A stretch of DNA of 64,000 bases, from the NCBI RefSeq assembly GCF_027595985.1, contig NC_073302.1:393318403-393382402 (forward strand), in the 5' to 3' direction. Position 1 is the stretch's first letter; each line of letters opens with the position of its first letter. This document shows positions 1-64,000 of this stretch, piece after piece. This DNA comes from Sorex araneus. Lineage: Eukaryota; Chordata; Mammalia; Eulipotyphla; Soricidae. The notes under the pieces were generated by a model, which worked only from the letters and a program-made list of their open reading frames with translations, made no database searches and was not told the origin of the DNA. Made by a program: the position numbers and the translations under genes.

Positions 1-181
1 GCCGCCCATCTACAAGATAGTTAGACTTCTTCGTCAAGACCCTGAATGAACAGTTTGAGGTTCTTCAAGTTAATGAAGCAAGTAGACACCACTGGACTAC
101 ACTAGCACGTGACAGAGATGAAAGGAGATGTTACTGGAACCGGCTTGAGGAAATTGAGCAACAGGATGACAAGTGATACAA

Positions 182-184
<3 letters not shown>
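1..184 (+). repeat. 3' part of an unclassified repeat ending in a SINE-B-like tail
   Basis: Bases from about 128 match the 3' end of SINE B (a GTTACTGG segment, a degenerate GAGCAACAGGATGACA, then two copies of AAGTGATA). The preceding 125 bases do not match the SINE B body. One frame from base 5 is open to a TGA at 47-49, with a short basic peptide (IYKIVRLLRQDPE). It is too short to call a gene. The element runs off the left edge of the window. Confidence 0.5.

Positions 185-236
<52 letters not shown>
185..236. repeat. (AT)n microsatellite
   Basis: About 26 uninterrupted AT dinucleotides directly follow the AAGTGATA tail repeats, so the tract probably grew from the tail of the preceding retroposon. 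Confidence 0.95.
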
Positions 237-237
<1 letters not shown>

Positions 238-240
<3 letters not shown>

Positions 241-937
241 GGTCCCCCCCGTCCCAGCAGAACCTAAACAGTTGAGGACCTCTGGAACCTAGCCACGGCC
301 ATGCTCAGGGCCATTCTCCACATGTTTGGACAAGCCTCACACATGGGAGAGCCGGCGGAGGAACCCAGGTGTGTGGGACCTGGGGCCGAGATCTCCAAGG
401 CTGCTCGGATCAGGACTGGGCCTCTTCCACCCACATCCCCCAATTTCCAGTAGCTAGGCAGTCACACCCAGAGATTTCCTCTGGCACCATGTAATCCTAT
501 CAATAGCCAAGATCCAGAGACTATAAAACCAAGTTCCCGGAAGCGGCTGAGCGACATCTAATAGCTTAGTTCTCCCTCTTGGAGAACCTGACAAGAAATC
601 GAGAGTCTATTGCCCACTTGGGAGAGCCTGGCAAGCTTCCCGTGGCATATTCATATCCAAAATACAGTAACAGTTGTATACATACCTCTCGGAGAACCCA
701 GCAAGCTACTGAGAGTATCCCGCCCACACGACAGAGCCTGGCAAGCTACCCGTGGCATATTCTATATGCCAAAAACAGTAACAATAGGCCTCATTCCCCT
801 GACCCTGAAAGAGCCTCCAATTGTTGAAAAATACAAGTAAGTAGAGGCTGCTCAAATCTCAGGGCTGAGTGCAATAGAGACGTTACTGGTGCCTGCTCGA
901 GTAAATCAACGAACAACGGGATGACAGTGATACAGTG
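238..937 (+). repeat. Composite SINE-B-related retroelement, copy 1
   Basis: The order of parts is as follows. A non-SINE 5' section spans about 238-560. Two consecutive SINE-B core units follow (about 569-680 and 686-788), each with a GGAGA-CCTG/CCAGCAAGCTAC-type start and an ACAGTAACA end. Then comes a section not found in SINE B (about 789-868), and the SINE B 3' tail ending in two CAGTGATA repeats. There is no tRNA-like head. A colinear second copy lies at 40345-40886 and aligns from about 370 onward, so 238-370 may be separate. No protein is encoded. Confidence 0.7.
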
Positions 938-956
938 ATATATACATATTCATACT

Positions 957-1095
957 AAAAGTGGGATAGATTGGGTTTAAGAGAATCAAACTGCAATTTC
1001 TGCAGCTATCCAACTCTCACTACTCTCTCTTTCTCACTCTGTATATATATAGAAATTGCAGTTTGATTCTCTTAAACCCAATCTATCCCACTTTT
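957..1095. repeat. Perfect 45-bp inverted repeat (hairpin) with 49-bp loop
   Basis: Bases 957-1001 are the exact reverse complement of 1051-1095. The spacer (1002-1050) is CT-rich and ends in a short TA run. Neither arm matches the SINE families in the window. It lies 20 bases after the composite element. It could be a recent inverted duplication, a hairpin RNA source or an assembly artefact. Confidence 0.9.
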
Positions 1096-1096
1096 C

Positions 1097-2372
1097 GTGT
1101 GCCTCCTTGAATCAAAGTGGTGAATCAGCTAAGGCATTTCCAAGCCTTTAGTGTAGCAAGATTTTACATAAAAAATAAGATTTTGACAAGGAAATGTATT
1201 CATGATGTCTTTGGAGGAGTAAGTGAGCAGGATGTGATGGCAGCTGTTAGTGGTAGATGAATTTTTCTGGCTGACATGCTAACAGGGATATTTGGCTCTA
1301 CTCTAGTAAACTCAGATGTTTGAACATTTAGTCCTCACATTACCTGTGGTGTCTTGTAGTATTCACATCACCTGTGCTGTGTGGCTGTGAAGTCTACAGG
1401 GTAGTAGACTACCTGTAATTACTATTGATATTGATATCTATTCCTCTGAGTAGGAATAGATATTCCTTTGTATTCAGGCAGCATTTCAGCTAATCATGAA
1501 TCTTTGTCTGGTGGAAGTGATTCAAAGCATAATAGTCAGACACTGAGGGGCAGGAGGATATTATTCTTAGCTGTGTTTCACCTGGTCACCTATATTAAAC
1601 TTTGGTTATTACTTTCCAAAAAATATCTGTAAAGGTTCTTAATAATCTGCAATAAATTCCTTCTTCTGTAAACTCGATAAAATTTATTCTCTTATCTGCA
1701 ATTAGAACTTTATTTATGAAATTGAGAATTTGGGGATTCCCAACAAATTAATCTTTAGATTAGTCTTAAAAACAACTCAATTGCTGTGTGTCTGAAACAT
1801 TTCATATTAATAAAAATTGCTATTATTGTCATCATAGAATTCATTTATTCATGCAATACATAATTATTAACTATTTAACATATCTGAAAACATGGCAATT
1901 AAAAGAAAACTCCAAATATATTTGTATATATATTTGTATTTGTATATTTCTATATATATATCCTCTATATAATGGAACTTCCATTTTATAGAGGAGAAAG
2001 AGACAATAAAATATGCAAACACTAAGAGGGTGGTACTAGGAAGAAAAGTAGAAAAGTAAAGCAGGAGGGGAAGATTGGCTGGATTCTTTAGGAATGGTGG
2101 CTAGCAAAGTTACTGAGAAAATGATATTTGAGTAAAAATCTAAAGGACAAACATTCTGGACTGAGGGAACAATCAGTTCAACAGCCTGGAGGTAGAAGAA
2201 TGTAGTAGGTTGAAAGAACAGTAAGGAACCCACTGTGGCTGGCAGGCAGGAGGTGACGTGTCAAAGGAGATTATACAGTCAAGTGGAAACAAAGGTATTT
2301 GATGCAAACATTTGATGGAGTACCTGGTAATCTCAAAAATATTTGTGAATATGAAAATATGTTAATTATCAA
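1097..2372. other. Intergenic sequence, no gene seen
   Basis: AT-rich, apparently single-copy sequence. A TA-rich stretch lies at about 1914-1972. I see no coding exon and no recognisable repeat apart from that tract. Confidence 0.6.
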
Positions 2373-2532
2373 AACCTGACAAGCTACCTGTGGTGTATTT
2401 GATATGCCAAAAACAGTAACAAAAAAAAAAAAACAAAAACAAAAACAGTAACAAGAAGTCTCACAATAGAGACGTTACTGGTGCCCACTCGAGCAAATCG
2501 ATGAGCAACGGGATGACAGTGATACAGTGATC
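2373..2532 (+). repeat. SINE B, 5'-truncated
   Basis: Begins inside the body (CCTGACAAGCTACC-type sequence) and lacks the tRNA head. It runs to the CAGTGATACAGTGATCA tail. The internal AAAAACAGTAACA segment has expanded into an A-rich stretch at 2420-2446. Confidence 0.85.
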
Positions 2533-2984
2533 AATAAAATAGAATAATAAAAATAGGAAAATTTTCAGGAATGTTCTGATTTCTTAAAACAGTGCCCTCA
2601 AACAGTGTTTGCTACTCTGATCAGAGGGTACTGGACTGACCCAGCTGGGAGGTAGTACCTTTGTCACAGCAGGCAGGGCAGGGCAGGACAAGGGAGGCCT
2701 GTTTTCTGTTTGTTCACTTGTAGGATGGTTTCTAGGTCAGTGACTAGTAATATTTTTTTGCCTGGGAACCCCTGACCTAAAACAGTGGTGGTGCCTCCTG
2801 ATCTTCAGGGAATGGTTGCGCTGTGCGTGTCTTTGGATTCCAGTGGAGAAATTCTGGTGTAAAAATGTAAAGGGAACATTTGAAAGAACTATTGATATTC
2901 ACTCTCCCACCCTAGGCCCAAATACCTCAACCAGCATGGAAGTGCCATGGGTGCATCGTCACATTATCTATATTAATTGCACAT
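2533..2984. other. Intergenic sequence, no gene seen
   Basis: Single-copy-looking sequence without exon signals. A short purine-rich GGCAGGGCAGG run lies near 2671-2690. Confidence 0.5.
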
Positions 2985-3118
2985 GAAGCTGACAATGTGA
3001 GGTATTGTAAGCTCTAGTGTACAGATGAAGAAACTCAAAGGAGATATTCTCAAGATCATATAACCAGCAGGTAGTGGAAATTGGAGTTACATACAGTGCA
3101 GTTTGTCAGACTTTACAT
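2985..3118 (+). repeat. MIR-type SINE remnant
   Basis: Contains the degraded MIR core: ACAGATGAAGAAACTCAAAG, then AGATCATATAACCAGCAGG, and GTGGAAATTGGAGTT. The order matches the family consensus as I know it. Confidence 0.7.
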
Positions 3119-3155
3119 TCTTTTTGAGTATTCCCATAAAGTCTCACAGTAGTTT

Positions 3156-3160
<5 letters not shown>

Positions 3161-3199
<39 letters not shown>

Positions 3200-3362
3200 C
3201 TTTTTGGGTCACACCCAGCGATGCTCAGGGGTTACTCCTGGCTTTGCACTCAGGAATTACTCCTGGCGGTGCTTGGGGGACCATATGGGATGCCGGGGAT
3301 CGAACCCAGGTCGGCCGCATGCAAGGCAAACGCCCTACCCGCTGTGCTATCGCTCCGGCCCT
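3161..3362 (-). repeat. SINE A with an (AT)n tail
   Basis: In element orientation the head starts at about 3362 and the body ends near 3200. The tail has become an (AT)n tract of about 36 bases (3161-3196). A 13-bp direct repeat GTTTTAACTATAT flanks it at 3152-3164 and 3363-3375. This confirms retroposition and shows that the microsatellite belongs to the insertion. Confidence 0.93.
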
Positions 3363-3375
3363 GTTTTAACTATAT

Positions 3376-3815
3376 TTACAAGTGAAATTTTTTTTCTCCT
3401 TAGCCAAAAAATGTTTTGTTTTGATCTTTGAAAGAGAGCAAGAGAGAAATATCCCACTGGGAAAAGACTTCTGTGAACTTTGAGTCAGTAAATCAAGACA
3501 TCCTAATATAGCCTTTTCTCATATGACCCATTTTTCATGTTTTGAATCACATGTTTTTTGTTCCATTTAGAAAACCTCTTTGTATAGTCTCTCCCATTCT
3601 TCATTTATCTTTTCTTGCAAGTTACTTAATATATAGTGACCCCTTTGATGCAGAGTGATCAACTAATAGCTGAAGATTGTCCTTTTAATATGCCCTAGTT
3701 TCTTTGTTTTCAAAAATACTTATATTTCTTTGTAAACAATTTGCAATTGTTTTTGGTGGTTCCAGAAATTCATATCATATTTTACAGAATGCATCGTTGA
3801 TATATTTACATGATT
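3376..3815. other. Intergenic sequence, no gene seen
   Basis: AT-rich single-copy sequence without coding or repeat signals that I can recognise. Confidence 0.5.
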
Positions 3816-4020
3816 GTGTAGGTATGGGTATGTGGCTTAGAGGTAGAAAGCCTGCCTTGCAGATGTGAGGACACAATTTTCTTTTTTCTGTTTTCACTTT
3901 GTCTGCCATATCCAGTCACCCTGGCAGGGCCCAGGGGGACCATATTTGCTATGAGGAACTGAATCCTGGTCAGCCCCTTGCAAGGCAAGCACCTTATGTA
4001 CTGTAGTATTTCTCTGCTCC
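3816..4020. repeat. Degraded SINE fragments
   Basis: 3903-4020 resembles an old minus-strand SINE A (GGGGGACCATAT, then CCCTTGCAAGGCAAGCACC). 3823-3875 resembles a plus-strand tRNA-like SINE head (GTGGCTTAGAGGTAGAAAGC). Both are strongly diverged. Confidence 0.5.
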
Positions 4021-4743
4021 CCGACACCCCCCACCCGGACATAAATTCTATTCCCCACAACACCTCATATCCCTGAGTGTGGTCTGGGGACATAGTTTTG
4101 GTGATCCCCATCCATAAGCATGTGATCTTTATTGTATAAATGAGTGGGTGTGAGCTCTGAGGCCAAGGGTGGGAATCCTTGTGAATGCTGCAATTCTAGT
4201 GTTTAATCCCTTGACATGGCAACAGTGACAACAGTGGAAAGAAAGGAAGGAATAATATATAAAGAACAGTGCTGCTATGTGTTATTACAATTTGTAAAAA
4301 TTTCATCCAACAAAGTAAAGCAATGTTACATTCTATCATGTTTACTTCTGTTCTTTCTTTTCCTTTCAGAAATAAAGCAGTGATCTGTACAAAGGATAGA
4401 CCTTTTATATTTCTTCCTAGTCCCATTTTCCTTTCTATTGTTCTAGACAATAACTATTATGAAATTACTTCATATTAATTTGTTTTATTCTTGAACTATA
4501 TTTAATGTGTCATATACAAGTCTGTCACTTTTTTGCCATTTTCTGAAGCATTTTAAAAAAGGTTTTCCCTCTGTAAGAGCTATTTATCAAATCATTATTA
4601 ACTGTTTCCTTAGTATTAGATATTAGAGTACAATGTTTTTCTTTTATAAATTACATGGGTGATCATTTTTGTTCTAATATTTTTATATGTATCTTTGATA
4701 AGTTTTTGTATGTATCTTTGTATATATCTTTTATAATTTTGTA
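4021..4743. other. Intergenic sequence, no gene seen
   Basis: AT-rich sequence. Short open frames on both strands near 4196-4478 lack any recognisable domain. Confidence 0.5.
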
Positions 4744-4996
4744 TATCACTGTATCACTGTACCACTGTCATTCCGTTGCTCATCGATTTGCTCGGGTGGG
4801 CACCAGTAACGTCTCCATTGTGAGACTTGTTGTTACTGTTTTTGGCATATAGGATACGCCATAGGTAGCTTGCCAGGCTCAGCCGTGCAGGCAAGATACT
4901 CTGGGTAGCTTGCCAGGTTCTCTGAGGGGGGGAGGAATCGAACCCAGGTCAGCTGCGTGCAAGGCAAATGCCCTACCCGCTGTGCTATCACTCCAT
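4744..4996 (-). repeat. SINE B, near full length
   Basis: Complete head to tail in reverse orientation. The reverse complement of the tail is three CACTG-containing repeats at 4744-4768. The B box (GAATCGAACCC on this strand) is intact at about 4935. Confidence 0.93.
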
Positions 4997-5169
4997 GTTT
5001 GTGAGCATTTTTGCCCTTACATTTTTGTATATTGTCACTGATGATTTTTTCAGGCATCAAAGAAAGTAATATCAAAGAATTCATAGAAATTATAAAAATA
5101 ATTGATGGGAAGTTTAAAAATATCTGTGGAAATGAATGGGAGAACAACTGTATATTACCATTAGAAGAT

Positions 5170-5395
5170 AATAACAGGCCCAGAGAAATTGTATAAGGGT
5201 TAAGACACACAACTTGCACGTGCCCCACCTTGGTTCTATCCCTGGTACCACTGACTTCTTCAAGGATTGCTGGGAGCCTCCCTGGTCTCCTGAATACTCC
5301 CAGCACTAAGAGGCCTGAGCTGCATCACATAGCCCAGTTGGCCAAGAGTGGCTGGGAGCCCCCTGCCACAAGCCCCTCCAAGGAGACAATAACCA
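5170..5395 (+). repeat. Old SOR-like SINE
   Basis: A diverged tRNA-like head (AGGGTTAAGACACACAACTT, then GGTTCTATCCCTGG) is followed by a body with TGGGAGCC and AGGCCTGAGC. It is clearly older than the SINE A copies. Confidence 0.55.
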
Positions 5396-5419
5396 CTAGC
5401 AGAATTCTTTCTTTCTAGT

Positions 5420-5770
5420 AATTTCTTTCCATAAAGTACACATAGTCCTCTCCCTACCCCTATCCCCATATAGTCCACTATACTTAGGAACATATTATTC
5501 ATTAATATTTGTTTCCAGCTGTTTTATATTCATATTATATGATTACATTTCCTTAATTCATTTAGTATTCTCTGTAAAACTTAATATTCAATGTTTATAT
5601 AATTCTATTATATACAATAAAATAGTTCATTAAGCCATTCTATTATTTGGGGACACTTACATGGTTTTATTTTTAATCAAATTAAATAATAATAATTCTT
5701 GTGTAGAAACTTTGTGCTCCATATTAGTTCTATAATTTAGAGTTCTGAAAGTAAAAATCACTGGACTAAG
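5420..5770 (-). repeat. Old L1 3' region fragment (antisense)
   Basis: The sequence follows the order of an inverted mammalian L1M 3' end, including a degraded ATAGTTCATTAAGCCATTCT and GGGGACACTTACATGG block. Divergence is high. Confidence 0.5.
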
Positions 5771-5864
5771 TCATAAACATTATTAAAACACTTAATAAAT
5801 ATTGTCAAATTATTCTACTATTCCTTTGACAGTTTAAAATTTTATTATTTTTTGCTAATTAAAT

Positions 5865-6118
5865 GGACTGGAGCAATAGCACAGCAGGTAGGGTGTTTGC
5901 CTTGCACGTGGCTGACCTGGGTTCAATTCCTCCATCCCTCTCGGAGAACCCGGCTAGCTACCGAGAATATCCCTCCCACATGGCAGAGCCTGGTAAGCTA
6001 CCTGTGGCATATTCCATATGCCAGAAACAGTAACAACAAGTCTCACAATGGAGGTGTTACTGGTGCCCGCTCAAGCAAATCGATGAACAATGGGGCGACA
6101 GTGCTACAGTGCTACAGT
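5865..6118 (+). repeat. SINE B, full length with target-site duplication
   Basis: Runs from GGACTGGAGCAATAGC to a tail of three ACAGTGCT repeats. The 11-bp duplication GCTAATTAAAT lies at 5854-5864 and 6119-6129. GCTA is common to both the tail repeat and the target. Confidence 0.95.
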
Positions 6119-6129
6119 GCTAATTAAAT

Positions 6130-6489
6130 ATAGAAAACATGCTTTATAAATGTTTTTATATTGATAGCTTAAAGTAAATTAAAAATTTCAGAAAATTTTT
6201 CTAACTTTTGTGAACTAAGCCAATAGTTTACAAAGTATTTCTACTAAAATTTATTTTAAGTTAAAAAAGAAAATAAGAGAAATTTATGTTTAGCATTATT
6301 TTAGTAAAACAGTGGGTCTTATTTGGTTGTTAACAAAGTTTGGTTATATTTTCACATACACACTGCATAAAATACACTGAAAAATTGATGACTAGCTGGT
6401 AAGTTTAGCCTATTTATATCCTCCTAGTTGAACCCTTTGCCCAAATTTTCTCTCATCTTCCAAACTGGAATTTAGCAAGTTATTATTAT
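6130..6489. other. Intergenic sequence, no gene seen
   Basis: Very AT-rich single-copy sequence. Confidence 0.5.
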
Positions 6490-6652
6490 TTTCTGGTTCA
6501 TTTGCCACACATAGAGGTTCTCCAGGGCTATTCCTGATTTTGAGCTCAGGAGTTGATCCCTGGTGGTGCTCAAGGGGTCCAATTTAGTAATGATTTCAAC
6601 AGAGCTGTGGATAGAAGGCAAGTGCCTTAACCACTGACACTCCTGTCCAAAA
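6490..6652 (-). repeat. Old SINE A-like copy
   Basis: Reverse-orientation body with TTGAGCTCAGGAGTTGATCC, then GGTGGTGCTCAAGGGG and AGGCAAGTGCCTTAACCACT. Strongly mutated. Confidence 0.6.
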
Positions 6653-6728
6653 TGGAAGGACTGACCAAATTATTTCAGTTATCTGCTGTTAGATTTTCAA
6701 ATATTAGGCACCAGGGAGTATTGGTATT

Positions 6729-6901
6729 TTTTTTTTTGGCTTTTTGGTCATACCAATTGATGCTCAGGGGTTACTCCTGGCTCTGTACTCAGGAATGACT
6801 CTTGGCGGTGCTCAGGGGATCATATGGGATGCCAGAGATTGAACCCAGGTTGGCTGCATGCAAAGCAAATGCTCTCTTCACTGTGCTATCGCTCCGACCC
6901 C
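6729..6901 (-). repeat. SINE A
   Basis: Full-length reverse copy. A poly(T) run at 6729-6738 corresponds to the A tail. The head ends at TATCGCTCCGACCCC. It is moderately diverged. Confidence 0.9.
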
Positions 6902-7121
6902 TTTTAATGATTTTTTTTTGGAGTACTGGTATTTTTTAGAAATTTCCTTTTGCTCTCCTTCTCTTCACTAGTTTTAATTACCTTGGGTCAAGATGTTTCC
7001 TGTGAATGTATTTATGGATAGTGACAAATTGTCCAACACAGAAAATTTTCTAATGTTCACTAACTGGAACAACCTTTATTATTTTAAGGATTAATGTTTT
7101 CAGTTTACTAGTCATGCTTTT

Positions 7122-7282
7122 AGAAGCTTCTTAAACTGTGAGCTGTCACTCCATATGTGGTCACATAACTAAAAGAATACTTTAAATGTGTTTATGGTTT
7201 ATTGATAAATGTTTGATTGGTATACAACATTTTATATGCCAATACACCTAAGGCTATGAGAGAAAAAAGTTAAAGAAGCCTG
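7122..7282 (+). mobile_element. hAT-type DNA transposon remnant
   Basis: Starts AGAAGCTTCTTAAACTGTG and ends near AAAGTTAAAGAAGCCTGG. The interior reads GTCACTCCATATGTGGTCAC and TTTATTGATAAATG. These resemble an ancient non-autonomous mammalian hAT family whose ends carry a CTTCTTAAACTGTGGGTC-type motif. No clear duplication flanks it. Confidence 0.55.
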
Positions 7283-7443
7283 GTTAGTGAACAAAAATAA
7301 TAATACAATTTGACTTAAAGTCTGGATAGATTAAAGAAAAAAAGAATATTTTAAAAGAAAATATGACTTAACAAGGTACCCAAAAAAAGTACATATACAA
7401 AGAAAATTAGATCTTACAGAGGTAAGCATAAAACAAAGAGATC

Positions 7444-7608
7444 TGGGTCAGAGATGGTACAGTGGCTAAGGCGTTTGTCTTGCTCTCTGCCAAGTCTAGT
7501 TAGATCCCCAAAGACGGGCAAGGAGTGATCTCTGAGAACAGAGCCAGGAGTAAACCCTGAGCACTTCAGGATGTGGTCCAACCCTACCCAATGCCCCTAA
7601 AGAAAGAA
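7444..7608 (+). repeat. Old SOR-like SINE
   Basis: A degraded head (GATGGTACAGTGGCTAAGGC) is followed by GAACAGAGCCAGGAGTAAAC, CCTGAGCAC and GTGGTCCAACC. Confidence 0.6.
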
Positions 7609-7649
7609 ACCACCAAAGGAAAATCCTGAGTATCTAAAACCAACTGTTT

Positions 7650-7813
7650 ATTTTTTTTAATCATACTCCGAAATGCACAGGGGTTACTCCTGGCTCTGCA
7701 CTCAAGAATTACTTCTGGTGGTGCTCAGGGGACCATATGAGATACTGGGGATCAAACCCGGACAGCTGCTAGCAAGGAAAACGCCCTACCCACTGTGCTA
7801 TTATTCCAGCCCC
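7650..7813 (-). repeat. SINE A
   Basis: Reverse copy with a poly(T) start near 7650. The body has TGCACAGGGGTTACTCCTGG, and the head ends at TATTCCAGCCCC. Confidence 0.88.
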
Positions 7814-8928
7814 TGAAAATCAATAATTTTTGGTCAAAAAAGAGAGAATTTGAAAAATAATTGAAATAATTGGAAATAATTTTTTGAAAGATGAAACTAA
7901 TATACAAAAGCTAGAATTATATAAAAATTGCACATACAAGAGAAATAGTATATACAAAATTATTCAGTATCAGTAAGCTTAAAATTATATTATTATCATT
8001 TATCAAAATGAAAATATGTGAAGCATAACCAAAGTTCTGTGCTGTGGAAACACAAATTGTGGGTAACTGTTAATTTGAAATTTTTGGAGGGAACTGAAAT
8101 TTTTGAAGTTATCTTCCCATGACAGACTTTAAAAATAAAGACTGTATGACCCATTGATTTAAATTCTCGAAAGACATCATAGAATACTAGAAGGAAATGC
8201 ATATACAGATAGGGCATTCACTCTGAAATTTCTTGTGATGTCTATTACTTGAAAAAATGGTTATTATCCCAAATTGCATATATCTACTAAGGAAACCTTA
8301 TACAGAAACCTTAAACCAAAACCAAAACCTTACATATAACTATATTGTTATAATAGAGTTTGATGACTTAAGCAAATATTTACTTAAATTAAGGAGGAAA
8401 ATAAATGCAGTTTACAAATCATTTGTAGGATATTGTTATTAACAGGAAAGAGAAAATTTGGACATTCCGTGTGAGACCATTTGAAGGACTTTAAAGTCAC
8501 AGAGACAGAAAAAGTCAGGTCAGTTTGTATTGACTAGGTAATATCGGCTAGCTAAACTTCTGCAGACACTCAATTATCACAAATAACTTGGGTGTGTCCT
8601 TAACTCATCCATTCACAAAAATCATACTAAGGACCACTTAAGGTCCGAACACTAACAAAGGCATCTTATTCACCACTTGGTGCCCACCACCCCTTCAAAG
8701 TGTGTTTTTCGAATTAAAAGCAAAAACAAGAACAACTAAAACCCAGACTACTCCCGTCCCTGTACACTTGGGAGAACCTTTATCCCCCCACCCCAGGAAC
8801 AAAAGAGCTTGCTTGCCATGAGATCACACATGCTTGCCCCATGAAAAACACCAATCGCCCCAACTGCTGCTATCTCCAACCCTCTCCCATGTGCGCTCGC
8901 CTGCCACCCTTCCCAGTGCTCTGCGTCC
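7814..8928. other. Upstream flank of the CpG island, no gene seen
   Basis: AT-rich until about 8600, then base composition becomes balanced towards the CpG island. No exon or young repeat is visible. Confidence 0.55.
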
Positions 8929-8992
8929 ATCAGTTTACTGAATCCTCACGACCACCCTGCGGGAGGTTGGGCACTGCGATGCCCCCCTCAAA
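8929..8992 (+). repeat. Possible MIR fragment
   Basis: TTTACTGAATCCTCACGACC followed by ACCCTGCGGGAGG resembles the MIR segment with AATCCTCACAACAACCCTG. It is short and sits at the edge of the CpG island, so confidence is limited. Confidence 0.45.
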
Positions 8993-9633
8993 GACGGTGT
9001 GGACGTCGAGTCACAAACTGCATCTGGATTTCATCGCCCTTTCCTCCCCGCCATCTCACGCCCAGGCTCCTGGAAACTCAATCTGCCGCTAAAGAGCTGG
9101 GACCCTCACGAAGGGATGTACCTAGGGGCGCATCCGTGTGTCCAAACGCGGGAAGGGTGCGGGAAAGTAGGGAGCTTTTTAGAGACCCGCGGGCGGAAAA
9201 CAATGTCTTCATGTGCCGTGTCTTACACCCGCTGCATCCCCGGAGCGGCCCTCCTGGTGTCCCCAGGGGACCGGGAAAGCCGACCCTAGCGGGGGACTCG
9301 CCCGGCCTCTCGCGCCCTCCGCTGCGTAAGGAGGCGCCCGCCCCCACACGGCGGCGACGCAGCCCCCGAGGACCCGGGGGAGCCGGGCCGCAGCCTCCGC
9401 CCGTGCCACCTGCTCGCGGGCTCCCGCGTCCCCGCCCCGCGTCCCGCCCCCACGCCGCGCCCGCGCCCCGCGGTCCCTCCCTCCCTCCCTCCGGCGTGAC
9501 GGGCCGCGAGCGCAGCCGAGCTGTCAGCGGGCGCACGGGGCGGGCGCGCAGCCCTCGCGGCCGGGGAGCGGAGCGCGCGCCGGGGACGCTGCCTGGCTGC
9601 TGCGGGCTGCCGGCCGAGCGTCTCGGGCCGGAG

Positions 9634-9822
9634 ATGTTGCTCCTCACCCCGGGCTCGGCCCGGGGCAGGGGCCGGGGGCGGCCGGCGGGGGCTCCCCGCG
9701 GTGGGCTCTCGTCGCCCTGGAGCCCCGCCTGGATTTGCTGCTGGGCGCTCGCCGGTTGCCGGGCGGCCTGGGCTGGGGACCAACCCGCCGCCGCCAGCCG
9801 CCCGTTGCCTCCTTGCCAGGAG
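9634..9822 (+). CDS. ELAPOR2: ELAPOR2 (KIAA1324L/EIG121L) exon 1, coding part
   Basis: This exon encodes the first 63 residues of a type I membrane glycoprotein. The family member is about 1,030 residues long in human, is linked to endosome/lysosome trafficking, and has been reported to modulate BMP signalling. The peptide contains SPWSPAWICCWALAGC, then AAWAGD and SRPLPPCQE, which agree with my recollection of the human N-terminus. Residues 33-47 form a hydrophobic signal-peptide core after a basic, Gly/Pro-rich start, with a plausible cleavage AWA|G at 47/48. ATG 9634-9636 has a G at -3 and is the first ATG for more than 400 bases. The frame stays open further upstream to ATG 9211, but that extension is low-complexity CpG-island sequence and I do not accept it. 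The exon ends in phase 0 at GAG|GTGAGC. The rest of the protein is not in this window. Identification is strong; an alignment would confirm it. Confidence 0.9.
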
Positions 9823-9828
9823 GTGAGC
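9820..9828 (+). promoter_or_regulatory. ELAPOR2: Splice donor of exon 1
   Basis: GAG|GTGAGC matches the mammalian donor consensus and falls exactly where the family-like peptide ends (PCQE). Downstream translation (VSCTWSF) no longer resembles the family, which supports the boundary. Confidence 0.88.
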
Positions 9829-9859
9829 TGCACCTGGTCCTTCACCTGGAGTTTGCGGC

Positions 9860-9888
9860 GGGGGGGAGGGGGTGGGACGGCGGGCGGG
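9860..9888 (+). promoter_or_regulatory. G-quadruplex-prone tract at the start of intron 1
   Basis: Runs of G7, G5, G3 and two later GGG runs with one- to six-base spacers lie 38 bases after the donor on the sense strand. This arrangement fits a stable G-quadruplex in DNA or nascent RNA. Confidence 0.6.
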
Positions 9889-10110
9889 TGATGGAGCGGG
9901 GGAGGTGCCTGTTTATTGCTCTCTGCGGTCGCCTCCTTCCTTGCTTGGTAGCAGGGATGAAGTTGGCAGCTCGGGGGAAGCTGGCCGGGCGAGGGTGTGT
10001 GGCTGGGCTATCTTGGGTGATGCTTTTCTCCTCGCACTCGTGTTTCTAGGGCTCTGAAGGACTTTGGAGGACCTGGGGTCGTCGGGGGCGGGGGCGAACC
10101 CCGCCGTGCA

Positions 10111-13100
10111 CAGCTCTTACAGAGTCGGATACTGCCACATCAGGGTTCCCGCTTCTAACCTTGGTCCCCGCACCTCCTCTTCTTTCTCCTCCCTTGGGGT
10201 CTCTACATTCCCTTCTTCCTGGCCCGCTGCACCCCGCACCCCGATAAGGCCCCGGAGGCTTGCTAAACCCATGTGTGGTGTCACTTAGCATCTTTCTGGA
10301 AAAAAATGTATATGAATTAGGAAGGGGGAAAAAAAAGAATGTTCTTGGGGGAGCGTAGGGTTGGTGATCTAGAAAATGAGAAAGACGGTGATTATGCTGC
10401 TCGGGGGGATGTATGTGCCCGTCACCTGGCTGAAGCACTGCTGCTGTGTATATTTTTATAGCTTGAAATTATTGTTGATTTATAGCCAAGAAGGAGAAAT
10501 TATGGGTGATGAGGTTTCCTCCTGCTTTTAGGGAAACTGTACTTACTGTGCCAAAAAATATCTATAGGGGTGTCATTGGTACTGGTATTGGGTGTTTATC
10601 TTTCCCTTTAATGTTCCAGAAAGTGCATCCTCTTAATGAAAATCAATGAGGGAAGGGAGCAACATTTTTGACCTACTTTGAGTGATTTTTGTTGGGGAGG
10701 ATTTGAGGCGTGAACACTGGTTTTAGGAAGATTGCTAGGAGTCAGAATGATGGGTCATTTTAATTTAGTTAAAAAAATAGATTAGCCAGTAGGCCCTTAG
10801 GGAAGAAAGCCCAGAACCTGTTCCTTTGTGTCTGATGCTGTAACTTTTGAATTTTACTCAGGCTTGAGTTAGAGTATCTGCATGCAGGCAGGGCACCACC
10901 TGTCACCCGAGGATTTTCATCTTCCTCTCTGACAGCAAAAGCCCCAGGACAGAAGAAAATGAAATAACCCAGTACAAAGGAAAAGTCTTTGAGTACGCAG
11001 CTCGGCTGACTCGACAAACAGCTGTGTTTAATTTCAGTCTATTAGTATAATCAGTACTTTCATCTGTGGTCTCCAATTTTACCTGTCACCTGGGGATCAT
11101 GCATCCTTTCAGGTTCCTACAGGAAGCTGCTTCTTGGACAGCCTCAGTTTTGAACAGTTCTGATGGGACAGTTTAAACCATGCCTTTTAGTTCAAAGCCC
11201 CAATAGAAAGAATATACATCATTTAAGAAATGGAAATATTAATATTCATGGCATTAATTATTAGTAATGGAAAAAGTGTGCTGGAAGGGAGTGACAGGCA
11301 GGGCCAGTGGGAATAGTGTGTTTTGGTCACTAATCCTTTAAATGACCCTATGTTCTGCGTAGGAATATCTAGCGAAAAGACAGGAAAAACTACATCCTAA
11401 GGCAGAAACTTTGAAAGTAGAGCAAGGATATGACAATGTTTAGGAAGACCATGTACAACAAATTCTAGCCCTTGTTGCCCTGGATTTAGAAATTGCATAT
11501 GGCTCCATCAACTGTGGTTTCAAGTTTGAATTTTCCCTCCAAAAATGAAGATAAAATATATAATAGAATGCCATGGGTGTGCTGCCTGTATCTTGTTGTA
11601 TCTGAAAAATATTGAAATACAAACTAAATTGTATTCTTCCTGAATACTGACAAATAGTTGGAAAGTGACTGGGAATCAGAGACCCCTTTGGAAATAGGAG
11701 AGTCAAATGGCCTCTCAGGGAAGAATCTGCTCCCTTTGTTTGGTCTTACTGAGTTAATTTACAGAAATTATCATTGTTCTAGCATTGTTTTTTTCAGAGG
11801 AAAGAGAGAAACCGGTTTCTTAGACTTTAGTAAGAGTATAGAGGTAGAGCTTCATGTGACATATAGTTATGGTTATGTGGGCCAAGATCTTGTGGACATA
11901 GAATTAATGTAGGAATAGAGTGTGACTCTCTTCCCACACTTGATTAACAGAAAAGCAGGTTAGTGCCATATAGGAGGGATACACTGTGTGGTGGGGAGGA
12001 GAGAGAGCAAAGGAGGAAGGGGGTCTGAGATTGGAAATCAAAGCCGACCCTTAGTAATGTGAAAAAAAGGTTTCAGTATGGACAAGGCTGCAGGTAATTC
12101 TAAACTTCATTTCCTGTATATAGTTTGAAGCTCACTCTCCTTTATTATTTATTTTTGTGTGTGTGAAATTAGTTGTGTTTCAGGTTACATAGACTTGTTT
12201 TCCTTCCCTGTTTTTAGAGGAAAGCATGAAAGGAAAAGCAAGAAGGAACATCAAAAATTGTTCTGCAAGTGATCTAGTTATGATTGCCGGAGTTCAGAAA
12301 AAGGCCTTTTAAAGAGACTTAGATTATGGGGGAAATTTTCACTTAGATTCTTACAGAGGATGGAACTCTGGGGTGAAACTTCTAAAATTCTCCTTTGCCG
12401 AAAGCTGTGGATGATGGAGTCAAAAAGGGGAGAAAAATGATTACTTTGGAATCAGCTGGTGATCAAATGAGCAGGATGGAAGCACGATTACAAACAGGAA
12501 GGCTATAGTTTGGGAGTCAGAAAAGTCAATGTGCCAGCAGATGAAGGACAAAAATAGGATGTGACTTCAATAAATGCTTTTTAAAGGGAAAAAAGTGTGT
12601 GGACTAGGCATCCAAGAAGACAGAGTTAATATTTCTGAGGCTGTCCTGTGGGAGTAAACTTACAAAGGTTGAATATGTTTCTTTTTCTTGGCATCTGTTT
12701 TTTGTGTATGAATTTACAATAATAAAAGCTGACCTACCTGTCTTTACCATGAGAATGAGATGAAATTGATACATTAAAGGGAAAAAATCTACGTAAATAA
12801 GAGAGTTGATTATTGTTAAATTAGCAGACCTAAATCCTATATTTCAGAAAGGTCTATAGTAAGTTTTCAGAGGTTGATAGAATAGGCTTCTACAAGAATT
12901 GAATGAAAATTTTGACTCATCGTAAATAAGGCTTAATGGGGCTGCCAGAGTGAAAAATATAAAGAGGCCAACAAATGATTCAGAGTTGCAGTAAGGTACT
13001 AGACAATAGAGAACATGAGACTAAAAGAACAAAACTAAGTGGATTGTGTGTGCATTATTTAAATTTGGGAAATTAAATCACAGAATAACTTGATTCTTGG

Positions 13101-15270
13101 TACACTGCTGTAAAAACCCTTCATAATAAAATCCTGGTCTCTCTGAATCTTCACTGACAGACATTTACTGAGCTTATATCCAGGCAAAATGTCAGAGGAT
13201 GTGGAGTTGCATATTAAAAAAATATAATTGGATATGGATGAGACAGATATGTAAACAAACACAGGTAATTAAGTGATCTGGTTCCATGAAATAAGAAAGG
13301 GGCAGTCAGACATAGTGGAAGGAGGATTAGAAAAGGCCCCAAAGAGAAAGTGAGATCTGAATGGTAAGTTAGAACTTTCTTAAGCAGCCAGTGGTCAACT
13401 ATGAGTGTGGTCTAGTTTGTGGAAAAGAGATTTTGATGATAAAGATTTATATGGCAGAATGGCAGAACTGAAAAACAGTATTTTGTTGTAAATGATTCTA
13501 ACTGAAGAACCCAGTGCTCTGTGGAGCTTATTGAGAAGTGAATATGAAAGACAGGTAGAAGCCCAAGCAACAGAACACATAGCTCTAAGTCATGCTGTTA
13601 ATTTTTCGGTTGGTGACCCTAAAGAATTTACAAATCAGAAGTTAGAAAGTGTGCTTTAGTTTGGCAGTAGTATGGAAACCACATTTGATTGGAGACCGAA
13701 AGTAGTGAGACATGCTAGTAACATCTCTAACAGTCCAGGTAAGGAATAATTGAATTTTAGGGCTAGGAATGAAGAGGGTATAAAGGATATACTGTGAGGA
13801 GACAGACACTAAATAGATATGTGGAGTGAGATTCCAGTGTGATTAGAACATGGTGCCTCTAACTTTGATAAGGAATGTGAAGGCAGTAAGGGACTTGGTT
13901 TTGAAGAGAAAGTCTCTTAGTACAGTTGTACTGTAAGCAGTTAGCTATCAGCCTATTTTTGCTCCTGGGCATGTTCTGGGCAGTGTGGAGATATGGGAAT
14001 CACTTGAATGAAAGACAATGGTTAAGATTCTATCTAAGAAAAGGCCATCCAAGGAAGGAGAACAAGTACGAAGAGAGAAAAGACTTGGGCTTTACCAACA
14101 TTAAAGGGACATAAAAGGAGAAGTCCACAACGCAGACACATAAGTTACAGTGAACATAAGATAAATGTGAAGGTTTGGAGTCTTTGGAGATGGGAAAGAA
14201 ATCTTTGAAGACGAGAGGGGAGAGTGTGGTATTTGCTTGCCTGAAGAGGTTGAAATGAAGACTAAAAAGAGACGATTGGGTTTGACAGGTTGCTGGTGTT
14301 CAATGCCAGAGTGATTCCTGCAGTGAGGGATGGATAGAACATTACCCGTGACATGAGGTAGTGGTGATAAAGTGGAATTAATTCTATAACCTGCCTGCAT
14401 TTAGTAAGAATTGGGTCTTCCAAGTGTATGTAAATCAGAGGCCTTGAAAATGTCATGTTTTCTGTTTTAGACTCTGATGGCAATGGTTGCTAGATAAACT
14501 TTGTGTGGGAAGTCTCTGAAGGGAATGGACTATGTGTGCCAGTGTCAGAGATTCTAAATTCACGCTGTTACTGAATGGAGGAGTTAGGACACTGCTTCTG
14601 TATCCAAGCTGTTAACATAATTACCTTGCCTGTTATGTTGTGGAGGTGAATTTTCCATTTCAATTTCTTCTGCTCGAAACCATTTCTCATGTTTTAGGCA
14701 AATATGAGCAAGTATTCACACCATCAATATTTACAATGTAAAACTGAGAGTTGACAAATGTATGAAGTGTCATTTTAGCACAAGGGATGGGAATAGCATA
14801 TCATAATATAGTTTTCCTATCAAACAGTGTCTTGGCTCTTACGATAGTTTTTATGATCATAAAACACCAGTCAGATTTTGGTGGTCTGTTCCTTCCCAGT
14901 TAAAAAAAAACAATAAAACAACATGGATAATTTTCATCCTGTTTTGCCTTTCTTAATGTTAAAGATATCAATATTTGCATATTTGTATTGTGTGCTCATA
15001 TACAAGATATTAGCAGCAAAATGATTAATAGAACTTCTGCCTGCTTCCCACATGGAAGTTTATACTATCATTGGTTCTGAATCAGAACAATAATACACAT
15101 TAATTGATAACAAGTACAGCATGCAGTGGGTGGTTCCATCCTCATAGTCTGAGGTGGGGACTCCCTAAGGGAAAGATGTAAAAACTGTGACTCAGTGGAT
15201 GAGTAGGAGTTTGTTGGAAGGAGGTGGAACATGGTGTTGATGGCCTTTCTCAGAGGAAACTTGATCTCCA
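10111..15270 (+). other. ELAPOR2: ELAPOR2 intron 1, repeat-poor 5' section
   Basis: About 5 kb without any recognisable SINE A, SINE B or young L1. A weak LINE-like patch at about 13150-13260 (CATTTACTGAGCTTATATCC) is the only repeat suspicion. No family-like coding exon is seen. Low insertion density next to a CpG promoter fits proximal regulatory sequence, but this is inference. Confidence 0.6.
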
Positions 15271-15272
15271 TC

Positions 15273-15493
15273 CAGTCTTCCCAAACTTTTTCCACTTGTG
15301 ATCCCATTTCAGCTGAGAAACGCACCAGACTGAGCATTGTCAGAAAGGCCCTGAGTTTATTATGTTTGATTTTGAGTTCATTTTTACTTGTTGCATGCTC
15401 ATCAACCTTTCATAGTTGCCAAATTTTGTGTGAACTCCACATTCAGTTATGGCATCCTCTGGGAGGTTATAACCCATGATTTAAGAAGCTAAG
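15273..15493 (-). mobile_element. hAT-type DNA transposon remnant
   Basis: Starts CAGTCTTCCCAAACTTTTTC with ACTTGTGATCCCATTTCAG following, and ends AACCCATGATTTAAGAAGCT. It reads as the reverse orientation of the family at 7122-7282. It abuts the next hAT element. Confidence 0.55.
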
Positions 15494-15501
15494 GTCTAGA
15501 T

Positions 15502-15739
15502 CAGAGGTTCCCAAACTAGTTTGCCTTAGCTTCTTAAACTGTGGGTCATGACTGTAGGGAAATAGGTAACTCAATGTAACTGCCCCCTTTAAAGAAAAAA
15601 TACCACCCAGTGCTTGCTGAAATCTACCTTTATAAGCAAACAAAAGACAGTGTCCCCTATTGCATCGGAGGCTACTGCTGCCCCTCCCACCATGCCAGTG
15701 TACCCCTAGGAGCATTAGTATCCACTATGGGAAACACTG
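15502..15739 (+). mobile_element. Non-autonomous hAT transposon with 8-bp TSD
   Basis: The ends are CAGAGGTTCCC and GGGAAACACTG, which are inverted repeats of one another with two mismatches. An exact 8-bp duplication GTCTAGAT lies at 15494-15501 and 15740-15747, the length expected of hAT insertion. At 238 bp with no transposase it is a MITE-type derivative. Confidence 0.88.
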
Positions 15740-17449
15740 GTCTAGATAAATTTCTCTGTTCTCAATAAAGATAAAGGATCTTTTCTCTGGCTCCATTACA
15801 GTCAGAGAAATCAACTCCATTACAGTCAGAAAAAACTCTGGGGGCCTTCCTTTGTTGGTCTACAACTAGCTATCCAAGCCCACCCTGGATTGATGGTGAA
15901 CTGTGCTGTTATAAAAGGGACCAACTGTGGATACACATATAGCCTGAATCCATCTGGTACCCAAAGATCCTAGCCCTCTGCCCAAGTCTGCATCTGACCA
16001 GAGGAAGGTACCATTTGCAAGTTCATATACCCAGCGTGGGTACCATTTGCTGTCACACAAATGTACCATAAGTTTTACCAATGACTTTGATCTATTTGCA
16101 CCCCCCCTCAGTACATTCACTGTGGGCAGAAATATTATTATCTTTGTCAGGAAATAGCATGAATTTTTTTTCTCGTAAGAGTACTTAGAAGAGTTGTCTC
16201 AGTAAGACATGGGTCTTCTGGAAGTATGACCACTACCTTGGAAACATAGTAGAGTGGAGGCTTCTACTTTCTTAGCTATCAAAAGGAATTTATCTTTGTG
16301 GCGCATTTAATCTTAATTGACATCTCTAATCTGTACCAACATAAGACTCTAAAGTAAAAAGTCAGCAGTCAGAATATTTGATTCGTTTTCAACTTAGTTT
16401 ATATCTATGGAATATAATATACTTTTCACAAAACCACTTTTTCAGGCTCTTTTCTCTAGGTTATTGTTGCTCCCGAGTGTAATCCTAGTACCAGCAGATC
16501 AGCATTATCAAGGAACTTATCAGAAATGCAAGTCTCTGAACCTCCAGTACACACTACAGAATCAAGATTCTTGTGAGGCCCAGTAGCTCTCAGAGGACTC
16601 CGACTCAGACTGAAGTCAGAATCGCTGCCTTGGATAGAGGACACTAGTCATTTAAAACCCAGAGATTGAGTTATTAAACCTAGCTTCATGCTTCTGCAGG
16701 GCATCATAGAAACTCCTAAAATAGTCACATCAAATGGATCATGAGATTTTTCCCTAACTGTGGAATGATGAGCACCAGCAAGAACTTCTTTGTTTTACTT
16801 TATTGTTTTTTGCGACCACAGCCAATGGTGCTTGGGCACTCTAGTCAGGGATCAAATGGTATTAAAAGTAACAAACAAAAGAAGCAAATTAGCGCCTTGC
16901 CACTGCTTTGTATGACTTTAACCAAATCAACTTCTTTGTCTTTCTTTGACTGAACATGGAAATCTCTCTCATGATAGTTAATATAAAAAGTTAACAATGA
17001 ATGCATTTGGGAATGCTTTGTAGATTTTAATGTAATACCCAGATATTAGTTATTATTTTTGAACAGTGTTTCTAAGTTCTAAGAGGAACATTCTAAATGA
17101 ATGAATTGAAATGTGAGAGGATAGAAGTGAGGGCAAAAAAAATTATTTACCAAAGTATTTGATAGGAATATTTACCCTACTAATGGAATTCTTATATTGT
17201 GAACATTTTAAGAAATACAAAAGAAATATTGTCACTAATTCTACTGCTTAGGAATATCTAACATTAATGTGTTAGTACATTTTTTACCTATTTTTTCAAC
17301 ATGCAAAGTGTGTCATATATGGAAGTTGTGTCTTTTCCTCTTGTTGAAAGCATTTGCCAATAGCATTAACACTTTCTGATAAGTATTTTTGTAATAGTAA
17401 TGAAAACACTGGACTTACTTGATAATGCTGTCACCACTGAAACCTTGAC
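15740..17449 (+). other. Intron 1, no exon seen
   Basis: Mostly single-copy. CTCCATTACAGTCAGA is duplicated in tandem at about 15789-15832. A short degraded SINE scrap lies near 16795-16860. Confidence 0.5.
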
Positions 17450-18475
17450 TTGGATTTAGTCACACCACGCACTCCTGGTTTTTCTCTTTCCCCACTGTCA
17501 CCCTTCTCAGTCTTTGCTTGTTTCTCCCCATTTCCCAGATTGCTTTACATTGTAGAAATCTAGCCCTTATTCCTTAACTCCCCTATTTTCTCAGTCATTC
17601 TTATATTCTTGGCGATGTTCTCCAGTCTCTTGGACTTTAAATACTATCTATATGTGGACTGTTCTCAAATTGACATCTCCTGTCATATCAGCTCTCCATA
17701 AACACAATTTTGACATCCCCATTAGAATAGGTACCTCAAGCCTGATGCCCAAAACCAAGCTCCTGACATTGGTGAAAATTTACTTCGTTACTTTAATGGC
17801 AACTTTTTCCTTCCACTTGCTTACGTCTAATGCCCTGGAGTCTCCACTGACTTTTCTTTCACATTCAGTTTATCAACAAACACTCTTGTGATTGCTTTAA
17901 AATTCCTTGGTCAGATCTCTTACCATTTTGCCTGTACCTTTGTGTGTGTCTTTCTGAGTTCTACTCCATTGTCACCCTCAATATATCCTTCCCTGGCTAC
18001 CTTTTAAGATACCACTATTACATGGTGTCTGAATTATTGCTGTAGCAACCCATCTGGGTTATTTTTTAGTTTGATCTCTACATAGTAGTAAAGAGATCTC
18101 ATTTCAGCATGTTGGAAACTCAATGCTTCTATTCAAAACTCATCCAAGTCTGCATTCAGATCTGCTGGTGGCCTTGGAGCCACTTGATCTGGCTTCCATT
18201 AGTCTAATAATGTCATTTCTTCATTTCTCCTTCACTTCCACCTCTGCTTTAGCTTTCTCTGTCTCCTGGCTCTTTCTAAAATACAGAATATATTGTAAGT
18301 ACTTTTTTCTTAGGGTCACTACTAAGACTCTTCCCTCCCTGCAGAACTCTGTTCTTTCAGGCATCTTCTTGGTGTTCTCCTTTGTGTCCTGTGTTCTTTA
18401 TGTTTCTACTATATTACCAGCCCCAGTAGTATCTTGCTTGCCAACCTTCTTAAAATTGTCACATTATCTTCTATA
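17450..18475 (-). repeat. Ancient LINE-like fragment (antisense)
   Basis: Pyrimidine-rich on this strand. Segments such as GGCTCTTTCTAAAATACAG and CCACTTGATCTGGCTTCC have the order of an old mammalian LINE 3' region read in reverse. I cannot name the subfamily with certainty. Confidence 0.45.
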
Positions 18476-18489
18476 GTCTTAGTACAGTC

Positions 18490-18840
18490 TTTTATTTTTG
18501 GCCATCATTCTTTTATTTTATAAAGTAGATCACAATATTTGATTATATTTAATATTTGAACACCAGTCCTACCACCATTATACCTTCCCACCACCATATT
18601 TCAGATGTTTCTATTCTGAACCCCAACCCCTGTCCCAAAGCAGAGCTGAAATAATTCATTTTGTATTGTTTGTTATGAAAAACCTCTGAAAATGCTACAA
18701 AAAAGTTTCTTTAGAGGAAAGAGTATAAAGATTGTTGTATTTCATCCAGGGGCCATTAAGCCCTTCTATAAGAGATCACTAATATGTTGTTAAAGGTTTA
18801 GCCTTGTGTGCTTATATATGAATAAAAAAATATATATTTA
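18490..18840 (-). repeat. L1 3' tail variant (antisense), interrupted by a SINE
   Basis: Contains an inverted L1 tail (ACCACCATTATACCTTCCC near 18575). It continues into CCATTAAGCCCTTCT and GATCACTAATATGTTGTTAA, a segment shared with about 35130-35175. The same repeat resumes after the SINE at about 19100 (ATTTCCCTCT). Confidence 0.55.
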
Positions 18841-18849
18841 TATATATAA

Positions 18850-19097
18850 GCACTGCACTGTAGCACTGTTGTCCCTTTGTTCATTGATTTGCTTGAGTGG
18901 GTACCAGTAACATTTTTATTGTGAGACTTGTTGTTACTGTTTTTGACATATGGAATACCCCATGGGTAGCTTGCTAGTGTCTGCCGTGCCGGCAGGATAC
19001 TCTTGGTAGCTTGCCGGACTCTCTGAGAGGGATGGAGGAATCGAATCCAGGTAGACCACATGCAAGGCAAATGCCTTACCTGCTGTGCTATCGATCC
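18850..19097 (-). repeat. SINE B
   Basis: Complete reverse copy. The tail repeats (GCACTGCACTGTAGCACTG) are at the left end and the head ends at TGTGCTATCGATCC. It splits the host repeat at 18660-19800. Confidence 0.93.
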
Positions 19098-19099
19098 TA

Positions 19100-19800
19100 T
19101 ATGTAAAAATATATAAAATATTTCCCTCTGAGATTGGTTGCCTTTTACTTTAAACCCAATCAAATGTGGTACGGTACTCTTGGAGTATGGGTGGTGTGAG
19201 GTATGAGTTGTTCAGGAATAGGTTCCTTCGTAGGTGAGGCTACATAGGTGAGGCCAGAGTGTGTGGAGAGCAGCTGTGAACATGTTGGTGGTTGAGTTCC
19301 GGAGGTTTTCAGCTGCTGGGGCTGGGTCCCAGGGAGAGGTCTCACCTGTCCCCCTCCGGGGCACTCCAGTGAAACAGCCTGGCGTGCGGTCACATGGCTA
19401 TGGCGAGTGTCGTGCTATGCTCCCTTCCAGGAGAGAAGGACATGTGATCTGGATGGTGGCCAATGATGAGATTATCTGGTGTCAGCCAGAGGTGGCTTAT
19501 GGGCGTGGCTGCTGGTTGCTGGAAGCAGAGGACACGGGTGGAGGATCCCTGTCCCAGTTCGTTGAACTCAGAATTCTCAGTCACAGAGATCGGTATACCT
19601 AGGTTTTCTGCAGATTCACTTTTGGGTGAGGCTCGGCCCGAGCATGTGGAGAGTGGCCATGAGCGTGGTGGTGGTTGAGTTCTGGAGGTTTTCATCTGCC
19701 GGGGCTGGGTCCTTTGTGGCAGGGAGAGTCTCACCTGTCCCCCCTCTGGGGCGCCCCTAGTGAAACAGCTTGATGTGGGTCTGTGGCCTGAGTTCTTTTA
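19100..19800. repeat. GC-rich repeat module with tandem units
   Basis: Two units about 376 bp apart (from 19249 and from 19625) share GTGGTTGAGTTC, GGAGGTTTTCA, CTGGGTCC, CTCACCTGTCCCCC and GTGAAACAGC. A diverged single unit recurs at 35369-35515. The module adjoins an L1-like tail in both places. No protein domain is visible in its open frames. Confidence 0.6.
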
Positions 19801-19829
19801 AGAATCCTTATACTTAATTTTTTTTATGT

Positions 19830-19980
19830 TCCCCTCCTCAAAAAATTATAAGTTCCATAAGTATTTATTGCCATAAGAGGCACTATTCTAAAAAAAACAC
19901 ACACGATATTCCACTAATGCTTTAAATAATTTCTGGCATATAGCAAGGGCTTAATAAGTGCGTATGAAATGAATTAATTT
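19830..19980 (+). repeat. MIR-like 3' segment
   Basis: TCTGGCATATAGCAAGGGC, then TTAATAAGTGCGTATGAAAT, resembles the conserved 3' end of MIR-class elements. Confidence 0.55.
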
Positions 19981-20206
19981 TAGGTACTTAGGTTGTTTTA
20001 AATATCATTTGTAATATAAAAATTCTGTAATAACACATTATATGAATTTCTGATAATTGAAGACAGATTACTTGTGGCAGAAATCTTGAGTCACAGGTAA
20101 TGAATAATAAACCAACATTGAAAATTGTATTTTGCTACTAATTTTATGTCAAAATGCAGCTCCTTAGTGTAATTACATTTTATTTCCTTTTGTAATTCAC
20201 ATTTTT

Positions 20207-20375
20207 TTTTTTGCATTTTGGGTCACACCTGGCGATGCACAGGGGTTACTCCTGGCTCTGCACTCAGGAATTACCCTGGCCGTGCTCAGGGGACCATATG
20301 GGATGCTGGGATTTGAACCCGGGTCGGCCGCGTGCAAGGCAAACGCCCTACCCGCTGTGCTATCTCTCCAGCCCC
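20207..20375 (-). repeat. SINE A, young copy with 16-bp TSD
   Basis: Close to consensus. The duplication TGTAATTCACATTTTT lies at 20191-20206 and 20376-20391. It is among the least mutated copies in the window. Confidence 0.96.
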
Positions 20376-20391
20376 TGTAATTCACATTTTT

Positions 20392-23300
20392 AATATAATA
20401 TTTTTCATGTCACTTAACCTTTTGCATTTCACTCTGGAATTTTCAGTTTAGGCGTTTGCATTAATTGTTTCTCTATGTGTGTGAGCTCTTGCTATAGCTA
20501 TGATAATATATGTATATATATAATGCAAATGTGCTTTTCTGAAATTTTTTTCTTGCTGAAAAATACTGAGAAGAAATTGCAAAGTGAACAAAACAATTTT
20601 TTTTAACTTTTACAAATAAGGTAAGACTGGATGAGACTACCTATCTTACAGTTGAGGCTATCTTTTCTTTAAAATTATTTTAATATGGGCATTGTGTAAT
20701 GGTAGGATTTTATACACTAAACGCTCATTCCAGCACCTTACCCTCTATCAGTGTCTACTCCCTTTGCCATTGGGAGTGAAAATTCTTAAGCTTGAACTGA
20801 CTGACATTGTTGTCATTTTTTTTTTTTAACTTCAAGGTAGCTCTACTTCATTTTTTTTTAAAAATGCTTTTTTTGTGGTATTCATAATATGATAATTTAT
20901 CTAGAACTTATTGAGTTTATATAGAAAATTTCTATTGTAGAACAACAAATATGTAAATCTTTGGCTATAGTAGAGCTGGGTCAAACGATGATGGATATAA
21001 GCCCAGAATTATATAGAAGGCCACTGAGAAGCGGCAACCAAATCAGACTAAGGAATCCTGCTTTCAGAGAAAGTGCTGTTTGAACTGAGTTTGTAAGATT
21101 TCTAGAAGTGTTTTTGCAGAGAACAACATCTCTCAGTGGTATAAGTGGTATACTTATACAGTGGTATAAGTGCACAGAGGAATTTAATCATCTGACCATT
21201 TCAAGGACCATTTAGAGGCACATGGGTGGGAGTAGCAAAAGATTCCTAATTTATCTAATTTATGAAGGAGGTCAAGACTGTGGGTCTTTCGAGAAAAACT
21301 CGGGGGAGCCATTAGATTATTACATTTATTCAGTTTGTCATTGGAGGAACATAAAAGGAATGTTGGAAGAAAGATCGGGAGACTGTTGTATCCCCCCATG
21401 CAGGAAAAAAAAAACAGCTAAGCAACTGACAGGGAGTATGGAAGGGGAGTAAGGAAATAGAGTTGACAGCAAAGTCATCTGTTTTGGTTTATCATTACTT
21501 TTAGGTTTTTCACTTTGGGTAATAGGGTAGATGCTCTGCCTTTGAGGTTGAACATTTAGGAGGAGGAGGAGATGGAAAGAAGATGAGTTCATTATTGGCA
21601 TCACAAGTTTAAAGTGCCCAAGGGACATACAAATAGTGTTTTGCCAGAGACAATTGAATGCATATGAGTGCGGCTGAGAGACTATTTGGGAGCCTTGAGC
21701 ACAGAAGAGGTAATTGAAGTCACTGGCGTTGATGAGGTCACTGAGGCTCTGAGCACATAGCACGTGGTATGATGAGGAGAGGGCTCAGGGAAACGCAGCA
21801 CTTAGGAAGCAGGGAGAAGCACTTGAGAATGATACTGAAAGGCACACTCAGAAGAGCGATGCCACAGAATCACTGAGGACAGAGATGGGAAGGTGACTCA
21901 TCATCTCACCGTGATTCTTTGTATTCTAAAAGGCATACAAAATTTTGCATCCTGACAACCTGGATGATTCAGGTAGTCAGACTACAAGATTCAAACTACC
22001 TGGTGACTGAAATAACTATGCAACTTCTAGATCATTTGAATCAAAAGTACCCTAAAGTTATTAATTTAAGAAATTGATGAGCCACCAGCATGGGTGACAG
22101 AATCTCAGGAATCCCCTCCTGGCCTCCTCAGAGCACTGCTTGGGAAATCCTCCTTTCTGTCCCTCTTCAACCCCGCAAATATTTTTGAAGCCATAAATGG
22201 CAGGTGGCTGCCAAAAGCAGTGATGGTCATGGGGTGTGCTGTCTAGGTTCTAATAACCTGAGCAGAGCCGCTGACTGATTAAATAGTAAACATTTAACTT
22301 TCAGACTTAGGTGCACTATTTGAAGAGGCACATTGACAGGGAGAGGCTGGTTTGAAGTGCGAATCAGGAAGATGAACTACTTTGAAAATATCTCCAGGTA
22401 CTTGAGGATTTCTTAAAGGAATTGCGAATGTTTACCTCAGAAGATATGCAAGGGGGCCACAATAATGAGTTTCAAATATATTGTATGGTCATATATAAAG
22501 GCATTTGTAGTATGCTCATTTAGAGGAAAAGAGATTGGTAGGTAGCAAAGAGAATACAGGTTTGATTTTATACTAGAAGCTGTTTTGTACTCTTCTTGGA
22601 TTAAATTAAGCTTTAATTTGGGATGTTCCTGTTTGGGGCATGCTGTTGTCCTGGTTCAGCCAATGGAGAGACAAAGAATTCTGTATACTGTGCTGAGATC
22701 ACGTGTGGCAGACTAAGGGTCATTTCAATGGCTGCTACAGGTTATATACATTTCTACTGAATCAGGTGCAAAGATACATCTTTATGCTTGGTGCTTTAGT
22801 TCTAGGACACACACTTTCCCAATCTATCACCCCTATTCTAAAATACATACAGTGTAAACAGAAGATAATGCCCTCTGGTGTTCAGCCTAACATCCTAAAA
22901 TTGGAAGCAGAAGAATTGGGCAGTTTGAAATGTAAGTTTAATGCTGGCTTCTATTTGATAATTCTTGGCTATATTAATAATGCATGGTAGGCAATAATAT
23001 TGGACGCTTAAACATACTTGAGCTTAGTATGCTACGGAAGTACTTCCTTATCTAAAGAGCAGATAAACATTAACATCATTTGCTTTATTTTTGTGGTTTC
23101 GTTTTTTCTACACTTGACCTTTTTAAAAATTAAAGCAATGCATGTGCACTCTAAAAAAATGAAGCAATAAAAAAAAACATAATCCTGCCAGATAAGTACA
23201 CTACTCTTAACATGAAATTAAAGAATAGCCAGGTACAGTTTTGAGGAATGTCATATTTTTTACTCATTTATCTCTCAAATTCTAATGTAATTTTCTAGGA

Positions 23301-23512
23301 GTTAAATAACTTGTGAACTCCAGTTGCTGCCCACGTGTCTCATCATCAGGCTGTACTGGTGCAACCAAATGTCTGGATTTTTAAAAAATCAATGTACATG
23401 TCTGTTTATAAGATGGGAGTATCATGCGCATAAAATTTAGTCATAGTTTTGCATTTAGTAATATAATATAAGCATATCCCTACATTTTGAATCACTTAGA
23501 ATTTTATTTTAT
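20392..23512 (+). other. Intron 1, no exon seen
   Basis: About 3.1 kb of largely single-copy sequence. There are poly(T) runs near 20817-20830 and A-rich runs near 21404-21414. Open frames on both strands (for example 21338-21763 minus) lack recognisable domains. Confidence 0.5.
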
Positions 23513-23660
23513 TTTGGATGTTGGACCACACCCAGTGGTGCTTAGGGCTCACTCCTGGCTCTGACTTCAGGGATTACTCCTGGCAAGGTTGGGGAGCTGG
23601 GGATCAAATCCCAGTCAGCCAAGTGAAGGTAAGTGCTTTACCTTCTCTCTCTGACCCTAA
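23513..23660 (-). repeat. Old SINE A-like copy
   Basis: GGACCACACCCAGTGGTGCT, CTCACTCCTGGCTCTG, GGGGATCAAATCCCAG and a degraded head in reverse orientation. Confidence 0.7.
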
Positions 23661-23749
23661 TTCTAGTTTATTATCAGCTAATTATCTTTTATTGTCTTGA
23701 TGATTACTGCTGTATGGTTAAAAGTGTGAAATACTTACACTAACCATGA

Positions 23750-23850
23750 CATAATGCCTGTGGTTTCAGACATGAGGAAACTGAAGCTCAAATCCAAGTG
23801 AAAACAAGCAAAAGATGACAGAGCCAATGAGCCCTAGATTGGGGTATGTT
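23750..23850 (+). repeat. MIR remnant
   Basis: ACATGAGGAAACTGAAGCTC followed by AAGATGACAGAGCCAATGAG matches the MIR core order. Confidence 0.65.
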
Positions 23851-25055
23851 TGTTGCCAGAGGCCTCACTTTTTACTAAGCACCACCACCTCCTATTGTGC
23901 CCACACAGAGCTGGTGTGTGCTTGTAAGTTTTTATAGTTCCTTTCAAAGATTGTGTAGTGAGGGGTCAGGGAGATTGGATAGGGACTTACTAGGTAAAAT
24001 TCTGGAGAATCCTGAATATCACCAGTTGTGGCCCAGAAGCCCCTGTTGGGTGCCTTGTATGGTCCCCATGATCTGAGCAGTACCTCATTCTTGGTCCCTA
24101 GCACTGAACTGTTGGCCTGACTGGAACAAGTGACCCTGAGGCTCCCTGAGCACTACTTGAGGGCGCTCACCTTGAGCATCTCTTTGAGGGTGACCCTCAA
24201 AGAAAGTAAGTTAATGCATTGAGTCTTACCAAGTAAGATTCCAAGAAACTATACATGTTCCCTTTAGTAATATTCAGACTGTTTGATTTTCTCACAGTGT
24301 TTTGAGGCTTTGAAAGAAAAGGCTTTATCGTGTGTTTCAGAAACAATTTCCTGCATGGTAGGTTTAATGTTCCATATGTTTCTATGTGCTGCTGTGTTTT
24401 AACCTCTCAGGGGGTAGGTGGCCCCAGTACTTGGCACTGGAGCAAGAGGTATCTGTGTAGAGTCCCTCCACCTGTTTCTGTTGTCTGGCAAGCTTTCTTC
24501 TCAAGCTGTGCTGACCGTCTGAATGGACATCATCTGTCTCTAATGGATTCTTGTTTGGGAGCATTTCATTTTAGAATTTTAAAGAGTTGTGCATGGTTCT
24601 TCCACTGTCAGCATATGGCAGTCACTGGATCTAGGGCACGTTCTGCCCCTATCTGTACCTATGTAATTCTGGGAATAAGGGACTGAGAGCAGGAATGAGG
24701 TGTATTAGTTCAGTGATATCTGAAATCAGAAGCCCTAAGGCTTTCAAAATAAAAGATCCAACTGTTGGAGGGAAAAAACCAACACAGACCAAAGCCAATT
24801 TAATATAAATATCAGTTGCCTTTAGTTTTATCATTTTGTCATAATAATTTGATGCTTTTTTTCTGCCCTCTTCCTTATTATGCTTTCTTTGAAGACTTAT
24901 ATGACAGGCATCTGAACCATTGTTCTAAACTTGTGGCTTTCAAACCAGTGCTAGTCTGAAGAAATTTCCTTCCTGTCTCAAAATGTTATTGCTGTTTAAC
25001 CTGTATCATGTAACAATTATATTAATTTTTCCCAAACTGGCAGAAAGCGATTATT
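23851..25055 (+). other. Intron 1, no exon seen
   Basis: Includes a faint old SINE between about 23960 and 24190 and a 23-bp palindrome at 24181-24203. The rest looks single-copy. Confidence 0.45.
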
Positions 25056-25059
25056 TATT

Positions 25060-25204
25060 GTTTTTTGGGCGACACAGTCCTGGTGTTTTTTCCTCAGGGA
25101 TCACTCTGGGCAGTGCTTAGGGGACCACATGTGGTGCTGGGGATTTAACCCCATTCGGTTGTGTGCAAGGCAAGCCCTCACCTGCTGTAATAGCTCTTAG
25201 ACCC
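25060..25204 (-). repeat. Old SINE A-like copy
   Basis: TTTTTTGGGCGACACAGTCC, GGGGACCACATGTGGTGC, GTGTGCAAGGCAAG and TAATAGCTCTTAGACCCC in reverse order of the family. Confidence 0.7.
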
Positions 25205-25284
25205 CAATACTAACCCATTTGAAAGTTATTTACTCACTCATTATTCCTTTGTAAATAATGCTGCTTCAAAATGTTAGCTATTTT

Positions 25285-25455
25285 TTTTTTGCCTTTTGGG
25301 TCACACCTGGCGATGCACAGGGGTTACTCCTGGCTCTGCACTCAGGAATTACCCCTGGCCGGGCTCAGGGGACCATATGGGATGCTGGGAATCGAACCCG
25401 GGTCGGCCGCGTGCAAGGCAAACGCCCTACCCGCTGTGCTATTGCTCCAGCCCCC
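25285..25455 (-). repeat. SINE A, young copy with TSD
   Basis: Near-consensus reverse copy. The duplication AAATGTTAGCTATTTT lies at 25269-25284 and 25456-25471. Confidence 0.95.
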
Positions 25456-25499
25456 AAATGTTAGCTATTTTATAAGACAATAATTGTCAAAATTTTGGA

Positions 25500-25745
25500 A
25501 AATATTTGAAAGTACACACATTATTGTTGAAAGTATACAGTTTGGTCAGTTATAATCATAATTAGATTAGCAATTTTAAATACCCTCACACATTTATTGC
25601 TTCTCCTTTATAATCCATCCTTTCTTCTCTCTTATCCCATGAAACCACTGATCTGTTTCTGTTGCTATAGAATGATTTGCCTTTTCTAGAATTTTGTATA
25701 AATGGAATCATGTGACATATATTCTTTTATTTTGATTCGACTTTA
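25500..25745 (-). repeat. Old L1M 3' fragment (antisense)
   Basis: AAACCACTGATCTGTTTCTG, TGCCTTTTCTAGAATTTTG and TATAAATGGAATCATGTGAC are hallmark blocks of inverted L1M 3' ends. Confidence 0.8.
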
Positions 25746-25754
25746 GCCACTTAG

Positions 25755-25902
25755 GTTTATTTTGCTTTTGGGCCACACCTGGCTTTGCATTTAGTGATCA
25801 CTCCTGTTAGGGCTCTGGGGACCATTTGGGATGTCAGGGATCAAACTCGGCTGGCTGTGTGCAGGCAAGAGCCTTATCCACTGTACTATTGCTCTGGTCC
25901 CA
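25755..25902 (-). repeat. Old SINE A-like copy
   Basis: TTTGGGCCACACCTGGCTTT, GGGGACCATTTGGGATGTC and ACTATTGCTCTGGTCCC. Confidence 0.75.
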
Positions 25903-25944
25903 ATCCACTAGGTTTTGAGATTGATTGACATTTCAGTGTAAACC

Positions 25945-26095
25945 AATAATTTTTATTTTTATTTTTTGCCATACTTGATGGTGCCATACTTGATCCTGAC
26001 TCTGTGCTCAGGGAAACTTAGAGTGCTAAGAATCAGGACCAGGGCTTCTACTTGCAAAGTACACGCTCTAATCCTTTGAGCTCTCTCCTCAGTTC
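25945..26095 (-). repeat. Old SINE A-like copy
   Basis: Degraded body with CTGACTCTGTGCTCAGGGAA. The head region ends near CTCTCCTCAGTTCCCC. Confidence 0.55.
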
Positions 26096-26171
26096 CCCAA
26101 TAATTTTTATATTTGACTAACATTCCATTTCTATATCAATAAGTCTACTTGTAACATAATATAGTGTTTTT

Positions 26172-26252
26172 TAAAAAATAGTGCTGTGGCTTGGACCCAC
26201 AGTCTCACATATGTGAGAATAAACTCTAACATTGAGCTACATCCCAGCCCTG
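26172..26252 (-). repeat. Short old SINE fragment
   Basis: The ACATTGAGCTACATCCCAGC end is typical of the head of an inverted tRNA-derived SINE. The body is mostly missing. Confidence 0.45.
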
Positions 26253-26775
26253 AATATAATTCTAGTTGTAACTCTTGATATCCTTAAACCCCAGCATGAT
26301 AATGTAATCTCTGAGCATCAAGGACTCATTAGTGTGTACTCCAAATAGATCGCTTATGAATTCAGCAGCAGCCTAAAATGAAGTATAAGCACTAAGGGAA
26401 TCTTGTCATTTGGAGATATTCTGGGAGGTAATTTTTTGTTTCACTCAGCATTTAGTGCTATTTCAGATAACTCTTGGTGTTTGAAAGTCTAATCCCTTAG
26501 TCGGTTGGATGTGTTTGTTGTTAGAATGGCTTCTGCTTGCCTACCTGCTTGCAGATCACTTGTTTCTCACCTAATGACTGTCTCAGATGCAAGTGAGAAT
26601 GGTGACTTTTGTTCATCACCGAGAGCTAACATGAAGATTATTTGAGTCAGTGGTGGTGAGTATCTGTGTACTACCTGGTTTCTGTTGCTTTATGAAATGC
26701 TCAGTCAAGATATTATGGGTTAGAAGGTTCACAGGAGAATTTGGGAGGGTGGTTAGAGATTAACTCACCAAAATT
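26253..26775 (+). other. Intron 1, no exon seen
   Basis: Single-copy-looking sequence without coding or repeat signals that I recognise. Confidence 0.5.
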
Positions 26776-26779
26776 TTAC

Positions 26780-27155
26780 TTTCAGAGAGAAAGAGAGAAG
26801 AAAAGTGTCTACCATAGAGGCAGGCTGAGGGGAGTCTGGAAGTAGGGGGGAAACAGGGGAAATTAGTCGCAGGAAACTTGAATTGCAGGAAAGGTGAAGT
26901 AACAGGTGTTGGAATATTGTATGACTGAAACCCAATTAAGCTAGGGCATTAGTCTTTCATGCAGCCAACCGGGTACGATTCCCAGCATCCCATATGGTCC
27001 CCTGAGCACCACCAGGAGTAATTCCTGAGTGCATGAGCCAGGAGTAACCCCTGTGTATCGCTGGGTGTGACCCCCCTAAAAAAAAGCCAAAACAAAAAAT
27101 TAAAGAACAACTTTATTATTGTGTTATCTCATGGTGATTCAATGGAAAAAAAAAC
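26780..27155 (+). repeat. L1 3' tail (sense), split by a SINE
   Basis: Starts with a GA-rich run and CTACCATAGAGGCAGGC, then GGTGTTGGAATATTGTATGA. It resumes after the SINE with AACAACTTTATTATT and CATGGTGATTCAATGG. This is one of only two sense-orientation L1 tails in the intron. Confidence 0.8.
26940..27097 (+). repeat. SINE A nested in the L1 tail
   Basis: The head is partly lost (TCTTTCATGCAGCC) but the body is complete to GGGTGTGACCCCCC and an A-rich tail. AATTAA occurs on both sides, as expected of a short target duplication inside the L1 sequence. Confidence 0.88.
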
Positions 27156-28099
27156 TTTCACTTTTCTGAAGTTTTGCTTCAAAATATTAAAAATTATTTT
27201 CTACTGGATGGTATTCAGGAACAGTTAATACCTACTTAATCTAGTTGTCTTGGTGATGCTAGTTATTGTTTTGGAAATCAGGCTAGCAGCTGGAGTTCCT
27301 GATATAAAATGAATATTTGCTGAATTGGACATTCAGTGAACTTCCTTTTTCAAAAAAATTTAAGAACTGATTTACTCTTACTTGAACTGGAGGTCAGACT
27401 TTGCTTAGGCTTCTCATTTACTACTGTTTTAAAAACAGTACAAGTAAGCTGGTAGATAGGAACTTTTTCTAGCTTGGGAAGAAAAAGAGATAAAGAGCCT
27501 TCTCTAGGAAAATGCTCATATTAAATTTATAAACCATTCTGTTGTCCTAAAGTGGCAGCAGAATCTTGTTCTATAATCAGGCTAATTACTGATTCCATAG
27601 TACATCATTTTTGTTACAGAAGTAAATTTAGTTTTTTTTAAATAAAATTTTTTTGTTGCACAAATAAAAGCATTAAAAAAGGCTCATTTTATATTTTTAG
27701 ATGCATGGTGTAAGGAAATATTTCCAGAAAATTAGTGGGCTTCTGTTCTCTATAAAGTTCTTTTTTTAATTCAATAATGTGTATATAAAATGTTAATAAT
27801 TTAGACATATGTTTGTTTGAGCTTCTTATGCTTCCTTAACAGCTCCATTCTAAATTCCTTATCAGGGAGTTTATATAGCTCATTATTACTGATTGGGTTA
27901 CCTGACCTAGCTTCTTCACTCACTAAGCCTGGTGGGTTTCTGCATTGTTTTACCATTGTGACCTTTGCAGTTTAGATTCTTCTGCCCACAGTTGCTTTTG
28001 TGTTTCAGAAGAACTGTAGATTGGTGTAGAAGCTACTGGACTATAGGCCTAATCTGGTTGAGTGGTGGAGCTACCCTACTGGGTTCGGAAGAAGTTGTG
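27156..28099 (+). other. Intron 1, no exon seen
   Basis: AT-rich sequence. The last 300 bases may belong to the repeat described next. Confidence 0.45.
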
Positions 28100-28345
28100 G
28101 TTCTAATGGTTTATGATGGGAGAAATTAACTGGCGGCCACTTGAGCGCTGCTGCGGGGAGACCACGCCGCCCACGCTTCTAACCTGGGAAGTTAGAAGTC
28201 ACAGCCTTGTTGATTGCATCAGCAGTCAGGTACCTCTGGCTGCCTGCGGGCTGCGCATGCTCAGCCTTCTAGGCCGCTGGGGAGACAAGCCACCGGGCTT
28301 CAAACCTGGGAAGTCCAAAAGTCACAGCTTAGTCAATTTCTAAGC
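28100..28345. repeat. GC-rich tandem pair, unclassified
   Basis: Two units about 124 bp apart (28153-28218 and 28277-28338) share GGGGAGAC, AACCTGGGAAGT, AAGTCACAGC and TTGATTGC/TCAATTTC-type ends. The higher CpG than the surroundings suggests the 5' part of a retroelement, but I cannot name it. Confidence 0.5.
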
Positions 28346-28487
28346 CGTATGTTTGTGTCTGGACTTAAGCTTTATAAACAATTACTGAGTCATTTTGCTC
28401 TATCTTTAGAAGATTATGGATTTTTGTTTCAATTAAACACATCAGGAGGAGCTAATTTATGGCAAAAATATTGCATTGAAACATGTT

Positions 28488-28634
28488 ATAGTAGCACTGT
28501 CGACCCATTGTTCATCAGTTTGCTTGAGCGGGCACTAGTAATGAACGTAGCTTGCCGGGCTCTCCGAGAGGGACGCAGGAATTTAACTCCTGTTGGCGGT
28601 GTGCAAGGCAAACGCCCTATCGGCTGTGCTATCA
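28488..28634 (-). repeat. SINE B with a large internal deletion
   Basis: Tail (GTAGCACTGTCGACCC), tail-proximal body (GGGCACTAGTAATG) and head (CGTGTGCAAGGCAAACGCCC-like) are joined. About 100 bases including the ACAGTAACA segment are missing. Confidence 0.85.
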
Positions 28635-28639
28635 TATAG

Positions 28640-29690
28640 ATAAATAAAAATTGTCATAATTTCTGTGAATGTGAAACAAAATTCAATCCTAAATTTTTCC
28701 TGTTAAAAATAGTTAATTTTTTTCCAGCATCAGGTTTTCATTGGAATCTTTGGCCGTTAAGCTATGTCCTCATAAAACATTTGTGGTAGTAATGAATTTT
28801 TTCTGGAAACTGTTAAATTACAAATATTAACTAATGATTATTTGCCAGTTAATGGACCTATTAGCTCTAGGTTCTTCGTATAGGAGAGACATGTAAATTT
28901 AAATTGAATAGTATAATTGCAAATATTCTTTTGGGGGTTATTACTGTCTTACAGCATTCTTTAGTGTGTGGGGGCGGGGTGTAAGCAGTGTTCAGGAGGT
29001 CTAGAAGTCACTACAGGTCAAAGGATGTGTTTTAAACTTGTATGCTTTAATCTTGTATACTTTAATTTAAAAATCACATTGTTTAAGTATTAAAAAGTAC
29101 CCTCTAAATAAGAAAGCAAATTCTTCCCTAGTGTGAAATAGCGGACATATTCTCAGTGGGTTTCCCATAGAGTCAGCTTGGCAGTAGTTCAAATGCTAAC
29201 CATATTAAAGGAGAAAATTTTTTTACAGTGGATTCTTGTCCTGTAGCCATAGTCTACCTTATTCATGATTGTGGTTCAGTGATATCTGAATTCTGTATTT
29301 GCCTGCATTCATTGAGTCACAGCCCTTCGTGTTTCTACCTTTATTTTCAATGACTCTGAAAGTGTTTTTTATCTCAGTGACTGTACTGATAAAGCAAGAA
29401 ATTATGATTGCAGATATAGGCGAAATCTTGACATTATGTTTTGGAAGGCTGCTTTATCTAAGCAAATACAACAGGGGAGTAGGTTTGTTTATGGTTTTCC
29501 TTTTTACCAGATGCTGCCTTTTCTCTCTTCTAGACTGGCATGCCAGAAAAGTATACCTTTATTCCTATACTGCTTGACAAAAACTTCTAATTGACTCCTT
29601 GAATAAAACTAAAGCATATTTTTAAAATTTAATATTTTTGGCATGCATATTTTAAGAATGTTGGACATTTTGGGAAAGATTTATAGTCAC
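28640..29690 (+). other. Intron 1, no exon seen
   Basis: AT-rich single-copy-looking sequence. The open frame at 29299-29577 shows no recognisable domain. Confidence 0.5.
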
Positions 29691-29708
29691 TTTTTTGCTT
29701 GAAATGAG

Positions 29709-29897
29709 ATATTTTTATTTTTAAAATTATTTTATTATGTTTTTAGGGCACTACAAAGCTGTTCATGATTGGATTTCAGTCATACAGTGTTCCACCACCC
29801 ATCCTTCCACCAGTGTACATTTCCCAGTGCCAGTGTCCCAAGTTTCCCTCCCATCAGCTCCCACCCTTCCACCCCTTGCCTGCCTCTATGGTAGGCG

Positions 29898-29976
<79 letters not shown>

Positions 29977-30031
29977 CTTTTGGGCATTGTGGTTTGCAAT
30001 ATTGATACTGAAAGATTATCAAGAATATCCC
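29709..30031 (-). repeat. L1 3' tail insertion with TSD and (CT)n
   Basis: A 5'-truncated antisense L1 3' end flanked by the 15-bp duplication TTTGCTTGAAATGAG (29694-29708 and 30032-30046). The internal (CT)n at 29902-29975 is the element's own GA tract, greatly expanded. CACCACCCATCCTTCCACCA is the typical tail block. Confidence 0.93.
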
Positions 30032-30046
30032 TTTGCTTGAAATGAG

Positions 30047-30780
30047 CTCTTTAAAATTAAAAAAATTATTTAAAAAGAGATGCTCAATGTTTCTTAGATA
30101 TTATTTGTAGGATTGACATTAATTTAGAACTGATTTTAAGGCATATAGTTTGGTTTCGATTATTTAAATAAAATTTTATTGTCATTATTTTTTAATACTT
30201 ATTATTTTGAGGGGATGAATTGATAGAGAGGTAATGTCCATTTGTACCTATATACGTTGAAGTGTATAAGAAGGCATTGATCAGGGAGACAAGAGACCCA
30301 GCTGTGGGATTTTTGTTGCTAATTAGTTGTGTGACATCCTGGGTAACATGATTTCTCTTGGGCTTAATCTCTTGGAAAAAAATTAATCTGTAAATTCTTT
30401 TACAAAATCTACAGGTCAAGATTTTCTTCTGGTTTATGTATTTTTAGGTAGGAGGGTTTTATGCATCATCTTCTTCTTAGATACTTTGAACTTAAAGTGG
30501 ACATTTTCATTTCTATTGTAGTCTTACTACATAGATCTACTATATACAGTAGATATATACTTGAGATATATACTTTGATATTTTCTAGAAAATAATAATT
30601 GGTTATACATAGTCTTTAGCAAGAAGGAGGTGAATCTGATTTGCGGAATTTTGTTTGACAAAGATGTGTTTTAGCAGAATAAATCTGTTTCTGGAATTTC
30701 ATTAAGTTATTGAGGTCAATTGACTTATTTAGGGGTGATTTCCAAGCAGTTCTTTGGAAGCCTGTGATCCTCGTGATTTC
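30047..30780 (+). other. Intron 1, no exon seen
   Basis: AT-rich. A possible MIR remnant lies at about 30290-30400 (TAGTTGTGTGACATCCTGGG). Confidence 0.5.
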
Positions 30781-30782
30781 TT

Positions 30783-30995
30783 TTCCTTCCTCCCTCCCTC
30801 CCTCTCTCCCTCCCTCCCTCCCTCTCTCCCTCCCTCCCTCCCTCCCTTCTTTCCTTCCTTCCTTCCTTCCTTCCTTCCTTCCTTCCTTCCTTCCTTCCTT
30901 CCTTCCTTCCTTCCTTCCTTCCTTCCTTCCTTCCTTCCTTCCTTCCTTCCTTCCTTCCTCCCTCCCTCCCTCCCTCCTTCCCTCCCTCCTTCATT
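30783..30995. repeat. (CCTT)n/(CCCT)n microsatellite
   Basis: About 210 bases of pyrimidine tetranucleotide repeats. CCCT/CTCC blocks border a long pure CCTT core (about 30850-30958). The homopurine-homopyrimidine composition allows triplex formation. Confidence 0.97.
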
Positions 30996-31130
30996 GTCCC
31001 CACGTGGCTGTACTCAGGGCTTACTCCTGACTCTGCATTCAAAGATCACTACTGGTGGAGCTCAGGGCAATATTGTGCCAGGAATCAAACCTGGTTAAAC
31101 CATGCTCATTATACTATCTCTCTACTCTTA
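30996..31130 (-). repeat. Old SINE A-like copy
   Basis: GGCTGTACTCAGGGCTTACT, CTGACTCTGCATTCAAAGAT and GGAATCAAACCTGG in family order. It borders the microsatellite. Confidence 0.7.
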
Positions 31131-31139
31131 TTTTCTTTC

Positions 31140-31400
31140 ATTTAAAAACATTATTGAGGTTCTATGATTTACACTACTGTTACTGGTGGTTTTCTATACA
31201 TGTAATTCTGATACCACACCCATCACCAGTATACCCACCTCCCTGGACCCCAGTGGCCCTCCTTCTCACCCTTCTGCACTAAATTGTGCAGACCAGTTGT
31301 CCCGTTGTGTTGCCTTTAGCCCTCTGTTTCTACCTTGTGGTGTGGCTTTAGGTTTCACATATGAATGAGATCTGGAATCTGATAATTTTCAGCCCACCGG
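31140..31400 (-). repeat. L1 3' tail variant (antisense)
   Basis: CACCCATCACCAGTATACCC and CACATATGAATGAGATCTGG mark an inverted L1 3' untranslated region. Confidence 0.7.
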
Positions 31401-31419
31401 GCATTGGTTCAATGTTTGG

Positions 31420-31640
31420 GCCCGAGAATGCAGTGCTGCTGAGGGTCTGCAGTACCAGTGATTACCTGGGTAATATTGCCTGGGGCTCAAGGGCCTCCAG
31501 ACCTGGCCTTCAGTGGTGTTGAGGGCTTCCAGTTCAGCATCTTGTTATGTTTGAGGGACCATGTAATGCCAGGAAGGGGACCAGGGTTAACCACATGCAA
31601 GAAATGCACATTAATCCCTGTATTTTCTCTTTGGCCCCTC
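31420..31640 (-). repeat. Old SOR-like SINE
   Basis: Degraded body with GAGGGACCATGTAATGCCAG. The head-like end is near TTCTCTTTGGCCCC. Confidence 0.5.
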
Positions 31641-32384
31641 ATTTGAGTTTATATATTTAGAATTAGCTAATATTGCACAAGACTAAGATTTGAGACCTTA
31701 GTAGAGCTCAATGTTTTTTAATTCTGCCTTGGTTTATAGAATAATATAAAACAAAGATTCTGTTAGGTGATTTAGTTCAGTGCTGGCAGCCTAGGATTTC
31801 TTTTCTGTGGAAAAATCTTGCAGATTAGTGATATAAATCTGGGTGAAATTTGTTTTTCATTTCGATTCTCCTTAGTATAATTACTGACCTGTGGTCTTAC
31901 TTGACTGAGACTTCTTCTCTCATTTGAAAATCATCATGTTCTAAGGGAATTTCATAGGACAAATTATTCCTGAATAGATGTATATCATATACTTTTAAAG
32001 ACTGAGCATGTTAAATATCTATATTCTCTGAATTAATATATTCATTTAAAAGAATCCCCAAATTTAAACATTATTTCTATCATTAGGGAATATGTATCTG
32101 TTGAAATGGTAGATTATGGTATAAAATAGTGTTCAGATTCTTAAGATGGAATACATTGTGAGACAAGCTGTATAAATTCAGAAAAGGAAGTGAAGATGAG
32201 GAATGTACATAAATCTACAAATAGGTGTATACAGTAATAAATACTTTTAAAAATAATTGTATAGTATTTTTCAAAACATACTCTTACTGTGTATTCTACA
32301 TTGACCTTAAGAAAATTATTTTGAGCAATGATAAGCATATAAGGGCCTTAGTTTTAGTATTATTCATAAATAACCCATTAAAAT
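31641..32384 (+). other. Intron 1, no exon seen
   Basis: AT-rich single-copy-looking sequence. Confidence 0.5.
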
Positions 32385-32865
32385 TACTTTTTATTTTGGG
32401 AACATTGATTTACATTTTAGGGATGCAATGTTACCATACCATACCCACCAACAAAGTGCCGATATAGTGCTATGAGAGTCTACTTGACCCTTTTAGCCAT
32501 TCCTCCCCACAGTGACCTCCAGTCTAGGCTGGAATCTAAGGTTTGTTTTGGAGCTTATATCTTTTCTTTGATTTCCTACCACTTTTGAATGAGATCCTCG
32601 AGTATTTTGTCTTTCTCCTTCTGATTTATTGCTCTTAGTATTATTCCCCCATCCAATTCCATCCATATTGTAGGAAAAGATGAGATTACATCTTTTAGCT
32701 AAGTGTTATTTCATCAGGTGTAAATAATTATCACAACTTCTTTATCCACTCATGTCATTGAGTACTGAGTTGTTTGCAGATCTTGGCTATTATAAATGGC
32801 CCTGTAATAAATGCAAGTGAGTACTGATATTTTTGAATTAGTGCAGCCTTAATTTTTAATATATA
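32385..32865 (-). repeat. L1 3' region fragment (antisense)
   Basis: ATACCCACCAACAAAGTGCC, TCCATCCATATTGTAGG, CTTTATCCACTCATG and TCTTGGCTATTATAAATGGC follow the order of an inverted L1 3' region. Confidence 0.85.
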
Positions 32866-32892
32866 ACTGGTTATATAGTTTTTTTAATTACA

Positions 32893-33131
32893 TAACACAG
32901 CAGGTAGAGCATTTGTCTTGCATGCAGCTGACTTGGGTTCGATTCCTCCATCCTTCTCAGAGAGCCTGGCAAGCTACCGAGAGTATCTCTCCCACATGGT
33001 AGAGCTTGGTAAACTACCCGTGGCATATTCAATATGCCAAAAATAGTAACAAGAACTCTCACAATGGAGACGTTACTGGTACCTGCTCGAGCAAATGGAT
33101 GAACAATGGGACAACAGTGCTACAGTGCTAT
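32893..33131 (+). repeat. SINE B
   Basis: Lacks the first bases of the head (starts at AACACAGCAGG) but is otherwise complete to an ACAGTGCTACAGTGCT tail. Confidence 0.92.
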
Positions 33132-33454
33132 TAAGTGAAATAGCATGAGACCATGAATGTTTGGACAACACACATGCAATATATTTAGCAAGTGAATAAG
33201 ATTTATAATTTTAAGCATATTACAATGTGTTTTGAAAACTATGCTGTGTTCATATAGATGTGTAAATACACCTATATTTATATAGGTATACATATCTCTA
33301 TGTATGTGCTTATTTAGAAATAATGTAGAGTGGATTATTCATGATTGTTATTTTTGGGTGACAAGGTCATGGATAGTCTTTCCTTGTACACTCTGTTGAT
33401 AATTTTTCTACAAAGACCCAAGCCTTTAGAAACATGGAATTTTACAGTGGGCAC
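33132..33454 (+). other. Intron 1, no exon seen
   Basis: AT-rich sequence without signals that I recognise. Confidence 0.45.
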
Positions 33455-33670
33455 TTTAAATCCCACATCTCTCAGTTACTAGCTGTGTTGTCTTGACCAC
33501 TTTACTGTTTCTTGTTGCCTCTTGTTTCTCACCTCTAAAATGGAGATAAAAATAAATAATAATACCTACTTCTTAGAACTAAGAAGAATTGTTCTTAAAA
33601 TTGTTCTAAGGATTCAGTTTGCTTAAAATATATAATCCCTTAGAATTATTCATAAGTAGCATATTAGTTT
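33455..33670 (+). repeat. MIR remnant
   Basis: TAGCTGTGTTGTCTTGACC, CTCACCTCTAAAATGGAGAT, AAATAATAATACCTACTTC and TCTAAGGATTCAG follow the MIR consensus order over about 200 bases. Confidence 0.8.
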
Positions 33671-33849
33671 TCAATATTACTATATTTTAATAAAAATAGG
33701 TGTACATACATTGGGGCAGAACACTATACCTAGAATTCATTAGTAAAGGAAATGGTCTCCTAGAGTGTTAAGTGACTGAAACAATTAGACAAAATTTAAG
33801 GAGAAATATAATAATTATATATTTCATTTTCTCTGTACTTTTTAAGGGA

Positions 33850-34432
33850 GACTCCTAAGCAATGCTTTGGGAGCCTGTGGGTCAATTCTGAATATACTAA
33901 GCAAACTGGGCAGTTTAATTGTTGGTCTCAGCAATTCAGTACTGCTGGGGTGGGGGCACCAAAACCACACTTGGCAGTTCTTGGGAGCCTCTATTCTTAA
34001 ACCCTTTGGGATGTATTTGGGTCATACCTAGAAGTACTTAGCTTAGTCCTGGTTCTGTGTCAGGAGTAATCCCCAGTGGTGTTCAGGACCATATGCATTG
34101 CCAGAGATTGAACTTGAGTTGTCTGCATGTAGGAAAAGTACCTTAACTCCTGTACTATCTTCTCTGAACCTTGACTTTCTACTTTGGGAGACGTGTTCAA
34201 AGGTGGTGATCAGGAGGCCCAGGGTATCCTTCCAGAATATCAGCAAACTCTGTCCATGAATATTTCTGCTTAGTCCAATAAGGCAGGGGATTTCATGGGT
34301 CACCCTGGAGGTGCTTGGGGACCTCCAGGGCAGTAACTGGCAGTGCTTGGGAAATCATCTGGTGCTGCGAATCAAACCAGGGTCAACTTCATGTGGGCAT
34401 AAGCTTAAAGACCTGCACTATCTCTTTGGCCT
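33850..34432 (-). repeat. Cluster of old SOR-like SINEs
   Basis: 34003-34172 is a recognisable reverse copy (GGAGTAATCCCCAGTGGTGT, CCAGAGATTGAACTTGAG). 34290-34432 is another (GGGTCACCCTGGAGGTGC, GAATCAAACCAGGG, CTATCTCTTTGGCC). 33850-34000 looks like a third, more degraded one. Confidence 0.6.
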
Positions 34433-34439
34433 TTTACTA

Positions 34440-34740
34440 TTTTTAAGTTGAAAATAAATTACTGAGCTGAAAACCATTTTAATTAGCCATTTAAAATGGA
34501 ATTCTTTTACAGCAGTTAATATAGTAACAAGGTTTTGCAATCACCTATACCTAGTTCCAAAACATGTCTGTAATTCCAAAGTCAAACTCTGGATTCACCA
34601 TGCAGTGTATTCTCATGTCACTCTCCTTTTAGCCCCTTGTAACCACCAAGCTGAATTCTGTCTATAGATTAATATATTCTGACTGTTTCATATAATATGA
34701 TTGTATAACATCGAAATTATGTATTTTGTGCTTTATTATT
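34440..34740 (-). repeat. Old L1M 3' fragment (antisense)
   Basis: TTGCAATCACCTATACC, CCTTGTAACCACCAAGC and TTTCATATAATATGATTGTA are degraded versions of the inverted L1M blocks. Confidence 0.65.
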
Positions 34741-34840
34741 TTTATTTATTTATTAATTTTTTTATAATGTAGGAGAACTGCTATTTATTCAGCCATTGAT
34801 TAAGTTGATTGAATCAAGCATGAACTCCCCATTACTTTAA

Positions 34841-35076
34841 AGGGACTGGAGCAATAGCACAGTGGTTGGGCGTTCGCCTTTCACGCTGCCGACCCGAGTT
34901 TGATTTCTTCGCCCCTCTTGGAGAACCCGGCAAGCTACAGAGAGTATCGAGCCCACGTGGCAGAGCCTGGCAAGCTACCCGTGGTGTATTGGATATTCCA
35001 AAAACAGTAACAGTAAGTCTCTCAATGAGAGACATTACTGGTGCCCGCTCGAACAAATTGATGAGCAACGGGATGC
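34841..35076 (+). repeat. SINE B, second subfamily
   Basis: The head reads GTGGTTGGGCGTTCGCCTTT rather than the GGGTAGGGCGTTTGCC type, and the body has TATCGAGCCC and AGTCTCTCAATGAGAGAC. The same variants occur at 58511-58760, defining a subfamily. Confidence 0.92.
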
Positions 35077-36020
35077 TTATAAAAAAGTTCATATAGGAAA
35101 AATTATGAAGATTGTTCTATTTTGGCAGGAGCCATTAAGATATTCTACAGGATATCACTAACATGTTGTTAAATTTGGGTGATGTGACCTTTGGTATATA
35201 CATATATATATGAAAATATGTATATATTCATATAAATATTTCCCTCTATAATTTGTTGCTTACTATCTGAACCCCATCAAATGTGGTGTGGTAATTATGG
35301 GGAACGGGTATGGAGTATTTTATGATATGTTTTGTGGCCTCGTAGTCCAGAAGTATGTTTACTCATACGTGAGGCTCTGTGCAAGCGCGGGGGGAGCGAC
35401 CATGAGTGTGGCAGTGGTTGGGTTGTGGAGGTTTTTGGCCGCCACAGCTGGGTTCCCTGGGGCAGAGAGGGTTCTCACCCGCTCCCCTCTGGGGCACCCT
35501 GGTGAAGACAGTGTGTAGCGGGGTCAGGACATTTTGTGGCACTCTCTTGCTGGAGTTTTTAGTTTATAGTCCCTGGGTCTTGACCGTTAATGAGATTACA
35601 TGGCACCAGGGGTAGTTTGTGGGTGTGACTGCCAAGCTACTGGAAAACTGGGAACCTGGGGGGAGGAGGCCCAGTCCCGATCCAAGTGGGCCTGGAACTC
35701 TCAGTCATGGGTTCCCACCTACCTCTGTGCTACAGACTCTAACTGTGTCTTTTGATCTCTTTTGACATTTATGGGTCTCTGAAATAAGGCCAATAAATGA
35801 GCTTGTATAGCTGAGCTGGAGGTGGTTTGTGGGTGTGTCTCCTACATACCTAACTTTTGGCTGTTTAATTTCCTGGTAAACTTGGCCCCAAGTTGTTGGG
35901 GCCTGGCACAGCAGCAATTTTGAGGTATCTGGAAGTCTGAAGGCACCATCAGGCTGCTGATGCACTTGCCCCACAGGTACAGATTGACCTGCTGGTGGCA
36001 CCATACCCCGATGCATTTTC
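35077..36020. repeat. Repeat module related to 18660-19800
   Basis: Shares GCCATTAAG..TTCTA, TATCACTAACATGTTGTTAA, ATATTTCCCTCT and CATCAAATGTGGT with the earlier copy. A GC-rich unit from 35369 follows (GTGGTTGGGTTGTGGAGG, GCTCCCCTCTGGGGCACCC). Open frames show no domain. Confidence 0.6.
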
Positions 36021-36029
36021 CTTTTTGAC

Positions 36030-36620
36030 TGGCATAGTGTTTTGGAAGTTTATCTATATGATAGTTTATATAGATACTTCATTACTTAAGCACCTCATTC
36101 CTTTGATGGCTGATTAATAGTTTGGTCTACGTATAAATCACAATTTGCCTATTCATTCATTTACTGATGGGTACTTAGATTATTTCTACATTTTGTGAAT
36201 AGTACTCTTATGTATATATAGTGTCTTCTATTAAATAATAGTTTCTTCTAATAATAGAAGTATCTTCATCTTGAAAATACAGAAATGCAAATAATTCCAC
36301 TTTGATTTTGTGTAGACCCTTTATATACTCTTAATGCATTTGTACAATATATAAAAACATATGCATAAAAATATAGCTTTGTATGAAATTTGTCTTAAGT
36401 TGGTGATCATATTTTGCATTCTGTCTTATGGACAGATTTACCATTTGACCTTTTTTGGGTATTTTCTAATGGCTATAGGAATATGGTACATCATGGTTTT
36501 TATAAATAATTTTACTAATACATAGTCTTCAAAGTTTAGCTTTTGTTCCCTATTTTCAGTAAAGCTATGGTGAATATCCCCTTATAAAAAATACAGCTTC
36601 TCTGTTTTCTAGGAATATAA
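36030..36620 (-). repeat. Old LINE 3' fragment (antisense)
   Basis: TTCATTCATTTACTGATGGG followed by TACTTAGATTATTTCTACA is the inverted L1 block for an A-tail-proximal region. The rest is weak. Confidence 0.5.
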
Positions 36621-37090
36621 TATTTGGCCGAGAATTGTTTTTTCTCAAAGATTTTATGTAGTTATTTATTTATATGTTTGTCTCCCGAGCAGTACTGTGA
36701 TAGGGAGACATGCTGTCCTAGGGATTGAATCTCTGTGCATTTTATAAAAATGAAATTATGTTATACTGATTATATTATGAGCATATTGCTTTATGAAGGG
36801 TATTTATATATACAGTTTGAAATACATGCATAGAATTTCCCTGAATGAATGTATTACAATGTACTGTAGCATTTCTCCAATGCAGATACTTAGAATGCTT
36901 TCTACTGCTTGCTATGGTTATGTAATAAACATCACAGCTATATCTTAATATCAATTTTATATGTTTATCTAGTTTTCTAAAAATAAAATATATCTAGTTC
37001 TTAAATCTTGTAAGTTTATTTCTTTTTGAGAAATGAAATGCCATGAATATAGTTTATATTGTTAATTAAAATTTAATGCATTTAATTAAA
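36621..37090 (+). other. Intron 1, no exon seen
   Basis: AT-rich. It may include further degraded LINE sequence. Confidence 0.4.
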
Positions 37091-37322
37091 TCACTGTCAC
37101 TGTCATTCCATTGTTCATCAATTTGCTTGAGTGGGCACCAGTAACGTCTCCATTGTGAGACTTGTTACTGTTTTGGCATATCAAATATGCCACGAGTAGC
37201 TTGCCAGGCTCTGCTGTGGGGGCTAGATACTCTCGGTAGCTTGCCAGAGGGGCAGAGGAATGGAACCCGGGTTGGCCGCATGCAAGGCAAACGCCCTACC
37301 CACTGTGCTATCACTCCAGCCC
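37091..37322 (-). repeat. SINE B
   Basis: Full reverse copy. The tail is CACTGTCACTGTCATTCC and the head ends TATCACTCCAGCCC. A few bases are lost around the central TTGCCAGAGGGGC. Confidence 0.93.
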
Positions 37323-37542
37323 TTTAATAAAAATCTAAATATGTACTTGAATACACATATATATAAAGAGTTGTATATATTTGTATATATATAGTTCATC
37401 TTTCTATTTCATTCTGTGGCAGTTCATACTCTACTTAATTTTCTTGACTTTGAAAAGCAAATTTGAGAATGCCAAAGGGATTAGAATTATCAAAAATTTG
37501 CTTATGATTCTCTTAGAAGATGATTTCTTGGATTGCTTTTTT

Positions 37543-37850
37543 TAAAATTGAATCACTGTGAGATACACAGTTACAAGGTTATTAATGATTTGGTTTCAGT
37601 TGTACAATGTTCCATCACTCATCACCTCACCAGTGTACATTTTTCCACCACCAATGTCCACAGTTTCCTTCCTGTTCCCCTCCCTTCAGCCTACCTCAGT
37701 TATTATACAATTAATAAAAATAATTGGAACATGACTATCAATTATTTGGGCATTGATATGTTTTTTATGGTTTTCGTTTTGTGTTTCCTTGCAAACATTA
37801 AAACTCTTTAACCTAGATCTTTATAATTTGATCTGTGAGGATGGATAATC
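37543..37850 (-). repeat. L1 3' tail (antisense)
   Basis: AATTGAATCACTGTGAGATA begins the inverted tail. TGTACAATGTTCCATCACTC and CCACCACCAATGTCCACAG follow. Confidence 0.85.
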
Positions 37851-38560
37851 TTATTCTGACAATACAAATATTGTTTGGGACTAAATGATTCTTAAGTGCT
37901 AACTCGCACAATAACTTTATTATCATAACTGCTTGAAAGATGATGTCTATCTGAATCTCTTGGAGGTTAAGAATTCATTTTCTACCTGTTAGCTTTTGTG
38001 CATTTAGATTTGCCTCAAATTTCAGTGTCTTAGTGAATCACTAAGCACAGAAAAGGGCACACCGCTAATTTAGGAAACACATAAACGTGTGAGGATAATC
38101 ACACCTTCTGAGAGAGAGAGATTGTTGCCTGAAAAGGAAATTGCTGTTGTTATTTCGAGTGCTGAAATGAAGAAACAGGCCAGTTCAGACCTGTGTTAAC
38201 TCTCAACCCACTTAAAGAAAATCTATTGTGATGAGCACATCCTGAAATAAGAAATATACAGCTCACTATTTCAGTAGAAAGAGATTTCTCATTTTCAAAG
38301 GATTTGGAGCAGGAGGACTTTTGATTTAGAGCTATCACGATGAGTTGTCAGTGAGGAATTAAATAGTTTCTTTCTTGAAAAACTTTAGGGCATAGCTGGG
38401 ATTAGAGTTGGTGTCAAGTGACTTCAAAAACAGATAACTGTGTGTAGTTGGGATATAGTGTTGCAGTTTACAATTAGTTTGTTTGTGGTCCTAGAGATTG
38501 ATAGACAATCTTGATAAAGATTGTTTGATAAACGAATAAAGTAAAAAAAAAGGCAGGCTT
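37851..38560 (+). other. Intron 1, no exon seen
   Basis: Single-copy-looking sequence with a short GAGAGAGAGA run near 38111. Confidence 0.5.
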
Positions 38561-38564
38561 AATT

Positions 38565-38860
38565 TTTTTTTTTTTATTAGTGAATCACTGTGAGGTACAA
38601 TTACAGACTTACAAACTTTTGTGCTTGCATTTCAGTCATACAATGGTCAAGTACCCATCCCTCCACCAGTACCCATTTGCCACCGCCCTTGGTCCCAGCA
38701 TCTGTCCCACCACCCCCACCCTGTCCTCTCCACCCCACCCCACTTCCGTGGCAGGGCATTCCCTTTTGCTCTCTCTCTCCTTTTGAGTGTTTTGGTTTGC
38801 AGTAGAGGTATTAAGTGGCCATCATGTTGGTTTTATGTATATTGTTAATATGTTTCAAAA
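38565..38860 (-). repeat. L1 3' tail (antisense)
   Basis: Poly(T), TGAATCACTGTGAGGTAC, ATACAATGGTCAAGTACCCA, a C-rich block (G-rich on the element strand) and a short CT run, as in other copies. Confidence 0.88.
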
Positions 38861-38863
38861 TGA

Positions 38864-39108
38864 TCACTGTCACTGTCACTGTCATCCTGTTGCTTATCGA
38901 TTTGCTCAAGCGGGCACCAGTAGCATCTCCAATGTGGTACTTGTTGCTACTGTTTTTGGCATATTGAATATGCCGCAGGTAGCTTGCCAGGCTTTGCTGT
39001 GGGGGTGGGATACTCTTGGTAGCTTGCTGGGCTCTCTGAGAGGGTTGGAGGAATCGAACCTGGGTCGGCCATATGCAAGGCGAATGCCCTACTACTGTGC
39101 TATCGCTC
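38864..39108 (-). repeat. SINE B
   Basis: Full reverse copy whose tail is three CACTGT repeats. It abuts the L1 tail at its left end. Confidence 0.93.
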
Positions 39109-39359
39109 AGAATTTAAAATATGCTGCATGGCTATTTCCTGGTAAGTCTGTGGAGTCATTATATTCAGATGCACCACTCACTAATATGGGATTCAAGTCA
39201 TGGTAGCTACTTTATTTTTACAGTACTGTAAAAAAAAACCCTTTTGTTATTATTACTTTTTAATACACATACACAGAGCTGCCTATTTTTTTGAGTTGTT
39301 ATTATATTTTAAATTTTGTTAGTTGCCTTTCAAAGTCAACCTTTCATTTTTAAGAATAT

Positions 39360-39510
39360 GGAAGTAGTGATATATTGGTCCCTATATTAAAATATATTTA
39401 GTACATTAAATATATACTATAAATATATAGTAATACATATAATTACCATAATTAATATATAGTAATTATATATAAATATATATTTTAATGCATTAAATAT
39501 ATATATACAA
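39360..39510. repeat. AT-rich low-complexity tract
   Basis: Overlapping TATA and AATATAT runs with short mirrored segments. Almost no G or C. Confidence 0.8.
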
Positions 39511-39574
39511 GTCAAAATTTGAGTTGCATTTGTGCATTTTATTCATTCATTTGTATTTGTATTTATTTTTCATC

Positions 39575-40190
39575 AGAGTGTAAGCTTGGGGGATACTATG
39601 TTATTATACCACAGTCACCACCAAAGTGCCCCTATGCCTCCACCATCGCCTCTAGGACCCTTCCTATTCACTCCCACATCTTCATAACCTCAGTTCTGTC
39701 ATCACAATCCTGTGGTTTGTTTCATTGGACTTTTCTAGTCCTCTTTTTTTTTTAAAAAAAAATGACACTTAGACTAAGATCATGTTGTGTTCTGTGTTTT
39801 TAATTTGTTTATTTTGTTTTTAGGTCACACCCAGCTGTACTCAGGTATTACTTCATGCTCTGCTCTCAGGGATGACTCCTAGTGAGTTTGGGGGACCCTA
39901 TGGGATGCCAAGGATAAAACCTACATCAGCTATATGCAAAGCACTTGCCATACCTGCTGTACTATCTCTTCAGCCCATGAGTTCCCGATTCAGACTGTCC
40001 TTAGCATGACCCCCTCCAGTTCCCTCTATTCTGTAGCAAGACAATAATTAAGCTGACTAATATTCCATTCTACATATGGAAACTAGATTTTTATCCAACT
40101 GTGCATATATAATGTATAATGTTTTATGTACATATATATACATTCCTTAAATAACCATCACAAAGTAATAAATGTACCCATCACCCCATA
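39575..40190 (-). repeat. L1 3' region (antisense), split by a SINE
   Basis: CACAGTCACCACCAAAGTGC and the following blocks precede the SINE. AGCATGACCCCCTCCAGTTC, TTCTGTAGCAAGACAATAAT and TGACTAATATTCCATTCTAC follow it, giving one interrupted element. Confidence 0.7.
39816..39976 (-). repeat. SINE A, moderately old
   Basis: TAGGTCACACCCAGCTGTAC, GGGGGACCCTATGGGATGCC and CTATCTCTTCAGCCC in reverse order. It is inserted in the L1 fragment. Confidence 0.8.
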
Positions 40191-40344
40191 ATTTCCTCAC
40201 TTTTGAGTGAATTGGATATTTTCTGCACATACAATTTTGTTTTTCATTTTCTCATTGCTAATACAATTTTGTATTTAGGAACCAAGAATTAATTATAATG
40301 GATAGAGCCGGAATTTGCTTATTTATTATATTAAATAATTGATT

Positions 40345-40886
40345 CTGGACCCAAGGCTGAGATCTCCTAGCCTGCTCAGATTGGGACTGGGCCTTCTCCA
40401 CCCAGACACCCCATTTTCCAGTAGCATGGTAGCCACACCCACAAACTGCCCCTGGTGCCTTGTAATCCCACCAATGACCAACATCCAGAGACTCTAAGAC
40501 CAAGCTCCCGAAAGCCTTGTTCTCCCTCTTGAAGAACCTGACAAGCTACCAAGAGTCTATTGCCCGTAGGGAGAGCTTTGCAAGCTCCCCATGGCATATT
40601 CATATCCCCAATACAGTAAAAGATATATACATACCTCTTGGAGAGCCTGGCAAGCTACCTAGAGTATCCCGCCCACATGGCAGAGCCTGGCAAGCTACCC
40701 GTGGGTATTCAATATGCAAAAAACAGTAATGATAGGTGTCATTCCCCTGACCCTGAAAGAGCCTCCAATCGTTGGGAAAGACAGTAAGGAGAGGCTGCTA
40801 AAATCTCAGGGCTGAGTGTAATAGAGACATTACTGGTGCCCGTTCGAGTAAATAGATGAACAACGGGATGACAGTGATACAGTGAA
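40345..40886 (+). repeat. Composite SINE-B-related retroelement, copy 2
   Basis: Colinear with 370-937. A 5' non-SINE section (GGACTGGGCC, CCAGTAGCATGGTAG, CCACACCCAC) is followed by two SINE-B core units (about 40516-40620 and 40630-40730). Then come the extra section CCCTGACCCTGAAAGAGCCT and TCAGGGCTGAGTG, and a GTTACTGG-like segment with a CAGTGATACAGTGA tail. There is no tRNA head. Confidence 0.75.
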
Positions 40887-41880
40887 TTAAAACTTAAATG
40901 TAAAAACATATACTTACTGTTCCTTACTTCACTCAGGATGACCTAGTTGTGATTGTATATAAAATAGAGTAATACAGGTGCACTGGAAATTCTGCATGTA
41001 AACTGATTTGAAGCCATTATCTTTAGCTTTTTATTATAGCTACAGCTTAACAAAATCTAGTACTACTAGGTAATTATATGCAATTACCATTTATTTAAGC
41101 ATTTTACTATGTGAAGTTTTTATTATATTAATTTAAATATAAGTAATTATACAGTTAATAAAGTTCTTGTTAGGAAATGTAAATTGTAAATGGAAACTTT
41201 TACCATATACATTTAATTACATTATTGGGTGTAGTTTGGTTTTTTAAGTTATGACAGGCACTGAATTATCAAATAATGATAGCTTGTTCCTTGGGAGTAA
41301 CAGAGCCTCTATTTACACATTTTGTCAGTTAGTCAAAACGTAACTTTATTTTTTTTTGGTGTGTTTCTTCTTGAAGACATTATTTCACTTATATTGTCAA
41401 TGAGAAAATATCAAAGTCATGACCAACAGCACTACAACTCACTGCTGAAGAAGTTTATTTATTTTCTTATTTTTTCCCCATAAAATTTCACAACTTTCTA
41501 GGAAATACCAGAAGCTCTTCACCATGCATAGGAACATTTTAAAGGGCAAAGTCACCCACGTAAAACAAAATTATGCAAAATAAATGACAGAAAATATGCT
41601 GTAAAAGACACGTTTATAATAGTAACTGAAACAGTAAGAAAGCATGACATGTCCTGTGACCCAGCTAGGACTATGCATGTGGGGTGAATAAAATTTTTTA
41701 CTGCTCTTTGCATGTCTGTGAGTGCTGGTAAAAGTACCAGAGGATGGATTTGGGATGTTTCAAGTAATTTTACCCAGCAGAAGAATTCACAAATATGGTA
41801 CCTATAAATAATAAGAATCTACTATAGTTTTTTTTGAGTATGCATTTTTATAAAACAGAATAGAATTAAAACAAAATTTT
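40887..41880 (+). other. Intron 1, no exon seen
   Basis: AT-rich single-copy-looking sequence. Confidence 0.5.
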
Positions 41881-41884
41881 TTTT

Positions 41885-42120
41885 GGAGTTGTTTAAATTT
41901 ATTTTTGATGGATTATCTTATGAAGATAATGCAACATGATTGTAAGGATGGCATTGCCACACATGTCTGCCTACACCATTGTCCCCCGAAGCTCCCCATT
42001 ATCTTCTTTGTCATCTGCTTCTCCTTTACTTATCCCAGATGACACATCTTAGTATGACAAATTCACATATCTGTCCAATACTTTCTCACTATCCCTCTCC
42101 TATAACATAGAAAAATATGA
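41885..42120 (-). repeat. L1 3' tail variant (antisense)
   Basis: GGATGGCATTGCCACACATG, CCATTGTCCCCCGAAGC and CCAGATGACACATCTTAGT fit a diverged inverted L1 tail. Weaker than the other copies. Confidence 0.5.
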
Positions 42121-42171
42121 AGATTTTAGGAGAAATAAAAATTACACTTGCTAATGGTTACGATTATTTGG

Positions 42172-42304
42172 GGACTAAAGAGAGTACAGGAGTTAAGGTG
42201 CTCCGTTTGCATGCAGAAGTTCCCATGAGGTCTCTAGGCGCTTCCAGGAGTGATTTCTAAGTACTTCTAAGTATTGTCCAATTCTACCTTCCCACCAGAA
42301 AAGA
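42172..42304 (+). repeat. Old SOR-like SINE
   Basis: GAGAGTACAGGAGTTAAGGT, GCATGCAGAAGTTCCCATG and CTTCCAGGAGTGATTTCTAA in family order. Confidence 0.55.
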
Positions 42305-43996
42305 TTATTTTTAGTTTAATTTATGAAACTTTAGTTTGATAGTGTGTGAGAGATTTTAATATATCTTTGTGACAGTTATTTTCATTTTGTTGCAGAGGCT
42401 TTTGTTAGCATTTTGTTTGCTGAGATATATAACCTCATTTCGAATATCTGTATTTTTGCCATTGGATCAATGGGGACAATCACTCAAGCTTGGGTTAATA
42501 TCTTGTATTTTATTAGCTTCTTGCAGTTGTATATGAACTCTGATACAGAGCTGACTCTTGGTCGTTTTGTATAAATATATTATGCTAATAGGTACATTAT
42601 CTTTTGAAAGATTGGATGTGAAGGTCTGGAAGCACAAGGTACAGGGAGTAAATAGCAGAGCTGATGAATTTGCTATATCTTTTGTGTTATACTTTATGGT
42701 ATCATTACCACATTTGATTTTGTGCTTTTCTTCCTTTCTTTTAAAGCCAGCTTTAATTATGTGTATGTGGGGGGTGGGGTGAGGGAGGCCAATTCACTGG
42801 AGGATTCTAAGCCATTAAATTTCCTTGATTTTAGCCCGGTGTTTTATTCCATGATCAATTCAGCAGTGACAGACTTTATGACTTTCTTCTAAAAACAGTT
42901 GCAGATTTAAAGCTACCATTTGCCAAAGGATTCATTTTAGAAAGAAGTTTTGTTATACCATGTTCATTATAGCTGTAATGTTCTTTTAACTATTTACATT
43001 AATGTATAGGAGTCTATATCAGATTTGGTCTCCCTCACATTTTTATTGTATTACATACATGGTCTAAATGCAAAACTGTGTAATAGTTCAGGAAAACTAG
43101 GTATAATATAATTGAATCAAAAATTACTAATTTCATATTATAAGGGTATATATATATAATTCTGTAGCTATTAGCTACATGTAATTATTGATCAGTTGAA
43201 ATATAGTCCAAACTGAATATGCAAGTATAAAATAAATATTGAATATATACATAATTTCGCAAAAATAAAAGAATAAATTCCTGCTAATATTTTATATGTG
43301 TTTTAGTGATGTTAGGTTAAGATATTAAAGTTAACCTTGCTGTTTGTTGTAACATTTTCAGTGAGCCACTAGAAATTTAAAATTACATATGTGATTTACA
43401 TTTGTAGCTTACATTATATTTCTGTTGGATACTATGCAGTATACAATTGTTATTGATGTTATGTTGCCTGTTTTAAAGGAATAGACTCTCTTCTTTCATC
43501 TTTCCTTTTGTAAATATACCCGTAATGTTATCCTGTTGGGTAGAAGATAAAAAAATATGACAAACTTATTCAATGATAAATTCCCTAAGGATCCAACAAT
43601 CAAATTTTTCATCGTGGGTAGTTGTAATGCACTTCTGTAAAAGCTCCCAGGATACCAAATTAGTAAAAGGCAATGAAGCCATATTTTTATGGTAGAGCTA
43701 AGTCATTTGTTAATTTTGAGAACTGACCCGAACTGAAATAAATATGGCTTGTGAATGTTAAAAGGAGTTTGAAATAAATGTCAGATATCCATTTTTTGGT
43801 AGAGCTTCTTTTAAAATTTGTTTCATTAGTCAATAAAAATGCAGTATTACCAGTATACCCCAGTATTCTGAATGTAAAAAGCTGGATTGAATCCAGAAAA
43901 TGTTCTATCTTTTATTTTCTTGATATAGCAACAGCACATTTATTTGCAAATGTGTTTTGTGGTGATAGTTAAAACATCTTAAAAATTCCTTGTTAT
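42305..43996 (+). other. Intron 1, no exon seen
   Basis: About 1.7 kb of AT-rich single-copy-looking sequence. A GT/GGGG run lies near 42762-42784. Confidence 0.5.
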
Positions 43997-44120
43997 TGGG
44001 GTTTTTGGTGGTGGAATATGGGCACTGGTGAATGGATGGGCGTTTGAATATTGTATAACTGAGACATAAACCTGAGAACTTTGTAACTTTCCACATGGTG
44101 ATTCAATAAAAATTAAAAAA
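43997..44120 (+). repeat. Short L1 3' tail insertion (sense) with TSD
   Basis: A 124-bp 5'-truncated tail: GGCACTGGTGAATGGATGGG, GAATATTGTATAACTGAGAC, GGTGATTCAATAAA then A-rich. The duplication TCCTTGTTAT lies at 43987-43996 and 44121-44130. AATAAA here is a potential sense polyadenylation signal. Confidence 0.92.
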
Positions 44121-44130
44121 TCCTTGTTAT

Positions 44131-45541
44131 AAAAACATATTACTCATAAAATCGAACAATATGAGTAATTTTAATATGACATCACATTTATCTATGATAT
44201 ACTCTAGATACTAGATTAACATGTAGTCTCTTAATAGTAATCAAGCATGTATAAATACAGAGCTAACTTTTGCCACTTTGATTTCTGTCATTTATTCTTA
44301 GGGTATTATCTTTGGATTTCTGTTTGTTCCATGGAGTTGATTTTATATCTGGTGGATTTTGTTAGGTGAAACAGTTTGATACAAAAGTAATGAATAGCTT
44401 AATTTCTTGTGTATTGTAGTGACCAGCTTGGGTGCTTTGCCTTGTCTTGCTCTCTACTGGGTTAGTGTTCTTCACAATCTCACCAAACAGAATTATTATG
44501 GATCCATCACTGAGGTTTTTATGTCTCTTTATAGTGATCTGTCACTGAGTATATGTGTTTCCCTTCTGTGATTTTTCAGACTTTTGTAGGGAGGGTGGTC
44601 AAAGAAGGGGAAATTAAGGTAATTCATATTTAACAGTTTTCTTTCTTTGACTTAGTAACCCAATTTTACTTTATTAGCCTTCTAGCATGAATTTTTATTC
44701 TCATTTCCTTTTAAAATGCTTTGGTAACTACAGCTGCTAAGTTAGAAAGTTTAGTTTTATTTCTTCTGGTAATAAAGTACTCCGTTATAGACCAGAAAAT
44801 AATTTTGAAGATGAATGGTTTCTGAATTCTGCCTTTACTCCTGTATCCTTGGAAAGATAATATTTGTTTCCAAAATATATAGGACATTAATTATAAATAA
44901 TCTCTGTGAAATTTGGTGATAGTTCTACATAAAGATCTTCAGAACCTAGAAAAAAATCTTTTTTGAGCCATAAAATACTTGAGTTTGGGCTTTTTCCTTT
45001 TAATTATATATTATTTTGCTGGAAAGAACTGCAGAAATAGTATTTATAGGAAGTTTTATATATGAAATTTTAAAGGGTGTTTTTAAAAAGCTTTATTAGG
45101 TTCATTGGATAAAAACAAAAGAGCTAATAAATCTGTACAAATTACTTTATCCTCATATGGTGAGTGTTCATAGATGCCTTAGAGATGGATTTGTAAAACA
45201 TTTTGTGCACATACTTTATGCTTATCTGATTGCTTGACAACCAGCCATTAGCTTGAGCCTTTTTAAGCAAGAGGGAAGAAGACAGAACAGGTTTAGGAAA
45301 ATCAGTCTTTTCTGCTCCCTTTTGGTACAGACACATGCTTTTGTTTTCCTGGATTATTAGATTAATTTCACAATCGACCATGATATAGCCATCCTGTATT
45401 ACCTTTTCTTATCCCCAAATAAGGGGGCAGTCACCTGACTATAGAATTGTATTCGGACTCCTCTGGAACTAAGAGTACCTATAATCTGTCTTCATGAGAC
45501 TTTGACTTTTGGGTTCTATTCCCAAGCAAAATGCTCCCCTT
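44131..45541 (+). other. Intron 1, no exon seen
   Basis: Single-copy-looking AT-rich sequence. Open frames are short and unrecognised. Confidence 0.5.
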
Positions 45542-45556
45542 AAAATTTCAAGACTT

Positions 45557-45750
45557 GGGGCTGGAGCGATAGCACAGCGAGTAGGGCGTTTGCCTTGCAC
45601 GAGGCCGACCTGGGTTCGATTCCCAGCATCCCATATGGTCCCCTGAGCACCACCAGGGGTAATTCCTGAGTGCAGAGCCTGTGCATTGCTTAACCCCTGT
45701 GCATTGCTTAACCCCTGTGCATTGCCGGGTGTGACCCAAAAAGAAAAAAA
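45557..45750 (+). repeat. SINE A with internal 17-bp tandem repeats and TSD
   Basis: Near-consensus head (GGGGCTGGAGCGATAGCACA). The body contains CCTGTGCATTGCTTAAC twice, followed by a third partial copy, at about 45679-45725; consensus has one. AAATTTCAAGACTT flanks it at 45543-45556 and 45751-45764. Confidence 0.95.
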
Positions 45751-45765
45751 AAATTTCAAGACTTA

Positions 45766-46129
45766 TCCTATAGTCTGCTGTCTAGTGCATCATATAGCCT
45801 CTTTGTGGAACATCTTTGTGTATTGTATCTGCTATACTTCTTTTTGTATACTAAATGCTATCTATAAGGTGTTTGTTTTCCTATGAAGTCTCCCAACAAT
45901 CTTCCTGCTAGAAGTCAAGGCTTTCTCTTCTTAATTGTTGATTTATACCATTTTTGTAGTAATGATCATAATGCATCTTGTATGCTACTTCAAGTAATAT
46001 CTATACAATAAAGGAGCATAAATGCTCAAGTATTATAGGATTTTTTTTACCCAAGGAATCCTTAATGAAACGGAGTGCTGATATTTTTTTGCATACACGA
46101 GTCAGTTAATTCTGGTATATTCTTTCCTT
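45766..46129 (+). other. Intron 1, no exon seen
   Basis: AT-rich, without signals that I recognise. Confidence 0.45.
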
Positions 46130-46940
46130 TTGAGTACCCTAAACCCAGTATACTACCACTTGTGTGTTGTCTTTTGCTTATTTGATAGCTTTTCTGTAGC
46201 TTACTCATGTTTCTGTGATCACTTAGAGAATAGTTTCAAAGATGGCATAAGAAATGTGTATCCTTTTATACAGGTTCACTAATTGTTTACATTTTGTTCC
46301 AATTGCTTTATTCTTTCCTTGAACCCTAGAGAAGTAATTTTAAGATGTCTCTTTTCTTTCCTAAGAAGAGTGCATCCTACTTTGATTATCAAAATAAGAC
46401 TATATCTAGTGACACTTGCTTCATATCTAATCTACAATTCATATTCAGATTTCATCAGTTCACATAATGACTTCTATAACTATTTCCCTTCCCAGTTTAA
46501 CATGTAGTCATGGATTCCATGACTGTGTTGCACTTTTATTCTACTCTGGAATTGGTCACTAATTTTTTTTTTGCTCTTTAACATTTCTAAAGGAGATACA
46601 TACGTTCTTTTGTAGCACTTCCCTTAAATTGAATTGGTGGGATATTTGTCCATGATTCAATTGAGGTTATATGATTTTGACCCAAGAAATACATTTAATA
46701 AATTTCCAGCACACTTTGGGTGTGGTCCGTCCCCAGAACCCTTTCCCCTAGACAAAACAAAAACATAAATATAAAATGTCAATTTGGGACCACACCCAAA
46801 GTGTGGTGATACCTGATAGATATTTTTCACAATATTGGTGATTAACTTTAATTATTATGCCTATAAAGACCTTACAGTTAAGACAAGACTTTTCCCCTTG
46901 TGATCAATTAGTAATTTGTAAGCAATGCATTTATACCATA
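46130..46940 (-). repeat. Old L1M 3' region (antisense)
   Basis: GACACTTGCTTCATATCTAA, TACAATTCATATTCAGATTT, ACTCTGGAATTGG and GATTAACTTTAATTATTATG keep the order of an inverted L1M 3' region. A short insertion with an inverted repeat lies at 46710-46805. Confidence 0.65.
46710..46805. repeat. 19-bp perfect inverted repeat
   Basis: CACACTTTGGGTGTGGTCC (46710-46728) is the exact reverse complement of 46787-46805, with a 58-base A-rich spacer. The arms recall a SINE A body end (GTGTGGTCC), so two opposed tiny SINE scraps or a small foldback insertion are both possible. Confidence 0.85.
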
Positions 46941-47870
46941 CAAATATTTTAGTCTTTAAACCTTTGATCAGTAAAATGTTTTATCAAACATGCTTATCTA
47001 ACTTCATTATATTTTAATTGCTATATTATTGAAAAAATTTATTTCAATATAAACAGCTAAATTCTGATTTTAGTCAATAGTTTTGATTATTTTGGTGTGC
47101 AGATTTGGAATTGGCATAGATTCAGCCAATGAGAGTCCCTTCAAGCTAATCTCTACGCCACTTTTACCTGTTTCCTTTCTTCCTTTCTTATTTCTTTCTT
47201 CCTTTCTGGGACAAGATATTGTAGGCATAATTTTATTCATAAAATATACTTTTTATTCTTTAAATTTTGAATTATCTCTTTTCCCTAAGTTCCCTGATTG
47301 TTTAAATGGAGGACAGAATTTATAAAGCGAGGTCTGGGAACCAGTCATATTTGTTACATTGGTTGCATTTTTTTCCTCTTGGTCTTCTTTGTAAATATAG
47401 ATAGAAAGTGTATGCTTGTTTGTGTACATACAAAGATACATGCACATGTGTACATATATCTTAAATTATGTATATATTTATATTAAAACTACAATCTGAT
47501 AACTTCAATTACACATAGCTGGTGTTTATATCTTCCTCCTTTCTATGTTTGTATCACCCTTCAATAGTGAGAAAATTAGTTTCAGTTATAGTCAATGTTA
47601 ATATTCATTTGCTCAAGTGTAAAGTATATTGAAAATAGCTTAAAATTTTCCACCCCACAATACTCAAAGGCAAGCAGTTTTTCGTTTTATGTGTATACTG
47701 TTTTTGTCCCTTCCTCAGTTGGTTAATACTTAATGTAGCTTCTACATCTTATTGTAAATAATTTTGCAGTATATATGGGTCACAATCTATTTCATTAAAC
47801 TTTTAAAATTTGGGAATAGATACCCATATGTAGAATTTCATGTGTATACACACACACACATACTACACAC
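46941..47870 (+). other. Intron 1, no exon seen
   Basis: AT-rich. It includes a CTTCCTTTCTT-type run near 47175-47208 and a short CA run at 47848-47860. Confidence 0.5.
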
Positions 47871-47875
47871 ACAGA

Positions 47876-48018
47876 TGTTTTGGGGCCACACTTTGCTGTG
47901 TTCTGGGCTCTGTGCTCAGGGATCACTCTTGAAATGGTCATGTGCAGCACCAGGAATCTAACTGGGGTCAGCCACGTGTAAGGCAAATGGTTTATCCCCT
48001 GTGCCAGTTCTCAGATCT
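47876..48018 (-). repeat. Old SINE A-like copy
   Basis: TTTTGGGGCCACACTTTGCT, CTGTGCTCAGGGATCACTCT and GCAGCACCAGGAATCTAACT. Confidence 0.7.
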
Positions 48019-48400
48019 GTATTGTTTTACCCTTTTGAATGATCCTCAAGCTGCTTTCCGTGATGACTGTATCAGTTTACATTTCAGGCAGCAGTGCATG
48101 GTGTTCCCTTCTCCTCATATCTTATCCAGAATGGTTGTTATTACAGGTGTGAGGTGATACCCTATTTTGGTTTTTATTTACAGTTCCCTACTAATAAGAG
48201 CTGACAAGTAACTTTCTGTGCTGATTGGTCATCTGCATATCTTCTTTGAGAAAGTGTCTATTTTATCTCACCCAATTTTTAGGCAGTTTTTCCCCCCCAA
48301 AGTTGTTGAATTTAGTGAGTTCTTTATATGTTTTGGATATTAACCCCTTTTCAAATGTATGCTGTACAAATATCTTTTACCTTTCAGTAGTCTGTCTATG
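48019..48400 (-). repeat. L1 3' region (antisense)
   Basis: TACAGGTGTGAGGTGATACC, CTGATTGGTCATCTGCATAT, CTTCTTTGAGAAAGTGTCTA and GTTTTGGATATTAACCCCTT are the classic inverted L1 blocks. Confidence 0.9.
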
Positions 48401-48421
48401 AAAGCACTTTTTTATGTGGCT

Positions 48422-48646
48422 GATTGCGAAGTGGGTAGGGTACTCACCTTGCACACGGCCAACCGGGGTTTGATTCTTCTGTCCCTCTTGGAGAGCCTGG
48501 CAAGCTACCGAGAGTATCTTGTCCCCACGGCAGAGCCTGGCAAGCTACCTGTGGCTTTGATATGCCAAAAACAGTAACAAGTCTCACAATGGAGACATTA
48601 CTGTTGCCTGCTCGAACAAATCGAAGAGCAAGGGGATGACAGTGAT
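48422..48646 (+). repeat. SINE B
   Basis: Begins within the head (GAAGTGGGTAGGG) and runs to a short GACAGTGATTG tail. It interrupts the L1 sequence, which resumes at about 48660. Confidence 0.92.
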
Positions 48647-48654
48647 TGTTTATT

Positions 48655-48875
48655 TGTTTATTTGTATATTTTTCTTTGTGAAATTTCTGTTGAAGTCTTG
48701 CCGATTTTAAATTTCATTTCCCCTACCCATTACTAATTTGTAGGAGGTCTTTATATACTCCATATGAGAAGTATTTGCCAGAAGTATATAGTCTAGGTAT
48801 TTTTTCTTGTCTATGACCTGCCTATTTTCTTCTCTTAATGTTATCTATTTTAAGCAGAAATTTTATTGTATTTTA
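48655..48875 (-). repeat. L1 fragment (antisense)
   Basis: TTGAAGTCTTGCCGATTTTA, GGAGGTCTTTATATACTCC and AGAAGTATTTGCCAGAAGTA continue or duplicate the L1 sequence on the other side of the SINE. Confidence 0.65.
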
Positions 48876-48879
48876 TTTG

Positions 48880-49041
48880 GGGGTTTGGGACACATCCAGT
48901 GGTATTCAGGAGTTACTCCCAGCTCTGTGCTCAGGTTCTGCTCTGAGATGTACTTGGGGTACCTTTAAGAGGAAGAAATTGAACCCAGGCCTTCTGCATG
49001 CAAATTTTGTCATTAGCTAGTTGTTCTAGCTGTTTGACCCT
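48880..49041 (-). repeat. Old SINE A-like copy
   Basis: GGGACACATCCAGTGGTATT, CAGGAGTTACTCCCAGCTC and GAAATTGAACCCAGGCC. Confidence 0.7.
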
Positions 49042-49196
49042 AAGTGGGGATTAAATTCAAAAAATAATTAATGTTAATTTTTTTAATGTTTAGTGCATTT
49101 ATTAGTTGCTCATAATTTGTATTTTAATACCAATATTACACAATTTCCCTTTCTTTTTTTAGGTGGAACTGATTTTCTAAAAAATTTATTTAGTCA

Positions 49197-49370
49197 GGGG
49201 CTGGAGAGATAGCACAGTGGGTAGGGCGTTTGCCTTGCACGCGGCCGACCCGGGTTCGAATCCAAGCATCCCATATGGTCCCCTGAGCACTGCCAGGAGT
49301 GATTCCTGAGTGCATGAGCCAGGAGTGACCCCTGTGCATCGCCGGGTGTGACCCAAAAAAAGCAAAAAAA
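49197..49370 (+). repeat. SINE A, young copy with TSD
   Basis: Near-consensus from GGGGCTGGAGAGATAGCACA to GGGTGTGACCC and AAAAAAAGCAAAAAAA. The flanks are AATTTATTTAGTCA (about 49183-49196) and AATTATTTAGTCA (49371-49383), differing by one base of slippage. Confidence 0.95.
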
Positions 49371-49383
49371 AATTATTTAGTCA

Positions 49384-50130
49384 TTGTGAACTTAGAAAGT
49401 TATTTATGATTGGGTTTCAGGCATACAATTATTTTTTTAACATTGATCCCTTCACCAGTGTCCCCACCCCACCTCTCTTTGCCTCCCACCTACCAGTTTG
49501 CCTCTATGAGAGACACTTTTTAAAAATCAAGTTCTTGCACTGGGGGTTACAGTGTGATCACTGACAGAGTTTTATATATAACACTTACCCACCTTTCAGC
49601 ACCTCCTCCTCCTTCTGGTTGAACGATTTTGTCCACCATAGTTGATACCCTCTCCCTGACCTAGCCCCTCCCCACCTCAAATAACTTGTTTCCTAGGACT
49701 GCCAGTTCTCATGTTCTTTGTTTCCATAGTCTTTGGAATTTGTTATTCCCTAATGGGAATTTTAATAGTCTTATTTACCTTTTCTCTTCTTTGATAATTG
49801 TGGAAATCTTTACCTACCCCTTTTGTCAGGAAGATGGTCTATAATCCATATCGAAATGAATTTTTCATGCAGGTTATGGCAATAGGAGGTGAGATTTATT
49901 TTTCCATAGGGACATTCTGTTGTTGAAGCAACATTTGTTGAAAATACTCTCCATTAAATTAGTTTGGCACCATTTGGAAAATTAGCTGCCCGTGTGAGTT
50001 CCTTGAACAATTTTAATTGTAATCATGACTTTGATTTTTGTTGAGTTTTCTCATTGTATTTTAAATAGTCATAAAAAACGTTTACTCAGTTTTTACCACA
50101 AGCTTGTTGTGGTTTAACTATGTATCCTCT
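49384..50130 (-). repeat. L1 3' region (antisense)
   Basis: The tail blocks GATTGGGTTTCAGGCATACA and TTCACCAGTGTCCCCACCCC come first. Further upstream L1 sequence follows (GTTGAAGCAACATTTGTTGA, TTTGGCACCATTTGG). Confidence 0.85.
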
Positions 50131-50599
50131 TCTTCAAATACTAGGACAAATTAGTTTGTGATTTGCCCCAGGGCAAAATCTATTACTGGGGTCCAGTCTA
50201 TGTACATTTTGCTTCTCTAAACATTTTTTTTCTCTCAACATTATTTTTCAAATGTTCCAAATACTTCCTGAGTAGTTTCATTCTCACCGTATTTGGAAAT
50301 GGAAGCTTTAATAATGTAGTAAATTAGTTTTTCATTTTTTAAAGCATTTTATGTTATGATGCTGATATGAAATATAATAAAGGCCACTGATAATGCTTCT
50401 TCTCTCTCCCGACTTTTTAAATTTTTTTTGCTCCATCAATTCAATCTATATGTATGGAACTTCTATTATAAACTGTGTCATTGTGACCCATAGGATAAAT
50501 GGTAATTGGCTTTTTTTTCCCGATTACATTTCATAAGCCTTTGATAACATTTTAGAGCATAGACACTGCTGAAATTTGCCATAATGGGTTCCTGCACTC
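50131..50599 (+). other. Intron 1, no exon seen
   Basis: AT-rich, with poly(T) runs and no signals that I recognise. Confidence 0.45.
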
Positions 50600-51960
50600 A
50601 AGCTATAAAATATGCACACACATATGCCTGTGCATTTCCCCAGCTCCTTGGGTGAAAATTAGGAAGCTGCCTTGGAGAACTCATTACTCGAAGCTCTAGG
50701 CTACTGCAGAGAGGTATCATAGCTCTCTTCATACTGTTCATTTTTCCATGGTTGGCGATTTTCATTTGTAATCTATTTATCCTTTGGAGGAAATTACTCA
50801 AAATTGCCTCATTTCTCCTTCCCCACCTTTTGGTTTTCACCTTTAGTGCCTGATGGTTTTCGGGCTTCTTCTCCAAATAATATGCCCCATAGCTTTCATG
50901 GTAAGGATGAGTGTCCATAATTAGGTGCTCCGTTGATGATGTGCCTCCAGGAGACATCAGTGTGCGACCTTGACAGTGTGTGTTTGGAGAAAATGTGTTG
51001 GTGACTGTTGTTATCTCGAATCCACTGCAGCTGGGTAAGAATAATGGCAAATGACAAGGCAGGCAGGCTCAAGGCTCCCACGAAGAGTTGTTTTCAGCAG
51101 CATCTTTTATACCGAGGCCTGTCAAAGATGCTTAGTTTGTGGTGGGGGCGCCACAAGGCTGACAAGGCAGCAACATTATGTTGAGAATGTGGACACATAT
51201 TGAATTTATATTAGCTGCTTTTGTCAGGCCAAGTGCAAGTACATAATGAAATAAGTAACGTGTATAGCCACATTGATTTTTGTTTCAGACTAGGGCACAA
51301 GAGGCCGAGCCTGTTCTCTGGTGTTCAAATGGGGGCCGATCTTTAGCCTGCAGCTCTTTGGCGTTGGTTTCGGAAACCAGCCCGTTCTTTCTTTGTTGTC
51401 CCTACCCATCCAGGAAAGAGGGGCATCTGTTGTCATATTCATTATTTATCTGCGAGAAACAGTTTTCCCTAATTATCTACACTGCTGCCGGAGGCCTGGC
51501 GGGGCTCTCTCCCGTTTGAAAGGATAATAGGCCTGAATGTTGTTCATACGTTTTAATTAGTGAGCTCCCGACACGGCCAGCACCTCACCCCCAGCTCCAC
51601 AGAGGGCTTTGTAGATGGGAACCTCCACAGCCAAAAGAGAAAAAGACCTGGAAACACAGTCTTACAGCTACGTTTGTCTCTCACAGCAACAGACGCAAGC
51701 ACGTTATTGTCTCAGCACTGTCATTCTGTCTGTCCCTACCACGGGGGCAGAGGTCTGCTTTCTCACTCATTTCCTTTGCTTTCTTTCTATTGTCCCTTTT
51801 CCAGCTTGGGGAGAAAATCGGCTCTTCACTCCGGAACAGCCCAGTTCCCATTCCAAAAGATTATTTGATCTCCTGTTTTCTCTCACAGACCCTCTCTGCT
51901 CCTTCATGTCAGATCAAAGCATTTGAACCACGAAGAACATTTAAGGAACTTCTGAGCTCT
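50600..51960 (+). promoter_or_regulatory. Candidate conserved non-coding block
   Basis: About 1.4 kb without repeats and with balanced base composition, unlike the AT-rich flanks. It contains compact motifs such as TTAATTAGTGAGCTCCCG and CCTAATTATCTACACTGCTG (homeodomain-like TAATTA cores). Open frames on both strands (for example 50598-51050 minus) resemble no family. I infer an intronic enhancer candidate; no conservation data were available. Confidence 0.4.
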
Positions 51961-52279
51961 TAAGTTTTGGATGCTCAGTGAACATTGAGGTTCTGGAGTT
52001 TCATAAGCCTAACATTAGAAATCTAGGACTCAAAGAGAGGGGCCTTTGATTGGTCCCCTGCCTGTTAACAGCCTTGGGGAATAGGTAGGTCCATCTCACC
52101 TCTCATCACTAGCCTGTCTTTCCTTTGTAAAAATTCAAGGCAGTGTCTATCATCCATTTTCCCTTTTCCCCCCTTATCCTTTGATAAGAAACTAGAAGCT
52201 TTTCCTCTCTTGGCAAATTAACTTGTGACTTTATAGTTTTATGAATTCTTTTATTAGCCTAGTTTTGCTGGGGTAGGGA
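51961..52279 (+). other. Intron 1, no exon seen
   Basis: Single-copy-looking, continuing the repeat-poor stretch. Confidence 0.45.
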
Positions 52280-52558
52280 CTAGGGGATTGCACTGGGGTG
52301 TAGGTCTTGTCTTGTAGGTGTGAGGCCCTGGGTTTTACTGCCCAGCATCACATGATCCCCTAAGTATCCCCAGGTATAGCCTCAGAGGCCCCTCAGCATC
52401 TCTGCAGACAACCTCCAGTTCCACTAGACCTGAGCAGCATCACAGGGCCAGGTCAGGGCATTGCCCCCACCAGACTGGTTGGCCTGGTATCACTGTGCAT
52501 AGCTTCAGACCTCCTTAGCACAACTTGTGAGAGCCCCCCGGTCCCTCAAAAAAACTTG
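52280..52558 (+). repeat. Old SOR-like SINE
   Basis: GTAGGTGTGAGGCCCTGGG, CATCACATGATCCCC, AGACCTGAGCAGCATCACAG and a short A tail. The long second half resembles 5170-5395. Confidence 0.6.
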
Positions 52559-53562
52559 TATGCAAATGGTATAATTTCTTTGAGGAACATAAAACTGATC
52601 TCTGACTCTGTCCTAAGTGTTGTCACCCCCTGGTGCATGCTAAGAAATTCTTTTCTTATTTCACTTTAATAAATTAAGTTTTCATCCCAGAAGTGGTTGA
52701 CCTGGCAGTGCATGAGTCCCTACTGTCATGCAGTGCTCATGGGCCACTTAGACCTTGCCCACGTGGATGGTAAAAGCCTACAGTATTTGTCATTCAAGAA
52801 AGGAAAGAGCAGCCATACCAATGGCAACAATTAATTTGTCATTGGCATCATATCAAGAAGCAATTGTGGCTAACTGGACGGGGATGGCTACTGCATAAGA
52901 AATCTCTAACCTTCAGCCCTTTTCTTTCTCCTTGAGGTCGTCTGTATTAGAGCTGGGGATGGGCAGGAGTTGAGGGAGCCTGTCTGCCCTCTCCCTTGGA
53001 GATGGAAACTCGTAATGGGTGCAAAGTACATTTAGTATTACAAGGGGTGGACAGGATTTGAGCAAGATGATTAATTTTTAAATTAGAAGTGATTAGAAAC
53101 ATTGGATTGGACTGAGACATCTTTAATTGGAAAATTAAAAATACAAATGGAATCCCTGACTTGGCATTGGTAAATTTTAATGAAAAATAAGAAAAGCCCA
53201 AAACACTGTGTTAAGACTCTTTAGCCACATTACAGGATAGACCAGCATTGACTTGAAACTCCTGTGGATCACAGTTTATTCCATTTAGTTCAGATGTGCA
53301 TAGAAAATAAAGCTGTTTCATTTCATAACAGAGTCTCCTCAATCTGTCTAGCAACACATCTACCCCTTCTGGGATTTTATCTTAACCAAGGGAACTCTCA
53401 ATGTACCAGTCTTGCCATACCTATTGCATAACTCTTCTTGAACAATAATTTAGGAGGCTGAGAAAGTGACTTTCTGCTTCTTCCAGTTTGATCAAGGTTT
53501 CCTTCTGTCATTTCTTGGCAGAATGTTTTCCAGGGAATCTAAATTAGGAAAGAAAACAGTGC
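52559..53562 (+). other. Intron 1, no exon seen
   Basis: Single-copy-looking sequence without recognisable repeats. Confidence 0.5.
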
Positions 53563-53721
53563 ACTATTATCTCTGTTCCATACTAGCCCACTTAATCCTC
53601 TCTCTGTTCTGAGCTACATTATTTCCATTTAAAACGAAGAGCCTTTTTTCTAGCACAGGTAGTCAGTGACAGAGCTGAGCTTTAAATCCCTCGCTCCGTG
53701 ACGCTGCACCCTGTTCTTTTC
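53563..53721 (+). repeat. MIR remnant
   Basis: CCACTTAATCCTCTCTCTGT, CATTATTTCCATTTAAAACG, GGTAGTCAGTGACAGAGCTG and AGCTTTAAATCCCTC follow the MIR order. Confidence 0.75.
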
Positions 53722-56720
53722 AGAATATGCAGTTTTTCCAGGTCAGCACTCTTTACAGCGTACGCCCATTTTGTCAGAAATTCAGCAGCACAGTTGCTTT
53801 CTGATATGGGTCACTGGATGGTATTTTGTTCCCTTGATTGAAAACATCAAAATGATCACACTTCCCTGATGTTTTTAATTAGTCAAGCTGAAGCTTGTGA
53901 TGTGAAGCCAATGACGGAGTGGGTTCATTTCCTAGTGTATATTCTGTGCAATATTTGCAGTGTGTTTGGCATTTGTTTAGATTAATGGCAAAGGCAGAGC
54001 AATGACAACGCAGCAGCAAAATAAATGGCTGTCTCAGAACCCCCAGCGCGCCAGGGACACTGCAGGTCTGACACTGACATGGGCCTATGAGTGATTCCAG
54101 GCCTCTTTGCTCTCCTACACTTCCTCCTCCTGCATCTCCGATGTGACTTTTATTTCTAAGATATCCACTTGTTTACTGGAAAAGAAGTTCACAAGGTTTA
54201 TCTCCTGGGTTTGGAAAAACCATCCTTTTAGTTGCAAAGAGAAGCTCTGTCTAAATAGGCATTTTATTAAATTTGCAATTACCCAAACATGCCACATTCA
54301 CCTCTCAGCTTCTTTTATAATGGTGTCCTCTCCTGCTTTTTTTTATTTTTAGAAATAAAGAGAGAGAGAGAGAGAGAGAGAGCCTACCCTTTGCTGATAA
54401 GTGTTAACCAGGACAGTTTCATAAGGGACGATGTGATGGCTTGCAGGGGAGGCTGTCAGATGCCACATTCAGCTTTCAGTGGTTCATGAGGCATTTTGTC
54501 TTGCATATGGACAGCAATGTGTTCCCCGTAAGGTTAATCTGGCACTTGGGGATGTGTTTCTCAGTCAAATGCCGGAAGTTCTGTATGGCACTATTTTTAG
54601 TCTAACACCATCATTCCTAGGTGTTGACCTTGAGACTTAATTAAAATTGCTCTGTTCTGAAAACAGATAAAATATTAATGAGAGCCATGTGCATGAATCT
54701 TTGTTATGAAAAAAGCTAAGAATTTTATCTTTGGGACTTTTGCACCATCAAATTATTCTGAACCCACAGGAGTTCATGTGGAAGCAAAGAATCTGTTCAG
54801 TACAATGTAGAGTTAGCCTCTTTACAGATAGGTGAAATACAGTGCTAAAACTGCCCCGAATGCTGCTATTGCAGACAGGGCTTGTTGCTGTGCCCCTGGG
54901 GAGCTTTAGCTGGGTGCTTTAGTAGGTGGGTGTTCTTGATAAAGCTCGTGTGCTATCTCAAGAAGCTTTTGCATTATTCTAATGAACAGAGTACCAAGGA
55001 GATGCAGAAAGCATGACTGTAGGTACTGACCTAGTTTTCTATTTATGCTCCAGTTTCAAAACACTTACATTCTTTACTCTGAATTTTACATACTTAATTG
55101 ATTTTTTTAGAGTTGAATAATCAAAATGTTAACTGATAGATTGCACCATTTACAAAGACTAGTTGAGTTACCCTATAGAGTTTACTGATCAAAGCAAACA
55201 TAGTTAAATAGTTTAACTATTTCCTTCTAGTACTTCTGTTGAGGGAGGTTGGGTTCTTTGTTTCTGTAGCAGAAGAAAGCACATGGCTCAGGGATTAAAA
55301 CTCTTACCAAAAATTACCAGAAAATTAAAATACTGACAGTGTTGCATAAATAAAATAGAATTCACAGTGTTCAGCCCTTCAGTGTTCTTAAGGGCTGCTC
55401 TGGGGATGCCAAGAAAAGGCCATGGTGCTAAAGTAGGTATTTTGCCAATCTTTTTTGGTTAATACTGATTGGATAATTCATTAGATATTTCTTTTTAACT
55501 CTTTTCTATAACAGTATATTATAGATAAAAACAAAAGTAAGAAAATGGGAGGTAACAATGAAGCCAATTGGATACTTTTGGGGTTAATCTCACTAAAATA
55601 TCAGTAAGTTTTAGAAAAAGAAATTAAGTTATCACAAGTCTCCATTAGCCTCCATTTTATTTAACTATCACTTTCTTGTATCAGTATTTTTATGATTCTG
55701 TTGATTGAGACATTATAGTCATCTCCAGTTCTCTGAAAAATCAAGGAATTATGTACTCCTAAAAAAGAAACATTGAGCAAAATATACAATTATGTATCAT
55801 ATTGCATATGTCATATATATCTAGTGTGCATATATTATATATGCATATTATATATTTAATAATAAAAGTGTATATACACATATATATGTACTGGCTACTA
55901 TTTCTTTAGCACATCATTATACTTGAGGATATAAATATACATATGAGTGCATAATATTTACATTTAATTTGAAAAATCAATCATACAGTAAAAGTTGTCA
56001 CATAATGTAAAAGTATAGTTTCTGTCACCTCTCTACAGCCATAGGTAGTAAGCTAAGACCATCAATGGAGGTGTGTGTATTTGTCCCTTGTGGGGACATT
56101 TGGCAATGTATGAGTAAATTTTGATGATCATAACTTGGGGATAGGTGGAGGCTTTGCGACTGGTTTTGGTATTTGGAATTCAGGGCTACTTCCTAGTATC
56201 TTATGATGCATGGGACCAGCTATTTCTATCAAATATCTGGTCCAAAGTGTTAGAAGTGCCATTGGAAAATTGTGGTCTAGAACCAAGGTAGGAAGTCCTG
56301 AATTTCAATTCTAGTCCCAGCAGTCAATAAACAGCAAATATTAGGCAAAACTGCTTGTCATTTGTCAACCCAGTTTCCCTATTTTTTGGTTATTTCTTAT
56401 AAATAATAATTCTGGTTGAAATCCCCAATTTTAATATTTCTGAGAGCTAGAAGACCTTGATTGACCTTACCTTAAAATAATGCCTGGGCCAAAACAACAT
56501 GTCTTAGGAAGACCTATTGTCAACATTTTAGAGAGATCTATCCTTCATTAATAATTATTGTTCTCCAGGTATTTCTACAATTTCTCTCATCTTAATACCA
56601 AGATAGATGATTTTTTTTATCTCTTTTGAAGTTATATCCTTAGTAGTTTTTGAGATTACTCATCATATCCTTGATTCCTCAACTTTTTTTGACTGTTAAG
56701 TTCTTTATATTATTATTATT
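53722..56720 (+). other. Intron 1, repeat-sparse, no exon seen
   Basis: About 3 kb with no young insertion. It contains an (AG)n at 54357-54382 and TA-rich sequence at about 55800-55890. Part may belong with the candidate regulatory block upstream. Confidence 0.5.
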
Positions 56721-56724
56721 ATTT

Positions 56725-56970
56725 TATTTTTATTGAATCACCATGTGGAAAGTTACAAAGCTTTCAGGCTCAAGTCTCAGTTACAAAATGCTCAAACATC
56801 CATCCCTTCACCAGTGCGCATATTCCACCAATAAGAACCACAGTAAACTTTCCCCCCAATCCCCCACCCTCCAGCCCCCCACCCCACCTGTGTAGCTGAT
56901 AAATTTCACTTTACTTTCTTTTTACTTTGATTACATTCAATATTTTAACAAAAAACTCACTATTATTGCT
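56725..56970 (-). repeat. L1 3' tail (antisense)
   Basis: ATTGAATCACCATGTGGAAA, CCATCCCTTCACCAGTGCGC, a C-rich tract and CTGATAAATTTCACTTTACT. The same extension occurs at 62215-62300. Confidence 0.88.
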
Positions 56971-56983
56971 TGGTTATTATTAT

Positions 56984-57172
56984 TATCCCTCTCAGAGAGC
57001 CCGGCAAGCTAGCGAGAGTATCCTGCCCACATGGCAGAGCCTGACAAGCTACCCATATTGTATTCAATATGCCAAAAACAGTAACAAGTCTCACAATGGA
57101 AACGTTACTAGTCCCACTCGAGCAAATTGACGAACAATGGGACGACAGTGCTACGACAGTGCTACAGTGCTC
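56984..57172 (+). repeat. SINE B, 5'-truncated
   Basis: Starts at TATCCCTCTCAGAGAGCCC without the tRNA head. The tail is three GACAGTGCTAC-type repeats. It is inserted into or beside the L1 tail. Confidence 0.9.
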
Positions 57173-57177
57173 TTATT

Positions 57178-57500
57178 AATGTTGTTATTATTTAAATTGA
57201 ATCACCATGAGCTACAGCTACAAAGCTTTAATATTTGAGTTTCAGTGATGCAATGATCGAACAAACATCCCTCCACCAGTCTGCATTTTCCACCACCAAT
57301 GTCCCCAGTATCCCTCCCCCCACCCGTCCCCCTTCCTCTATAGCAGACAGTTTCTCTCTATTTATGGGCATTATGGTTTGCAATCCAGATTATGAGAGGC
57401 CATCATGTTTGGTCCTTTATCTACTTTCAGCACACATCTCCCATCCCAAGCAGTCCCTCCAATCATCATTGACTTAGTGATCCCTTCTTTACCCTCCATT
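57178..57500 (-). repeat. L1 3' tail (antisense)
   Basis: AATTGAATCACCATGAGCTA, CTCCACCAGTCTGCATTTTC, CACCACCAATGTCCCCAG, C-rich tract and ATGGTTTGCAATCCAGATTA. Confidence 0.88.
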
Positions 57501-57790
57501 TCTTGATGCAGGGCAGTTTTAAATTCCGTGCTTAGTGTGTAGTAGGGAATATGATTTGAAGTTGATGCGAACTCAATTTTGGTATCTAGTGGCTTCATTC
57601 AATACAATTTCATGTATATTTTTAATGAATCGTTGTACTTCTTACAGTTGCAGTATTTTAGAAAATGATAGAGAATCAAGACAACCAGTAATTAGAAAGT
57701 ATTATTTTCAAATCACTGTAGAACTCCAAACTTTAATATTATGAAATAATCTGGATCAAAATATCAGTGAAGGTAGCTGACAATTTTTTT

Positions 57791-57961
57791 TTTTGCCTTT
57801 TTGGGTCACACCCAGAGATAGCACAGGGGTTACTCCTGGCTCATGCACTCAGGAATTAACTCCTGGAGGTGCTCAGGGGACCATATGGGATGCTGGGAAT
57901 TGAACCTGTGTTGGCTACATGCAAGGCAAACGTCCTACCCACTGTGCTATCACTCTAGCCC
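57791..57961 (-). repeat. SINE A with TSD
   Basis: Reverse copy. AGCTGACAATTTTTT (from 57775) and AGTTGACAATTTTTT (57963-57977) flank it with one mismatch. Confidence 0.93.
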
Positions 57962-57977
57962 CAGTTGACAATTTTTT

Positions 57978-58495
57978 AAGATGATATAGTTCATAGCAAT
58001 GAAACAGGAAAAATTAAATTTTTATTTTATTATGATACTATATGCTAGGAAAGAAAAAACATTTATTAGTATATAGTTGAAAAATTTTCCCTAATTTTCC
58101 ACATGATTTAGCTTAGAAAATAATGAGGGTTGAAACCCTCCTTAGATTATGGTAAATTTCTTTAGATTATGGTAAATTCTTTTGATTATGTGAGTCTCCA
58201 TCAATTACCTTGGAGATTTTATTTTGACTTAAGAGTTTTGAACTAAATCTAGAAACCTAGTTTCTAAAAAGCCTTTTAATTTAAGAATGTCAATAAATCA
58301 TCTCTTTTGTTCTTGCATCAATTTATTTCCACTTTTTAATTTATGATATCATTTTAATTTACACACTTCATTGAGTTCAAGAGGTGGTTTCCTCTCAACA
58401 TTGGTTGACCTCTCTTCTTTTTTCACAGAATGGACAGTGTATTCTAAAACTTTCCAAGACTTCTTTACAGATTGTGATGCTAGACCAATTTTTAC
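57978..58495 (+). other. Intron 1, no exon seen
   Basis: AT-rich. TTAGATTATGGTAAATT is repeated in tandem at about 58143-58179. Confidence 0.5.
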
Positions 58496-58510
58496 CAGTG
58501 AAATTTGAAC

Positions 58511-58760
58511 AGGAGCGATAGCACAGTGGTTGGGCATTCACCTTTCATGCGGCCGACCCGTGTTTGATTCGTCCCCCTCTCGGAGAGCCCAGCAAGCTAC
58601 CGAGAGTATTGAGCCCGCATGGCAGAGCCTGGCAAGCTACCCGTGTGTACTGGATATGCCAAAAACAGTAACAATAAGTCTCACAATGAGAGACATTACT
58701 GGTGCCCGCTCGAGCAAATCGATGAACAATGGGATGACAGTGAGAGTGAGAGTGACAGTG
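58511..58760 (+). repeat. SINE B, second subfamily, with TSD
   Basis: Head with GTGGTTGGGCATTCACCTTT and body with GAGTATTGAGCCC. The tail is GACAGTGAGAGTGAGAGTG. CAGTGAAATTTGAACA occurs at the 5' edge (from about 58497) and again at 58755-58770. CAGTG is shared by tail and target. Confidence 0.95.
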
Positions 58761-58774
58761 AAATTTGAACAAAG

Positions 58775-60399
58775 GTGTTAGATGATAATTCCAGTAAGGC
58801 TCTCTATAGGGGAGAGAAGAATTTTTCTTTTCTCTTTACTTCTTTATTACTTGGTATCAACTATGTGTAATGGTCGAAGCTTCATCAGCCATCGTGGATC
58901 ATGAGTTGACCTTAAATAGGGAAGTTCAAAGGGAGAAACAGAAAGGCAAAAGGTACCTCAGGATTGTGTGGAACTTCAAAACTAACTCTGACCTGCTGGT
59001 TTCTGCTTTCTTTTACCTGGAACAAATCTGATATAATATCACTGAGGCACATTTCTCCAAATATCAACAAGGCTGCATCAGAATTTTAAGCGTTTATTTT
59101 TTCTACAATAATACTTATATATACAATTTTACTCATATTTGGTACATTTTCTATTCCTGGGCTCTGAAGTATTCCACTTGATATTTGAGGCAGAGAAGGC
59201 AAAATCAATACACCTCAGAAAGGGTGGTCACAGTGGTGATACAGGGATAACATATGGGCTAAAACAACTTTTGCCTCATGAATTTTTCACACATTTTGAT
59301 ATAACAGGCAGCAGTTAACATTGTCAATGCATGGCAGTTTCTGTTCTTTAAATATAACAAGTAAAAATATGTACCAATATTACTTTTATGATGGGCCTCT
59401 AGTTTATATTTATATTTATTGTTTATATTTACTGTTGTCAGAACACTTTAAAATAAAAAAGCTCATTGTACCTCAAAAAGTTTATTTGCTTCTGACCTAT
59501 GTGCAGACAGTTCTAAATTGTGGGCCAAGGTAATCAAAAGCTAAAGTGAAGGAATCTCATATATGTACCTGTATTTTACTGTCTTCATTACAGCTAAACA
59601 GAAAACTACTTGTAGTTCAGAGCATGTAGCTTATATAATTTAAAAGGCAATTAAAGCCAATATTTATTAAAATTGGCTCTTTAAACATATTTACAATCTG
59701 TTGTTTCACTAATGCTGAAACTCTCATATAAATAGGTGATGATTTAGCTTTCATGCATCCATTTGATTTTAATAACATGAAGCTATTTCCCTATTTATGA
59801 AGGGCTTTGTGGTTATTAATATTTTTTATAGTGATCTGTGGTAATATAACACTGAAATAGCATGAAATAAAGGTAAATTTAATGACCTTCCCCCCCCCTT
59901 TTTGTTAAAACTCCAAAGGGAATTTTATTTTGGGGTAAGTGGCATATATTTTGGTTCATTGTTTCATGCAACATGACATGTATTATGAATTAGTTGAGTG
60001 TGGTCGACAGCACCCTTATTCAACTTTCTGAGTTTTATAGGATAAGATGGTAGTATCCATTTATTTCTAGATTGCTTAGATACTCTTGAGAAACATTTCT
60101 AAGGCAGGAGCCATATTTCCCCAGCTTCCAGTATATTCCAGGGGGGCAACAGATGAAAATTGTGAGAATGAGGCTATAGCACAAGGCTCTGAGGGCAACC
60201 AGTAGTTCGGGGAGGGACATAGGAAGGAAACAAGCTCAGAATTGGGTCACAGGTTAAGAAAACATTGAGAAACTCTGCTCTAGAGGAAAGGGGGAATATG
60301 TAACAAGATTATTTTACTACTATTTTGATGCAGACATGTATTTTGAAAACCATACTTAAACTGTTCTGTGGAGATACTTTCATCGCTGTTATGATCCTT
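58775..60399 (+). other. Intron 1, no exon seen
   Basis: AT-rich single-copy-looking sequence. A C run lies near 59890-59898. Confidence 0.5.
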
Positions 60400-60540
60400 T
60401 TGCTCTCATCAGTACTTTCATATATGAATGCATTTGATTTTCACAGCTACTCTGTGAAAAGTAGTGTTATTACTGCCACTTTACAAATGACAAAAATTTA
60501 AACTACTTGTCCACGAATCAAACCAGATGTAGTTATTTTT
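60400..60540 (+). repeat. MIR remnant
   Basis: TGATTTTCACAGCTACTCTG, TACTGCCACTTTACAAATGA and AAACTACTTGTCCACGAATC. Confidence 0.7.
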
Positions 60541-60700
60541 TATGTTTTATTCCTGTGAATTTCTACATTATTTTGCTTCTTGGTTGAAAGATAAATTATT
60601 GTAGTCAAGAAAATATTTATAAGTCTGCTTTTCTTTCAACAAAGAGCATAGCATTTAGTGCAAAAGCAATCAAAGCAAGCATTTAAGCAGAGGCATTTTA

Positions 60701-60961
60701 TTTTTTATTTATTTTTTTTAATTTATTTTTTTTATTATTATTAGTTTATTTTTAATTAGAGAGTCATCGTGAGGGTACAGTTACAGATCCATACATCTTT
60801 GTGCTCATGCTTCCCCCATACAAAGTTCAATAACCCATCCCTTCACCAGTGCCCATTCTCCACCACCCGTAAACCCAACATCCCTCCCCCCCTCCCCAGA
60901 CCCGTCTCCCCCCACCCCACCCTGCCACTGTGGCAGGGAATTCCCTCTTGTTCTCTCTCTC
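60701..60961 (-). repeat. L1 3' tail insertion with 16-bp TSD
   Basis: A 261-bp 5'-truncated tail with AAGCAGAGGCATTTTA at 60685-60700 and 60962-60977. The T-rich left end is the poly(A) tail. The C-rich block at about 60880-60925 is the G-rich 3' untranslated tract in reverse. Confidence 0.95.
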
Positions 60962-60977
60962 AAGCAGAGGCATTTTA

Positions 60978-62084
60978 ATAAAAGTGCCCAGGGAGGAATT
61001 CACTTTCAAATTTGGTCTATAAGAAGGTGATGATTTTCCTAGTATCATGTATGAGCCAGATATTTAATAAATGAAAATACAAAATAATATTGAAAGATTA
61101 AGAACCCCTTGTAAATCTGTGTAATTCAATAATGTGTTATTCAGGGAGGATTTTGAATACTCCTTTGAGTTCATTATGAAGAGATTTGGGTTCTCCAGGA
61201 GTAGAGCTTTGAAGCAAGCCACAAACCTAGTGGGAATCCAGTGTGACATCTCAGTTTCATAGGTTTGGAAACAGACCTGTAGAAAAGTTTTGTTCCATGA
61301 TATTATAGGAAAGAGACTAAGGCACCCAAATTCTGAAGGTGAGTCTGGAGATTTTTAAGGAAATGGTTATTGTTTTGATATTTATCTTGGCTGTAGGGGA
61401 GAAAGGAAATGGGTTCAGTGACATTTTAAGATGTCATATAGATGTAGGTTCCAGAAGAGTAATACCCTAAGTGAAATGAACCTAGGTTTTTCACTCATCA
61501 TTTTCAAGGACTTTGGTAGACATGATAGTATTTGAATTAAATGGCAGATGTGGGCTAATTTTTCAGCTTTAAAGTTGAAATGGCTAGTTGTTGTACCTAC
61601 CTTATTTGCTTAGTTTATGCATGTTGTCTGGCAATTGACTTATATGCTTTCTCAAAAAAGGATCTGTGGGAATTCTATTTTAGTGCTTCTTGCATGATTG
61701 TAAGCTTTACTAGACATCACTAAATGATATAAAAATTGTGTGTGGGGCAACGCAAGGATGAACATTTCTGTTCTTTGAAGAGCTGAATACAGAGAATGCT
61801 TAATATGGTTTCAAATGTGTTGTCTCTTTCCTTAGTTGTTCTTTATTAATACAGGCCAAAGTTAAGATCCATTTTATAATTATTCTTTTTTTCCCCAGCA
61901 TTATGTTAGAAAAAAAGTGGCTTAGTTGAATTATTTCTTATTTCCAAACTACCAGGTTAATCTGGATCAGATGAGTGATGATACTTCTGCACGTGAAGGT
62001 TATTATTTCCACACAATTTCAAGACATTGATAAATAGAATATTTTAACTTTGGATATTAGCTTTATCTCTGAAAAAGAATAAAT
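60978..62084 (+). other. Intron 1, no exon seen
   Basis: Single-copy-looking AT-rich sequence. Confidence 0.5.
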
Positions 62085-62330
62085 TATTTTTATTTTTTAT
62101 TTATTTATTCAGGTTTAAGTCTCAGTCATGTAATGATTAAATCCCCATCCCTTCACCAGTGAACTTGTTCCACCACCAAGAACCCCAATATACTCCCCTC
62201 CCACCCTCCCACCTGAGCAGCTAATGATCTTCACTTTATTCTGTCTATACTTTGAATACATTCAATATTTCAATAGGGAACTCACTATTATTGTTTGGAA
62301 TTTCCCCCCTACAATCAGGCCTGCTGAAAA
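62085..62330 (-). repeat. L1 3' tail (antisense)
   Basis: AGTCTCAGTCATGTAATGAT, CCATCCCTTCACCAGTGAAC, CACCACCAAGAACCCCAATA, C-rich tract, and the same ACTCACTATTATTGTTTGG extension as near 56970. Confidence 0.88.
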
Positions 62331-62870
62331 GGCATCATTTAATACTTTGTTTTCCATTGCTGAGAATGAAGACTTTATGAGCTTGTGGCTGCTATCGCAG
62401 CCATGCGGTTTTGGATTTCTGATATTTTAGCTCAGTTCACAGTCTAGATGCATTTCTGTAAGAAGCTGCTCTGGGTGCCAAAATGGGTTAGAAGACCTCT
62501 CGGATCATAGTCTTTAGGAGCAGAGGGTCCCTTTCTCGCACAGCAGCTCTGGGTCTTATATGGGCAGAGAGCATGCTGGTAATGCCCCCCATCCCATGAT
62601 CGCCTACGAGCCACGTCACTGCAAACTCATACCTCTGGGTTGGGAGTCCTAGGAGGTGGCTCTCGACACGTGGGTGTTGCCGCCGCTGCCATCTTCCATG
62701 CAGAAAGTCAGGGTAGAGAGGGAAAATCCCTCCCCGGGCAGCACGGGGTTGTAGCACAGTTCACAGTCTAGATGCATTTCTGTAAGAAGCCATTCTGGGT
62801 GCCAAAATGGGTTAGAAGACCTCTCGGATCATAGCCTTTAGGAGCGGAGGGTCTGTTTCACCTGAAAAAC
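62331..62870. repeat. GC-richer module with a 324-bp period tandem pair
   Basis: 62433-62529 and 62757-62853 are about 95% identical by eye (CAGTTCACAGTCTAGATGCA, AAAATGGGTTAGAAGACCTC). The spacer is CpG-containing. It follows directly on the L1 tail, in L1 orientation just upstream of the 3' region. Confidence 0.8.
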
Positions 62871-62947
62871 AATAAATTATTTTAAAAATGAGTTTGTTGC
62901 AATACTTTGCAATACTCTCTTACCTAAGTTTTCTTTATTTTCCTTTT

Positions 62948-63077
62948 TTTATATTTTTTAATTGAATCACAGTGATATCTGCAATTACAAAATGTTCATG
63001 TCTGAGTTTCAGTCATATAATGTTCCAATACCCATCCATTTACCAGTGTACATTTCCCACCACCAATATCCCCAGGT
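62948..63077 (-). repeat. Short L1 3' tail (antisense)
   Basis: AATTGAATCACAGTGATATC, TCATATAATGTTCCAATACC and CCACCACCAATATCCCCAGG. 5'-truncated at 63077. Confidence 0.9.
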
Positions 63078-64000
63078 TGTTTGGAAACAAACACTGGTGA
63101 GAAATGTCACTGAAGGTTTAGAAAATTAACTCTGCTTGCATGCTTTGGTGTCATTGCTGCTGGCTACCCTTGATGGCATAATGCCTTACCCACTGAGAAA
63201 CTTAGGTTTCTGAAGATGGGCAAAGATGCAAAATCTTCCTTTTCTAATATTCAGTCAATATATTTACCATGCATTTATTGAATTTCTTTCGATTTGCCAG
63301 AACTACTCTGGCTTCTTGAAACACAAAGATCGTCTGCAGTATCTCTTACCTGGGTACTTGTTCTGTTGATGGGCCAGACTGAGTATCACTGTTGCTATAG
63401 CTGTGGTTATTGATCTGCTCCACAGGAGTCTTTCATACTGTTACATAGAAGAGCTGTTCCCATTAAACATGGTGAGACCCGGTCATCACTCACATGCATG
63501 TAGCCTCTAAATGGTAGGGCATTAGTATCCCCAAGAAGCCAACTTCAAACAATGACAAAGGGGAGTTGCAGTTGGTGGATAAATTCTTCAATTTTTATGA
63601 TCCTGGACAAGTTTTTTTAGTAGCCACATGTCACTTTCTGAAGACATTTTGAAAATCTGTGCAGTTACTTGTGGCCAGCTCAGTCACCTACACTCTTATG
63701 CATGCCCTCTTTTCATTTTTGCCTCACTCTTGCTTCCCTGGAACTCTGCTTCTTGGTATTTATAACAGGAGGTTTTGTCTTATGATCTGTTTTCTGGAGA
63801 CTTTAGTGGGTGATTCTTCTCTGAAAGGGAAAATACTTTGTTTGGATTATAAGTTAAGTTACAGTAGTATACAGTGATGAATGCAAGTGCTGCATATGGA
63901 AGATGAGACTGCAAATGTGATACAAAAATTCCACTAAGTGGACAGTGGTATTTCTAAGAAAGGATTCTCAAAAGGGGAAGGTTCATACAGTGAAGATCGC
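63078..64000 (+). other. Intron 1, no exon seen
   Basis: Single-copy-looking sequence to the window edge. An open frame at 63659-63877 shows no recognisable domain. Confidence 0.45.

Follow-up and report, generated by a model that had tools for sequence, protein, structure and literature searches.

The inverted repeat and its setting

The window, meaning the whole 64,000-nucleotide stretch of Sorex araneus DNA that was analysed, contains an inverted repeat whose arms, at 957–1001 and 1051–1095, are complementary at 45 of 45 positions and are separated by a spacer of 49 bases (1002–1050). The perfect 45-bp inverted repeat and 49-base loop of the original prediction are re-found base for base. 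Carried outwards, the arms match at 49 of 51 positions (951–1001 against 1051–1101); the perfect part thus has the length given to it, and the repeat as a whole is slightly longer than claimed. A looser extension covers 951–1012/1040–1101 at 89% identity. The features of the locus are as follows.

277..941, + strand: SINE-like repeat that stops shortly before the left arm; where it starts is uncertain, with pieces piling up from 573, 685 and 872
936..950, + strand: AT-rich stretch similar to the sequence that adjoins the homologue of 1086 on its left in C4, a resemblance noticed afterwards
951..1001, + strand: left arm, the putative inverted copy; perfect from 957, with mismatches against the right arm at 953 and 956
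1002..1050, no strand: spacer of 49 bases, pyrimidine-rich and then (TA)n
1051..1101, − strand: right arm, the putative source; perfect to 1095, with mismatches at 1096 and 1099
1086..1101: outer 16 bases of the right arm, inside the C4-homologous segment

Given the base composition of the window and spacers of up to 1000, about 5e-19 such pairs are expected per 64 kb, and the 45-bp inverted repeat is beyond chance. It is the sole perfect inverted repeat in the 64-kb window under a filter that requires arms of at least 20, a spacer of up to 1000 and a 3-mer entropy of at least 3.3, and that drops low-complexity pairs. RNA folding gives a single long stem for each strand, at −79.1 kcal/mol (z −15.0) for the + strand and −77.7 kcal/mol (z −12.7) for the − strand. 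No TTTT is present on the + strand over window 1–1091; the first lies at 1092–1095, at the end of the right arm.

Judged from repeat matches, the sequence up to 941 appears to be a SINE plus its tail. Twenty-three fetched loci yield 256 repeat matches, many of which are simple AT repeats at 185–239. Frequent match ends fall at 672, 793, 784 and 938, and the matches end at about 938–941, some ten bases short of the left arm, with repeat coverage dropping from 9 at 941 to 0 at 961. Genome matches to 900–1150 behave in the same way, 38 of 41 spanning only its first 65 bases or fewer. In the search for a SINE target-site duplication, the repeat has no clear start.

When up to 3 mismatches are allowed, the 45-base arm has one forward and one reverse match in 2.406 Gb, both at this locus, and a genome search with 951–1101, in which very common words were skipped, finds no second locus. 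Because both searches find one locus, no dispersed palindrome is recognised of which the hairpin would be a copy. The surrounding DNA had been described as otherwise unique, which holds for the arm as a single-locus sequence and fails for its neighbourhood: the left side adjoins the SINE-like tail, and the right arm from 1086 belongs to a two-copy segment.

No gene was placed in the window by a Pfam scan of 10 of its 116 open stretches of at least 75 aa (0 of 10 with a match). Positions 8845–10046 are GC-rich with overlapping long open frames, four open stretches there having no Pfam match, and perhaps constitute a CpG island. In a profile covering 1–12000, GC content reaches 70–76% at 9001–10000, 8 kb from the hairpin, and the GC-rich stretch near these positions may be a promoter.

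The C4 segment and the identity of the arms

The 325 bp at 1086–1410 (+ strand) are copied at G000:C4:19270223-19270547 (− strand), ungapped and at 94% identity, with 20 differences in 325 positions. This is the one other copy of the segment detected, and it lies on a different contig. The sequence beside it on C4 we take to be L1-like, a point on which nothing here rests. The remaining matches between window 1–6000 and the 19.8 kb around the C4 copy are read as shared repeats, as are the best 15 matches from the 10 kb upstream and the best 12 from the whole window to the C4 stretch. The C4 copy is without the hairpin: it has neither the spacer nor the 35 innermost bases of the right arm. Either C4 has lost them, or the C4 homology simply ends at 1086, or a single fold-back is too simple an account of the event.

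The outer end of the right arm runs on into the C4-homologous segment, whereas the outer end of the left arm halts at the repeat tail. Because it is the right arm end, and not the left, that continues into this segment, the left arm is taken as the copy. Source and copy can be compared over the 16 positions covered by C4, two of which are informative. First, at 1096 the left arm and C4 have the same base and the right arm differs, a pattern that fits copying before the right arm changed. Second, at 1099 it is the left arm that differs, C4 having the base of the right arm. Both arms have the same base at 1094, where C4 differs. These few sites suggest that the left arm was copied from the right arm and that one change per arm followed later.

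The arms diverge at 2 of 51 positions (95% interval 0.5–13%) and the C1–C4 segment at 20 of 325 (95% interval 3.8–9.3%), with no difference between the two (Fisher P 0.75). As the two values do not differ, nothing requires the repeat to be very recent or to be maintained. The original prediction held that neutral drift would quickly break such identity, an argument that is not compelling: at the 6.2% divergence of the adjoining two-copy segment, 45 positions stay unchanged with a probability of about 0.06, and 51 carry two or fewer changes with a probability of 0.38. The perfect inner 45 bp need no selection; they hint, without proof, that the hairpin is younger than the two-copy segment. The hairpin is a reminder that perfect arms need not signal selection.

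Proposed fold-back copying and its alternatives

The hairpin very probably arose by a single inverted duplication, in which one fold-back or template switch copied the right arm to give the left. The left arm is a reverse-complement copy of a neighbouring tract across a short spacer, and over the 16 positions covered by C4 one arm is continuous with older flank and the other is not. The event may have taken place during replication, or during break repair beside the AT-rich tail of the SINE. The 3’ end of the right-arm strand, broken or stalled, would have folded back over the 49-base spacer and been extended by up to ~50 bases with its own upstream sequence as template, and the extended end would then have been rejoined on the SINE-tail side by end joining. 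Just beyond the arms, the bases at the two ends are not the same, a result that end joining could produce. No switch-point microhomology is seen by eye beside the outer arm ends, and microhomology on the inner side would have become part of the arm. Of the options raised at the outset, a recent template-switch inverted duplication is thus the best supported as to mechanism, but its recency is not required. The hairpin is best read as an ordinary mutation scar of a known kind, and no sign of function was found in the sequence analyses.

A background set of 293,900 bases was put through the same filter. It combines the window with the 10 kb upstream, with 19.9 kb of C4 and with a 200-kb sample drawn as 20 stretches from three contigs, two 100-base overlaps being included. 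The studied hairpin is one of five perfect inverted repeats that pass. The other four are as follows.

L033 hairpin, 294–328/334–368: 35-bp arms with a spacer of 5, in the region of about 80,000,150–80,000,450 of G000:C3
Two further pairs: arms of 29 and 33, with spacers of 576 and 631
Fifth pair: arms of 21 bp, 52-base spacer

The L033 hairpin copies bases of a SINE together with flanking bases. Within it is an 18-base SINE head with 9 occurrences in the 200-kb sample, of which the arms of the hairpin account for two, and 30 of 60 SINE repeat matches end at L033 288, right before the hairpin. Its 21-base flank has no second exact copy in the 200-kb sample, and the repeat does not extend beyond its perfect part (36 of 43 positions match over 286–328). 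It is read as the product of another, independent event of this kind. Scaled up, one hairpin in the 229.9 kb outside the window corresponds to ~10,000 genome-wide, with a 95% interval of ~265 to 58,000 and a size limit that was chosen after the L033 hairpin was seen. Two such hairpins in ~294 kb, the present one included, both at SINE-like ends, would make a genome-wide count worthwhile.

The fold-back reading has an age variant, possible though on balance unlikely, in which the hairpin predates the C1/C4 duplication and C4 later deleted the 135 bases equivalent to 951–1085. That the divergence of the arms does not differ from that of the C1–C4 segment is consistent with this variant, and the AT-rich stretch at 936–950 argues for it. 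Window 921–950, which runs up to the left arm, was compared with the 30 bases that adjoin the homologue of 1086 on its left in C4: the anchored score is 12, with a 2-base gap in the match at 936–950; scores as high or higher occur at 0 of 4000 random sites and 0 of 803 AT-matched sites. The last six bases, CATATT, have an overall frequency of 213 in 400,000 and start 0–5 bases after ATATATA at 0 of 1692 positions, which overlap and are not independent. However, this match was spotted only in hindsight, in AT-rich sequence that partly belongs to the SINE tail, and no homology is visible further left, where the best 15 matches of the upstream 10 kb to the C4 stretch are those read as shared repeats. 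If the resemblance at the C4 edge is homology, the two loci differ by the 135 bases at 951–1085, which were either gained here or lost on C4.

Whatever its age, a hairpin made by fold-back copying has its arm identity accounted for without selection, which weighs against a maintained hairpin RNA gene, that is, a young microRNA or a source of hairpin siRNA whose stem is under selection. Such a gene is very improbable, although the stem is very stable on both strands and patterns consistent with birth by template switching are reported at some human microRNA loci (PMC8794818). Sub-threshold scores are obtained for mir-962 on the + strand (41.9 bits against a threshold of 70, E 1.3e-06) and for MIR2275 on the − strand (34.5 bits against 60.5, E 0.00055). 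No Rfam family is matched at the gathering threshold in the 64-kb window, however, and the unrelated L033 hairpin, used as a control, scores equally (MIR3627 at 42.6 bits against 64, E 1e-07; mir-1289 at 37.2 against 66). Because this control scores alike, such sub-threshold microRNA scores are read as coming with any long stem and are not specific here. A known RNA gene is rejected on these results, and they lend no support to the earlier option of a maintained hairpin RNA.

Within 1–1300 no B box is present on either strand, and A-box matches are limited to 89 on the − strand with the strict pattern; the loose one adds 1118 and 1268 on the + strand. These results also count against a hairpin RNA gene, and Pol III read-through from the upstream repeat is rejected on them. 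It is highly improbable that retroposon ends are fold-back hot spots, with copy-back hairpins concentrated at SINE boundaries, and that, in addition, this hairpin is read through from the upstream repeat to yield an RNA ending at TTTT 1092–1095. In five SINE loci (L004–L008, 15,290 bases), spacers of up to 300 gave one pair of 20-base arms, without a spacer, and no longer arms, which lends the hot-spot idea no support.

An assembly or read fold-back artefact is very unlikely. The arms differ at two outer sites, and a copy made from a single molecule should have identical arms, an expectation that argues weakly against it. It is likewise highly improbable that the hairpin is the remaining member of a family of palindromic transposons (MITEs): its shape and arm size are like those of Made1, which has 37-bp arms and a 6-bp core (PMC1784062), but dispersed copies are not found, this being the only locus detected in 2.406 Gb, and the left arm copies right-flank bases that C4 has without a hairpin, as terminal inverted repeats would not. 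By eye, no direct repeat of the kind left by target-site duplication is present at the arm ends (15 bases left of 951 against those right of 1101).

Comparison with known systems

Several known systems can be set beside the hairpin. Made1 and mir-548 MITE hairpins resemble it in having arms of tens of bases that form a hairpin (PMC1784062); unlike the present hairpin, which occupies one locus, Made1 is a dispersed family. In yeast, fold-back insertions of 10 to over 150 bp, most of them ~5–34 bp, arise at a break via a hairpin with a 41-nt loop (PMC11724301). Both cases are hairpin-primed inverted duplications, and the 41-nt loop there compares with a spacer of 49 bases here. However, the yeast break is induced, most insertions are ~5–34 bp compared with ~50 here, and the present hairpin is without identifiable priming microhomology.

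Short-range template-switch mutations in mammal genomes are described by a four-point model. In six great-ape comparisons, 4017 such events were significant; perfect inverted repeats are a frequent outcome, and poly(dA:dT) tracts and AT-rich sequence are reported to be enriched around the events (PMC7954356). The local reverse-complement copy, the perfect or near-perfect inverted repeat and the AT-rich setting are shared with the present locus. Those events were called by aligning related species, unlike the event proposed here, which is deduced from one genome.

Human microRNA loci such as MIR633 show patterns consistent with template switching (PMC8794818). As at the present locus, one reverse-complement copying event explains the stem; those are microRNA loci, whereas the hairpin here is known from its sequence alone. 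The present hairpin clearly exemplifies how a long perfect hairpin can come from one mutation, and such hairpins are the sort of raw material that may give rise to microRNA genes.
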